Part shown: piece by piece, positions 1-64,000 of the stretch
How the letters are laid out: every line of letters begins with the position of its first letter
Numbering within the stretch: the first letter of the stretch is position 1
DNA from: Paramacrobiotus metropolitanus
Lineage: Eukaryota > Tardigrada > Eutardigrada > Parachela > Macrobiotidae
Assembly (NCBI RefSeq): GCF_019649055.1
Contig: NW_026570256.1
Coordinates: forward strand, 310,001-374,000
Reading direction: 5' to 3'
Length of the DNA: 64,000 bases
Notes under the pieces: model-generated
Seen by the model: the letters and a program-made list of their open reading frames with translations, nothing else
The model's database searches: none
What the model was told of the DNA's origin: nothing
Translations under genes and position numbers: made by a program

Positions 1-24
1 AATTCTAAGCTTTTCCCCGTACCA

Positions 25-700
25 GTGGCACCTAGCGATGCCGCTGGTACGCCTACCGCTATAAAACCGCGTAAATTGATGCATCGTGAAACAGCCGCGA
101 TAATGGAATACAAAAATTACATTATCAATTTAGCAAATACCTTTAAGAAGCATCAAGAATTGATGGCTGTGCTTAAAAAAGCTTATGAAGACGTAAAAAT
201 TGATAAAACAGAAGCTATTAAAAAGGCTAGCCAAGAACGCGCTGATGCTGAGTTAGATTTGGTAAGGCGATTGGAAATTTATGAAGAATGGCGTCAGGCT
301 ATCGATACAGCAGTTAGGCTATATTTCAGCAAATCTGCACGCGGATTAAATAAGCCAATATGCCGGTGTGCAGATTCAATAGGCAAAGCTAGGAAATATT
401 TGAAAGAAGTTTACGCGAAAATTAAGCCTAAAGAAAAGCTGCAAGTAACAGCTCGCAGACCGCCTATAAATATTGTAAAAGTACTGCGCTTTCATGAAAC
501 GCTTGATTTTCCTACTGTAAGTACGCTATTTTAAAAAAGATGATGAGCTACCGCCGCTGCGGTATAACCCGCATTCAGCTCCTAAGCGCTCATGTTTACC
601 GCTTAATAAGCCATTGAAAAAGCCGTATAATTTACGCTTTGGGAAAACAATTCGGCTAAAGAGGAACAGGTATGGGCAGATTTCGACCGCGTTAACCCGT
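25..700 (+). pseudogene. Degenerate gag-like region of a Ty3/gypsy element
   Basis: An open stretch to 534 encodes a Lys/Glu/Ala-rich, largely helical protein with a coiled-coil look and no zinc knuckle. It ends at a stop just after 530. A reading frame of similar style, Pro/Lys/Arg-rich, continues from about 531 to 700 in another frame, so the region looks frameshifted. I assign it to the Ty3/gypsy element because a gypsy pol lies 1.4 kb downstream on the same strand and shares the same base and codon style (many GCT, CGC, TTA codons). The left end of the element, including any 5' LTR, is probably outside the window. Gag proteins are poorly conserved, so the assignment rests on position and composition rather than on a recognised domain. 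Confidence 0.4.
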
Positions 701-2062
701 TGACGGGCATTGATGTCTGGAAACGACAAGGTGTTTGGGATTTCTTTCCCAGCGATCGGCAACAGTTATTCGTTATCCCATAACGTAATAAGCAATAGGG
801 GACTTTAAAGCAGCAATAAAATCACAATTTGAACTAGTGTCTTAACTCAATTAAGAACAATAGATGCGCGAAAATCGCTAATTTTGAACTTTCTGACCTC
901 TCGTAGGTTTTGCTAATTAACTAATTAGTGGATGAATAATTAAAACCGAGATAAATCAACAAGGTACAACAAACAACCCTTTATTCAAAAATGTCTAATA
1001 CAGAATTTAAAAGTTGAACCATAGATGACCACAGTCCCTCAAAAACGTGTGTCGCTTGCCAACACCATTGCCCATGAAGGGTTCTGAATACACGGGCTGG
1101 CGCACTTTCGACAGATTATTTTTGTTACGTAAACGGAATAAGTTACTGTCGGTTGGGACGCAAAACATGCGCCATGTGGTTTTGGTTGTTGAAAGCTGGC
1201 AGAAAATGGGGTTGCTGAACGGCACCCCGGGCGGTCGGAATGGTGGTCCTGATGCGTTAGTCCTGATAGTAATTCTACCTCCAGTGTACGTAGCACTGTA
1301 AATGGCTCCACAACCCTGCACTCCTTCGACACGAGTACCAAATACCGCTTGGGCAAGCAAAGCAGCGCAGATTTAAAGAAACATGCGAATTTTGAGTTTT
1401 GACCTGTCTGGGGCGATTTCAGGCTGTAATAACCACATTAGTGATGTTGACCTTTGCGATAGCTTTATGTAGGTTACATCCGACCGATAATGTGTTAGAA
1501 AAAGTGCGAATGATCACTAATATTTGGTTCGGCGCCAATCGCCGTTGCAGCTGGAGTATGCCCGCCGCTTTCCGGCCTTTCCCCATACCCACCACTGCGG
1601 CTGTACCTGGAAACGTGCAAGTCCGAATGATGCACGCAGTGTTTAGGCGGCTCGGCGTGTTCAAAAAATGAAAAGCAGCAAGTGCAATGTTAAATTGCAC
1701 AAAGGCTGCTTTTTGAAGTGCCGCATGAGAGAGTGATGAAGGTTTGCGAAGGAATATTGTCAGCATCGCTTGTTGTCTATATTGTTTTCTATGTGTAGTA
1801 GTGATCAAAATGCAAGAAAACGCTTTTTAGAAGTTTTGAGATTTCTGCTGACCAGTGGTCAAATTGTTGACTACTTCTATACTCCTATTGTAAAGTACTT
1901 TTTTTGAGCTATTTAATGAAGCCATTGTTTTTACTACATCCCTATTAGACTAATTATTAAAAATTCCCTTTCTTAAATGAATTTTTCCATTGGGAAATCC
2001 CGATTTTCAATAGAAAACTCGCACTCCTTCGGGTACCGCCCGCTGGAGGGTTAATAAAATCT
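701..2062. other. Unassigned stretch between gag-like and pol regions
   Basis: I see no convincing gene here. Short ORFs exist on both strands at 1007-1808, but none has a recognisable domain or a consistent continuation. The stretch could be decayed gag/protease sequence, or an insertion inside the gypsy element. Around 2030 the CGCT/GCTTA-rich style of the element resumes and leads into pol. Confidence 0.3.
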
Positions 2063-5000
2063 TTGCAGAAAATGCAGATAAAATTCAAAAGCAATTGCAA
2101 AAATCAGCGAAAGTACGTGTATGTACTATGTATCGCAGATCAAGAATCAAAAGCTACACAAACAGAAGGCGCTAATTATGTAATTGTAGAAACACCAGAA
2201 GGCGATATTCCGCTTGTAACTAATAGCGAAAATTATTTCGAAGGTCAAGGCGATTTAACTGAATTATTTCAGTCAACAGGCGACAAGCTTAATGAAAGCG
2301 AATTATTCGCTAATAACCCGCTTAAAAATGAAGAATTATCAGCTGAGGAGCAAACATTTGCAAATAAGCCAGAATGCGAAGAATTAAGCAAAAAAGACAA
2401 AGAAAAATTCAGGCTAAAAATGGTGAAAGTATATGCAGCCGATAATTACACTATTGTACCTTGTACATCATGGGTGTCGGCTTATGCACACAAAAAAGCT
2501 AATTTGCGTACACCTCAATTCATATTTTTGCCTAATCCAGCTTTAAACAGCGAAGGTAGACTACTTCCGCTTCAAGGTTTAGTCGAACCAAAAGATTTTA
2601 AGTTTGACATTTGCGTATCTAATTATTCCGCTCATAAGGGTACAATTAAAAAAGGCACATGGTTAGGCGTTATTGAAACGTATGAAGAAGTTGAACCAGA
2701 TAAAACGGTTTTCACCGCTACTGCAGCTAATTATACGCCAGAAGAAAAAGCTGAAATCTGGCAAGCTATACGCGAATTTAAAATTTCGGCTGATTTATCA
2801 GAAGCTGATCGTAGGCGTATCGATAATCTATTGTTTGAATTTGCTGACCTGCTGCCAACAAAATCGCGACCATTTGGCAATGTAGATGCCTCGATAAAGC
2901 ACACAATAGATACAGGCGATGCACCGGCGATAAAATCTCTACCGCACCGCACAAGCTGGCGCGGTAGACAGCTCATACAAGATCATGTAGAGGAAATGTT
3001 AAAGCTTGGCATCATCAGGCCATCAACCTCTAACTGGAGTTTTCCAGTTGTCTTGGCGTCAAAGAAAAATGCAGACGGCTCAATCGGTACACGCTTTTGT
3101 GTGAATTATACGAGCATATGCTTAAATAATATTACAAAAAAGAATAACTATCCGCTTCCTAAGCCAGATGAACTTCTGGATACGGCTTCTGGAAACAAGC
3201 TGTATTGCAGCTTTGATTGCGAAAAAGGCTTCCGGCAGATCTCTATGGACCCTGCCAGCATCGAAAAAACAGCTTTCGTCACACTGGACGACCTCTTCGA
3301 ATTCCTTTGAATGCCGTTCGGCGTGTGCAACGGCCCCGCGACTTTTCAAGCCGCAATGGACCGTACGCTTCCAAAGCTTCGTAAATTAGGAATATTCGCT
3401 CATTTAGACGATCTAATCGTCGCAGCTAAAAACATGGAAGAATTATTATTTAAATTACGGCTTTTATTTGAAGCTTTACGCGCATCAGGCTTTACGCTAA
3501 AACCAGCTAAATGTCACATCGCTAAACCTGTCCTTCATTTTTTGGGACATGTAATTTCGGAATCTGGTATTCATACTGATCCCGAAAAAATTACGGCGAT
3601 TAAGAATTTCCCGCAGCCTAAAACAGAAAAGCAATTACGTTCAGTTCTAGGCTTAGCGAATTATTATCGCAAATTTGTGCAAAATTATGCTCCTATAACT
3701 GAAAACCTTTACGCGCTCCTTAAAAATGTTAATGACATTACAGATTGGAATGAGGCTTGTGATAAAGAATTTGAGGCTATTAAAACAGCGCTAATGAACG
3801 CTCCAGTCTTGGCGAAATTTGATCCAGAAAAACCTACACTCATAGAATGTGACGCTAGTACAATAGGAATAGGCGCTATATTAAGCCAAGATGGTCATCC
3901 TGTTGCTTACGCGAGCCGCTTATTAACTACAGCTGAACGTAAATACGTGCCTATAGAACTTAAATGCTTAGCAGTTGTCTACGCTGTTCGTAAATTCCGC
4001 TATTATGTAGACTACATGCCATTTACTGTTAAACCTGATCATCAGGCGTTGGTAAATTTATTACGCTCAACTTCAAACCGCGAAGGGATGAATCCCAGGC
4101 TCGTAAGATGGGCTTTACAGTTAGGCGCGCATGATATGACAATCGTATATAGGCCAGGAAAATACGCTCATAATGCTGATGCATTAAGCCGCGCCCCTGT
4201 TGACCCAGCTGTACCGGAAGAGGACTTTGATATCCACTTCAGCACACCTACGGTACGCGTAATTAGCATACCAGAAGCGCAAAACAGTTCTGTACGCGAT
4301 GCAGAAGAGCAAAATTATGTTTTTCTGCGTAATGAACAGCTTAGCGATCCGGCGTTAGAAAAAACTATACTAGCTTTAGAGGACGCTGACAAATCACAAT
4401 ATCCGCTTCAACGTCCCGCTAATTTCGAGTTATGGAATAATGTGCTTTATCGCGCAGGCGAAATTAATGACCGGCATATAAGGCGTTTTGTGATACCAAA
4501 ACATTGGCGTTACGATATTTTAAAGGCTATGCACGACTCCCCAGCCGGTGGCCACCTAGGCCGCGAAAAGACGCCTTACCATATTTGCGTACGTTATTAT
4601 TGGGACGACATGTTTCGCGAAATTTAGCGCTGTTGTCGTCGTTGTTTAAAATGTCAGCTTCGTAAAGTACCGCGTAAACCGCTTCCAGGAAAGTTTCAAC
4701 AAATTGAAATAGGCGAACCATGGTTCAGATTACAGCTTGATTTTAAAGGCCCGTTAAAGCTTAGTAATATTAAAAATAAATACATAATTGTGGCTATTGA
4801 CCAGCTTACTAAATTTGTTATTGCGAAGGCTGTACCTGATGACTCTGCTAGAGTTGCCACTGATTTTCTGCTTAACGGTGTTACACTTCCATACGGCGCA
4901 CCGCATGAAATTAACACAGACCGCGGTACACACTTTATGTGCAGTACCATGGAGACTGTATCAAAGCTTACAAAATTTGACCATCATTTTGGTACCGCTT

Positions 5001-5551
5001 ATCACCCTGTAGGAAGAGGCTTAATTGAAAGGCAGATGTAATGGATAGGTGATTGTTTATCCATTTTCGCTCAAAAACATACCGCTGAAAAATGGGATGA
5101 ATTTTTACCGTATGTTGTTGCAGCTTATAATCGTACTAAGCATAAGACAACAAGGCAATCCCCGTATTACATGCTTTTTGGCCGCGAACAAACGCTCCCA
5201 GGCGATACGATTACAAAGACAAATCTTCCAGATAAAGAACGTACGGGTACTTCCGCTAACGACAGTACTTCTACTACGGCTGTACAACCGCAAAACCACG
5301 CTCAACCACAGCTTAATAATGACTTGCAAAATAATACAGCAAATTTAACGCTTAATTCTGATGCTGATAATTTAGGCGAAATTAATGCCGAACAAAATGC
5401 TAGAAAGCGAAGAACGCGTAAACATCCGCCTAGCGACTTGTTATCAGAACAGCTAGATGATTTCTTCGATGGCGAAGATCCAAAACTGCAGGAAACGCTT
5501 AATAAATCGCGTTATCCTAAGCGAACACGCAAGCGTAGATTTACTTTGTAA
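2063..5551 (+). pseudogene. pol: Ty3/gypsy pol (RT, RNase H, integrase) with three nonsense codons
   Basis: One single reading frame covers the whole interval, interrupted only by stops at 3308-3310 (TGA), 4625-4627 (TAG) and 5039-5041 (TAA). Reverse transcriptase motifs are visible around 2880-3560, including the MPFG block just after the first stop and a HLDD motif in place of the usual Y/F-x-DD. RNase H follows at about 3830-4190, with acidic residues in ECDAS and a final DAL block. Next come the HHCC-type zinc-binding region of integrase, which is split by the second stop, and the integrase core with D (LDFKG), D (NTDRG) and E (LIERQM). The tail at 5171-5551 is Lys/Arg-rich. The N-terminal part (2063-2700) is a pol leader; a protease signature was not found. 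The first stop sits where CGA (Arg) is expected. The element is inactive, but the frame has suffered no indel, which suggests a fairly young death. Confidence 0.9.
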
Positions 5552-6813
5552 ATTTGGCTAGATAATGCTTAATTTTACGTTGGTTTCCTCACACGGCAAT
5601 TAACATTACGCTCTTCAGATGGTAGCTAAAATAATCCTCAGAAAATAGCTTAAACGCTGAAATAAAGCTTAAAATTAAATGCTAATGATTCTCAGATGGT
5701 AGCTTATTTATTTGTACCGCTATAAACCACGCTCTGTTGTAAACCGCTTAAAGTTTAAATTAGGCTACATTCGTAAACTGTATACTGTAATCGCTAAAAC
5801 TGTTATCTAATAACGCTCACGCTATGATATGCTTAATATTTCGCTTATTAACCTTGACCGCTAATTGTGTTGATTTGCAGAGTAACGCGTACACACAGCG
5901 ATTTTCGGCTTATTAGAACTCTGCAGTCAGCCGACTGAACGCTAACTATGCAAACGCTACAAAGCTAGAGACTTTGACCTGAAAGCGAGCAAACGCGAAA
6001 GATGCCAGACGATGATTAAAGCTTAAAAGCGAACGATGTGATGATGCTGGACGATAAATCGGATCGGAAACCGAACGCGAATGCAGGCGCATTGGAAATC
6101 GGATCATCATGTGGATGGAATTAATCTTCATTTTTCCTGTTTCCTCACCACGGAATGACCAAGTAATATTTTAACGTTTTTCTCTAATCGTTTATTTCGA
6201 TGGATTTTATATTTGTTTAAAATTTTTTTTTATTGTACGACGAAAGATAAGCTTGCGCTAACTTTGTGATAAAATTGTCAGCTAAATTGCAGCACGCTTA
6301 AACGTATAAAGCTTCGCGTATCTCCGCTTATTGTATTCTTTTTGCGAATTTAGGTTTAAAACGCTTATTGTGACTCTGGTCAGCTGCGGGCTTATATGCA
6401 GTGAAGAGACCATGCAGTCACGAGAGTCCATTTCCGTGCTTCGGTCTTGCGGCAGTATCGTGAGACTGCGGCGCGATGCGGATTCTCCCACTTGCACACT
6501 CATGCTTATCGCTGGTTTCGGCAGCGGGGGTGCCAGGCTCTCGGAGGACCTCGAGTCCCCACCAGTGGCATGAGAGGGACTCACGCCTTCGTCCCAGCAG
6601 CTCATACGCAGTGCAGTGGCTTTCAGCTTATATCGTGTATACCTGATCGTGGATCGTGTATACCTGATCGCAAGTATTACGATCCGCCCCTTCCGCTCTC
6701 ATCCGCCAACGGCGCTTCGCGCCGTACATATTCGGCGGTTACGTCAGGCTTATGCATATGGCTTATGGTAGAGCAGTGTTAACGCAGGATTATCGGCAGT
6801 CATAGATTGTCAG
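5552..6813. other. 3' end of the gypsy element, possible LTR region
   Basis: No gene. From 5552 to about 6375 the sequence keeps the element's unusual word use (repeated CGCTTA, ACGCT and GCTTAA words). TCAGATGGTAGCT occurs twice, near 5616 and 5692. The 6376-6790 part, with a TTATAT box-like stretch followed by GC-richer sequence, could be part of a 3' LTR. The partner LTR is outside the window, so this cannot be confirmed from here. Confidence 0.35.
6632..6670. repeat. 21-bp direct duplication
   Basis: ATCGTGTATACCTGATCG occurs at 6632-6649 and again at 6653-6670, a period of 21 bp. It lies in the putative LTR or flank of the gypsy element. Confidence 0.8.
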
Positions 6814-7134
6814 TTGTCATGTTCACGTTTTGGTGTTATGCTTGCGGTTATTTTTCCGGATAAAAAGTTCATTTTTATCGTCCTGTCTTCCCCATTTCCG
6901 GTAGAGCGTATAGTAGAGGACCTTCCCAGTAGAGGAGAGGTTCCTCACAGTAGTGAATATGTACAAAGCAACAGAACACTAATTGAAATTCGGGAAATTT
7001 TTGATAATTTGACTGTCAAGCGGGAGTGTTTGATTGAGTCAGTATCTCTAGACTGCAAGTCTGCAACTGCAAGGTTGAAATTCGAAACAGCGCGGCTGAG
7101 CGCACGAATCGCGATGGTAAAAATGACCGGGTAG
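6814..7134 (+). CDS. Unrecognised ORF, 106 codons
   Basis: An ORF whose second half has an alternating charged/hydrophobic pattern that looks coding or helical (Leu, Glu and Arg rich). The first 30 residues look noncoding-derived. No domain is recognised. It lies between the gypsy 3' end and the Polinton polymerase relic, and could be an exon of something else or chance. No supporting splice sites were worked out. Confidence 0.15.
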   Translation: MSCSRFGVMLAVIFPDKKFIFIVLSSPFPVERIVEDLPSRGEVPHSSEYVQSNRTLIEIREIFDNLTVKRECLIESVSLDCKSATARLKFETARLSARIAMVKMTG

Positions 7135-7397
7135 CATAAGTGTTATTAAAATTACAGAGATACTATGTTGCAGCTGGGCAGATAAAATTCTGAGTGAAAG
7201 TTAATTAGTTAATTACTGTTATGGTGCGAAAGGATTCGTTCTGAAGAGCTAAACCGAAAGCCGGCCCATTTCGGGAAGAAAATTTGAATAATTTCATAAT
7301 TATGCAAATGTCTATATAGGGTTGTCCTGACAGTCCAGTAACTTAATAATAACAGTAGCACTATGATTCTATAATTATCTCATAAAAATACTTAGAT

Positions 7398-9338
7398 CTA
7401 TCGTTTAATCTTAGAAGCGGTTTTTTCCTGCTTCTCCTTCTCATACCAACGTAAAAAAGAGTCCTTTGATTTTTTGTTCATTACTTGAAACCCGTACTCG
7501 TCTACTGAGGGAAAGGGAACTATCTTATTTAAATTTTCTTGCCGATTAAACCGGTGCGGGAACGTTCCTTTGCTGATTTCTGGTAGACCAAACGTAGCCG
7601 GCCATTTTGCAAGGCTTTGAGGGTTGTAGTTTATACTGTCCCGGAATCGGATATTCAGCTGAGGCACATCCAATTGTAAAATCTTCCCACCATTCAGAAT
7701 AACTTTCGGTACGATGCCGTTTTAAAGCAGCCAGTTCAGAATGAAGTATCCATCAAAGGACTGCGTGGAAAAAAAAATTATTTCATTAGGCGGATGAAAA
7801 AAAAACCATAGGAAAAACAAAAAGCAAAATTAAAGTAAAAACTGTTATTACCTTGAAATTATGGGCAATGATAAAGTGGTCGCGGTGTTCCTCTTGGAAC
7901 AGAAATGTGCATAATTCATTCGTTATGTCACCGTGTAGCGGGACGTCATCCTCAGGAAACACCCACTCATTACCGCTGTCGTCCTGGACAACCTGCAATC
8001 AACACTTGTGTTACCAACGGTTCGAGGTTTGAATATGTTACATTTTTACTCACCGCAAGGTTAGGTATTAAATTTCCGTTTTCCGAGACATACGTCTCAA
8101 AATCAAAATACAAAAAGTCAGCGTTTTCATTCAGTTCCAGTTCATCGGCATCCACCTTGTGTGGCTTCATGTAGCACTGATGCTGTTGTGGTAGAGCATG
8201 AATTCTACACGTTTTGCACAAGATTTCACCGCATTGATGAGTATTTTCATTTTGTTGCCGCATGGAGACTATCCGCAGGCATTTCTTGCAGACAATCACC
8301 ATACTGCAGATGCTCTTGCGTGATGGTTGGGATTTAGTACCAGCTTTCTTATGCTGCGCGAAGCAACCTTGACCAAAAAAGTCCCGACTGCAATCGTCAC
8401 AGTGAACTATAGTGGTCGCATCGGACGGACAGAAGGACCGGAGACAAAATCGGCACGTTTGAGAGCAGCGATGATCCCCTCGGTTAAAGTATCCCTTATT
8501 GCAGGAATAACACCAATATTTTTTGCAAAAGAATGCCGGCAACGAGTTGAGCAAATCGAAATGCCGGTCGTGATGCAGTAGGACGATTTTTTTATCTTGG
8601 ACAGCACCGCTCAAGACAATAAGATTTGCATGATCGACACTGACCACAACGATCTGGTACTGGGGCAGGATTTCTTAAAATTTGTGTAGATGACGTAGAT
8701 TAAATTCCTGCTCCTTAAATCCAGCTCGTTGGACGAGGCACTGAGCTTCTCTTGTTTGCAGTTTCATTCTTCGCAGCAGCTTCCGGTAAAGGTTTTTGTT
8801 TTCGTCCGCGTGAGCTTTACCAATAACCAAAGCCCGGGCTAGGCAAATTTGGTCGAAATTTTTTATAACAACCACTGTTTTCATCTTTTCTAATCTTCGT
8901 CGCAAGAGGGCAATAACGTCGCAGTTGCATGTTCCTTTCGGAATATCAGTATACTGTCCGGAAATCTCAAAGGAGTCATCGATCACGAATTCCTCGTAAG
9001 AGTTTAACACCCGGGCGAGTTCAGCCATCCATCTGGTCACAGTTAACTGTGATCGTTTGATTGGCGGTGTCCATATCGGCCGGTTCAGTGAATTTCAGTC
9101 CAGCCGAATGCGAACCATTTCGTCTGGTCCAACATCTTCTAAAAGGGTCTCCAGTATGTTCTCGATGATCTGGGTGATGACCACTGGAATATCGGAAAAT
9201 GGCACTTTTTCAAGTTCCGAAACTTTTACCGAAAAGCACTTGAAGAAGCCGGTACTTATGGGAAAACTTCTCACCGGTACATTCAACGCTAATAAAATCT
9301 TCTACTGCATATGGTGCATCCATATTCAAGTTATCCAT
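7398..9338 (-). pseudogene. Polinton/Maverick-type protein-primed DNA polymerase B, truncated
   Basis: Three minus-strand exons can be traced: 9338-8054, 7992-7852 and 7760-7398. They are joined by introns 8053-7993 (61 bp) and 7851-7761 (91 bp) with GT-AG ends, both in phase 0. The product matches the N-terminal half of family B protein-primed polymerases. It has an N-terminal region common in Polintons, then a Cys/His zinc-ribbon-like cluster (about 8180-8500). The 3'-5' exonuclease Exo I motif FDFET follows, then Exo II around AHNFK/FDGYF, which is interrupted exactly by the second intron. The gene stops before the palm, so polymerase motifs A-C are absent. It also carries in-frame stops at 9095-9097, 8675-8677 and 7722-7724. 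A frame change lies near 9200-9290, between the ATG at 9338 and the main frame. It is therefore a dead, truncated copy. A related adintovirus or virophage-like origin cannot be separated from Polinton here. Confidence 0.85.
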
Positions 9339-9472
9339 CGTTTCACAATTTTATCTATTGAAAACATAACTGTTGCGTTTTGTGCGTTTTATACTAGCGC
9401 AAATATTTTTTTTAATTATCCCGTTATTTGTAAACAACGGTATCTTGAACCGCCTGTGTATAATTTACGTAT

Positions 9473-9537
9473 GGATCATTGAAAACGATTACAATACGTA
9501 CTAGCGCTACTAGAATTGTTTATATAGGGATCACTGA
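9473..9537 (-). promoter_or_regulatory. GGATCAYTGA motif pair upstream of the polymerase relic
   Basis: GGATCATTGA at 9473-9482 and AGGGATCACTGA at 9526-9537 lie 135 and 188 bp upstream of the polymerase ATG at 9338. Each is followed by an AAAAC/ATTAYAA stretch, so a degenerate unit of about 55 bp is repeated. A TATAAAA-like box (minus strand) lies near 9388-9394. The same motif lies at nearly the same distance upstream of the next minus-strand gene. A promoter role is inferred. Confidence 0.4.
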
Positions 9538-9724
9538 AAACATTATAACTTGTATTTCGCTTGTACTGCACCTGGTACTAATGATGACCAGAAACCATTA
9601 CAACTTGTACTAGTAGTATCCAGTAATATTTCTTATTTGTCCAACGCAAGATAAACGCACATAAATTTGTTTTTCGCATTCGCTTGTTTTTTAGCAGTCA
9701 GATTCAACAAGATAAACAACAGTT

Positions 9725-11295
9725 TCAGGAAACTAATTCGGGAAATTCCACAGTATCTGGAACCAGGTCAGCAAATCTACCTCTGTGAGACTGTATATAT
9801 TCAACCGCATGCAGATTAAGGTTAACACAGCCTTCATAAGTGTTAAAATGCGAGACGCGTGTTAACGTCAGATTTGTAGTCGCTGCCTTATGGCGCGACT
9901 TGCTACCATTTACAAAATCCCGATACCACCCCAGCAGTGTTGGACTGATCCGGCGATACGGTGGTACAGAAACTTCTCTCCCGTTATTGCAATCCACAAC
10001 ATACTTAACGTCTTTGTGCCAACCACCCGCAAAAAGGTATTTGAATAGCACCTGTAGTTCTTGTCGCGTAATTTTCAGAATACTTTCCTTAGTGAAAAAC
10101 ACAAGCATTGCATGGCTAAACCACCCGTCACTGTCGATGGAACCATCAAAATACATCAGCAAATTCCCCGCTCTGACGTCCCACGAGACGTGGCGCAAAG
10201 GGGCTGGCATCATTTTATTTGTGCTCGTTTCACGATTCGTACGCATCCACTTAGGAGCAACCGGTGGCAGCAGCGTCAGCGCAATGGCCTCGGAAACCCA
10301 TCCTCCTAGTACTACTCCTTCATCCAATAGGATTACAGTCGCCGGCGCACTGTAATCGTAGCATACTGCTTCGTGACCTACAAGCGAAAAACGCAAACAT
10401 TAAACGCAAGATTTTTAGTGAATCTGGTAACTAACAGAGCAGGTTAACAACATGGGATAGGTTTTCAGAGGATTGAGTTTTAATGAAACAAAATAATAAA
10501 TTAATAAAAAAATATCAGATTGTTGTACGATTACCGTGGTTGTCCGCCCAATAATTCTGTACTGGAAGCGGTGCAATCTCGTTCTGCGTTTCACTGTGAC
10601 CTTCCGTCATACAGATGTCCTCCGCAGCGATGCTCGAATCAACCGGAAATTGATATATAAATGAGTCAAAATAGTCCGCTAAAACAGATAAGATATCCTT
10701 CAGCTAACAGGAGAAATATTAATTGAATGACCTTAAACAAACTGAATAAAAAATAAATGTTGGAAACTTAAATTAGAAATAATAAAATATTTGCGTTGCG
10801 TATACGAATATCGTAGACCGAAACCGTGAAATATTTTCGGTCACATACCTGGAAAGAATTTCTGATTTTGCTCAGCACTGAACACCAATTCGTTTCTCAC
10901 TAATAAAAAAAAATTGTAATTAAACACAAAATAAAAATTTATTTAGATTACAATAAAAGGTAAGTACGAATGTATTATTTACACTGTGCCGATGTGTGGT
11001 CTTTCTCCATTCTACCAAGGTCCTGACTGGTTTCCGATCCATTTATTTCTTTGAGCCAATCGTCTAGCCACCCGTATTCATCTTCCAACACATCACGAAC
11101 GGTACCCGTCTGGACGGTCGACATGGGTGTGGTGCCATTAAGTTCCTGAGCCTGTGCAGGTTCGTTCAGTTCTCCCAGTACTTCATCGAGCCACCCGTAG
11201 TTGAACGAGACAGCAGTATTGGAGGGGCTAGCGCTTTGCGCAAAACGGGGTGTATCTGCATCTGGTGCAAATAATTCTTCTAAAAAATTATCCAT
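9725..11295 (-). CDS. Unrecognised multi-exon gene, possibly part of the Polinton-like element
   Basis: Proposed exons on the minus strand are 11295-10983, 10899-10849, 10703-10535 and 10377-9725. Exon 1 opens with ATG and encodes an acidic protein with two copies of a YGWLDE/YGWLDD motif. Its donor and the exon 2 acceptor fit in phase 1. Exons 3 and 4 also fit in phase 1, with a good TTTTTCGCTTGTAG acceptor. Exons 2 and 3 do not fit by one base, so there is either a frameshift or a misplaced boundary. The large last exon encodes about 216 residues with no domain I recognise. The promoter region shares the GGATCACTGA motif with the polymerase relic downstream on the same strand, which suggests both belong to one element. 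An independent cellular gene is the alternative. Confidence 0.5.
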
Positions 11296-11428
11296 GTTTC
11301 AATGATAAAAACCGAAAAAAAATCACAAAATAATTTTGCTTGTTGACCTTATAAAGTATTCCGGAATCTTAGTCTTCTGCTGGAAGTAATCGTTTTTAGT
11401 TATCAGGTGCCTAGCAACTTTTTTTTAT

Positions 11429-11482
11429 GGATCACGGAAGTCAGTGATTCCTACGTAGGGATCACTGACATCAGTGATCCCT
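11429..11482. promoter_or_regulatory. Tandem palindromes in a divergent promoter
   Basis: The arms AGGGATCACTGA and TCAGTGATCCCT flank a 2-bp centre at 11457-11482 and form a perfect palindrome. An imperfect copy lies at 11429-11451. The centre contains TGACATCA, similar to a CRE/bZIP half-palindrome. The pair sits between the minus-strand gene starting at 11295 and the plus-strand gene starting at 11566. The first copy is 134 bp from the 11295 ATG. A minus-strand CTTTATAAG box lies near 11348-11356. Confidence 0.45.
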
Positions 11483-11565
11483 GTGTGCCTACATAAAAGA
11501 CGGCAAACTGTGTCAGAATTTATTCAGCTTTTTGAAATTGTTGTTCTTTAAAATATAACTTTATA

Positions 11566-12571
11566 ATGTATACCGTTGTCTTTCTTACGCTCTGCTGTGG
11601 CGCTGCCATCCTTGCCATGGATCCTTCTGACAGGCCGCCTTACATTAATCGTAGCTTTCATAACCGTTGGGGACCCAGCCGCCGCCCTCCTACACCATAC
11701 TGTGCGCAGCCGGGTCGATCACTTACGCCATCACCCACTGCCACACTGGTTTTTTGTCCTCCAATGTTTCCCGTTCGCGAGACCTACTCACCCGTTCAGT
11801 CTTCACCGCCACGCTTCCAATTTGGTCCGCTGGCATTCAATCCCACAATCCTTTCCCATGCGCTGAGATCACCTGGTGTCCAAGCAGCGATCGCGGCAGC
11901 TCTTGAGGTCTCTCCGCCATCCGATCTACAGTTATCCCCAGTTGTCCGCCACAGTCCTCCGCTCTTTCCTCCTTTAACACCACCAGTATCGTGGCCAGTT
12001 CCGCATTGGGCCCGCGCTATGCCTTTTGCACTGCCCCCGATACGAGTATTAGCTAAACAACACCAAACCACGCCTGCAGTTACAGAGATTTTAGAGTCGT
12101 ATTCTCCTATCTCGTCACCGTCACCACCCAGTTCACCTGTTTTATCGCCAAACGTCTTCCCCGTGGTACCCGATTCCCCGGAATCGCCCGCTCCTGAAAA
12201 CGCCCCGACCATGCTGTTTCATACCCAACAACCACTGCAGCAATATTCGTCGGGGTTTCTGGGAACTCGCCACCACGCGATTGAATCGCAGTTGCTGGAC
12301 CTTCTGCGACTCAGCACCAGAATCCTCAACGGACCACCTGAACATCGGTTGACTGGTGTCCTCAACCTCCGCGGTAAGTCTCACCTGCAATTTCTTTGAC
12401 AAAACAAAACTACACCGTTTGGCACTTGTATAATGCTGCTCTTTTTTTATAGACTTAATTACGGATTACGCCTACATTCACCATCGGACCGCAGCATTTT
12501 ACCACACGATGCCATACACTACCAGAGAGCACTACACGGAGAACGCATCCGCCTCTTTACACAACTGCTAA
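11566..12571 (+). CDS. Pro/Ser-rich protein with possible signal peptide, two exons
   Basis: Exon 1 is 11566-12373 and exon 2 is 12453-12571. The 79-bp intron has GTAAGT and a T-rich TATAG acceptor, and the phase-1 joint keeps the frame to a TAA. The 308-residue product starts with a hydrophobic stretch (YTVVFLTLCCGAAILA) that could be a signal peptide. A second ATG 17 residues in would remove it. Most of the protein is low-complexity Pro/Ser/Thr, with a short helical segment near residues 240-265. It has no domain I know. A TATAA-like AAAATATAACTTTATAA stretch lies immediately upstream. It is transcribed divergently from the gene at 9725-11295, across the palindromes. It could be a structural or secreted protein of the same mobile element, or a host gene. 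Confidence 0.5.
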
Positions 12572-13550
12572 GTTATTTATTTTTCCTTAGTTTCCTTTTG
12601 CGTTCTTCGCCATGTTTATAAGTTATTTTATTTTTTCCATGGTTTTACGTTTGTGATAACAAGGACTGAAAGCTGAGTAGTAATTTATTGTGCTTTCACT
12701 CAGGGTAAAAACGTGTACTGACGTAGGTTGCCAGGATAATAATTTTCTACTACATAATGCAACATAATACATAGTACTTGCAACCAGCCGTACGATAATT
12801 CTTTCTCAAGTACCTACAGTATACCACACAACTCAATAGAAAGGCAAAGTAAGCTGATCGCAGCGCACACAGGCATTACTAGTAGTACAATTACAAGTCA
12901 CTCAAACATTCTTAGTACGTACGTACGGTACACAGTACTACCGATTTGGCTTAAAAAGTCAGATGTCCTTTCGGACGTTCTTTCTGCAACAATTCGGAAT
13001 CTGTCCATGTCCGACCATATAGCTTCTGGTTAGATAATGAATCCATACTACCTCGCCATGTCTACATTATGGTGTACCAATGCTCTTGTTCAGTAAACAA
13101 TAACTAGTGCAGTAGCTACAATAGTGCAGACCGAATTGTTTATTCGTAAATAGTCTGCTCTGTTTTGCCTGCACTACTGTAAAGCGGATAAGCGGCGCTT
13201 ATATTATAGGTCAGATACGTTGCATAGTGCCACAGATAGTCGTCGTCAAAATGCTATGGGCCCGGAAAAACCTTGGCCAGTGGTGAAATGGGCGTTTATT
13301 ATTCATATATTAATTGAGCGCATACTAACATTTTCACGACAAAAAAATTAAAAGAACAGTAAAGGTTTCCATAAGCTACGGGTAGTGGATATAAGTTAAC
13401 CTTTAAGCAGATACAAATACGGTATTTTCGATTTTGGAACGCTTGACCTTGACAAGCTATCTGTATACGCAAAATCAGAAACATATTGCACGTTATTTGC
13501 ACACAAATCTGATTTTCAAATCAAATTGTTTGTATAATTTTACTTGCGAT
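12572..13550. other. No gene seen
   Basis: AT-rich sequence with many short GTAC/AGTAC words and no ORF of interest. Nothing suggests exons. Confidence 0.5.
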
Positions 13551-14035
13551 GATAGACCACACGGGACTACGGAGACTATAGAGACTAAACGGGAGTACGG
13601 GGACTACACGGGACCACGGAGACTGCAAAGAATGAACGGGGCTACGGAGACTACAGAGTTTACACGGGACCACGGAGACTACAAAGACTACACGGGACTA
13701 CGGAGACTACACGGGACTACGGAGACTACACGGGACTACGGAGACTACACGGGACTACAGAGACTACACGGGACTACGAGACTACACGGGACTACAGAGA
13801 CTACACGGGACAACGAGACTACATAGACTACACGGGACTACGGTGACTACACGGGACTAAGGAGACTACAGAGACTGAACGGGACTACGGAGACTACAGA
13901 GACTCCACGGGACTACGGAGACTACGGAGACTACACGGGACTACGGAAACTACAGAGACTACACGGGACTACGGAGACCCACACGGGACCACAGAGACTA
14001 CAGAGACTACAAAAGACTACATCCGAACTAAAGAG
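13551..14035. repeat. 19-bp minisatellite
   Basis: A tandem array of a 19-bp unit, CGGAGACTACACGGGACTA. In its cleanest part the units start at 13693, 13712 and 13731. The unit is itself two related half-units (GGAGACTACA and CGGGACTAC). The edges are degenerate and the unit length varies by loss or gain of a half-unit. The Thr/Gly/Asp/Tyr ORF over it is a by-product. Confidence 0.95.
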
Positions 14036-14943
14036 ACCTTGCGAAACTTCTGGTATTACGGCGTACTCCGGAAACTGCCGAGGCTACAGGCGTCTACATG
14101 CGCTACGGGACTACACGTTAAAACTGTGATCCAGAAAATAGACGTGTACGAACTGTGCCATATCTACTCGAGCACATGAAGTTGCTAATATGTACATGCA
14201 ACGTCTTATTATAGCTTTTACAATTATTGAACAGTTGTCTAAATCACTGGAAATTGTGATTAAGAAAAATTAAAATCAAAATAATGATCCAAAGGCTCGG
14301 TTAGAGCCACTGCTGAGGCGAACTCATTATGGGCAGAAATCGGGCTCTTATTGTATGAGTTATGAATTGGACGCTTGTGACGGCGGCTGAACTGATTCAG
14401 AAACAACGGAGGCGGCACTGATCTCGGCGGCGGGCCGCCACACTGCATTGGGCATTCAAAAGTTAAACTCCGTCCAAAGCTGGCCAGAACAAACAACAAT
14501 GCAGGGAAAAAGAACCTGCGGTTTCTTCCAGGCAGCTAGCAGGCAGCTCGTGCTCAGAACTGTTAACGTTCGGTGACACCTTCTTGTTGTGCTTGCGGAT
14601 ACTGTAGCCGATGTAGTTGACAGCACATACATTTCTCTGTTCTGTTTCTGATCGCATTTTCATCATATTTGGAGAGATGATGGAAAACAATCTGTTGACA
14701 CTGATTTTCTAAGCGCCCTTAGTAATTGCGAACCTAACAGTTCAACCGTGCAGGAGCATCGAAATGGTTTTTGATGATTGACGGAATTGCGATGAAAGCG
14801 CACCCGGAAAACTGGGAGTGACATTTCGCCGCACTCTACAGCCATCACTCGCCCCATTAGTAGAACTGGAAAGACGGCAACATTTTTCTATACATAGGTT
14901 TCTTAGGTTTACAATGTATAGCCATATCTAAGCAATTGCCACT
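14036..14943. other. No gene supported
   Basis: Minus-strand ORFs at 14260-14857 exist, one with a hydrophobic stretch that could be read as a signal peptide. That frame lacks an ATG and is closed upstream, and I found no splice pattern that rescues it. Confidence 0.35.
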
Positions 14944-15043
14944 TTCCACGTTTTATCGCTTGCCAGAACGCATAATGGCAATTGCCACTGCCGGTGGCAG
15001 TAGCCAGTGGCAGGTGCCACTGCCACCTTTTATCCCCTGCCCC
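14944..15043 (+). repeat. TGCCA-rich dispersed repeat, copy 1
   Basis: Short palindromic blocks of TGCCA/TGGCA alternate with TTTTATC blocks, in the style CCACGTTTTATCGCTTGCCA and CCACCTTTTATCCCCTGCCC. The same organisation occurs at 37244-37360 and 40852-40968. This copy abuts the point where the gene fragment at 15041-15487 begins. Confidence 0.6.
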
Positions 15044-15487
15044 TGGGATGTTGCTACGATCCATTTTGCATCAGAATTCCATGCTGGCAGTATCATTTCG
15101 AAGATCTAGATAACTGCAAATTTGCTGCAGCTTTTCGGATAACACTGGCAGAATTTTGTCCAGTACTGGAGCGCAGTAAGGCGGAAACTCTGATCTCCTG
15201 GATAGATTCCCTGACAGAGAAAGATTTAGAAGTAAATCAGTGTATTTCGCCGTATCTGGAACTGTCTTATGAGCTGAGTAGACTACGTAGAACGGACAGG
15301 TGAGGATGAAAGTGGAAATAAGTTGTGCCATAAACTGGCTTTTTGGTTTTGCAGATGGGACGAAGAACCACCAAGCAGCTTGGATGATGTGATATTGAAT
15401 ATATCCAACAGGATTTCCACCGAAAGTTTGGTTATGCAGACCCTTGCTTTGCTACTGCCGTGTAGTCCAGGCGACTCTACAAAGTAG
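15041..15487 (+). pseudogene. 3' fragment of the Agenet/KH-F-box family (copy C)
   Basis: The exons are about 15041-15299 and 15355-15487, with a 55-bp GT-AG intron between them (phase 2). The encoded residues match the last about 130 residues of the intact gene at 31002-34800. This covers the CC-x-DPF start, the IP-x-W strand, the EFCPVLE/LISWIDSL helices, the YEL end of the exon, and the last exon with W-x-E-x-PP and the QTLALLLPC block before a TAG. The F-box exon and the Agenet/KH exon are absent. The homology stops abruptly at the TGCCA repeat, so this is a 5'-truncated duplicate. Its intron donor lies about eight codons downstream of the position used in the other copies. Its frame is otherwise intact. 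Confidence 0.75.
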
Positions 15488-15552
15488 CAGCTTTGTTGAC
15501 GCGGCCGAACCAATCGCTTGACGGACTTCTGCCGGCCGGTGGAAGCAATATA

Positions 15553-15795
15553 CGAGGATGCACGCAGTCAAACCGACAGTAAATTTTTTCCGCGAGACCA
15601 ACCGACAACCGTGCACATAGTGCAAGCGACTGCCAACCATCCATGGATGGCTGTCACCTGTACCACGCATACAGTGCAAACGACACCTCCCTTCCACGGG
15701 TGGCTGTTATGTGAAAAAATAATCCACTTGTGAGCGTGGTTGTCGGTTGGTCTCGCTGAAAAAATTTACTGTCGGTTCGACTGCGCGCATCCTCG
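15553..15795. mobile_element. 243-bp MITE with TA target duplication
   Basis: The terminal inverted repeats are about 58 bp and start CGAGGATGCRCGCAGTC. They differ at only a few positions between 15553-15610 and 15738-15795. TA flanks both ends (15551-15552 and 15796-15797), as expected for Tc1/mariner-type insertion. The centre has no ORF and contains the palindrome CCATCCATGGATGG near 15628-15641. Confidence 0.8.
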
Positions 15796-15797
15796 TA

Positions 15798-17364
15798 TGC
15801 ATGTAATGTATGTGAACTGAAGGGGCGGAGCACCAGTGATTTAAGTGAAACTGATGAAATGAACCGGTTCAATTTGTCAGTTCGAGCATCCAGTTACTCT
15901 TAACTCTAGTAGGGGCGTTCCTATGAGTTTCAGTGTATCCCACTTGCTTATTTACCGGTAAGGCGGTAACTAATAACTAAGTGCTTTCTTAACAGCCAGT
16001 TTAATTACCAGTTGCTCGTATTTTGTTCCCGATGTGGACGAAACATTTGGCACTGGGTGTGATGCCGCAAGTGCTTTGTTAAAAAAGACCAGCAAGAAGC
16101 TGTTTATCAGAACGGGCCATACGCGCTTTTTTAATCTTTGCGTTTGAAGATAATGCGATAATGCGACAGTGCTATAAGGCACGAACCCTTCACATGCCAA
16201 CTGGCACCAGTTTCATTTGAATATATTTTTTTGAATGATAATATGAATAAATCTATGCATTCTTATTGGTGTTGTTCGTGGTTTCCAGTAAATTCAGCAG
16301 TAAATTCAGCCAGAGCTTGCCATCGAAGTACCGTACGTAATACATACTGCCATCTTACAAGTTTCTAAAACGACTGCTTCTTTTCTGTTTTTTTTCTGTT
16401 TCAAAAAAAGGCTGAGCTGGTAGACACTAATTACGGACAACTGATTCAAAATTTATAGGACAGCTGCAAATTAACGGCTTCTTGAAAGTTGATAGACAGA
16501 CTGCTGCGATCCTATCGTGTAATTTATAACTTTATTAACTTTTGCAGTTAATAAATCGGTGAACGTAACGTCCGACTGATCCGATTCCGAGTATCTACGA
16601 GATCGCAAATGGCAACGAGCAAATATGCACTCGAAAAAATTGCAAGCTGCTGTAATCTTACGGAACAAATGAATTAAGCGGTTCACATTAGGCCAACCTG
16701 ATGCCCGTAGCGAGTCCTTAATCAGTATAACTTAGGTACAGGCTGTAATTAATGATAAGTACAGTCTGTACTGTCTGTACTTGTACATACAGTGCAGGGA
16801 CATCAAGTAACGCAAACAGTGTAAATTAAATTTCAAACACAACGCAAATTAAATTATATTTTAATAGGCAGTGGCCATCCAAATAACAATAACTGCAGAC
16901 GCTGGCACACTACTTGAAATTTAAAACCGTTAATCTATCGTGTCGCAGGTCACTGTCGCTGCCGTCGCGCCATGTTTCTTGCTACGCCGCCTGCGCATAG
17001 GACCAGCAAGGTCGCGGCGGTAGCGGCACTGTCACGCTTATATACCGCGTCGCTGTAGTCGCGTCGTCTTTCTGGCTGTACCAGGGCATACCACTAGCAC
17101 GGTCGCTCCTGTAGCGGCACTGTCTCGCATCCGTACCGTGTCGCTGTCGTCGCATCGTATTATTAGCTGCCACTTCTCAACTTCTCTGTTAGTAGTCGCG
17201 AAGTTTGGTCCGCAACGAGACAGTGACAACAGACGCCAGGTTTGGTACAGATCCAGCCACTTCTGAATGCCAGCTACCAGGTGATCGCAGCATAAAACGC
17301 CGATTAAAACGAAACCATCCACCTTGACGAAACTATCGAACTATGTACAGTACTAGTACTCACT
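15798..17364. other. No gene seen; local tandem duplication near 17.0 kb
   Basis: No coding signal supported. At about 17000-17070 and 17093-17160 two diverged units share blocks such as GTAGCGGCACTGTC and GTCGCTGT, spaced about 93 bp apart, with a third partial unit near 16950. The Arg/Thr-rich ORFs over this stretch come from the repeat. Confidence 0.4.
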
Positions 17365-18550
17365 TGTCAGTTTATATACGAGGAGGGAACAAGCAGTCAA
17401 GACTCGAATAGTCAAGACTCAAGACACTTTGAACACTCGTGTGGCTGCAAATCTGGCTTAACAGTCAACCGCGGAAGGCTGACAATCCACGTTTTAACTT
17501 GGCCAACGCGTTCCTAACGCGAAAAGAGCTCCTCGTAGACCTGACGCTATAACGAACTCCCACCCACAGCCAATGAGCAGGGCGCTATCCACCGAATCTT
17601 AATTGCGCATAGGACTCATAATTTTCTCCGCTTCGATTGCAACCCTTGCTGTTACCAACCACCGCATCTGAACATACATGCGATATTGGATTTTTGAATG
17701 ACAATGTCATTTCTCCTTTCATAAAACAATTTTGATATTTTGTTTTTGCTGACACTTTTCCGCTGAATTTCACTCATTAATCAAACTAATTTAGAAACTA
17801 ATCGATTTAGAAACGAAAGACACGTTGTCCAACGTCATGTTGGCGAACAGAACGTTTGTTACTGTGCGCTTTCTTTATCTTTATAAGCGATATATTGAAT
17901 AACAGAATTCATACAAGTCGTACTGCTTCGATTTTTTAAATTAGTTATTGCTGTACAATAAAACAATCTCCACTGCAAAAATACAATGGTTTCCAAAAAG
18001 TAGTGGCAAAATACCGAAACTGTTTAGTTCTTTTCTCACAGCGGCGCCCGTTTTGTTTACTACCGACTGCACTACGCGATGCACTGCAGGATGTACATCA
18101 GGTTGTACTACAGTATGCCCATCGAGTTGTACTACAGGATGAACATTAGGGTGTACTACAGGCTGTACATCAGATTGCGCTGCACGTTGTATTCAATTAA
18201 TTTTAAAGACCATCATTATTATAAACATAAAAAATTAATATAAAACACCTCTTGCGCTTTATTTGCTTTTCAACGTTAACTCAAGATTAAGTAGCTTCCA
18301 TTCTAAAATGCAATAAATTCTCATTTCGAATTTGATTTAGACAATGTCTTTACCACGATGAATTGGATGCGCAGACTTATCATTTTGTTTTATCAAAAGT
18401 TTACCGCGAAGCCTTTAAAAAATCTCAACCTAAAATGATGTTATTTTTATAAGGGCTTTAAATAAATTGCACAATATGAAGTGCGGGCGAAGCAAAAATG
18501 TATAATTATGGAAAGTTAATTTGGACTTGCCAGATCTAACGTTTAATTCG
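17365..18550 (+). repeat. Left arm of a about 1.2-kb inverted repeat pair
   Basis: Matches the reverse complement of 27035-28215 over nearly its whole length, at roughly 75-80% identity by eye. Shared landmarks include the block around TAACGCGAAAA and CCCACCCACAGCCAATGAGC near 17510-17580. Others are the TCCGCTGAATTTCACTCATTA stretch, ACAATCTCCACTGCAAAA near 17970, and AAAGACCATCATTATTATA near 18205. A tract of diverged ~24-bp units (GTACTACAGG-x-TGTACATCAG) lies at about 18058-18190, and a second such tract at 18662-18815. It has no coding frame. It could be the terminal repeat of a long-TIR (foldback-like) transposon, or one of two oppositely oriented copies of a nonautonomous element. Confidence 0.8.
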
Positions 18551-19149
18551 ACTGAGAATGAAAACATTGAATCTTCTAACTGAATTGATGCATAGAGCAG
18601 GTATTGACATTTTTTTTTAAAAAATGACTTTTAAAAAAAACAAAATGACATAATGGTGACCTTTTTTGTACAACGGCGCCAGTCAGGTTGTATTTCAAAC
18701 TGGAGTGTTGCACTACAAGTTGCACTACGCATTGTACTGTGAGAAATAAATTAGGTCGTACTGCAGGATGTACATCAGGTTATACTACAGAGTACAAGGT
18801 ATACTACAGGTCGTATTATAAAATTTATGAAACATTAAAAAGCTACTAACATTTAAAAGTACTGTAAAAATGGTACATCACTGCTTCTTTTTCTTGGTGG
18901 TATTAATATTGAAAATACACATAATATATGTAATTTAATAGCTCTTGATACAATTAACGTGGTTTTGGTAGTTTGCTTTAATGAAGAGTAATTCAAGTAT
19001 GCTGGCTGGTGGGCTAAATTTAGCTCCACCAAGCCAGCGGAGTTTCTTTAACTTTTTCCTTTCAGAATGCAATAGAAGCAACTTTTTTCTGTAGTAGAAT
19101 GTTCAGTAATTTTTTCTGAGTCTTGCAACTGTAAGTTTGTACGGATTGG
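18551..19149. repeat. Spacer with second GTACTACAGG-type tract
   Basis: AT-rich sequence between the left inverted-repeat arm and the LINE. At 18662-18815 the GTACTACAGG/TGTACATCAGG units of the arm reappear in degenerate form, so the arm element may itself be partly duplicated. Confidence 0.5.
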
Positions 19150-22049
19150 TTGTATATAATCGATATAGGGACCAAAAAACGCTGCAGCTTGTCTTCAGTG
19201 GCTTATTACCATCTAAATATACAGGGCATTAATAACCGCAGTTCGACCAAGCATAATTTGGTTGAAAGTATTCTTCTCTCTGATGATAACATTTCTAAAA
19301 TTTTCTGTATTTCGGAATCTCATCTTTCATCTTCGGATCCTGATCAATTATATGAAGTCCCTGGATATAAGCTGTTTCGTAAAGATCGCAGTAAAGACCA
19401 CTGTAAAGTTCGCGGCGGAGGTCTCCTGCTGTATGTGCCCAATTATATCACCAGTAAACTCGTTGATTGCAAAGAAACGCATGCTCATTGTGAAAGTTTG
19501 TGGGTTTTATTACAAATCGGTAAGCGAAAAGTATTGGTGGGTTTGATTTACCGTGCTCCGGATTCCAACGCTTCAGATACAAAATATTTGTTTGCGCATA
19601 TCGATAATACCCTGTCTCGGTTCCCTGATTGTGATTACGTGCTTACGGGAGACTTGAATATCGATACTTCCATCAGTAGTACTCCGTACCACCGCTATTA
19701 CCATGATCTGCAAACAAATTTTAATCTCGACGAAAAGGTGATAGGTTATACTCGCGTGGCCAACAGGAAAATGAAGAAGGATAACATGAATTCTATCAGC
19801 TGCACCAAAATCGATACTATGCTATGCTCCCCACTTTCCCTGTATGCCAGTATGCCTGCTACCGATGTCAGTTTTTCGGATCATCGCCTGTGTCGTACTG
19901 TTGCACAGTACAAATCTAAAATTCCAGTTCACAAAACAATTCAATTTCGATTGTGGAGCCATACGGACGATAACAAGTTTTTAAATGAAATCGGTGAAAC
20001 AGTGAAGCGCTACGAACAGTATGATGAACAACGTGACGTAAATGAAGTTGTGGAGAATTTCGTGCAAGACCTCTCAGCTGTGGTTGACAAATGTTTTCCT
20101 ACACGCTCCCGCCGTGTAAAGCGTGCATCTCCACCGTGGATGAACGATGATTTAGAAGCTATGCTAAAGATTAAAGACCAACTGTACGAAGAGAAATGCA
20201 GATCACGTGGGACACCGATGTACGATCAGCAAGCCCGAGAGTATAAGCGAGTGAAGCTAGAAGTGACCACGGCTATTTTAAATGCTAAAGAGGCGTTTTT
20301 CAAAGAAAATCAGCGCAGGAGTGACGTAGTGTGGAAAGAAATCGGCAGAACAATGAAAAAAGATGCGAAACCTAGTGCGGTTGCAGTTAATTTAAATGCG
20401 ATTAATCAGCATTTTGTTACAATGGGCCAACACGGGGCTCCGCATGATCCCCCAGAGCGACCGCCACTGGAGGACGATAGTAACGCTTTGTTTTCTAGGT
20501 TTGCGAATGTTGATACAGCAGTGGTGGCTTGGGATACTTCATCGAATGGCCCCGAAGAAAGAAAGCCCCGGACCAAACGGGATGCCACCAAAACTGCTAC
20601 AGAAAATCACGCCGCTCATCGCTCCAGTCCTTACGCAAATGGTGAATCAGTCGCTGAAGGGGGGAGTGTTTCCTTCCGTCTTCAAAAAAGCCGAAGTTTA
20701 CCCCTTGCCAAAAAGTGTTTCCCCGCAGTGTGTTGATGACTTCCGCCCCATTTCGCTACTTTGTAATTTCTCGAAGGTGTTTGAGAAATGCGTCCAATTG
20801 CAGTTAGTGCGTTTTTTGAAAGAACAACAGATCTTATCCCCAAATCAGTCTGGATTCAGAGACGGTCATTCTTGTGAAACGCTATTGTTAAAAACAACGG
20901 AGAAATGGAAAAAGGCAATGGATAGCAGGAATGTGACAGCAGTGTTTTTTAGACCTCAAGAAAGCATTTGACAGTGTAAGCCATTCGCGACTACTGGACA
21001 AGATGAAGAAAATCGGAGCCGGGAATATCGTAGTGAAATGGCTACATAGTTACCTTACCGGCAGAGTGCAAAGAGTACGAGATGGGAAACGAACATCCGA
21101 CTGGCTGCCATTAACATCTGGCGTCCCGCAGGGCACAGTGCTAGGACCAATCCTGTTTACCATCTACATTAATGATGTACTTACTGTTAACACAGAAGAT
21201 TGTGAGGTTGATTGTTTTGCAGACGACACAATTGTCCATGCAACTGGAAAAACGAAAAGTATTGCTGCCGCTAAACTGAACGCTGGACTGGTGCGTGTCG
21301 GCCAGGTTATGGAAGAAAATCTCTTGCACGTAAATGGAAAGAAATGCCAAGCCATTTACTTATGTTCTGACCGAAACAAACAACCGGATCCGGAAGTCGT
21401 CATCAACAGGTCGGTTGTCAGCATTGCAAAATGTTTACGGTATCTCGGCGTTGAGATCGATTACCACTTGAAGTGGAGTGAGCAGTTCAGAAAGGTGCAG
21501 CGGAAGGGGAATTTCGGCATTGCCATGATTAAGCGGGCACAAAAAGGGCTCAGCATGTCACAGCGCAAAGGTCTTTACCACGCTTGCTTTGGATGCCATA
21601 TCGGACACCAGTCGCCGGTATGGTCTGCAGCGTCTTCGACTGAGCGCGACAAGCTGGACGGACTGCAACGTAAAGCTCTGAAAACCATCACTGATTACAA
21701 GATGCCGGTTACTCCGGAACTGTATCAGAAGTTGGGTATTCCTCACATATTCGACCGATGGCGTCAGAGCGATGCGGTGTGGTTGTTCAAGTTCTGGAAC
21801 AAAGATCAGTTCTCACTTCCGGCCTACCTCCTGGACATGATCCAAGTAAAAGATAACACCGCGCACTACAACTTGCGGAAGCCGGCCCGGATCGATGTTA
21901 CGCGGGCAAAGAAAGTTATCGGAGGGTCGACTATGGAAATGCGACTAAAGCGTCTTCTTGATAAAATTCTTGCTGTTAATCCTAAAATTCTCGAAGCTAG
22001 TTCTGTGCCTTCTTTTAAATTTCTACTCAGATCTGTTAATCTCTCTTAA
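19150..22049 (+). pseudogene. Non-LTR retrotransposon (LINE) endonuclease-reverse transcriptase, two frameshifts
   Basis: The N-terminal part (19190-19910) is an APE-type endonuclease with LN-x-QGI, CISESHL, YRAP, TGDLNID and SDHRL blocks. A linker and the reverse transcriptase follow, with SPGPNGMPP, DDFRPISLL, NQSGFRDGHS, LTSGVPQGTVLGP and the catalytic FADDT block near 21220. A C-terminal helical region ends at a TAA at 22049. The frame changes near 20545 and again at the T-run 20945-20950, just before the DLKKAFD motif. No ATG opens the endonuclease frame, so the 5' end is probably truncated. The domain order fits the Jockey/CR1 group; the exact clade needs a tree. It is now inactive unless the indels are sequence errors. 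Confidence 0.9.
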
Positions 22050-22122
22050 ATGTTTTGTTAACAGAAAATTGTTTTGTTCGACCAGACTTGAAGTCCCTTC
22101 GGGGTTGTCTGCTCTTGTGCCG

Positions 22123-22141
22123 TAATAATAATAATAATAAA
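22123..22141 (+). repeat. (TAA)n tail of the LINE
   Basis: A short run of TAA/ATA triplets follows the LINE 3' UTR. Non-LTR elements of the CR1/Jockey type often end in such simple repeats, and I take it as the 3' terminus of the insertion. Confidence 0.7.
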
Positions 22142-23012
22142 GTGTCGTTAACATTGTAATTGTAGCATCTTATAAGGAATTATCGGAGATAATTAATGTT
22201 AATTCTGGCGAGCGGCATGCTTTTGCCTCGCCTTTGACATCAATGTTCTGTCGCGCGACAGATTTATTGGTGGCCATCTAGGTGGTCAGATAATATTTCC
22301 TGATGTTGCTCTGGTTTTCATGCTGCTTTCTGCAGCTTTGCATGCCCATCTACCAGTGGTGAAAATCTTTGATGCAGTTCACATCGATCGCGATTTTGTG
22401 AAAATTCTGGAATAAAATTCCATGTTGCTGTGCTTTAGTGTATTTGCTCCTGCCATATGCTCCTTCATTATGTTATAGCGTAATCTTGTCCGCGGCATAT
22501 CTTGTCGACAATTATTACGTCGTGTCTCTCATGAATTGTATATAGCCGCTTGTGTTTCGTACGATCAATTTTTGGAGGTCCCTGTTTACGTTTTCTTTAT
22601 CGAGGATCAGTAATAATTTCCCTTTACATAATAAATATTGGCTTTTTATTTGTGAGTACCACCGTATTGGCGGTCGCCCCGTTCTTCCAGCCCGGCATAT
22701 TGCCGGGTGCGCAAAATGCCTAACTTCATTTGCTTGCATTCTGGCTACCCTTGTACGTGTACTCTGTGCTCTTCTCATATCACTGCGAATCAAGTTGTAA
22801 CAGATTTAGCGCATCTTTATTCATATGACTTTTACGATTTTCCTGCACGATTTTTGACGTCAAATTTGATCTTTAATCGTTTTTTGCGTTATCATCTTCG
22901 TGACTCAGCCGTATCCGATTCGACAATTAATATCTTCGCCTTTGGTGTTGCTTCAATCTTCCACTCTATCCTATCTGACGCATCGGATTAATTGTGGACG
23001 CTGGGATTCACA
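22142..23012. other. 5' leader of the DIRS-like element or spacer
   Basis: No gene. T-rich sequence leading into the DIRS-like gag. By position it may hold the left terminal repeat of that element. I could not match it to the sequence after 26643 by eye. Confidence 0.3.
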
Positions 23013-24205
23013 ATGGGACGCACATGGAAAACGGTTGATGCGCCTGCTGCCGTCGGGCGTAACTCCAGAAGGATCTCCAAGCCTGCACCGCGACGTGGCC
23101 GGCCACCTCGTGCGCCCACTCAAAAGGTTACTACTGCTCGTCCAAAGCCTGATCGGTTGTCAGAACTTCTTGCACGTAAGCGGCAATTGTTTGCAGAAAT
23201 CAATGAACTAGGGACTTCTGAACATTCACCAGTATCACCCCCCTCATCGTTGCGTAGTGTTCGGTTTTCTCCTTCTCCTGAGCGTACAGGTAACGATAGC
23301 GTTGTGTATGTGCCTACCAAGGAAAGCTCTAATGCTGCAGTTCCCAGCGTTTTTAACCGGCTTGGTGTAAAGCCTGACGCATTAATTCAGTATTCAGATG
23401 ATATCACTGACCTGCCAGCCGTTGCTGAAAAACTGAGCAGAGATTTGTTTGATCATTCTGCGTTCGTTGATTTCACCGAATTATTTTCCTTGTCATTTGT
23501 TTTCGAGTTTAATTTACCTGAAGTGCGTCGTGACGAATTTGTTCAACCATTATCAGCCGTATCAGCGGCCGGCCAGCGCGCTAGTGCCATGACCTTTACA
23601 ATGTGGACTCGATGTTATCACATTTTCATGTCTTACCGGATTTACAACAAGCCAGAGCTTGTTTTGCCAATGTTAAAATATCTCGACATTATGGAAAGTT
23701 TTGCTCATTCATTTGACACCGCTCAGTGGTTTAATTACGATCAGCGCTTTCGAATGTTTGTTCGTATGCACCCGAATAATGCCGCCATTTGGTCTAAGAC
23801 TGATCATGAAATTTATAGAGAGTGCTTTATGACTGTATTTCCCAGTATGCGTCCAAGTGGAAGTCAGCAGCGTCTTTTGAACGTTCGACACTGTCAAGTG
23901 TTCCACCACCATCCTACTGCTGTTACAAGTGTTTTATTCCTGGCCACTGGATCCAGAAACGCCCTAATCGCCGTAAGGATCCTCCTAATCGTTACCCGGA
24001 ACCCCAGCTTTTTCGCGGGCGCAACGAGACGGATGACCGTCTCTGTTCCGAATGGCAACGCGGATTCTGCACTCCACCATGCCAGTACGGGAAGTTGCGC
24101 CGCTGTGCAACGTGTGACGCCGGTTCCCATGGTTTGCGCACCTGCAAAAAGCGCTCTAATGTCGGCGAAGCCGCCGCGAACCGCGTCGACACCTCTCAAG
24201 CCTGA
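23013..24205 (+). pseudogene. gag: DIRS-like element gag ORF with one frameshift
   Basis: An ATG at 23013 opens a basic, Pro/Arg-rich N-terminus. A helical gag-like body follows to about 23820. The frame then shifts by one base and continues to the TGA ending at 24205. The C-terminal part has a Cys/His cluster: a CYKC-x-PGHW knuckle lacking its last Cys, then a C-x-GFC-x-PPC / C-x-TCDAGSHGLRTC zinc-binding region typical of DIRS gag proteins. The end overlaps the pol ORF, which starts at 24159 in another frame. Confidence 0.75.
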
Positions 24206-25769
24206 TGCGTTTCGGCATTACATGCGCAATCATCCTGACCAGCATTTTGTAAGTGTGATTGTTGACATGATCACTAATGGTGCAGATATTGGTTAATTCG
24301 GGCCTGTTTGTTCTCGTTTTACCGCTAACGCTAAAACTGCGCGCGATCACCATGACGCTTCGCTAAAAGCTATCGAAAAAGAAGTTTTGTTGGGACATAC
24401 AGTCGGTCCTTTTAAGAAGCCGCCATTTAAGCATTTTTCTATCAGTTCACTCGGCGTGCGTGAAAAGAAGCTGAGTGGACATCGAGTTATTCTTGATTTA
24501 TCCCGGCCAGTTGGTAATAGTGTCAACGATTATATCGATGCTGAAGCGTACACGGTCTCTTATTGTGCAGTTGACGATGCCGTTCAATTGTTGACACGTA
24601 TGGGAGTCGGGGCGTTAATGTGTAAACAGGATATTAAGCATGCTTTTCGCTTATTTGCTGTGCGTTCTGCCGATTGGCCTTTGTTAGGCTATAAAGTTGG
24701 AAATCACTTTTATTACGATATTGTTCTGCCATTCGGTGAAATATCGTCTCCGCGTCTTTTTTGCATGATCTCTGACGCTTTACATTGGATTGTGGCAAAT
24801 GTTTCAGGAAAATTTAGCATTTTGCATTATGTTGATGATTTCTTCATTGTTGAACTTACGGTGGAAGCCTGCCAGTTTATCGTTAACCTGTTACTGCAAA
24901 TTGCTCAAGATCTCGGTATTCCTTTTTCCTTCGACAAAGCTGAAGGTCCTTCAACCTGTTTGCCGTTTCTTGGTATCACTTTTAATTCAGTGTCACAAAC
25001 TTTATCCCTCCCAGCGGGTAAATTAGAACAACTTATAGCGTTAATTAATGTGTGGCTGGCGCAGCCCATTTGGTCCAAGACTGAGCTTCAAAGCCTCTTC
25101 GGCTCATTGCAGTTTGCCGCAAAGTGTGTTCCTGCTGGACGTTTATTCACGCGTAGACTAATTAATCTGCTATCTTCGCCAGATCCAAATCGAATCGTTA
25201 TCACTAATGATATTTATGATGATCTTCGTTGGTGGGCAGAGTTTTTGCCAAAGTGGAATGGCTGTGCCTCATTCCTGTCTTTTAATTGGTCTCATCTTGA
25301 CGCTCTTCATCTGTATACAGATGCAGCTGCCGGCACCGGTTTAGCCGCGTATTTTGATGGGGAATGGTTTGCATGCCGCTGGCCATCACAGGAAATTGCT
25401 CAACGGTGTATCGCATTTCTGGAAATCATTCCTGTTTATGTTGCGTGCTTAGTTTGGGCAGGAAAATTTCGGAAACAACGAATTATTTTTCATTGTGACA
25501 ACATGGCGGTGGTTCAGTGCTGGTGTACACTTAATTCAAAAAATTCTGACATTCTGCATGCTTTGCGAAAAATTTTAATGGTTGCAGCTTTGAATAATTT
25601 TACAATGACTGTAAAACATGTTTCGGGCATTGATAATGTAATGGCCGATTCACTTTCCCGTTTCGAATTTGTCCGTTTTTGCGCAGCTGCTCCGAATGCT
25701 TGTATGCGTCCAGTAAATGTGCCTGATTTTTGGTCTGATATCTTGCAGATGCAACAGTCTACCAGTTGA
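24159..25769 (+). pseudogene. pol: DIRS-like reverse transcriptase-RNase H, one nonsense codon
   Basis: The ATG at 24159 gives a pol frame broken by a TAA at 24294-24296. It sits in a conserved GP block where an aromatic codon (TAT/TAC) would be expected. Downstream are GHTVGPF, a VILDLSRP strand, DIKHAFR, LPFGEISSP and the catalytic YVDDF box at about 24830. RNase H follows with YTDAAAGTG near 25315, the ECN/LEI region, HCDN and a terminal D-x-LSR block. DIRS and Ngaro elements have this RT-RH order. The ORF ends TGA at 25767-25769, whose last base is the first base of the next ORF's ATG. Confidence 0.88.
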
Positions 25770-26643
25770 TGCAGCATCATATTTCCGCATCAACTCGGAA
25801 AACGTATTTGACCGCATTGAATCAATTTTTGCAGTTCCTGTCTGCTTCATTTTGCAATTCGTCACTGTTTGCCGAAGTCAACGTGCTGAATTTCATTGCT
25901 CATTTATATCGTTGTGGCCATAAGTTTTCATGTGTGCGAACATATCTTGCCGGAATCACAAAATACGCGCTTGAAAGTGGTGTATCTGATCCCGTATTGT
26001 CCATAAACGTTCAACATGCATTTAAGGGATTTCAGCGGTCGGCTCGTATCATGCCTGATAACCGAATGCCAGTTTCATTAGACATAATGCGATTGTTAAA
26101 AGCCAGAATTATTGCTTATCGTTATATGACCAATCATTACTTTGGTGCGCAATGTGTTTTGCATTCTTTGGTTTTTTGCGTATCTCTGAATTTGCAGTTT
26201 TGTTGAGCAATAAGCACACTGTTTAGTTTCGACACGTCACCTTTGATGGGCATCATGTGTCACTTGTTATTCCAAGTTCTAAAACCGACCAATTTTTTCA
26301 TGGTTATACAGTGCATTTTAATTCAACTGAGCGTTCAATTTGTCCTGTTCGTGCATATATTCGTTATTCGCGATACCGTGCCCATATTGATGTTCAAGCT
26401 CCATTTTTTGTGTTTCGTGATGGGTCATCATTGTCTCGGAATTATTTTGAATGTTGTTTACGTCGGTTATTACCGGAATTTCCTGATATTCATTCTCACA
26501 GTTTTCGTATTCGCGCTGCAACCACTGCGTTGGCGATGAGTTCATCTTGTCAGCAAGTACAGTCTGCTGGACGTTGGAAATCTTCGACATTTTCAAGTTA
26601 TATTCGGGAGAATCTGCCAATTCAATCATTCCGCATGTACTGA
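25769..26643 (+). pseudogene. Tyrosine recombinase of the DIRS-like element, frameshift and stop
   Basis: The frame starts at an ATG that overlaps the pol stop (TGATG). The N-terminal SAM-like part (STRKTYLTAL) runs to about 26150. The frame then shifts by one base, and FFGFLRISEF continues it. A TAG lies at 26224-26226. The catalytic half then reads IPSSKTDQ, CPVRAYIRY, the H-x-x-R block HSFRIRAATT, GRWKSSTFSSYIR with the tyrosine nucleophile, and a stop at 26641-26643. Tyrosine recombinases replace the integrase in DIRS/Ngaro elements. The element is inactive as read. Confidence 0.88.
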
Positions 26644-27034
26644 GTTCTGTTTTGGGGTTTGTTTGCGGCGTTTCTGTTTTGGTTCATTGTGCATTCATTG
26701 TGTATTTATTGTTTTCAATAAAATGCCCGGCAAACCCACGATGCGGTGTTCTGTTTACGACCACAGCGAGCGGCAGAGTTAAATATTCAGTAAAACAGAC
26801 AGATTGACTAAACTTCTGAGTAACAACTTCGCCTTTAAGGCCGTTGTATGACAAAGGGGCTGGGTGCCAACATGAGTAACAGACATTAGTAACGGTTACA
26901 CTCATGAATTCTAACAGCTCTTCTATGCAAGAATACAATCCCCTTAGAAAATTAAGTAGGTTTTGAATTTCTGGTTTTAACGCTGTTTTCTGATGCAATA
27001 TCTTGGTTTTCAGCTAAAGTAAACTTTACATTTC
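26644..27034. other. 3' flank of the DIRS-like element
   Basis: No gene. AATAAA at about 26717 is a plausible polyadenylation signal for the element. CATTGTGCATTCATTGTG is a small local repeat near 26685. Confidence 0.4.
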
Positions 27035-28215
27035 TGGTTGACCAAAATTAACTTCCCATAAATACGTTTTAACTAGCGTACCTCATATTGCGAATTTTAT
27101 TGGAAGTTCTCATAAAAATAACATCATTTTTAGGATGTGATTTTTAAAAGGCCTCCCTATAGACATCTGATAGAACAAATTGATAAGCCTACGCATCCCA
27201 GTCATCATTGCAAAAAAATTGTCCAAACCAAATTTTAAAAAAATTAATGCATTTTCTAACGGAAGCTACGTTAAACCTTTAGTTAGCGTTAAAATGCAAA
27301 CACCGTGCAAAAGGTTTTTTATAATAATTTTTAATGTCTATAATAATGATGGTCTTTAAATTGTGTCAAATACAACGTGAAGCGCAACCTGATGTGCAGC
27401 CTGCGGTACAACTTAATGTTTATCTACAGTACAACTTGATGTGCATATTGTTGTACAACCTGATGTACAACCAACAGTACATCGCGTAGTGCAGGCGGTA
27501 GTACAGCAAACGAGCGCCGCTATAACAGAAAAAGCTAAACAGTTTCGGTGTTTTGCCACTATTTTGTTGGGAAACCATTTTACTTTTGCAGTGGAGATTG
27601 TTTTGTTGTGCAGCAATAACAAATTTTAAAAATCAATACTGTTCGACTTGTATGCACTTATAAAAAAAGCGCACGATAAGAAACGTTCTGTGCCCACATG
27701 TTTTTCCACAACGTGCCATTAGTTTCTAAATTGAAAAGGTGTTTAATGAGTGAAATTCCGCGGAAAAGTGATCAGCAAAAACAAAATATCAAAAGTGTTA
27801 TATGAAAGAAAAACGAACTCTGACATTGAGATTAAAAAATCAATATCACATGCAATTACAGATACATACAGACACAGTGGTTGCAATCGAAGCGGAGAAA
27901 ATTATGAAGTCTTATACGCAATTAAGATTCGGTGGCTAGCGCCCTGCTCATTGGCTGTGGGTGGGTGTTCGTTAAAGCGTTAGGTCTACGAGGAGCTGTT
28001 TTCGCGTTAGGAACGCGTAACTTGGCCACTGTCAATCAGGGCATCCATCCACGGTTGACGGTGAGGTGCACGCAGATGGGCAACATTCCACGGTTGGCTG
28101 TTAAGTGAATCATGCTGTCACACACTTGACGTCCAATGTTCAAACGTCTAAGAGTCTTGACTATTCGAACGCGCTACCGAAGATGCTTGCTCCCGCCTCG
28201 TACAAATCTGTGTAA
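27035..28215 (-). repeat. Right arm of the about 1.2-kb inverted repeat pair
   Basis: The reverse complement aligns with 17365-18550 (see that entry), including the GTACTACAGG/TGTACATCAG tract (here about 27365-27505) and the outer block near 28010-28215. Together the arms enclose about 8.5 kb containing the LINE and the DIRS-like element. No target-site duplication was clear at the outer ends. Confidence 0.8.
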
Positions 28216-30116
28216 TAGTCTATATAATTACGGTTACAACAAACGTGCGCCGCATTAGAAACCAAAATCGCACCGCGCTAGAATCTAACAAAAACATCCG
28301 CGCCAAAAAAAAACACTGAACGCCATATGTTGAAACTTACCGATTCATTTTTTTTTCAACGGAGACGGCGATCGTGATTTGCGGGTGCCCACCGTTGGGC
28401 AACGAAATCTGGCTACTTTGAGGCTGGTGCCGCCAGTATTCGGTTTCTGACGCGGAGAGATCGTCAGATCAAGGTCATGATGCAAATTTTCCACGTCAAA
28501 ACTGTCTTCCCCAACGACCTATTGCAAACAAATCAATAATGATCATATCTGTGTTTGATACTTTGATATTGAAATATTCAGTATTTGATATTTGAGTTAT
28601 GTGTACCGGCCACCAAACTTCGTGATTGTCAATCTTTCCTTTGTTTCGGTGGCTGCTGCACTGATGGCTTGCCAGTTTTGCTTGATATCCTTCACTTTTC
28701 GGCCCTGAACATTTGCCGCCAGTCTCCACTTTAATGATCCGCGAAATAGTATTCACTAGAATTAGTCGGCTCAATCTATTGGTCAAAACGGCAATCAGCT
28801 CCATTACAGTTGATCTCTAGTGTCTTCCTGCATAAAAAAAGGGTTGCAGTTAGCTGTACTACTTTTAAAATATTGTTAAAATACTTTTAAAATTTATATG
28901 GCGTGGATATTTACTCTGTAGACGATGTGATTGTCAAACGCCAAAATTACTTACATAGTGCATCCGATTAAATCTGCATTGCTTTCAAAACTTTTGTCTT
29001 GTATTTCTTAACGACAAGTCAAAAAATCTTAATCTACCGATATTTTGGTAAAAATTCAACTTTACCTTGATTGGTTTAGTAGGCAACGCAGATAAGTATG
29101 TACGAGTATGTATCCGTAATGAATAGCGTGATCGAAAGTTTTTGCGGTAAGAGAGGCTTTTTGAGCAGATGTTTATGCGTGACCCCTAAGACTGATGGGG
29201 TCTTCCTACAGTGCAGTCACCTTTAGCGCACCTTCAGTAAGATGCACATTACTTGCTGACAGTATTACTCATACTCGTACAAGAAGCCGTCATTTGCCGC
29301 TCTTGATGATTTATCATCTGCCGACAGGGAAGTTCTGTAAAGTTTGTAGATATGCACTGCCGCTGTTAGAGTTGCTCAAAAATACGTGCCCCTTTTGAAC
29401 AATCAGAATATGCAGAAGATTGCCGTGACTGTATCCACTATCCACGAACACGGTAAGTGTATTCGCCACACAGAACATCAACAGCAAAACGGTTATAAAC
29501 CGGTGACGAGCGGGGCTTTTAAAGTTTTTGGCAGCCAGATTTCTCCGTTGCGGCTGCGCGCATGCTGCATCATTATTAAGTGGGAAATTATTCAAAGTCC
29601 GAGAATCAGACGGCTAGTGCACGGCACATCAGTGCGCGCGTTCTTTGCAGTGCAGTTTAATGAAATTTTCTGTACAAGAAAGGACATTGCGGAGAATATG
29701 GATGAGCCAACCGATTTCAGCAATACCGCAGTGAAGTATTGTCTACGGATGCATAAAATATCAATAGATCTTTCAGCATTTACCGCTGCTGATTCTGGAG
29801 TCAGTATTACGCAGCTGCATCGTACACGTTCGTTCGTATAATTATGATGCTGTACAAGTATTGGTAATTTCTTGATTTGTACAATTTCCGTTTTTCCAGC
29901 GATACTACTCCAGGATGTACGTATGGCGATTAGTTGCGGCGCCGTGCATGCTTATTACAGAACAGAGAGAAGATGCCGATGGGATCGATGCTCCAACCAG
30001 TCTGCTGACTGTGCTGAGATTCCTGTTTAATTAAACGCAAAGTTTAGCGTTATCAAGTATGTGGACAAGTATTTTGTACCCTCTAAATTGCAGTGCATTG
30101 TATATCTATATTATAC
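28216..30116. other. Unresolved region with weak ORFs
   Basis: A minus-strand ORF at 28496-28804 starts with ATG behind a T-rich TTTATGCAG acceptor-like site. It could be an exon of an unknown protein. On the plus strand, an ATG at 29410 leads after 15 codons to a GTAAGTG donor-like site. Neither is supported by homology or a second matching exon. Confidence 0.25.
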
Positions 30117-30318
30117 ATATATAGGGGCGAAAGTAAACGCGTTCCACCGTTCCCTGTACTGCTGCCGTCACCCGCCTGGAGTGTGACGTTACGGCAATAC
30201 ATGTGGTTAAATCTGGCGCGGTACATAAGCGCCATGTTCAGCCACAACGTCAAACTCCAGTCGGGTGACGGCAGCAGTACAGGGAACGGTGGAACACGTT
30301 TACTTTGCCCCTATATAT
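30117..30318. repeat. 202-bp foldback (snapback) element
   Basis: Almost the whole length is an inverted repeat. ATATATAGGGGC at the left matches GCCCCTATATAT at the right. The about 70-bp arms, including TTCCACCGTTCCCTGTACTG, pair with only a few mismatches. A second internal stem GGCGC/GCGCC closes the loop near 30214-30234. It is either a MITE or a long hairpin RNA locus. Confidence 0.85.
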
Positions 30319-30783
30319 CTACAATCTATACATATATTCTGTTGTACGTTGTACCGTAATAAGGATTCGCAGGCGCAGTACATACACAGTGCACAACTGC
30401 ATAATATTCAATCAATACCGGCACGGGTATTACCATTGGCCAGTCGACAACAACAAGCAGGAACAACCGAATAAGCGCCTTATAAAGCAGAGCATGCATC
30501 AATTCAGCACGCGTGTGTACTGCGTACAGACAGTGTGCTGTTATCGATCTCTTTTGCATGAAACTTTAATGTGAAAGACTCTTCCCTGAATGGAAGAGAT
30601 ACATAACTGATAATGGTATACTGCAACGGAGCCAGCATTCTCCAACATCGGTAGTTCACAGTCACTGATTAATTTTGTCAACCTGGTACAATACCGTACG
30701 TACAACGCTGTCACTAAACCCTGACATTCTTGCCTTTCATTCTTTTATTATAATGAAAATAATATTCATAATGTAGACTTTGG

Positions 30784-30816
30784 CGATAGATCTCGGTCTC
30801 GGACGATAGATCTCGG
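30784..30816. repeat. Direct repeat CGATAGATCTCGG upstream of a gene
   Basis: CGATAGATCTCGG occurs at 30784-30796 and 30804-30816, 20 bp apart, about 190 bp upstream of the ATG at 31002. Each has the palindrome AGATCT. A regulatory role is only a possibility. Confidence 0.4.
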
Positions 30817-31001
30817 ATGCTAAAGAATTATACGAAACGTTGCTCATAGCGCTATCTGCCTAACCTCAGACGTCGCTACTACGGGATGAGAAGGTTGACG
30901 AACAGCCCAACAACGTTGGCTGAAATCGGAGAACTAAAGGATTGTACAAATCGTTCACGAAAACTTCGTTCCATCCGGAAGGATCATCATCCGGAGGCAT
31001 C

Positions 31002-34000
31002 ATGGAAAATTTTTTATCGGCGCGCATTGGCAGAGATCCTCTCATCACTGGCGTTTACGAACGTTTTGCTGTCGATATACTGGATGAGAATGTCACTTAT
31101 CGTGGGTACGTTTGTGCAGTCGATGATGACCACTGTATGGTGCGAATTGGCTCGATGCAGGAACTGCGACGTGTCGCTATGGATAAACTGCATCTAATGG
31201 ATTATCGCGAATGCAAACGTATACATCCTCACACTGTACCGGAAGAAATTGACGTACTGGTCAGTGTTGATGACAATCAGCCAGAATCGTGGCAGCCAGC
31301 TAGTATTATAGGCGGCAAATTAATACAGACGTTCTCGTTGGTACATGCAGAAGTGAGCCTGCCGGGTAATGTGCCCAGACAATTCTGTGTCCTTGATTCT
31401 TCCGGTGCCGCTTTTAAACGGATTCGCCGCCGCGGTTATCTTGGAAATCGCGTTACTCCGCAGTCGTTTGTTAATCAGCAGATCCCGGTTTCAAAGTTTA
31501 CTTCGTATTGTACACACTTCGCTGATACTCTGCAAAAAGTTCGAGAAATGCCACGATTTCACAGCCGCTTCATGCAAGAGACTTATGGCATTATGTTCCT
31601 GGGTGCGACGGATGATCACATTGATCTGTTGGTCGAGGAGAAATACAATCAGAATGATGGCGTTATTCTTTTGGTGGAAGGAAAACCCAGTTACAAGCTA
31701 CCGGACCACATAATGTATGAGCGCATAGCGAATGCTGTGGATCGGTTTATGATAGACTTCATGCGGGCAACAGACAAAATTGCCAACACCGTTCTGAAAG
31801 AGCTTGTCGCTCTAATCGATACGGATCAAGGTACTTATTATGCATCCTAACAGCAATAAAATTAAATTGCTCCAGCAAGTTTAAACATTTCACGGGTTCG
31901 GCTATGGTTAACACTGTAACAAGAGACCGGCATGCTCCTCAATACGCAAATTCTGACATCTTTCCCGCTGACTGGTATCCGACCAGTGCTGTGCAGCAAT
32001 GTGCACTATGGCGCATGTGTCATCATTCATAGAGATAAGCACGGGTATTTTTTAAAAAACTGCGCTATCTTGAATACGTGCCATATGGTTTTTTTGACCA
32101 TTCGGAGCGCAGATAAGCTCCGGATTGTGATGACACACGTTACCAGTTGTTATCTACTGCGCGTTATGTACAAAAAAAACAACTGGGGTTTTTATAAGAA
32201 ACAACTCTGTATCTTTATACGGCGTGAACAGAATCTGGCACTGAACTACTGTAGTATGCGAGGGATGCGTAAAGAATAAAAAACTTGGACCTTTAAGGAT
32301 AAGTGCAGTTACAACAACGAAGTGAGGGCGTCCGTATAAAGCGATAGCCAATTCGGTAGTCAATTTGCAATTTAAATTTTATTACGCACGAGATCGTGCG
32401 CACATATGTTATGATTACAATGTAATGCTCCAGGCTTAAGGCTGTATTGTAATGTTTCAGACTTGAACAAATCTCACGAATTCCATTTTGATGATGTACT
32501 TATGGAGCTGAGCACGGAAGTATTTTCTTTTATGGACGTGTATGACCAGCATCAACTCCGCAGGTAGGGATGCGGCTTTTTCTGACATGAAGGATCGCAT
32601 ACGCAAAGTGGGTTCTTAAATTGACACGCATGAGAATAACCGTTGCTGTCGTTTTGACTGGGGCTGAACGGAAATAGGCGAGGGCTGTAAGTTTACGTGA
32701 GTTCGGTAACCCATATTCTGACTATGACAGATTGTCAGCGTGTCAGACAGGTCGGAAAATCAGCTATCACTATTCACTAACACATACACATTTCGGCATT
32801 CATAAACTGTACTTAGCATTAACTGACAACCAAGCGATTGTCAACAACGATAAAAATAATCAAATTCAAAAGTTCTTTCCCTAATTATCTAAGAATTTCT
32901 GGTTTTCCATTATTTCGGCGTTTCCCAAAAATTGCCCACTAGTTACCGGCAGTGCCAGTATTCACCACCCGCGTTATGCCCACCCGCGCAATTTGCCCAC
33001 CCGCGCTATGCCCGCAGCAGTTCTTTACTTAACAGCAGCAATTTTTTAACATACCAGATGGGGAGTGCATAAAGCATAGAAATAAAGTTGAAACTGATGT
33101 CCGTTGGAATAGAATAAGTATTTGCTTTTCAGGAGATCACCTGGTTACTGGTTAAACTGAACATCACACAAATTCAATACCAAGTCATCTAGCAGTGGTT
33201 GTCAAATTTATATACGGTAATTATAATTTACCCGTTACAGCAATTTCACCATACCAAGCATCAATCACCCTCCAAAACCATCAATAACTGCTTGCGGGGC
33301 TCATTTTAAAAAACCCGGCCAGAACGTTTTGGTTTACTTTAAAACCGCTCCGACTCAATTAGCAGAAGAAGATGTGCAAAAACTGTAGTAAAGTTGCTTC
33401 TCTATTATTTTCCACTTGAGCGTCACCATTTTACACCATGCATCGTAGATCAAAATTAATACAATACAGGGCGCAAATACAACACATGTATTTAGTTCTG
33501 GGTCCCCAGCCATGCTCAGTGACCAAGCGAACAAATAGGTCGAGTAAATGGCACTTGGAGCGAAATGGTTTAGGCCAGGGGTAGAAGGGGCAGTTTAACC
33601 TCAACTCTGGCAGCAGATTAGAAGGAATCCTTAAACAACTGTAACGCTGCTGCGTGATAGATTTTCGCTTGACCGTAAAAATGTGCAGTGGGCGTAAGTG
33701 GCTCTAGCACACCGAAAAAACCATTTTGAGGGTCCAGGTTAGAGCAAGAGAATTCCCAGTTTTCCTTTGCTCGTGATACTTTGAATAAGCTTTTTATTTT
33801 TTTTAGAACGTCCAAATTTTTCCATCAACGGTTATTCTGTAAAGCACTTCGGCGGTGCGTGATGTTGCCAAACCAACATAAACATTCCATTGAAAGTTTG
33901 AGGGTCGGCCCATCCGGCTCTGGTTACCGGGACTTGGCATATGTCATCGGGAGCACAATTAGCCAAGATGCCAGGATTTTGTATTTCATCGATGACTGGG

Positions 34001-34800
34001 AAGAATGCTTGTTCACCCTTGTGAAAGTCCTAAAGGTCATGGACGTGCAACTCGACTGGCTGGTTATCGCCAACAACTCCAGACTTTTGCTCAACGAATT
34101 TTTGCGATTTCCCAAACCCTTTCCCATGGTGTATACATATGATTTCGTTACTATGTACGGAAATTATCTCCATGCAAATCAGACAGATATTTATAAGGAT
34201 TACGCTTGCATTTGCCAACATCTAGCCTTGAAGAACTGCTGTTTCAGTAGCAAGTTATCGATATGCTTCAGAGAAGTGTTGTGGCTAGACGATGAGCTAC
34301 TGCATCGGGTTAGGGGCCCTGGACGATGGAATTTAAGATGTTGCCGTGATCCGTTTTTTATTGCGATCCCACGATGGTTACACAGTTTTTCGGAATCTGC
34401 GGCACAAATATACGAGGCTTCCTTCCGGTCTGCACTAGAAGACCATTGTCCAATGCTAACAGAACGCGCAATGGATAACCTTTTCCACTGGCTGAATTCT
34501 TTGACAAGCGAGGCTTGTGAACCAAAAGGTTGCATTTGGCCGTTTATTACGCTCTCCTACGAACTGTACGCATCGAGCAGCAAACATAAGCAAAAATGGC
34601 AAACTAAGTGGATTTAACTTTGCAGGTGGAACGAAAAGCCACCCAAGCATTTGGACGACATTGTAGCCGATATATCTCGTAAGTATTCGCCAAAGAGCTG
34701 CATTTTGCAGACAATGGCCTTGCTACTGCCGTGTATTAGCGGCAGTTTTTGCTGTTTTGCTTATGTAGTCGATGGAGAAGCATTACAAGGTCCAAGGTAA
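31002..34800 (+). CDS. Agenet/KH-like plus F-box protein (copy A), intact four-exon gene
   Basis: Exons 31002-31830, 32461-32563, 33807-34565 and 34626-34800 join in phases 1, 2 and 2 to give 621 residues ending TAA. Every junction has GT-AG. Residues 18-67 form a Tudor/Agenet-like unit (YRGYVCAVD, DHCMVRIGSM, MDKLHLMD). Residues 80-155 form a second unit (EEIDVLVSVDD, PESWQPASII). About 180-245 resembles the KH0-type fold that follows the Agenet pair in FMRP/FXR proteins. Exon 2 encodes the F-box (FHFDDVLMEL, VFSFMDVYDQHQLRR). F-boxes bind SKP1 in SCF ubiquitin ligases. The last 310 residues are family-specific and end in an MALLLPC block. The FMRP likeness is my reading of motif order, not a search result. 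Introns are 630, 1243 and 60 bp. Three related copies lie in the window. A role as an SCF receptor recognising RNA-bound or methylated partners is inference. Confidence 0.8.
32966..33013. repeat. Three tandem CACCCGCG units inside an intron
   Basis: CACCCGCGTTATGCC, CACCCGCGCAATTTGCC and CACCCGCGCTATGCC follow one another in the second intron of copy A. The rest of this 1.2-kb intron shows no other feature. Confidence 0.6.
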
Positions 34801-37002
34801 AATGGCTTGAAATGCCTGAATGCAGACTAATTTTACCGACCTTTTTAACTACCGCGCTTGGTTGTTTGTGCGATGCTTTTACATTTGTATGATATTCTTA
34901 AACAGCCAATTCGGAACTCAAATACACATGCAAAACCAGTCAAGACTATAAGGAACAGTAACCTCCAAATAGTCAAGAGCGCTCGCCTTATTCAAGTCAG
35001 TCTAACGAAAACTGCGTACTGCAAAATTGCTGCAGCCGTTAATTACTATTAAACACCTTTAAATTTTATGTTATTTATTTATCTGTTATGTTATTGCACC
35101 AAGTCTTCGAGGTTATCGATCATAAAAGCAGTCTGTCCGGGCCCACTAAATTCGACACCGTGCACCCAGTGGACTTAAAAATATATATTTCTATATATGG
35201 CAGTGAATACTCGAAAACTTGATCGCGCACTGCATATTTAATTATTCGGAATGGCTATTTTGCCGCAGTCTTTGCGATAAATTAGCCAGTTATTTATTTT
35301 GCCGCCTATAGTTCCTACCGCAGCAAAACAGCCTTAGCCGGAATCATTATGATTCCAATTTCCAAGGTAAAGTAGGTATCAGACAATAATAACGCTTGCA
35401 GACAGAGTATGCGCCTATGCGGTAACTGTATCCCACTGACTGCGGGTCATTTTCCCGAGCCGAACTGCAAATTCGTTTCTCGCACGGCAGTCTGAATACT
35501 TTCTGTGTACCAGTTTTATATTAACGTTAGCGCCAGATAGCTATGACATCGGTTTGCAAACAAAACGCTATAAGTATGCGCCACATCATCATCACATAAT
35601 GCCAATTTGAGGCATTGTCCGATAAAAAGCATTTGTAGTTGGATGTGTACGAGTATGTCTGTAGACTCTGTACGATCTACACAATAACAAGAAAAAACAG
35701 AATAAATTCTGCGCGGCTTTCTATCCCGGAACCATGCTCGACAGCTTGCTAGTTCATGGTAAACTATCCAAAGTTCACTTACGATTTGCCTAACACACTT
35801 GTGCAATAGGTTTGTTATCGATTTTGCCGTTTAATTCAAGTTAATGTGCATACTGCTCGTATCTTTCTCCGGAAAGGAGAGTGCCCTGTGGGAAAGTGGA
35901 AGTTCTCGAATAGGGAGGGGCATCGGCTGCGCACCTGTGCGTGGGCGCTTGCCGGTTACCAGCCCTGCACTTATAACACCTTATTTGGCGTCGGACAAAA
36001 TAATTCAGAAAAGTAGTCGGGTGTGGCGGGTGGACAAGAAAGTCTGTATGTGACTGCTAGCTTTGCAAAACAGAAATGAACTGCGATGTGAGCAGCGATG
36101 AACTCTGGAAAGCATCGAAGCCGTGCTGGCGCTGTATAATAACGTAGTGGGCGGTATGGAGCACGTAGCACAATACTTGTACGCCACATTGCCATTAATA
36201 ACAATTAAGCATGTTAAATTGGACATCACTTAGCCTAATTCTCGGTTACTTAACATAACACAGCGTACTTCATACTGATTCTTGAACTTTAATGATTCAC
36301 GACTTGAGAGGCCGCCAAACAGCCAACAGAAACATGTAACATACACTATTCTGTTTTATGAAGATCATACAGTTCTCCCTTGAGCCGGTTCTGACTACTG
36401 TTCGGCAGGAGAGGAGGCGTTGTTCCGGTGCGCCAATCAAAATCTAGTTCCCGCTCTGAAACACCTCCCTCCACCTACAGAAGACAAACACAATCATACA
36501 TGCATGCGCTAAGTTAACAAACGAAATATTTTTTTTAGTTTCTTGTAAAATGGACTTATGTATTTGTTCTACTCACAATCTCTTATAAATTTAGTGGTGT
36601 AATATGACACTCGTACGCATATATTTTGGTTCTTCGCTGTATAGTGCAAATTACAGTAGAACGATAAACTAATTCCGCTGACAGACGCAGTGGTTAAGTC
36701 CCAGTTACTAAATAATAAACAAATATGAAGTCGAGATTCTCGTTTGTGCAGTGCACTTTGTTAATCTTTGTGCTGGTGGTAATACATTTTATCTCGCACG
36801 GTACATGAGTAGAACTCCGAACCAACAAAATTATGACGCATGCAAGCGTACTAATACGCTGCGTAAAAATGAAGAGCAGGAGTATTTATAGCAGCGCAGT
36901 ACTACCTAGTTGGTGTCCTGCGTCAGCTAACTCATTTTGAAGATTATTTGAAGTAACACTAATTGCGTGGCAAATAAATACGTTGTGTATTTAGTGACTT
37001 TG
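34801..37002. other. No gene seen
   Basis: AT-rich flank downstream of copy A. Several short ORFs on both strands look random, and I saw no exon-like block with matching splice sites. Confidence 0.45.
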
Positions 37003-37338
37003 CTATATTACTATACTCGTATGTTCCTCACAGCCTACCCTGGCGATCCAGACCGGTGGGCCATTTGGTCCGGCTGGCTCTTCTTCCATTTTTTTGCATT
37101 CCGCTGAGATCTCTCTCATGCGCTCCGCGGAATAGCGGCAGATGTCGTTAACCTTATCTTTGTCCCAATCCATATATTTTTCAGTGTGGCCTTTCGAAGG
37201 GAGCAATTCGTCGAGCCGATGTTTACCAGCAGCTCTCATATCCGGCAGGGTGTAAAACCTGGCACTGGCAAGTGCCTGTGGCGTTGCCACTGGCATGGCA
37301 ATGGATAAAACCTGGTATCCTGTCCCCCTGGCACACAA
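37003..37338 (-). CDS. Possible exon of an unknown gene
   Basis: The lower part of this minus-strand ORF (37003-37250) encodes a charged, helix-rich stretch (WDKDKVNDICRYSAERMREI, then EEEPAGPNGPPVW) with a coding look, and ends near a GTAGGC donor-like site. Its upper part is derived from the TGCCA dispersed repeat, so the true exon would start at about 37245. No partner exon was identified. It lies downstream of the five-exon gene on the same strand. Confidence 0.3.
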   Translation of the reverse strand: MCARGTGYQVLSIAMPVATPQALASARFYTLPDMRAAGKHRLDELLPSKGHTEKYMDWDKDKVNDICRYSAERMREISAECKKMEEEPAGPNGPPVWIARVGCEEHTSIVI

Positions 37339-37360
37339 TAAAATATGGCAAATGCCAGAA
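37244..37360 (-). repeat. TGCCA-rich dispersed repeat, copy 2
   Basis: The reverse complement is about 90% identical to 40852-40968, including the blocks CCATATTTTATTGTGTGCCA, ACCAGGTTTTATCC and GCCAGGTTTTACACCCTGCC. The two copies are inverted and 3.5 kb apart. Confidence 0.85.
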
Positions 37361-37709
37361 AACTAAAATTATTATTAAAGTTATAGCTTTTAGTACGATG
37401 TTGTAGCTTTGGGTTTTCATAAATAACTTTACCGCAAAGCGCAAACCAACGAATTACTGCAATTTACCAACCGAACGGTATTAAAGAGGACAATTTTACA
37501 CATAGCATAGTAAACCGAAAACGTGACAGTGCGACAGTAAAGCATATCCGTCAGAAAGTAATCCATAAACTGCTAAATAAAGACGATTAAATTGCAACTT
37601 TTAAGCTAAACCGCTAAAGAAAGGTAAACTGCTAAAGACAAAAAAGGTCTTAACACCAAACGTCGTGCGGTCACTCGTGCCGACGAATACAAGATGGACT
37701 ATTACTGTA

Positions 37710-40700
37710 CTAAAATTGAGTTTTAAAAACATTTCTCATATGCTGATAATGCACTGGTTCAAGTCGATCTCTAACGACCGGCAAAATGATTATGTCTGAT
37801 GGGTTGAATTCCTGTAGTTCTTTTTGCACGCATGCTCTAGTAACATGAAAATATGCATTGCTGATAGTGCCGGTTAGAAGTTCACCCGTAACTTTATCTT
37901 TGTATTTCCGTGGGATGCGAGAAACCTGAAACGGAAACAAGAAAAGCTTATTGCCTGATACCGGTTCGAAAAACATAAAACTTTTACGATTTCATAAAAC
38001 TTTTACGACTTTTACGATTTCCACAAAACATATTACGATTGCTCTGTTTTCTAGACTTTAGTTTTTCTCATCAAGTTATAACCTACTCTTATCGTTTATT
38101 TAATTACCTGTGACTAACATTATACAAGCAACAAGTCGACTGACAACGAACCAGGTAGATAGGGTGGAAAGAAAGATCACTCGCTCAAACTGTACGGGTG
38201 TATTAAATTGTACATTATAAGGCGGATGTAGAAAGCTCTCGAAGTACTTAAACCATGCATATTATATCGTGTGCTCGTGTTATCGTGGTCTATACAAGCT
38301 TGTCCGACGCACACAAACACAAGCAAACAGACGGAGAAACGTGCAAATGTTTGGGTTAGGTCAAAATATAGACTAAGCGGCGTATCCCACACAGTGCCAC
38401 ACTGTTTAAGTTTACTGCAGCTTCAAAAAAAATGGCGCTTGCGCTCGCTAAACTTAACGGCGATCTTCGGCTCTCGTCAGATGGGAACGGTAACCGGCGA
38501 CGCCCAGTCTGGGGTCTCGGTTGATGGCTTGCAGTTCCGCTATGTTCGACGTCGGCGTCTGAACGCAAAGTTACTGTGGGATGTTTTTTCTGTGGCGTCG
38601 ATTTCGCGCTGCTGTCGCTTCGGTAAGCATCAAAATTTCTCTTAGCCCTAAAATGAAAAGATTTATAATTTTGTTCATAAAACGCATAAAACTTATTAAT
38701 ACAAAAAATCTGTTTATACACGTACGGTACAAGAGCAATAGTTTCTGAATACGAGTGCCATGCAGGGCTCACTGACCCAATATTAAGAGCAATTTACAGA
38801 TAGTGCGGCAACAAAAACGCGCGAGATTTATGTACCGATGGGCGAGGCACGGCACACTGAAATTTGCATTACAAAAGACTAACAGCCACTTGGCAAAATT
38901 TTTAGAAACACGACTTTTTGTCAATTTTTAGCCACTTCCTTGCGAAACTTCCCAACCGTACGTAGCCATTAAAATATTTGCGATACCCATGGCTTCAAAA
39001 ACTGCTTAATATGAATTTAATATGAAAAAGTATGGGCGCTTTCTTCAGTTAACTGGCAGTTTATTATTCTAGCGGTCACTAAAAGCTGTTAAATTATTAT
39101 CATGGAAACAAATCCCATGCAACAAACAAACTAATAAAGGTTACATGAACTTCTCAGACCAGGCTAAAATTTACCACTGCCGCTCTTTTTCCGGGGGTGA
39201 TTGTAACCTGTTCAGCACTTCACGATCATCTTTGCACCAACTGCCCGGCCCACTACTGGGATCCTAAAACGAAATAAAAAAGCAACAGTAATATTCACCT
39301 GTCAACTTACTCTGCATATACTGTATTACTGCAACTTTACATAATTTTAACACTTCGCTGCTTATTGGGTTTTTAAGGTTTAAGTGTAAATGGCATCTGC
39401 TTGTACTAGTTAATGGTCAAAAATCACAATGTCGGTACTTATCAATATTTGTATGACGACTGTTTAAAATTGATTTGTATATCACACAGCTCCGAACCGC
39501 TTACCCAATGGTCATCCATAATGTCCAATATCGGTACACTTTCAAGCGCTATGACAAATTAATGCAAACGCGCTCAGTAATGTTCCGGAACGTTCAATCA
39601 ATAAAATTATTCGTAGTCCTTTCGCAATTGTAAGTTTCAGTGTGTCGTCTGCATAACAAACGATGATTGATGGCAGGATACTACATTTTAAGTTCAAAGT
39701 GACTATCGTTTGATGTCTGAATGGTAACTACCACAATAATGTTATGTCTCTATGTGCACTGAACCTGAGCCGGCGATACGATGCGGGTGTGAAACTGCAC
39801 TGTTTTAAAAAAAAGGCGCCTTACACAGGTTTTATAAACATACTTACACAAGCATAACACATTGGCCAATTGCACTTTTGCAACGAACTGTTATTATGTT
39901 TGCATAGTATTCTATTTTCCAAACAACAGTCAACCCAAAACCTATAACAATCAGTAGTAGCCATGTCAGTTTTTACTTGTGCAGTCAAAGGCAACAATGA
40001 ATCAGCGTTGATTTAACTTGATAATCGATGACTGCCGTTTCACTTTGTGCCGGCTGTAGTAGGCCTGCACTTGTAACATTCCCACCAGGTTTATTGGAAA
40101 TTTAGGCACCCGTTTGAACATGTGTTAAAAGCAATTCGAATATATATTGGGATGCAAATGATGCCGCTAATTACGGAATTTAAATGATGATGTCAACAAT
40201 ATTACAGACCTATTTAGTGCAGACTGACGGACGTTTTCGGCTTTTAAATGGATCACATTACAGTGTTACGGTGTAATTTTTTACTGAATCACACCGTGAG
40301 CGTCTATCGCCGCAATATTTGTCTGCATTTCATAATTATGCAGCTGCGTTAAGATCGGCGTCATTTTGATCTGTTGGAAATTGTTGTGTGATTGTAATTC
40401 GTATCGTGACCTTTACCTTCGCGTATAGGTCCAGACGGTGCGGAATAAGTCCGATAGTAGAATACAAATTTCTACTGTTAGATCGTCACTTCTTGTTGTC
40501 TGGACACCAAACGGTCTCCATTAGGCGATTAAGATTTTTGCGTTACAATATCAGACGTACACCGTCCTTGCCAAATGATTGCAAATTGCAACGCGGGAGC
40601 AGTGTAGTTTAGCTCTTGAGTTCATTCTTTTTGCACCACCGTTACGCAATTGCTGATCGAGCTGTGCGTGCCGGTGAGTCTAATTCGTTGAGAATATTAA

Positions 40701-42004
40701 TAAGGTTTTGTAACTCTTGCCTATGTACGGATCTAACTCATCTACGTATTTGCAACTATATACAATCGATACTTACTTACAACGTGTACGGTACAATGAT
40801 GACACACATCAGTATTTTTCTCCTTATTTATTAAACGCTGTGCCACGTGCTTTCTGGCACATGCCATATTTTATTGTGTGCCAGAAGGATAGCATACCAG
40901 GTTTTATCCCGTGCCATGCCAGTGGCAATGCCACAGGCACTTGCCAGTGCCAGGTTTTACACCCTGCCCTCATATCCAGGCTGGAAACAAAACACATGCA
41001 CTGAGTAACGATCTCGGCATTCTGCACTACTTTCTACACGAAAATGGAATACGTGACCAACGGCTGCGCTCTGGTCTGCCAATGCACCTCAAAAGCTAGC
41101 ATGCATTTTACTAGTTATATTTTGTTTTAATGCTTCTACACTCAGTAGTCGCATAAAGTCGAGAAGCGCCAATGAAAGGCATAAATCCTGTAGGTTTTTC
41201 CTACAACGGCCGAAGCACGCCAGAATGTTTTCTGCTGGGTACTGAGATAAGACAACTGGAAGTGACATTTACGGATCAACCAGGCATCAAAGCTGTCACG
41301 CGTTCAAGTACAGCAGGAAAGCAATATCAAAGTGAACAATACAAATTATGTACATACGTACTCCCGCAGTAACTACTCTGTACTGTAAACCAAAACCAGA
41401 AAAACTAAATGCAACCGGATAGATTGTCACCAAAGGAGCATTATTACAAACAAACATTAGTAAATAACTAGGCGCTTTTATTAGCTGTAAGGTTCTTACT
41501 GTTCTTTCAGCGGCTTGTTTGAATGCTTCGACTTTCTCCTGACTGCGGTGGCCGAAAAGAATGAAGTGCATTTTGTGCGAAGCAACCATCATGTTGCAAT
41601 CGTAATAATCGCCTTTCATGTTGTGCTGGCGCATAAGGTCCGTCAACGCCTTGGTTGGCTTGACTGAAAGAAAGGAGATGTAATTATTCCAGTAATACGA
41701 GTTTTCGTTTTGAGCAGGATGTTTTAACTGCGCTTACATCTCACAAACAACATTTTATTTTTGATGTATTATACGACAAAGTGTTTAACTTAATTTGGCA
41801 TCTTAGTAATATCTAGCGGGTCATGATTGTTGATTAATGTAAAATTTCTCTGGAAATAGCAGTGTATTTTCATCATTCCTAAGGTACCTAGGCAAGAATT
41901 ATTTTTTCCCCGTACTTACATCCATGGGCTTCGTGTTGATCGAAAATGAATTCCATCTCAAAGTAAAATCCGTCAACTGGTCGAGGCGTGGTGGAGGATG
42001 CCAT
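37710..42004 (-). CDS. Five-exon gene of unknown function, 261 residues
   Basis: Minus-strand exons are 42004-41920, 41663-41500, 39263-39175, 38647-38416 and 37925-37710. All four joints keep frame (phases 1, 0, 2, 0) and use GT-AG sites with T-rich acceptors such as TTTCTTTCAG and CGTTTCAG. The ATG at 42004 lies 3 bp after a TTTTTTTGCAG acceptor, so a 5' UTR exon is likely. The first two exons encode a compact alpha/beta region (GFYFEMEFIFDQHEAHG, then MMVASHKMHFILFGH, KVEAFKQAAERT). The middle is a basic, Ser/Pro-rich, probably disordered linker. The last exon encodes an ordered 71-residue end (VTGELLTGTISNAYF, PSDIIILPVVRDR). I recognise no family. A KH-like reading of exon 2 is possible but weak. 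The 2.2-kb second intron contains the dispersed repeat at 40852-40968. Confidence 0.75.
40852..40968 (+). repeat. TGCCA-rich dispersed repeat, copy 3
   Basis: Inverted partner of 37244-37360. Two CCAGGTTTTA blocks flank a palindrome-rich core (CCAGTGGCAATGCCACAGG and GGCACTTGCCAGTGCC). It lies in the second intron of the five-exon gene, on the opposite strand to the copy at 37 kb. Confidence 0.85.
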
Positions 42005-43376
42005 TTTCTGCAAAAAAACATGAAGCTTTATTAGTCGGCTTTCAACATCTTGCAATGCTAGCTCTGCGTTTGTTTCTCTGCCTTCTTTTCTCGTTCTGTT
42101 CTTGTTTCAATCTACTGCTAGTTTACCCTGCTTAACACTTTAACCGAAAGTTACACCAAAGATATATTTACGATTCCGAGTTTAATTTGACCGCTTAGAA
42201 GTCTACGTACGATTTTCTTTATTAACGCCGACTCAAATGGATCTGGTTCGCACATTGACCTTTCAGATACGATCAGTCTATTACGTTATGTTATTAGAAA
42301 ACCGTTTCCATCTAGCTAGCTTTAATGCCAACTTAAACCACTTTTTGCATTCGAGAACATTAAAACCTTGGAATAATTTCCTTATGGTTTTATGCTACTG
42401 TAGCCGCGGAATTTCAGGCGAATAATTTGGTGGTTTTACAAAGAGATAAGCTGGATAATGAATCAATTCTGTATGCTATGTAAGGATAAGCTGCATGCCG
42501 GGTTGAAAGGCCGTGGTAAAAGTTTTCGCGTAGCGTTCTGCTGCCACCTCCTGGGAAAGTCTTCCCCTTCCACCTACGCGTCGATAGCGGTACCCGGTGC
42601 ATTCTTGTTATAGCGCTAAGAAACCAGAAGCACGACCTCCATGGCGAGACGATTTGACCACATACCAGAGGAAAAGCGCTTTACATACCGTGTTATTCAC
42701 ATTTAAAGCCTCCTCCAAAATTGAAGCCTCCTCTACCATATAAGCCTCCCACCATTATAGTTCGAAAATTTAGTAGCCTCCTCCGTATTAGAAGCCTCTC
42801 TCCATAAACACTATAATTATAACAATGAAGCTAGTATAGAACCTCTGCTGTATAAGCCTCCCTCTAGGGAGCTTCGAAAATTTAAAAGCCGAGGGCTTCT
42901 AATTCGAAAAACACGGTAATATAAGTAGTTTATGAGAGTCAAAACGAAATTTATGAGCATCAAACAGCATCCGTTAAAACTTTCAGAATTGTAGAACGAG
43001 ATACACAAGATATACACAAACAACTAGTATGCAACAAAATTCGGTATAACCGACACTTCAGGTAGGCTATTTAATGTCCACAACGATGTCCTACGGCAGT
43101 GAATTTCTTAGGATTTTCGTTTCGATCCACCGAGCTCCGTTAACAGCCGGTCATCCGCTTGCGCGCGCTTTTCCTCTTCAGGGCCGCATGTATTGTACAG
43201 CCTGAATATTGTGGTTCAAAATGTGCTGCCACAGACATGATAGCCAAATCTGATGAAGACACCGAGGACATTCTTCCTTGATAACAGCAACTCCGCATGT
43301 AAACTCGGTCGTGATACTTTCGCTATCTTTCCAAGCGCTAACGTTACGTGACGTGAGTTGCACAGTGTTCGAGTTC
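42005..43376. other. No gene seen; 5' flank of the minus-strand gene
   Basis: Contains the presumed 5' UTR or promoter of the five-exon gene near 42005-42100 and the AAGCCTCC cluster listed separately. No other exon was supported. Confidence 0.4.
42716..42900. repeat. Irregular AAGCCTCC cluster
   Basis: AAGCCTCC or a one-base variant occurs about six times (near 42716, 42724, 42743, 42774, 42792 and 42856). TTCGAAAATTTA is repeated near 42761 and 42870, next to two of them. The spacing is uneven, so this is a degenerate array rather than a simple satellite. Confidence 0.6.
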
Positions 43377-43830
43377 ATCACGAGTGGACGTGCTGAAGAA
43401 GGCAAAGTCAAGCGAAAGGCCAAGTCCCGCTGTTCCAGCCAAGTTCCAGCCGCGCTGAACTGCAGCAGTTTCCCGTTGGTCGTATCCATCGTATGTTGTG
43501 CAAGGGCAAATGCGACGAACGCATCGATGCTGATGCTCCCGTTTACCTGTCCGCTGTCCTGGAGCATCTGGCTGCCGAAGTCCTCGATTGGCGGACAATG
43601 CCGCACGTGACAACTGGAAGACTCGCATCATTCCGCGTCCTCTCCGACTTGACATCCGCAGGAACGAAGAGTTGAACAATTTGCTGGCCAGGGAGGTCCT
43701 TGCCCAATGACGCTCCAACGGTTTTGCCGAAGAAGGCTGCTGGTGGCCCACAGGAGACGCAGGCAAACCAGCTGGAGGCAAGGCCAAGGGAGCCAGTCGC
43801 CGGAGGATTCTCTCAGCAGGCTTGAATTTC
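43377..43830 (+). pseudogene. Histone H2A pseudogene
   Basis: The plus strand reads as H2A across several frames: SGR[11 protein letters not shown] (43383-43430), [50 protein letters not shown] and AQ. Defects are visible. ATC stands where the ATG should be, at 43377. An 11-bp tandem duplication (GTTCCAGCC repeated at 43432-43451) shifts the frame. A base is missing near 43588, and a TGA lies at 43708-43710, with a short deletion after it. The tail is Gly/Lys/Ala-rich (KPAGGKAKGAS), like some H2A or H2A.X tails. With no start codon and four disruptions it cannot encode a histone. No other histone gene is near. Divergence across the whole fold suggests an old copy. Confidence 0.85.
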
Positions 43831-44947
43831 ATAACCGGAAGTTGTTGGTCCACCGATGGTTTTGTTTTCCGTCGAATGAATCGTTGGCTTTGTCGATGTA
43901 CATTGTTGTAAAAACGAATATGAGTGTAGTACGGTACTGTTATTCTTTGTGTGAGTTTCGGGGTTACGTCATGCGGCGTCAATAGTAACAGTTTTCAGTT
44001 GATGGAGCGGTTTCAAGTTGGGATGAGAAAATAAAATTCGCGGAATGTACACTTCACATTTATGTCATAGAATTGATGACCTTTTTCACGTGTTGAGACT
44101 TTTCGCGTGTTGGCAGCGGCGCTTCATTTTTTTTCCATTTGCTTCCTCTAGCACAAAGCGATCCGAATGTGGGTTTCATTAATATTTACATTTCCCACTG
44201 CCTTCACACGGAAGCGCTTGCACGTCGTCGGCTCTTTATTCTCACCCATGAAGGCACTCATCACACCGACTTATGCCATTGAAGCAGCCATTCCGTTTCC
44301 ACACTGGAGCGCGCTGCCGGATTCGTTGCTGATTGTGTTGACCTTTAACAGCGGTTCAGCGGCACAGCTAAAGGTACTCATCGACAAAAGCGGGTGTTGC
44401 ATACCGTGTCCATGCGTGAACGCAAGAAGAAGATTGAAATCGGTGTGAACGATCAAATGGTCCAGGAGGAAGAAGTGCAGATTCAAGGCACCGATATCAT
44501 TTCCGTCGGCTGTGGATCAGTCGAGTATTGCGGCGTCGGCGCGCTCCTTTTTCGGCTACATAATCGGGCTGATTATCTGCGGAGAATTGATTGGGTTTGA
44601 GCGATTGCAAGCATTTCAGCGCGAACTGCAAGCGACTGGACGGTGTGAATTTGAAGCAGTGGTGCGGTCGACCGCGGAGTCCTTGCTGACTGAACCGCTT
44701 CCCTCAGCTGCGGCTTTATCCCGTCATCCAAGAAACTGGGCACCATCGCCCAAAATAATTAGGGTCACCGGTAGATTGATGCCGTCAGTTTCGGGGCAAC
44801 AAGAAGCAGCCAAATGCAGATGTTTCTGCAGCAAAACGATGTAAAGTTTACCGGTTCTTTGCGGAGTTTTCATCCAAATGGGATTATCCTGTACGCCGAC
44901 ACTCCAACGGAAAAGGAAGCATTAGTGTAAGCTCTTCGCGATGGCCG
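43831..44947. other. Unresolved; ORFs without recognised domains
   Basis: Overlapping plus-strand ORFs at 44167-44844 switch frame several times and may be a decayed gene. I considered a macro-domain (macroH2A) reading but could not support it. Confidence 0.25.
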
Positions 44948-44949
44948 TA

Positions 44950-45886
44950 CAGCGTGGTAACGCCAAGTTGAAGACAGTTGGGTGCCAATTATTAAAATTT
45001 CAGAGTTTGGTACTTTTAACCCTCTTATTGCTAAAACTAGTAACGCTATGTTTGGAGAATTGGAAAAACACTCTGTTTTGGTGGATAAACTCTTTCTGGA
45101 ATTTTCGGATTTTTTCCGGAAGTGGTCACTGGAATTTGACCAGTGACCACTTCGCAAAATGCAAAGGGGGTGGATCAACAAAAAAATTACGCAAAAAATC
45201 CAGATCGTCTGGGTCTCTTTCGTACATTTTTTTCACCGTAAAGGCTGATATTTGTGCCAACGAACAAAACAAAATTGTTCCATATTCGAATTGGATTCCG
45301 ATTCTGCAGGGTCTCCCAAAGGGAAGATTCCTGGATGACACAGTAGGTCCCAGATTTTGTTGGACAAGTGTAGTTAATAGCGACTACCCCCTGAGCAGAC
45401 ACAAAACTAGGACACCTAACAGTTGTGTCTGTGCGAAAACAGGCCGGGAGAAGCCGAGTAATGCCTTACAACTGTACAGGGAATTTACCACGGCGACCTA
45501 AAAAATCCCGGTCGGTTTTTGAAAACAGCATATTTTAAAAAAATCCTCTTTCCTGTGGAAGATAAGGAAAGCCAACCACCTTATTTTTTTCTTGAAATAG
45601 GCGGAAAAGTACATGAGAAAAAAAACAAACACTGAAAAGTACGAAGAGCGTTAAAAAGTTTCAAGCCAAAATATCCTGAAAACGCTGGTCAGTTGAAATT
45701 TCACCGGAAATGAAATTAAAATATAAATAATATGAGATCTATACAAAAGACAGCGAAAATTTTTTTTCGAATAGGTGAACCGTGAACCATAGTTTTATCC
45801 ATAATAATTGAGCAGGACCAACAAGTACAGGGAAGTGAGGGAGCGAATTAAATATGCGCTGTCTTCAACTTGGCGTTACCACGCTG
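44950..45886. mobile_element. 937-bp nonautonomous DNA transposon with 28-bp TIRs
   Basis: The ends are perfect inverted repeats: CAGCGTGGTAACGCCAAG and ten more bases at 44950-44977, with the reverse complement at 45859-45886. TA flanks both ends (44948-44949, 45887-45888). A TA target duplication with TIRs starting CAG fits the Tc1/mariner superfamily. No transposase is seen, so it would need one in trans. An internal perfect 13-bp hairpin (AAGTGGTCACTGG, 7-bp loop) lies at 45120-45152. Confidence 0.85.
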
Positions 45887-45888
45887 TA

Positions 45889-48344
45889 TGCTTTGGGCAG
45901 TCAATGATGCGTACTTTCAGGTAACGACAATGTAGCTATTGCTGTAATCTCGAGTTTCTGCTTTGCTATCTTTTTCGATGTTGGAAGTGTTGGATGCAGG
46001 AAGCGATCAGTCAAGGACTTAAGGGGATTCATCAGACGGTCAGCGACAACCTTTCGTGTGGAACGAACATCTCGTCGTATTATCCTCAGCGCAGACGCAC
46101 AATGATTGGCGGGAAAATATATGGACGCACAGTGAAATGGTGCCCGGTACCAGTTGGAATGAATCTCGCGTAAAAAGTAAGGGCGATTTCTCCGCAGTCA
46201 GATCAAGCGGGAAGATTGAAGGGGCTGACGGGTCGTTCGGTGATGCTCTGGTGGAACCGAATAGTTCATCCGTTCCCGGCACCTAAACGGCAGCTTCCGG
46301 TGACAGTGACTGGGTCAGATTTGATCTGCAGATTCGCCGTCATCATTAACAGAGCAGGCGGTGATGTGCTTCCAGATTTATCTTCCGGATAATGGGAAAT
46401 CGCCGGCAATCAGAAGCGTGCACGGATCGTTCACTGGACGGCCCTATAATGAGCATTCCGTACAGGTATTCAAACCTGAAGAAGAGTTCGAGTGTGTATG
46501 AGCCCAGTGACGGCTACAGTGCTACAATCCGACCATTCCCCAGACAGCCTTGGAATCCTCCGCGATCCATAGTGGTACTGGTGATCACTTTCTCATCTAT
46601 ACTTTCGATGTAGAACGGCACACTGACGACAGTACGCTTGGATAGCTTCACAATGAACCACCATCGTCCACCCGATGTCCGTTAGGCGCGGGCACAGGAG
46701 CGTTTCCTCCTGACACGACAAGGGTTGTGACGAAAATGCCAACGTGATCACACACATCCTGTGTTGAACTGACCGATGGCTAGATTATGGTGCCGAAGAG
46801 AATTGCCTTTGATCGAATGTACAACGCTTCGGGGTCAGACCGTTGAGCAGCCGACAAAGTCATAAAAGCTGCAACGCGATGATTTCTGCAAGTTTACAAG
46901 CATATCAGCAATTTCAAAATTACTGTATATCTTGTTTGCAAATTTTTCCAGGCTACAGTTATCAGTTTGGTTAAAACATACACAGCAGAAAGCTACAGTA
47001 CAAAACAAAAACGATCTGAAGTCAAGAAAACTAAGAATCACTGCTCGTATTAATTTTAAAGATTGAATATCCATCAAAAATAAATCTGGCCTTGAATTTC
47101 ATTGTTGGCACACTCACCGATTGTTTTCGCGGGTCTTGCAGCTGCATCGCATCGCTCCTCAGTGAAAGTGAAATCCAAATCATCTACAGGGACGACGCAG
47201 CGGTGTCACCATGCGCATGTCCCCACTGTCGTCCCGAATCGATGGCGCCGTCACTGCCGTCACTCCGATCTTCTCTTGCGTGACGACATCTTCGCCTCAG
47301 CATCATCGTCCTCCAACTTCCGACTCATGGCTAATTCGCGGCAGAGTTCCAGCACTTCTTGCACCTACTCAGCCAATGAAGACAACTCTTGAATGGCCAG
47401 AACGTTTCCAGCATCAGCGGCGTACCACCCAGGAACCCTGCGTCGCGAGAGAAGTGCTCCTGATATCGAACTGGGCGTTCTGCGAGAACGTAACGGCTCC
47501 CAGCAAATGCGTAATCGGCATCTGCCGGGCTGTGTGCTTGGACGGCGACGTCAGCGATGGCGTCAATGCTCAGGCTATATGCTCAGAAGGCCCTGACGGG
47601 CGGACGACAAAACCGCAGAAATACCGTGATACCTGTGCCCGATGCCTCGATCGTATCTTAAAAACTGCATACGGTTTATTGCAGTTAGCCCGATTTGCAA
47701 CCACTCTTGGCCTATGCAGATTAGGTGTTAATGCTGTTGAGCAGTTTGCCTGTTAGTAAACCAAGGAAAGGCTGGTTTTATTATCAAATTTTTGGAAAAA
47801 GTAAGCAATTTTTGCATTTGCGTTGCTGCTACTCAGTTTGCTACTGCCTAATAAAAAACTACAATTCCAGCCGATAGCCAATAAGTTTCGATAGTTGTCA
47901 TCTTACCACCGCTTACCTACAGTATCGGGAAGAACGAGATGGGGATGGGGATTTCACTGAATACTGTATTCAACAGGTTGGTACAATGTATTGCTATTGT
48001 ACGTATAATTATTGTACAATAGAAATGCAGTATGTCGCAATACTGCATGCAGACCGGCCGGCATAATTATTATAAACACGGCAAACCACGCCTCTATCTG
48101 CGCAGTGCGCATTCATCGAATGGCATTCCGTACATTTTATTAGACCGGCCGTTTTAAATCACAGCGCTATTGCAGCCACCCAGGCCGGCGTTTGCACAGT
48201 TTATTTTTTGTGTTTAAATTAGAAGTTGCTACCGCTCTTGCCGTGATTGATCGCCAAATGGCCCAAATCACTGAAATCAGCAGTTTAACGAGTGTTTGAA
48301 CAGTTAACAAATGCTGAATATATATTGCCAGAGCACCCACAACG
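45889..48344. other. No gene established
   Basis: Plus-strand stretches at 46040-46620 and 47092-47756 look like decayed coding sequence, with scattered stops and a Cys-rich run near 47490-47640. No domain or splice pattern could be fixed. The last 300 bp are the promoter flank of the MAD1-like gene. Confidence 0.3.
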
Positions 48345-51300
48345 ATGTCTTCGTCCGAGAATTTCCAACCTCTTCGCCGTCCCCCTTCCACCCTTACTTC
48401 CGCATCCTATCCTCCCGTATTCTCCCATCCTCCACCGCCACCCGCCCGCGAGTATTCTTTACCCTCCGCTGCTGCCCCTGGCACTCGCCCCTCGATGATC
48501 AGCGCCGCCAGCACCCCGCTGCGACCGGGCGAGAATCGGCGCGGAGTGCGTTCCCCAACAGTCAACCGCAATTACAACCAGCCCCGCGGCCGTCTGACGT
48601 TCAACGCGGAGAGTGTGGAGAATGGGACGGACGAGCAGCGGAAAACGGCACAGGAGACCCCCGCCAGTGAGGCAGGGGCGGGGAGACTGCGCGAGACGCT
48701 GCGCAGAAATCAGAAGTGGAAAGCTCCGAGCGAGTGTTGGCCACGTTTCGCAGGCTGGATGGGGCGCCCGTTGGCGAGGGAAGAGCGGCGACGAGAATTT
48801 GCGAGGGGAAAATGGTGAGGAACTCTCAGAAACTATTTGCAGCGTTCTTTGCCTGTTTGATTTTTGATTGGGTTTTGTCATTTTATTCCCTGCGCAGTGC
48901 AATTTCCGTCCCTTTTGAAGAGCTTAATTGTTATTTTAGAGTGCTGATTATTTTTTGCGACTATTTTAATTTAAAGTGGATATTTAATGATTAAGTTTTT
49001 TATTTTTACGAAATTTTGCAAGGCAGTCGCTGCTTGTAGTCGATTCCACAACGGAGAAACGACGACTGGATTCCGGCGGCGAGATGAGCCTTAATTTCTC
49101 CTTATTGCCTGGAAAAACCACGGGTTTAATTAAGTTGGAGAAGGAGATCACGCCTGTGACTTTCGAGCGCGATTTATTGAAGGAAGAAGTCAGCTTGGAA
49201 TGATTGCGGACGGAGGAGACACTGCGCAAGTACAAGCAAGACGAAGACATGAGTTATATTATCTCCTTTTGCATGATTTATATTTTTACGATTAGTTAAT
49301 TAGTAATTTCGTTACTTATTATTAATTATTTTTTGTTATGTATTATTTTCCATTAGAAAATTTTAATCCGATAATTATTTCTCTTGCATTAAATCAGCAA
49401 ACGTTTTTATTTTTTCGATCGTTTTTTAAGAGTACATTTGTGCGATTAATAAACGAATTTTCCCGAATTAAATATCTGGAACTGTGGCAGCGTAGCAGTG
49501 TTAATTCCTTTTTCTTGGCAGGCTGCCATGGCTTTGGAACTGCGTCCGCGTTGTGAATTTTGGCGATAAATTAGTTTTTTTTTCTACAGATAAAATCAGT
49601 GTTATGATTTATGCAACAAAACTGATGTGTGCGATATTTGTCAGAAAATCGAAAATATGTATTTAGAAAATAATTCAGGAATTTAAATCATATTTAAACG
49701 TAGGGATAGTGTGGAGCGCATTTTGCAGTTTTACCATTGCGATATCTATGCGTACAGTATTTAAATGAAACTCATTCTTTCTTGGCAGGCTGCCATGGCC
49801 AAAGCCGGGGAAATGTGGTCGCAGGCGGAGAAGATTCTGCAGGAGAACGACCGGCTGCGCGAGAAGATGGACAAGGCGGAAACGGAGGGAATCGCCATGC
49901 GGAAGCAGTACGAAGAGCAGATTGCCCACATCAAAATGGAGCATATGACGCGCACGCAGCAGCTGGACCGAGATCTGCGCGCAGTGAGAATCTGCTGCTC
50001 AACGAGCGCTTCAAGACGTAAGTGGACTTTTGTATCCGTCTTGATTTCATGAATGCTCCGCTGACTTGGCTCAGTTTCCGCTCACTCGGCTCTTGGCTAC
50101 TTTCGTTTTTAATTACTGATTATCAGAAGTATTTGCCATGGTAGAATTTTTGCATAATTTGTTTTTCTTAGAACGTAATGCAGTGGCAGTTTTAGTGAAT
50201 TAGACGGAAATGGTGCATTTGTTTGGTTTTTGAACAGGCTTTTGTACTTCACTGAACTACCAATAAATTAAAGGATAAATCATTTTCAGAATTTACAGTT
50301 TACAACAGAGCAATTAGAACAGATACGAGAATTTGATAGGTGGCTATACCACTTCTTTTTGCATTCAGTGTCACGCAACCATCGATAATAAGCAAATATG
50401 AAAAATAACTGACACGCAATACATTGTTTTAAGGTACGCGATACTTTTAAACGGATCAAAAAAACCATCGACCAGTCGTCGAGCCGCCGCGGTGATCCGT
50501 CCATCATGGCGAAATTGCGCGATCTGGAAGAGCGGGCCACACGCAGCCAGACGCTGGCCGACAACTTTGAGCAGATGTACAACCGGACATTCTCATCGGA
50601 ATCCCAATTAAAGACCAGCTTGGAGGACCTCCAGCGCCGCTACGAAGCGGAGACGGTGCGGGCGCATGAACAACTGCAGAATCTGACGGAGGAGAACGAG
50701 GAGCTACGGACGGTTAAGGAAGAACTGGAGGAGCGGCTGGGCGAATGGACGCTGCGGATGCTGCGCGGGGAATACGATCCCACGCGGACGGAGGTCGTGG
50801 TGGTCGGGGAGAGTCCGTTGGAGGCGGCGCAGAAGGAGTTCTTGGCGGAGGCGGGGAAGGTGTTGGAGGAGAACAAACTGCTGCAGGAGAAACTCAACCA
50901 GGTGAAGATGGGCGGCGGATACAGCGGGGATGTGACGGTGAATGCGGAGGAGCTCCTGCGCGGTCCCGGCGAACAGCTGGAAGGTGAGAGTAACAATCGC
51001 CAAATATCGCTTTTTATGGTTGTTGCAACTGCTTTTTTGGGGGTCACTGGCTTTTCTCTTAAAAAATTCACTGTTTTCACATGTTAGTGTGCCCGCGTTG
51101 CGTTTTTTCAATCGATACTGTGAAGAACAGTGCTACGGAGTATGGTTACTATCCCCAAGAAAGTTATCGTAGTGCAGTGGCTGCAAATTGCCGTGGGTCA
51201 AAATTTGAGTAGTGATTACCGGGTAGTGATCCAGATAAAGATTTACAAGTTCCGAGATGAATTTATAAATTTTGCTTGATAATGTGCAGTATAACTTAAA

Positions 51301-51836
51301 TTATAAAATTGAAGAGATTTACCTCGTATGTTGTCGAAATACTTGGTTTTTTTATTTGAATGCAGTCGATACGAATATTACTTGTGTGATTATTAACGCT
51401 GTCGTCGCCCCGTTTTTCTACATAATTGTTTAATGCACCCATTTCCGTTAATACCCGTACTACTGTACGTATTCAAGTCCAGAATTTTGCAGAATTGAGG
51501 AAGCAGCTGGAGAAAGCGGAGAAGCAGCGCAGCCAGGACATGGTCTCCTTCAAGAAGTCCAGCCAGAGCTTCCGGCACGTGTGCCACGACCTGCTGGGTT
51601 GGAACATCCGCTACGACGGCAACAAGATCGTCTTCCGCGTGGCCGACGTTCCGGCCAACGAGACGATTGTCTTCGAGCGGGAGGACGAGAACAAGCCGTG
51701 GGAACTGCGCAGCAACGACTACACCACGGCCAACCAGGTCTTCGTCGAGTTCTTCACCAGCCACCAGAGTCCCCCGCATCATCCTCAAGATCCTCTCCGA
51801 GCGCACTCTTATTGTATGGACTCCCCCACTCCGTAA
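48345..51836 (+). CDS. Mitotic checkpoint protein MAD1 homologue, disrupted as read
   Basis: Likely exons are 48345-48814, 49027-about 49250, 49789-50017, 50434-50983 and 51493-51836. The N-terminus is disordered Pro/Ser-rich, and long coiled coils follow. Exon 4 has the MAD1 signature GEYDPTRTEVVVVGESP, aligning with the family's YDP-x-x-T block and the MAD2-interaction motif. The last exon is the RWD-like C-terminal domain (FRHVCHDLLGW, then VFERED, then TTANQVFVEFF). MAD1 recruits MAD2 to unattached kinetochores. The exon 4/5 joint fits in phase 1. Breaks are a frame change at the G-rich 48675-48683, a TGA at 49201-49203, a frame change near 49982, and a C-run at 51771-51775 after which another frame (RIILKILSERTLI) matches the family end better. 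MAD1 is normally single-copy and needed for checkpoint control, so sequence error or a duplicate pseudogene are both possible. Confidence 0.75.
49512..49799 (+). repeat. Duplicated splice acceptor block
   Basis: TTCTTGGCAGGCTGCCATGG occurs near 49512-49531 and again at about 49779-49798. The second is the true acceptor plus first codons of MAD1-like exon 3. The first is followed by only a few open codons. It looks like a local tandem duplication leaving a decoy acceptor. Confidence 0.7.
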
Positions 51837-52347
51837 AGGCGTGGCTGTGATTTTCTTCTTATTTGATAGAGCCGTTTCTGTAACATTTTGTTTGTTTTTC
51901 ATGAATTCTTTATCGGTCTGTATGTCGTATTTTATCGGGAATGGTGCGTTCAACATTCATGTGAGTGATCTGGAATGAACACCTGTGTTCCGAAATAAAA
52001 TGCTTCAGTAATGATAGAGGCCAGTTGCAATTGGGTAACCGTTGCGCGTCGGATAACGGAGAAACACCGGAAAAGGCTATCAAAAAAAAAGATTCAGCAA
52101 AACAAATTACATCAGCTGATCTTCAGGTGAAAAGGCTAGTGACGGTACAGGAAATAAACAACGAGGTGGGACTGAGAAAGTCCTTTTAATATGGCTTGCT
52201 CACTTCACTTTGATTTTTCTAGTATGTACAGCTTGTTTGCAGAATTTTGAATGAATTTTGCATCTTTTAATCAATTACGTGTACGTAGTCTGAAACTCTG
52301 AATTACTGAAGGACTGACATGCCGCGATAACGAGAGTTTGTGAACAG

Positions 52348-52818
52348 AAAGTACCACTACCAATCGGATCTTCCCTACCGTCACATAATGCTGCCATTTC
52401 AAACGGTGCCACAGGCATTGCGGATAATCCCAGCGTGCAATCAGCGGCTGATAACAAGGAATCTGCTGGCGGGGCGGCGGCTAGTGGACAAGGCCTTCCT
52501 CACAATCAGCCGGCAAAGGGGGTCCGACTAATGCGAGCAATAATACTGCGGCCGGATCAACAGGCAAGCACTTTCACGCTACTTATCACATGCACACAAA
52601 ATAACAAATAAACATCGTGACCTTTTACAGACGGTGGACCAAACATCGTTGTCATTATTGCCGCGATTGTTATTGCGGTATGTAACAACCATGCGACCAT
52701 GACCTTTGTTTGTACTGTATTTGTAATTAAACAGGCCATCTTGCTGATTATCGGCGGCATAGTACTCTACAAACACAATCACCACAGACGTCGTCATCCG
52801 GAAGAAGATGAAGATTAA
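52348..52818 (+). CDS. C-terminal exons of a single-pass membrane protein
   Basis: The exons are 52348-52563, 52631-52677 and 52735-52818. The first encodes a Ser/Ala/Asn/Gly-rich stalk. The second and third together encode one transmembrane helix (VVIIAAIVIA, AILLIIGGIVLY) followed by a short His/Arg then acidic tail (RRRHPEEDED) and TAA. The 57-bp last intron is GT-AG in phase 0. The 67-bp one before it starts with GC (CAG/GCAAGC), a typical GC-AG donor, in phase 1. The first exon changes frame at the G-run 52518-52522, so one base may be missing. The 5' exons were not found; a Lys-rich ORF at 51965-52189 is a candidate. No family is recognised. It probably sits in the plasma membrane with the tail inside. 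Confidence 0.6.
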
Positions 52819-54818
52819 GAGGACGAGGAACAGTCGCAGCATTAACCGGTGCCTCGTTTAGCCGTTGAGGACAGAATTCTCTAAAGCGGATTCGGGGGAA
52901 GTGCAAATATTCATGCTCAAAAACGGTATTAGTAGAAAACCATGTTTGACTTAAGGAAGGTTGTACCGCTAAACTTGCCTGGTTGTCGTCAGAAATGGAA
53001 CAAAATAGTCTCTGAGCGGTGACAAAGTAGTTATTAATACTGTAGCAGCTACGGCGTTTCTTTAAATTTCGCTTGCAAAACTGCCTATATTGTAGTTCTT
53101 TATTGCATGTAATGCATCGCAAGCTGGGACTAAGAGAGAATTTTCAGCTAGAGAATAACACTCTTTATTTATGTTTACATCGCGACATAGCAGTCTCACC
53201 ATTTTCTATACTCGTCGTCACGATTAGCCAGTTCTTACACTTTTTCTGGTTTGTTGTTGGTGGCTATCTTTGAGTTAGTGTTTATTTGGCGAGTAAAATG
53301 GATGATTATAATAAAATGGATCAGATTATAACTTACCCACGTGTTAAATAAAATGTAACGGTACTTATTATTTTCAAGCAGGAGGCGAGAAGGCCGCATC
53401 CGTACATGGATTACGTTCAATGCCTCTCCCAGGAGACCATCAGGCGACACTAGTGGTAAACCGCAGTATACGCTGGAGTTTGTCCGTTACTGGCTCTTCA
53501 ATACTGACTTATTTTGAATCACAAGATTCACACGATTTGTTTTTTTAACAAGTACTGTACTGTACTCTACAGAGTACTACATTGGTATACAGATAGGATC
53601 CTACCTATCACGACAGCAAGCAAACACTGTTTTATATCGTTTTCTGATACTGGATAGCCAAAATGATTTGTGTTTCATTGCAGTTGAAATTGTAAATGTT
53701 AAAAAATCAGTTGACAGCTAGCTAGCGTTAAAAAAAAATTGTAAAAGGCGCTCGCTGACGCAGTCCCTTCTTTAAACGCGAAATATCTCCTCGATTCCTA
53801 ACACAGCCATTCTGCTCAACTTGTAGACATCCACCAGTCTCAGATCAGTTTCTATCCATGATCTCGCTGTTCCGTCGGCGTGAAATCCGCAGAATCTACG
53901 TAAAAAATGCAGTATTATTTCATGTGCTAATTAACGTATTTTTTTCCGTCAGTAATTTATCCTGTGAACCGGTTACTTTTACCTTTTTAATTTATTCGAG
54001 GCGCAAGCACGGCTCTTAATTATTTTTTTATGAAGCGCTTGCATGCCACTTTCAACTGACTTGTATTGTTTCAGATTGTATTGCCACAAATTAAGTTTTG
54101 GCACGATTCCGTTTAGAGCAGGAAATCGTCGAAAATTTAAGAATGCCTTCAGAAAAAGATACCTGGCACGTTTAACAAAGAAATGTCAGAAAAACTTGTA
54201 AATCAAAATAAATTCGAGAATGTCGCATTATACGGAGCTAATTTCTAAAATTCTAGGAATTTTTTAGGGGAATAGATTGTAATTTTAAAAAATACATCGC
54301 TTTAATTTGGAAAAAGGTAGAGGAGGTCCGGTTTAAAGAAAACATTGTATACTGAGGTCTGAGTATGATTCGAAATATAAAAAGGACAACAAGTAAAATG
54401 CCAGCGTTTTTCAGCTATTCGCATTCCGCCTCAAAACTCACGCGATGCTCCGTTCTTTTCCGAAGCTCTGCTGTAAAAGACTAAAATCCCCATAGCCTGT
54501 TAAATACTAACCATAAAGAAAAATCTGAACCATAATCGCAGTAAAACAGCGGCCAAATTAAAATCTCAGAGGCAATCCTGAAGCCGTAACGTTATTATAT
54601 TAAAGTGGCAAAGGAACCAAAAATTTGGGCTGCAAATCGTGCGTACACAGTACTGTACAACATACTACGCGGTTGCCTAACGCTACTTCTGTAATGAGGT
54701 TTTTTTTTACTCAACAGAGTAGAAGATACATCAGTCGCACTCACGATTTATGCTAATACGAAAAGGTTTTGCTTAGCCGTTCATTTTGAGTTCACTAGAT
54801 CTATAAATTTCAAGTAAC
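52819..54818. other. No gene seen
   Basis: AT-rich sequence with short ORFs of random look. The GTACTGTACTGTACTCTAC run near 53567 is simple sequence. Nothing else stands out. Confidence 0.45.
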
Positions 54819-57387
54819 TTACAGTGAGAGATATGCTCGAATGCTGTCCCATTCATGCGGATAGGCGAGTGACCGCACCCAACGAGCATGAATACTCTTG
54901 ACCTTCACGTAAACGTCATCCGCGACAGGTGCAAAATTACTGTCCAGCGCCCACATGAATTTGCTGGTCATGCTCTCCCAATCTTGGCAGCCATCCAAAA
55001 CGAGTTTTGGGATAGTGACTTGCAGTTGATCAATCTCGCCCCGGAACTCGCGGGTGAGAGGTTTCATCCACGTAACCTCATGGGCTGGCAGCCGTATAAG
55101 TCTGACTATACTTATAGATGAATCAAAAAATATTTGATATAAAGCTGGACTAAAAATATTGCTCAGTTTCCAGTTGTGCAGCACGATACGTTGGCTGGTG
55201 TTGTGGTAATACTGTAACCATACTGTCCCACCATAATTCCCGTAATAGTTAGCGTTCTCAGGGTCCGACCACCTACCATATCCGCATATGCCACCGGCAT
55301 GGGGTAAAGTGTAATCTTTGAAAACTAATGTAGGCCACTTGATTTGCATGACTGATAACAAATTCCATAAGTAGTACTTGTTAGCGAAAGGTTGCAGTAT
55401 AGCCAAGCTCTTGGTGGTTGAGCTGATGGTACGGCTCAGCAGGACTGCTCCTCTGAAGCAGTTGAAGTTGACGGATTGTGTGTTGTTAGTACATGTCCCC
55501 AAACTGATGCTGATGTGTTCGGTTGCGCAACGACTGCTCAGGAGCTCCTGCCATAAAGCGCACGCTCTGAATACAGCGAAGCCAGATATCAACAAAACGG
55601 ACGCTGAATTATTTACGAGTAAACTTCCGAGTTCTTCGTATTTTTTAAGCATTTTTGTGAATTACAATAATAATGAACTCTGTGTGGAACTACTGGCAGG
55701 CTGTAGTCGAACGCACGTTAAAAATATTTATTAGTATATAGTACTATCTGTATATACTATTTTCCCGTCCTCACCGCTCATGGTCAGGATCACGTATTGG
55801 CTAAAAATTGCCATTTTACCAATAAAAACACAGATTCCAGTACTCTACCCAAGAGGCGGCCACCAGGCTTGCAAAGAACAAAAGCTGTATGAAATCAATA
55901 TCTGAAAACTTGTACCTTGTAAAGTGGACAAGTTTCATGAACTACGAAGTATGACTTCAAAACTAGCTGGTACAGGAACCGACAGCTACGCCGTTTGCGC
56001 TGGGCCTTATTTGCCGTCTTAAAATTGTTCACCGGCAGGACCACCGTGGTAAAAATGATAGGTGCTGTGCAGTAGTTCGTTGGTTATTAATTTTATGATT
56101 AGGTTATTCATGATAAATGCTGCGCATTGATGCATAATAAGGGTTATTCATGAATCATGATTATTCTTGTCTTGGACTTATGGGGCACTTGGGTAAGATT
56201 GACCATAATATCTGCCCAGAGCGTACTGTGCGTATGAAGGCACCTTGGTTTTAAAGCATTAAGTACAAATTTTTCTTCACCTTTTCATTTTTTCACATGA
56301 ATGCAGTTCCAGAAAAGAAAAGATTTCGCTCAGGAGGACAGGCGGAAGATTACCAATAGAAGCACAATTCAGCTGGTCAGTCCGTGCATCCACAAGCAGA
56401 GAAAGGTATCGGGACTTTCATACTGCATCAGTTTAATCTGTTAATAGGCACTGAAGCTCGATAGAAAGCCGCTTGCTCGATTGTTCATTGACTCGCGATA
56501 TTTTATTATTTCGCTGCAAGCGGTATATTAACAATGGATTCTCTACTGTGGTATACTGTAATTCCCAGCACAATCGGGAATCTCGACTTTCCAAACCTGA
56601 TTCGCAGAGAAGCTCTTCACTTTCGCTAAGGTCAGCGCGAAAGTACGGTGGCAGATCGTCCCGGGTGGCTAGATGGGTCAGCAGCATTTCCGACAGAGCT
56701 GTGGACATCCGCTGCGCCGTTTGTGCGTCAGCTGACAGACTGACAACAATAAACATGCATCCGTCCGGTTGGATGCGGAGGTGAAATCGACAGCAATCCG
56801 ATAAGGTGGCCAACGCTTCATCGTGTCGCGAAAATGCTTGATGATCCGCGATCTGTCGGAAGCGTCATTAAAATGTGTTGCGTTTTGTCAAACGGAACGA
56901 AAAACTTTCTGAACATTAGTCCATCGACTCGGCACAGCAGCGGCGGATCGGTGACCGGCATTTGGACGGCAACCTGGCATTTATCCACGAATTCCATGCG
57001 AGCCTTGTGAGACGCGCTCTTCTTCGTTTTGACGCAAAATATTCGGCAAGATGTGCACGCAGTGACTCTTCTAACGATAACAGCTGGCCGAAAACGAAAT
57101 GGCCCGTCGTCTTCGTCACGGAGAGCCGCAAATACCCGCTTGCCGGTATACACATTCCGGTGGATGTCCTCAATGAACGGTAAGGGTCACACGCGGGCCG
57201 CGTGGATCCAGCCAGGTTTGACTTTTGTGGACCTGAAGTGAATGTAGGCGTAGTCTACGGAGATATTCTGTATGTTTCCCAGCCAATACACGTTGTCATC
57301 ATTGCGAACGACGACAGTGTTCTCGTAGCTCATTTGCTGCGCATCAAATAAGAGCCGTTCATACGGTGGCAGTGACGATGAAATCAT
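54819..57387 (-). pseudogene. Agenet/KH-like plus F-box family (copy D), disrupted
   Basis: On the minus strand, exon 1 starts at an ATG at 57387. The first Agenet-like unit (VYWLGNIQNISVDYAYIHF) comes before a TGA at 57187-57189, at a position where Trp fits the flanking PLP. The second unit (FAALRDEDDGPFRFRPAVIV) follows, then RKFFVPFD. A one-base frame change lies near 56850. After it comes a KH-like segment (ALATLSDCCRFHLRI, then MFIVVSLSADAQTAQRM) close to FMRP's KH0 pattern. The F-box exon ends at 56281 (LPPVLLSEIFSFLELHSC) with GTGAAG and joins in phase 2 to the exon starting at 55566. That exon runs to a CT/GTAAGT donor just before 54819, the same codon phase as the YEL/W joint of copies A and B. 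The last exon was not found. The upstream limit of the F-box exon is unclear. Confidence 0.65.
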
Positions 57388-57453
57388 TTTGGCACGAGTC
57401 TTGGACCTTTGAGAAAACAAGAGATATTTATTGCAAACCCGGTGCATTTGCAA

Positions 57454-57663
57454 GCATGTGGAAAATTACGCTCCCTTGTGACTACTCAAACTCTGACAGC
57501 TCAAAGTCTGACTCTGACTGGCAAAAGCCTGACTCTGACCGGTATGCTCTGAAAACTGTCCAACAATCAAACTAGGTTCTTAGGTTTCCAGGTTTACACT
57601 GAGTCTCTCCTTATTTTTATTAGGTTATACCAAGGGGACTAAGGTCACTTATGTTATTTAAGT
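57454..57663. other. Short spacer with CTGACTCT units
   Basis: Upstream of copy D. CTCTGAC/GTCTGAC words recur at about 57494-57541, giving a small imperfect tandem patch. Confidence 0.4.
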
Positions 57664-57895
57664 TTTCTTAGGAACCTAGGAAACCTAAAAAACCTTAGAA
57701 TAACCTAAGAAACCTTAGAATAACCTAAGAAACCTAAGAATAACCTAAGAAACCTCAAGAACCTAAGAAACGTAAAAAACCTAGGGTAGGAAACCTAAGA
57801 ACCATAAGAAACCTTAGAATAATCTAAGAAACCTAAGAAACGTAAGTACAATCTCACAATAACCTAGGAACCTCGGAATAGCTTAATGAACCTTA
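57664..57895. repeat. Minisatellite of 10/20-bp AACCTAAGAA units
   Basis: Degenerate tandem units AACCTAAGAA and AACCTTAGAAT cover the interval. The 20-bp higher-order unit AACCTTAGAATAACCTAAGA is clearest at 57690-57750. An inverted GGTTCTTAGGTTTCC block lies just before it, near 57573. Confidence 0.9.
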
Positions 57896-60800
57896 GAACC
57901 TGCAACTTCATAGCAGTACTCAGTCGCAGTAATCAGTACCGTTGCAATTGTTTACTTCGTTATAATATAATGCCATCTTCCAGAAATAAAAATCCTGTGA
58001 TATTAACCGAAGGATTTATTTGCTATGATTTTTATAAAAACACCTTCCAGAAAATGTGGAAGCTGCAGCGCTTAATTCGATTTGAATGCGGCTGTATTTT
58101 ACGGAGGCCAACATGAGAGTCTAAAATTAATACATTGCGCTGTACGGTCCCTTCAATACCTTGGTTAGAACCTTGCGAAAAATCCCAAGCTATAACCCAA
58201 AACGCATAGTAGGCCACCGCAGTTATGCGTTGGCAAATCTCCGTAAATTAGGATAATCAGTCAATTTGTTTTGCTTTTTCAACATTTCTAAATAGTAAGT
58301 GACAATATCATTTAATTTACCAAAAACGCTGGCGGACTCTGACTTACCGGTACATAGTGATTTCAACGACGATTGGCTTGCCAACACACGAAACAGAGAT
58401 CATCCACCTTCCGATTGGTTTCTTGATTTCATAACATGAATTTCAATCATCAACAAGTTTATATCCTCCTTGCACATAATTGCTATCATCGATTTAGAAA
58501 AAGAATCAGAATTCATGTTAATGACTGATAAGTCGTCTGCAAAGCATTCTTACGCTCACGTCACGCCGCCGCCACAGCCGGTCACGGCAAGCCAAAGCAG
58601 TGAGATTCATATAATTATGGTAACAGAAACTGTAACTGCTGAACAGCGTAGCTGCAGACGGACTGCCGACGTTCTTGAGAGTGAAGGATTTCTCTAGGAG
58701 GGAGAAATCTGCTTATTATTGACAACCGGACCTAACGGTTTCAGTATTCCGGATATAGGCTACCATTCAGGCAACGGCAACGATCGACGAGGCCTGGCTC
58801 CGCTACCTGTTTAAAACTTTTAAACTGTACTTTTAAATTAAAAGTGCAGTAAGCCAGATAGTGCGATACAAATGCCTCGCCGCTGCCTGCCTCACAGCAA
58901 TACTCGCCGTATACGATATACGAGTGCATACTGCATATCGACTGACGACCAAAAAAATTGTCAACACACAGCCCTAACAGCTGGTAAGAAATCAACAATA
59001 TTTCGACTTGTTAAGCCGTTAATACGGATATTTGCACCCACATTGCTCGCTGTTCAGCGCCGTGTATGCAGGGAGAAGGCAACGGCCGGATCTGCCAGTG
59101 GAGCAACTTGTGTGGGCGGCTACAGTACCTTGATGTACATAGGGTTGTCATCACGGTTGCACTGATTTACATAATATATCGTACAGATACTTTAAGTCAT
59201 GAGTGACTTGGTGCACCTCTAATTTGATTTTTTTGGAAAAATATTTGCGAAAACGTGTTAATATCGACATTTTGATTGGGCGCTGCTTGATTTTGCAAAA
59301 TCATCTGTCAAAATAGACGGCGATGGGATGCTGAAGTGACCGTTGTGAAAGATGATGAACAGGGTGATGATGATAAATAGATGATACAATACAGTACTTA
59401 ACGTAATTCGTCAACAGTTATTTACTTCTTTAGAACTACTGCGAAAACTATCCGATTCCGATGCGTGCAATTTTTACTGTTGTTAAATTGTTGGGATTTA
59501 CTAGTAACGTCGGTTAATTAACTCTCTTACATTTTTTTCGAAAGGCTTCTCTGTTGTAGTAAACAGCTAGCATAAAAATTTTTAATTTCATTGCAAAAAT
59601 AAGGCAGAAATTAATCAATATATTAGTAGTCTATCCCACCAATCACATCACTTCCTGTTCACATTCCCATCACATCCCACCTCCAAAACTTTGGTGGGAT
59701 GACAACCCTAGATGTACTTATGTCAGGTCAATAATTATCAGTTAGTTCAGTCGTCGTACTTACCAATAAAGATGGGAGTGCAATACACGACATAAGTATT
59801 TTTCGAAGAGTTTGATCTAAGTGGTAGATTTCAGTCCGGTCATTTTGGTCCAGGTGGAAATTTCACAGCCTCGGCGCAAATGTTCAACAAGAAAGTTACA
59901 AGCTTTGCAATGTGCTCGGATGTACATTGACCTACGCCTGAGTAGGTCGAAATCTCCGTACCAGCTAGGTTATAAGTCCTGGATACTGATAAACCACATT
60001 GGCCAAAATACCCGGATGCTAATTTGTGACCTACTTAGGCCAAAATCTTTGAATCTAAATTTGCCACCAAAGTTAAAATGTGCGGATACGAATATCCCAC
60101 CTAGATGAAAGAACCTGAAATGAGAATGATCACAGGCGTGCTATAAGTTCAACCGACAGCATATTTAAGTCCGCGTATAGGAGCAATGATGACGTACTTT
60201 ATTCGGCATTTGCAACATTTTATTGCTTGCCGGCTGCCGTAATCTCCGGCTTTGCCATGGGCAAATGCACCTGTCGTGCACTTCTTGAGTCATTCAAGAG
60301 TTTCCATAAAAGCCCACGTTAAAATATTTTTTTGCGAAGGTACCACAGATTATAAGCACGGTAAGGTCACTACCCATTCTCTTTAATCTCCGCTTGAATA
60401 AATACTGACACATTACACCAGAAAAGTACAAAGAAGAAGAAAACGCAAAACAAAAGTAAATTAGAATTTGCTTTGTGCAACTGTCCCAACTTGACGGCGC
60501 AGTAGGGCTGTATTAAGCGTTCGAACCTGGGCCCGACTCCGGAACCTTACTTGATGTACGGCATGTACCGGCAACTAACAACCATTCGGTGTGGTGAATC
60601 TGGTGATGTGCCATTTATACAGTAACATGCGCTGTTAAATTGTCAAGCATTCATCCCACTCGGCTTGATTCTCGCATTCCTATTAATTTATTATTAATAG
60701 CACATCTTTGTTCCAACATTGGTGCAGCAGTTGATTAAGTCCAGGTGAACCTTAAACAATAATATTAATATGTAACAATAATAATATTTAATTATTGTAT

Positions 60801-61619
60801 TAATATAATACCGTAATGTATTAATATTGTTATCACGTTTCGGAAAGTATGATTGCCTCTATCCATGCGGGCCTGCGGCATGTATCTTGGTATAACTGGG
60901 GAAGGTGGAATACAGCATTGTAGGCCATTTCAGAATGCATTAGTATCCTACACTGTAAAGCTGCCACAGTAGAACATCTATCGATAGGCTTTCCCAATCG
61001 ATTTGGCAGTATACGAGTATCTGTAGTCTGTACTATACTTGTTTCGATCAATATCGCCACGCTACTGTCTGTGCCTTCCGTTCCCCGTTTACCACCAAAG
61101 CTCAGCCTTCTTGTAATGTAGTTGCCCATGTTTCATGCAGTTTTATGAAGGTGCAAGCACGCAGTTTGACGATAAGCTATATTGAACACCGGCTGTGTCA
61201 TACGGTTTCAAGCAGCACACTGTGATCTTAGTTTTGAAAGATTTTGATATTTCTTGCCCAGCTAACAATGTCCTGCAGTTTAAGTATGTGCAAATACACG
61301 GTTCAATCTTTGTACGCAGTGTATCAGTGTATGTGCAATGAAAAGCTCAGTTAAAATTGTACATGTTATTCAATGGCGTTTGCGCTTTAATTCCACGGGA
61401 CTACTACTCTTCTCCAGGCAACACAATATTCCGGTATCCCTGTCCACTCTCAAGAGCGTGAATACAGTTGTCAAAAGAAACCTACTACAGCAGTACACAC
61501 GCTACCCATGTATTGTACTGTTCCCTGTAGACATACGTGTGGCTAACTTTGTAGGGCGCTCTACAGTACGTGCATAATCCAAATCTGCACATAACCGATT
61601 ATTAAAGCGGAAACTGAAT
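57896..61619. other. Long stretch without a supported gene
   Basis: ORFs in this 3.7-kb interval are short and of random composition. There is a proline/serine patch near 58550-58620, an AT-rich ATTATTAATATAAT run near 60760-60830, and tRNA-like A/B-box words near 60500 whose spacing does not fit a tRNA. The last few hundred bases are the promoter flank of copy B. Confidence 0.4.
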
Positions 61620-63782
61620 ATGGAGCGTTATTTTCTACCGCGGATCGGAAGGTACCCGCTTGTCGCTGGCGTATATGACCGCTTTCTAGTGGATATTTTG
61701 GGCGGTGATGCTGTGTATCGTGGATACGTGTGTGGAATCGACAATAATGACCACTGTATGGTGCGAGTGGGTTCCATGCAGCGATTACAGCGCATTCCCA
61801 TGGATAAACTGCGTTTGGTAGATCCCGAGGAATCCAAATTAATTCATCCAAATACATTGCCAGAAGAAATCGAGCTGTTGGTTAGTGCGGAGGAGAATCA
61901 GCCCGAATCCTGGCAACCCGTCGTTCTTCTTGTTGACGGCACACTCATGGAGAATGTATCCCTTGTAAACGTAGATGTATGCGTGTTTGGTGATTTTGTC
62001 AAGCGCTATTTGGTCCTGCATAGCACAGAGATCGGTATGGCGTTCAGCTGTCTCCGCCCACGCGGATATCTCGGAGCGCCAGTCACACCACAGTCATTTC
62101 GTCAAGTGACAATCCCCATCGCTCAGCTGATGTTTTACTCCCACGCAGAACGTCGCAGTTACGAATTTTCGGATAACACTGAAGATACTCTAGAGCGAAT
62201 CCGGGAGTTTCCGTCATTTCGTAGTCGTTTTTTGCGAAATACTCGCAATATTATGTTTCTCGGCGTTAGCGAAGACAAAGTTGAGCTGCTGTGTAGAAGA
62301 GGCTATAAACTAGAAGCCGACGAAGGGCTCGTGTTCTCGGTATCCGGAGAGTGGTATAAAAGACTGTTTGCTCCTGGGTCAGACACTATTATTCCGTGCC
62401 GCCGCGCTCTGGAAGAGATGCTTACCATTATTACGTTCCAGCATGGTAATTGTCATAAGAAAATTTCCTTACTGTATTGTGTAAACTTTTGCCTCTAACC
62501 TGTCACAATTGCAGACCTGAACGAGCTGGATGAAACCCGTTTTGATGACCTTTACGTGGAACTGTGTCTGATGGTTTTCGGTTATTTAGATGTTTTCGAC
62601 CAGCACTGCCTCCGCCGGTAAAGAGCCGGTAAAGAACTCAAAGCGCGCTTACCCAGATCAGTAGCTCACAGTAAATAAACTGGGCTTAATTTAAGGCTTA
62701 ACTAATTTTATTTTATTTCATCGTATGTTGTTAGAAGTCAAGTTACGCTCTTGTTGCTTTTGTATAGACTGTTTGTTTTTCAGGTCGTGCAGTTATTTTG
62801 ACCATTTATTGTCGTCGGTTGTTATCCAGCAATTTATAATTCTGCCATATCAGCCTGAGCATACGACACAGATTTTGAGTTATTTTACCTGCCGTGAAAA
62901 CGTCTGTGAAATGGCTTACATTCTTGCGAGCTGTGTTACCACGAAAGCCAGAATTTTTATCTCACTGGCAATTGGAAGGACCGGCTACGCCCAGTCACAA
63001 TGGTACCACGATGTTTGGGCGTGCAGCTTGATTATCTGGTCATCGCCAACAACTCCGAGCTCTTCCTACACGAATTTTTTCCATTTCCACGGTCAGATCT
63101 CATGTTGTACACGTACGACTTAGTGGACATTCAACCCAATTATCTGTATCTGGCCGAAGGTGCTGGTGTTGATTATGCTTCCCTTTGTCGGCGTGTTGTA
63201 CTACAAAATTGCTGTTTCAATAGCAGATTATCGATATGTTTCATAGCAATTATGATGATCGATGCAGTTCAGCATACGAGTATGTTCATGCCGGAAGCGC
63301 CTGAACGACGGCACATCCGATGTTGTCATGACCCTTTTCATATCACCATTCCTCGTTGGCAGTACACTTTCACCAGTTCATCGACACCCACCTTTGAAAC
63401 AACCTTCAGGTCCGCGCTCGCGGAGTTTTGTCCGGCAGTGAAGAGCAGACAGGTGGACTCCTTATTGCGTTGGCTTGAGTCCTTGGCACCTGAAGATTTA
63501 GAACCCAGAAAGTGTATTTGGCCATTTATTGCGCTGACTTATGAGCTGTGGGTTTGCTTGAACTGCAAAAGCTTTTGCAGATATTCTCATTTTCATAACG
63601 GGTTTTTATAATTGGACAGGTGGAAAGAAAAGCCTCCCAAGTGTCTAGAAGACGCCAAAAAAGACATTTCCACCAAATTTTCTTCGAATAAATTGATGTT
63701 GCAGACACTTGCTCTGTTGCTACCGTGCATTACTGACGGATTTTGTTCCAATACACACGCGGTGGACAACGAGACGCTATGA
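61620..63782 (+). CDS. Agenet/KH-like plus F-box protein (copy B), one frameshift
   Basis: Exons 61620-62445, 62515-62617, 62784-63547 and 63620-63782 match copy A in order, phase (1, 2, 2) and sequence. Exon 2 has the same length, 103 nt. Introns are 69, 166 and 72 bp. Exon 1 shows YRGYVCGID, DHCMVRVGSM, PESWQPVVLL and the KH-like FRSRFLRNTRNIMFLG block. Exon 2 encodes the F-box (TRFDDLYVEL, VFGYLDVFDQHCLRR). Exon 3 changes frame near the T-run 62954-62958, where copy A has one more base (ATTTTGTAT against ATTTTTAT). After it the frame continues as GVQLDYLVIANNS, then IPRWQY and ALTYEL, and exon 4 ends in TLALLLPC and a TGA. If the missing base is real, the protein loses its C-terminal half. 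If it is a sequencing error, the gene is intact. Confidence 0.75.
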
Positions 63783-64000
63783 ATTACCATAGTACAGTAG
63801 GCTGTTGTCTGGTTGTAATAAAAAAACGGCATATAAACTTTTGTAATTGCTTTGCAAGACAATCTCGTGTAATGACATGCGACCGACAAAATTCCGTAAC
63901 AAGCAGACGGAAATCCTTACTCAAGATCGTTCGTATGGAGGCAGGTAAGGTCACCAAACGCTGTCGATATACGCGAACAACGCCACCTTTTCCAGCGCTT
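63783..64000. other. 3' flank of copy B
   Basis: No gene. AATAAA near 63819, about 35 bp after the stop, is a likely polyadenylation signal for copy B. Confidence 0.5.

Follow-up and report, generated by a model that had tools for sequence, protein, structure and literature searches.

What kind of gene begins with an N-terminus like that of the FMRP and FXR proteins and continues into an F-box, and what might its product do? The question is raised by a locus in the tardigrade Paramacrobiotus metropolitanus (genome size, 170 Mb), in a 64,000-nucleotide stretch of contig C36 (positions 310001 to 374000; here referred to as the window). From the letters of this stretch, an earlier note had read the first exon of one gene as two Tudor/Agenet-like units followed by a KH-like segment, in the order found in FMRP, with a separate 103-nt exon adding an F-box, and had proposed a family of SCF substrate receptors unlike any described protein. 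We followed up these claims with profile searches, structure prediction, and genome-wide counts of the two modules and their pairing.

Gene structure and surroundings of copy A

The gene (copy A) consists of four exons on the forward strand (31002 to 34800), encodes a 621-aa product, and has GT-AG boundaries at all three introns. Its splice model was the only one within the scanned range to agree with the NCBI protein LOC129589716 (uncharacterized) to within 4 residues, and the two products differ at a single residue (V124A). According to this model, exon 1 (31002 to 31830; 276 codons plus one base) carries the N-terminal module that paralog-profile searches of the PDB identify as FMRP-like, exon 2 (32461 to 32563) carries the first part of the F-box, exon 3 (33807 to 34565) carries the end of the F-box and then a C-terminal domain, and exon 4 (34626 to 34800) runs up to the stop codon. 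The contig has a near-identical second copy at C36:17409-21019, 324 kb from copy A, and this second copy is either a recent duplication or an assembly duplicate; at position 124, LOC129589716 carries the residue of that copy.

The window also contains mobile elements and repeats. A LINE-like element, spread over several frames, occupies 19150 to 22049 (RVT_1, E = 1.7e-16 in 21003 to 22046), and a second reverse-transcriptase element occupies 24387 to 26643 (RVT_1, E = 1.2e-7), the last open reading frame of which resembles by eye a tyrosine recombinase of the DIRS/Ngaro type and has no Pfam match. A MITE-like 79-nt inverted repeat (30125 to 30311; 87% complementary, with 29-nt spacing) precedes copy A by about 700 nt, and past the gene there are 118-nt inverted repeats (37244 to 37361 and 40851 to 40968; 92% complementary, with 3,489 nt between them) that are perhaps transposon ends.

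An N-terminal module of the FMRP/FXR type

As a single sequence, exon 1 of copy A gave nothing convincing in Pfam or the PDB: PDB matches to a ribophorin-like protein and to proteasome alpha-7 were judged to be chance, and a match to DUF7329 (E = 0.028) was under the cut-off of that model. Nothing useful came from the protein collection, where a query of exon length kept full-length relatives from matching, and the Pfam scan of the 621-aa product found neither the FMRP models nor KH families at E ≤ 1. The exon does have 54 matches in the genome at E ≤ 0.001, and 29 of these were aligned (alignment A1), many partial, stop-bearing, or near-identical ones being omitted. Six columns are invariant, including Trp97 and Arg142. 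Searched against the PDB, the A1 profile placed N-terminal structures of FXR1, FXR2, and FMRP at ranks 1 to 6 of 15 (E = 1.6e-5 to 1.3e-3), followed at rank 7 by a designed protein (E = 0.016).

The tardigrade has its own FMR1 as a separate gene on contig C5, in which Pfam recognizes KH_9 and KH_1, and hhalign aligned the A1 profile to the N-terminus of this protein over 145 collinear columns (P = 2.1e-7), with a score of 52.8 compared to a maximum of 20.5 in 200 shuffles and 15.8 on reversal. The Tudors of FMR1 alone scored 38.3, and its KH0 alone scored 18.2, which is not significant. A profile of FMR1 and two distant relatives matched A1 over columns 24 to 206 (P = 8e-11), and in comparison with 60 column shuffles the score exceeded the maximum for the whole region (76.0 versus 18.5), for the Tudors (57.9 versus 23.0), and for the KH0 part (22.0 versus 13.3). 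The Pfam model Tudor_FRX1 matched 5 of the 29 A1 members at E ≤ 10 (best E, 0.0082); genome-wide it gave 27 matches at that threshold and passed its cut-off at FMR1 and three other places. The Pfam KH0 model (KH_9) matched FMR1 alone in the whole genome at E ≤ 1.

The structure predicted by AlphaFold for copy A (pLDDT, 73; range over five models, 46 to 73) comprises two Tudor folds with a KH-like fold after them; an earlier two-sequence model (pLDDT, 37.7) was discarded. The first Tudor/Agenet unit (residues 22 to 65; 31065 to 31196, forward strand) has strands at residues 22-27, 32-40, 44-49, 54-59, and 63-65 and is also covered by the hhalign alignment to the tardigrade's own FMR1; the second (residues 84 to 133; 31251 to 31400, forward strand) has strands at 84-87, 96-108, 111-119, and 125-133 and includes the invariant Trp97; and the KH0-like segment (residues 156 to 275; 31467 to 31826, forward strand) follows as strand-helix-helix-strand-strand-helix. 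For residues 1 to 276, all 10 chains found by Foldseek at E ≤ 0.001 were FMRP or FXR chains, as were ranks 1 to 6 in VIA, which aligned model residues 19 to 256 to FMRP (4ova) with an rmsd of 8.3. A different fold, named beforehand as the outcome that would speak against FMRP homology, thus did not appear. Foldseek TM-scores to whole FMRP chains were 0.34 to 0.48 with rmsd values of 8 to 11 Å, meaning that the arrangement of the domains differs or is badly predicted.

Taken together, the profile searches, the shuffle controls, and the predicted fold bear out the homology of the copy A N-terminus to the FMRP/FXR N-terminal domain and the domain order proposed for exon 1, and they support a tandem Tudor/Agenet module of FMRP type. 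The KH-like segment fared less evenly: KH0 is probably present, as suggested by the predicted fold and a modest profile score, although the Pfam model finds FMR1 alone. Mean identity in the 29-member alignment is 46% in the first Tudor, 39% in the second, and 32% in KH0. We give scarcely any credence to the reading of this N-terminus as a generic Royal-family tandem Tudor of the UHRF1, SGF29, or plant Agenet type instead of an FMRP homolog, since FMRP/FXR proteins ranked first by four routes, those three types were absent among the PDB sequence matches of the A1 profile and of a distant relative on contig C49, and the KH-like part comes next, in the order of FMRP. The residues speak neither for nor against the suggestion that the module reads methylated proteins: of the adjacent aromatic pair in FMR1, the Trp is kept (Trp97, invariant in 29 of 29 members and aligned with the FMR1 Trp), but the next aromatic, a Tyr, is Gln98 in copy A.

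Distant relatives with the same architecture

The same architecture was reached by a second route. Used as a genome query, the tardigrade's own FMR1 matched 86 other places at E ≤ 10 and 12 at E ≤ 0.01, the best being C49:52088 (E = 8.3e-7, over FMR1 residues 6 to 177). The gene there was read from 2.35 kb with the join at a splice picked by eye; its N-terminus matched human FMRP in the PDB at E = 3.5e-10 (chain residues 6 to 164), and the first six of its 10 PDB matches were FMRP or FXR proteins, while the Pfam Agenet score (14.1) was under the cut-off. Downstream is an F-box above both Pfam cut-offs (PF00646, 30.8; PF12937, 33.4). Because this N-terminus is closer in bits to human FMRP (42.9) than to the tardigrade's own FMR1 (35 to 37), the comparison suggests that the gene was not recently copied from the local FMR1. 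Of the four top F-box loci (L032 to L035), only one, L034 (C92:424451), had an FMRP-like module upstream within 3.1 kb (profile E = 0.0013).

Family size and pairing of the module with F-boxes

The earlier note had spoken of a family on the basis of the copies inside the window; the family exists but is far bigger than that. The C49 module as query gave at least 151 genome matches at E ≤ 0.001 (best 150 of 670 candidates scored), with FMR1 included at 1.5e-7, and the L034 module gave at least 149 at E ≤ 0.01 (best 150 of 384 scored). Merging the searches with copy A exon 1, the L034 module, FMR1 (E ≤ 0.01), and the C49 module yielded at least 254 places outside FMR1 on 85 contigs, a count that takes in fragments as well as matches as weak as E = 0.01. 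A genome-wide search with PF00646 gave 1,080 first-look candidates, of which the best 150 were scored, and all of these were over the cut-off. Among these best 150 F-boxes, 23 lay within 1 kb downstream of a module on the same strand (other placements, 0, 0, and 0), 34 within 2.5 kb (other placements, 0, 2, and 3), and 39 within 4 kb (other placements, 1, 9, and 5); these counts are lower bounds, as they cover the best 150 of 1,080 F-boxes and the best-scored modules. Places found with FMR1 as query showed the same pairing (17 of 86, versus 1, 0, and 0 in the other placements; 5 of the best 12, versus 0, 0, and 0). For the window family, 33 of 48 merged exon 1 places were followed on their own strand by an exon 3 match no more than 2.5 kb away, compared to none on the opposite strand; the exon 3 list comprised 51 merged places, some of the 73 genome matches being omitted. 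Exon 3 matches upstream on the same strand, found for seven of the 48 places, are expected from tandem copies. The search for SKP1 (PF01466) gave only four matches, and a co-expansion with F-boxes was not seen. When the protein collection was searched with window-subfamily queries under a word filter, all matches were P. metropolitanus proteins, nine in number, and NCBI labels all nine retrieved family proteins as uncharacterized.

Within the window, copy B lies on the forward strand and has three exons homologous to those of copy A, with exon 1 at 61620 to 62445 (45 to 50% identity), exon 2 with the first part of the F-box at 62515 to 62617, and exon 3 at 62782 to 63554; the reading frame changes near 62950, so either copy B is broken there or the assembly contains an error. 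Copy C is an exon-3-type fragment only (15043 to 15279, forward strand), and a probable remnant of an exon 1 start lies at 29450 to 29515 on the reverse strand (match E = 0.057; profile E = 0.003). A further reverse-strand stretch (54819 to 57453) looks by eye like a broken relative, in which segments resembling Tudor, KH, and F-box sequence shift from frame to frame and one open reading frame resembles exon 3; its pieces gave nothing relevant in Pfam, and the KH-like piece gave nothing in the PDB or with the FMRP profile, and hence we did not count it in the family.

Four copies of about 60% identity were compared by the NG86 method, in which dS is saturated in the remoter pairs. dN/dS was 0.30 to 0.54 in exon 1, 0.09 to 0.62 in exon 2 (33 codons), and 0.20 to 0.30 in exon 3, indicating that, on average, purifying selection acts on the four copies. 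These values bear on whether the copies are largely nonfunctional by-products of duplication, a view that would fit the reverse-transcriptase elements in the window, the stops in 8 of 54 exon 1 matches and in many exon 3 matches, and the broken frame of copy B. However, 46 of the 54 exon 1 matches are stop-free (some being fragments), the donor GT after exon 2 is present in all 21 loci in which an exon 2 homologue was examined (a set that omits L066, where none was found, L070, with a differing exon end, and the first L075 gene), and dN/dS is well under 1 in the four copies; we therefore consider this explanation very improbable.

An F-box spanning two exons

The F-box is the part that attaches proteins to a ubiquitin ligase. 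The exon thought to add it in copy A is exactly 103 nt long, as claimed, but the F-box is not contained there: exon 2 by itself, which had been expected to match, gave no Pfam match, whereas the 66-aa piece encoded by exons 2 and 3 scored 23.5 bits against PF00646 (cut-off, 20.5), with the match extending into exon 3. Taken literally, the second outcome named beforehand as speaking against the proposal, an exon 2 that matches no F-box, therefore did appear, although the joined piece does match. In the full-length product the score falls to 15.3 bits, below the cut-off. Exon 2+3 pieces from 17 of the 21 loci (alignment A3; copy B, L073b with a stop, and L076 and L077, whose exon 3 start could not be placed, being omitted) matched PF00646 in 15 cases and PF12937 in 16 at E ≤ 10, and with their joint profile F-box proteins came up in the PDB at no better than E = 0.21. 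Among seven full-length members (copy A and six paralogs), two (P0002 and P0004) passed the PF00646 cut-off and none passed that of PF12937. The F-box thus spans exons 2 and 3 and is borderline in copy A and clear in relatives, with P0002, P0004, and the C49 relative exceeding the Pfam cut-off, and the claim of an F-box beside an FMRP-like module stands.

The proteins might act outside SCF, as SKP1-binding scaffolds or as regulators of translation or of RNPs instead of degradation receptors, and the weak F-box of the window subfamily would be compatible with this, as would the action of FMRP-type modules in RNPs. The F-box of the C49 gene and the 34 module-paired F-boxes nevertheless exceed the Pfam cut-off, and we regard such a role as improbable; a place in SCF remains our preferred reading.

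The C-terminal domain and the role of the N-terminal module

The C-terminal domain encoded by exon 3 had no match in the PDB and nothing better than E = 0.19 in Pfam. It is well conserved, with 15 invariant columns among the 15 sequences of alignment A6 (drawn from 73 genome matches to exon 3), and its dN/dS was below that of exon 1 in six of six pairs. These features leave room for a different division of labor, in which the FMRP-type module serves mainly for self-association, pairing the F-box proteins as dimers or bringing them into FMRP-like assemblies, and in which selection of the substrate falls to the C-terminal domain alone. The N-terminal domain of FMRP is described as fostering many of its protein interactions, including homomerization (PMC9553004), which agrees with such a role. 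However, dN is alike in the two exons (0.24 to 0.30 in exon 1 and 0.21 to 0.24 in exon 3), so that the gap in dN/dS comes mostly from dS, and we regard self-association as the main function of the module as possible but unlikely. We favor a receptor in which the module itself may contribute to partner binding.

Proposed function and relation to known systems

We propose, with reasonable though not full confidence, that copy A is one of a large family of tardigrade F-box proteins with an FMRP/FXR-homologous N-terminus (a tandem Tudor/Agenet and probably KH0) and that the members of this family are most likely SCF substrate receptors. By analogy with known F-box biology, the F-box would bind SKP1-CUL1. 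Partner proteins would attach to the FMRP-type module and to the C-terminal domain and, once bound by the predicted receptor, would be ubiquitylated. The many diverged copies, both tandem and dispersed, could then provide many different specificities, much as expanded F-box families do in nematodes and plants. We offer more tentatively, and with considerable doubt, the wider view that a fragile-X-type N-terminal domain became the interaction module of an SCF receptor class with several hundred members, whose targets would be RNP proteins or partners of FMRP; such a class would parallel the nematode and plant F-box expansions yet differ from them.

Three known systems help to place this architecture. 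Like FMRP, FXR1, and FXR2, to which they are linked by homologous sequence and predicted fold, the tardigrade proteins have a tandem Tudor with a KH-like part behind it, but where FMRP continues with KH1-KH2, the 621-aa product of copy A shows no KH family at E ≤ 1 in Pfam and continues with an F-box and the C-terminal domain. Like other members of the F-box superfamily, they join an F-box (PF00646/PF12937) to a further domain and are greatly expanded, but they carry an FMRP-type domain N-terminal to the F-box, and their C-terminal domain has no PDB match. Outside this family, the N-terminal domain of FMRP is, to our knowledge, a feature of the fragile X proteins. Large F-box expansions are described for Caenorhabditis and plants (PMC8665587, PMC3030570), and FXR1 is described as a substrate of SCF-FBXO4 in mammals (PMC5688124). 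The mammalian pair likewise brings an F-box protein together with a fragile X protein, but as two proteins, whereas in the tardigrade the FMRP-type module is inside the F-box protein.

The titles and abstract beginnings of papers listed in searches of open-licence PMC yielded no FMRP-type N-terminus joined to an F-box, which agrees with the claim that no such protein had been described but is not proof of absence. The family combines known domains in a new way, and among F-box proteins it makes up a large candidate subclass. Any tie of the predicted receptors to the stress tolerance of tardigrades is speculation. The repeated module-F-box copies are natural variants with which binding by the FMRP N-terminal domain could be mapped, and they give a stress-tolerant animal a class of candidate receptors for ubiquitin ligases that had gone unannotated.
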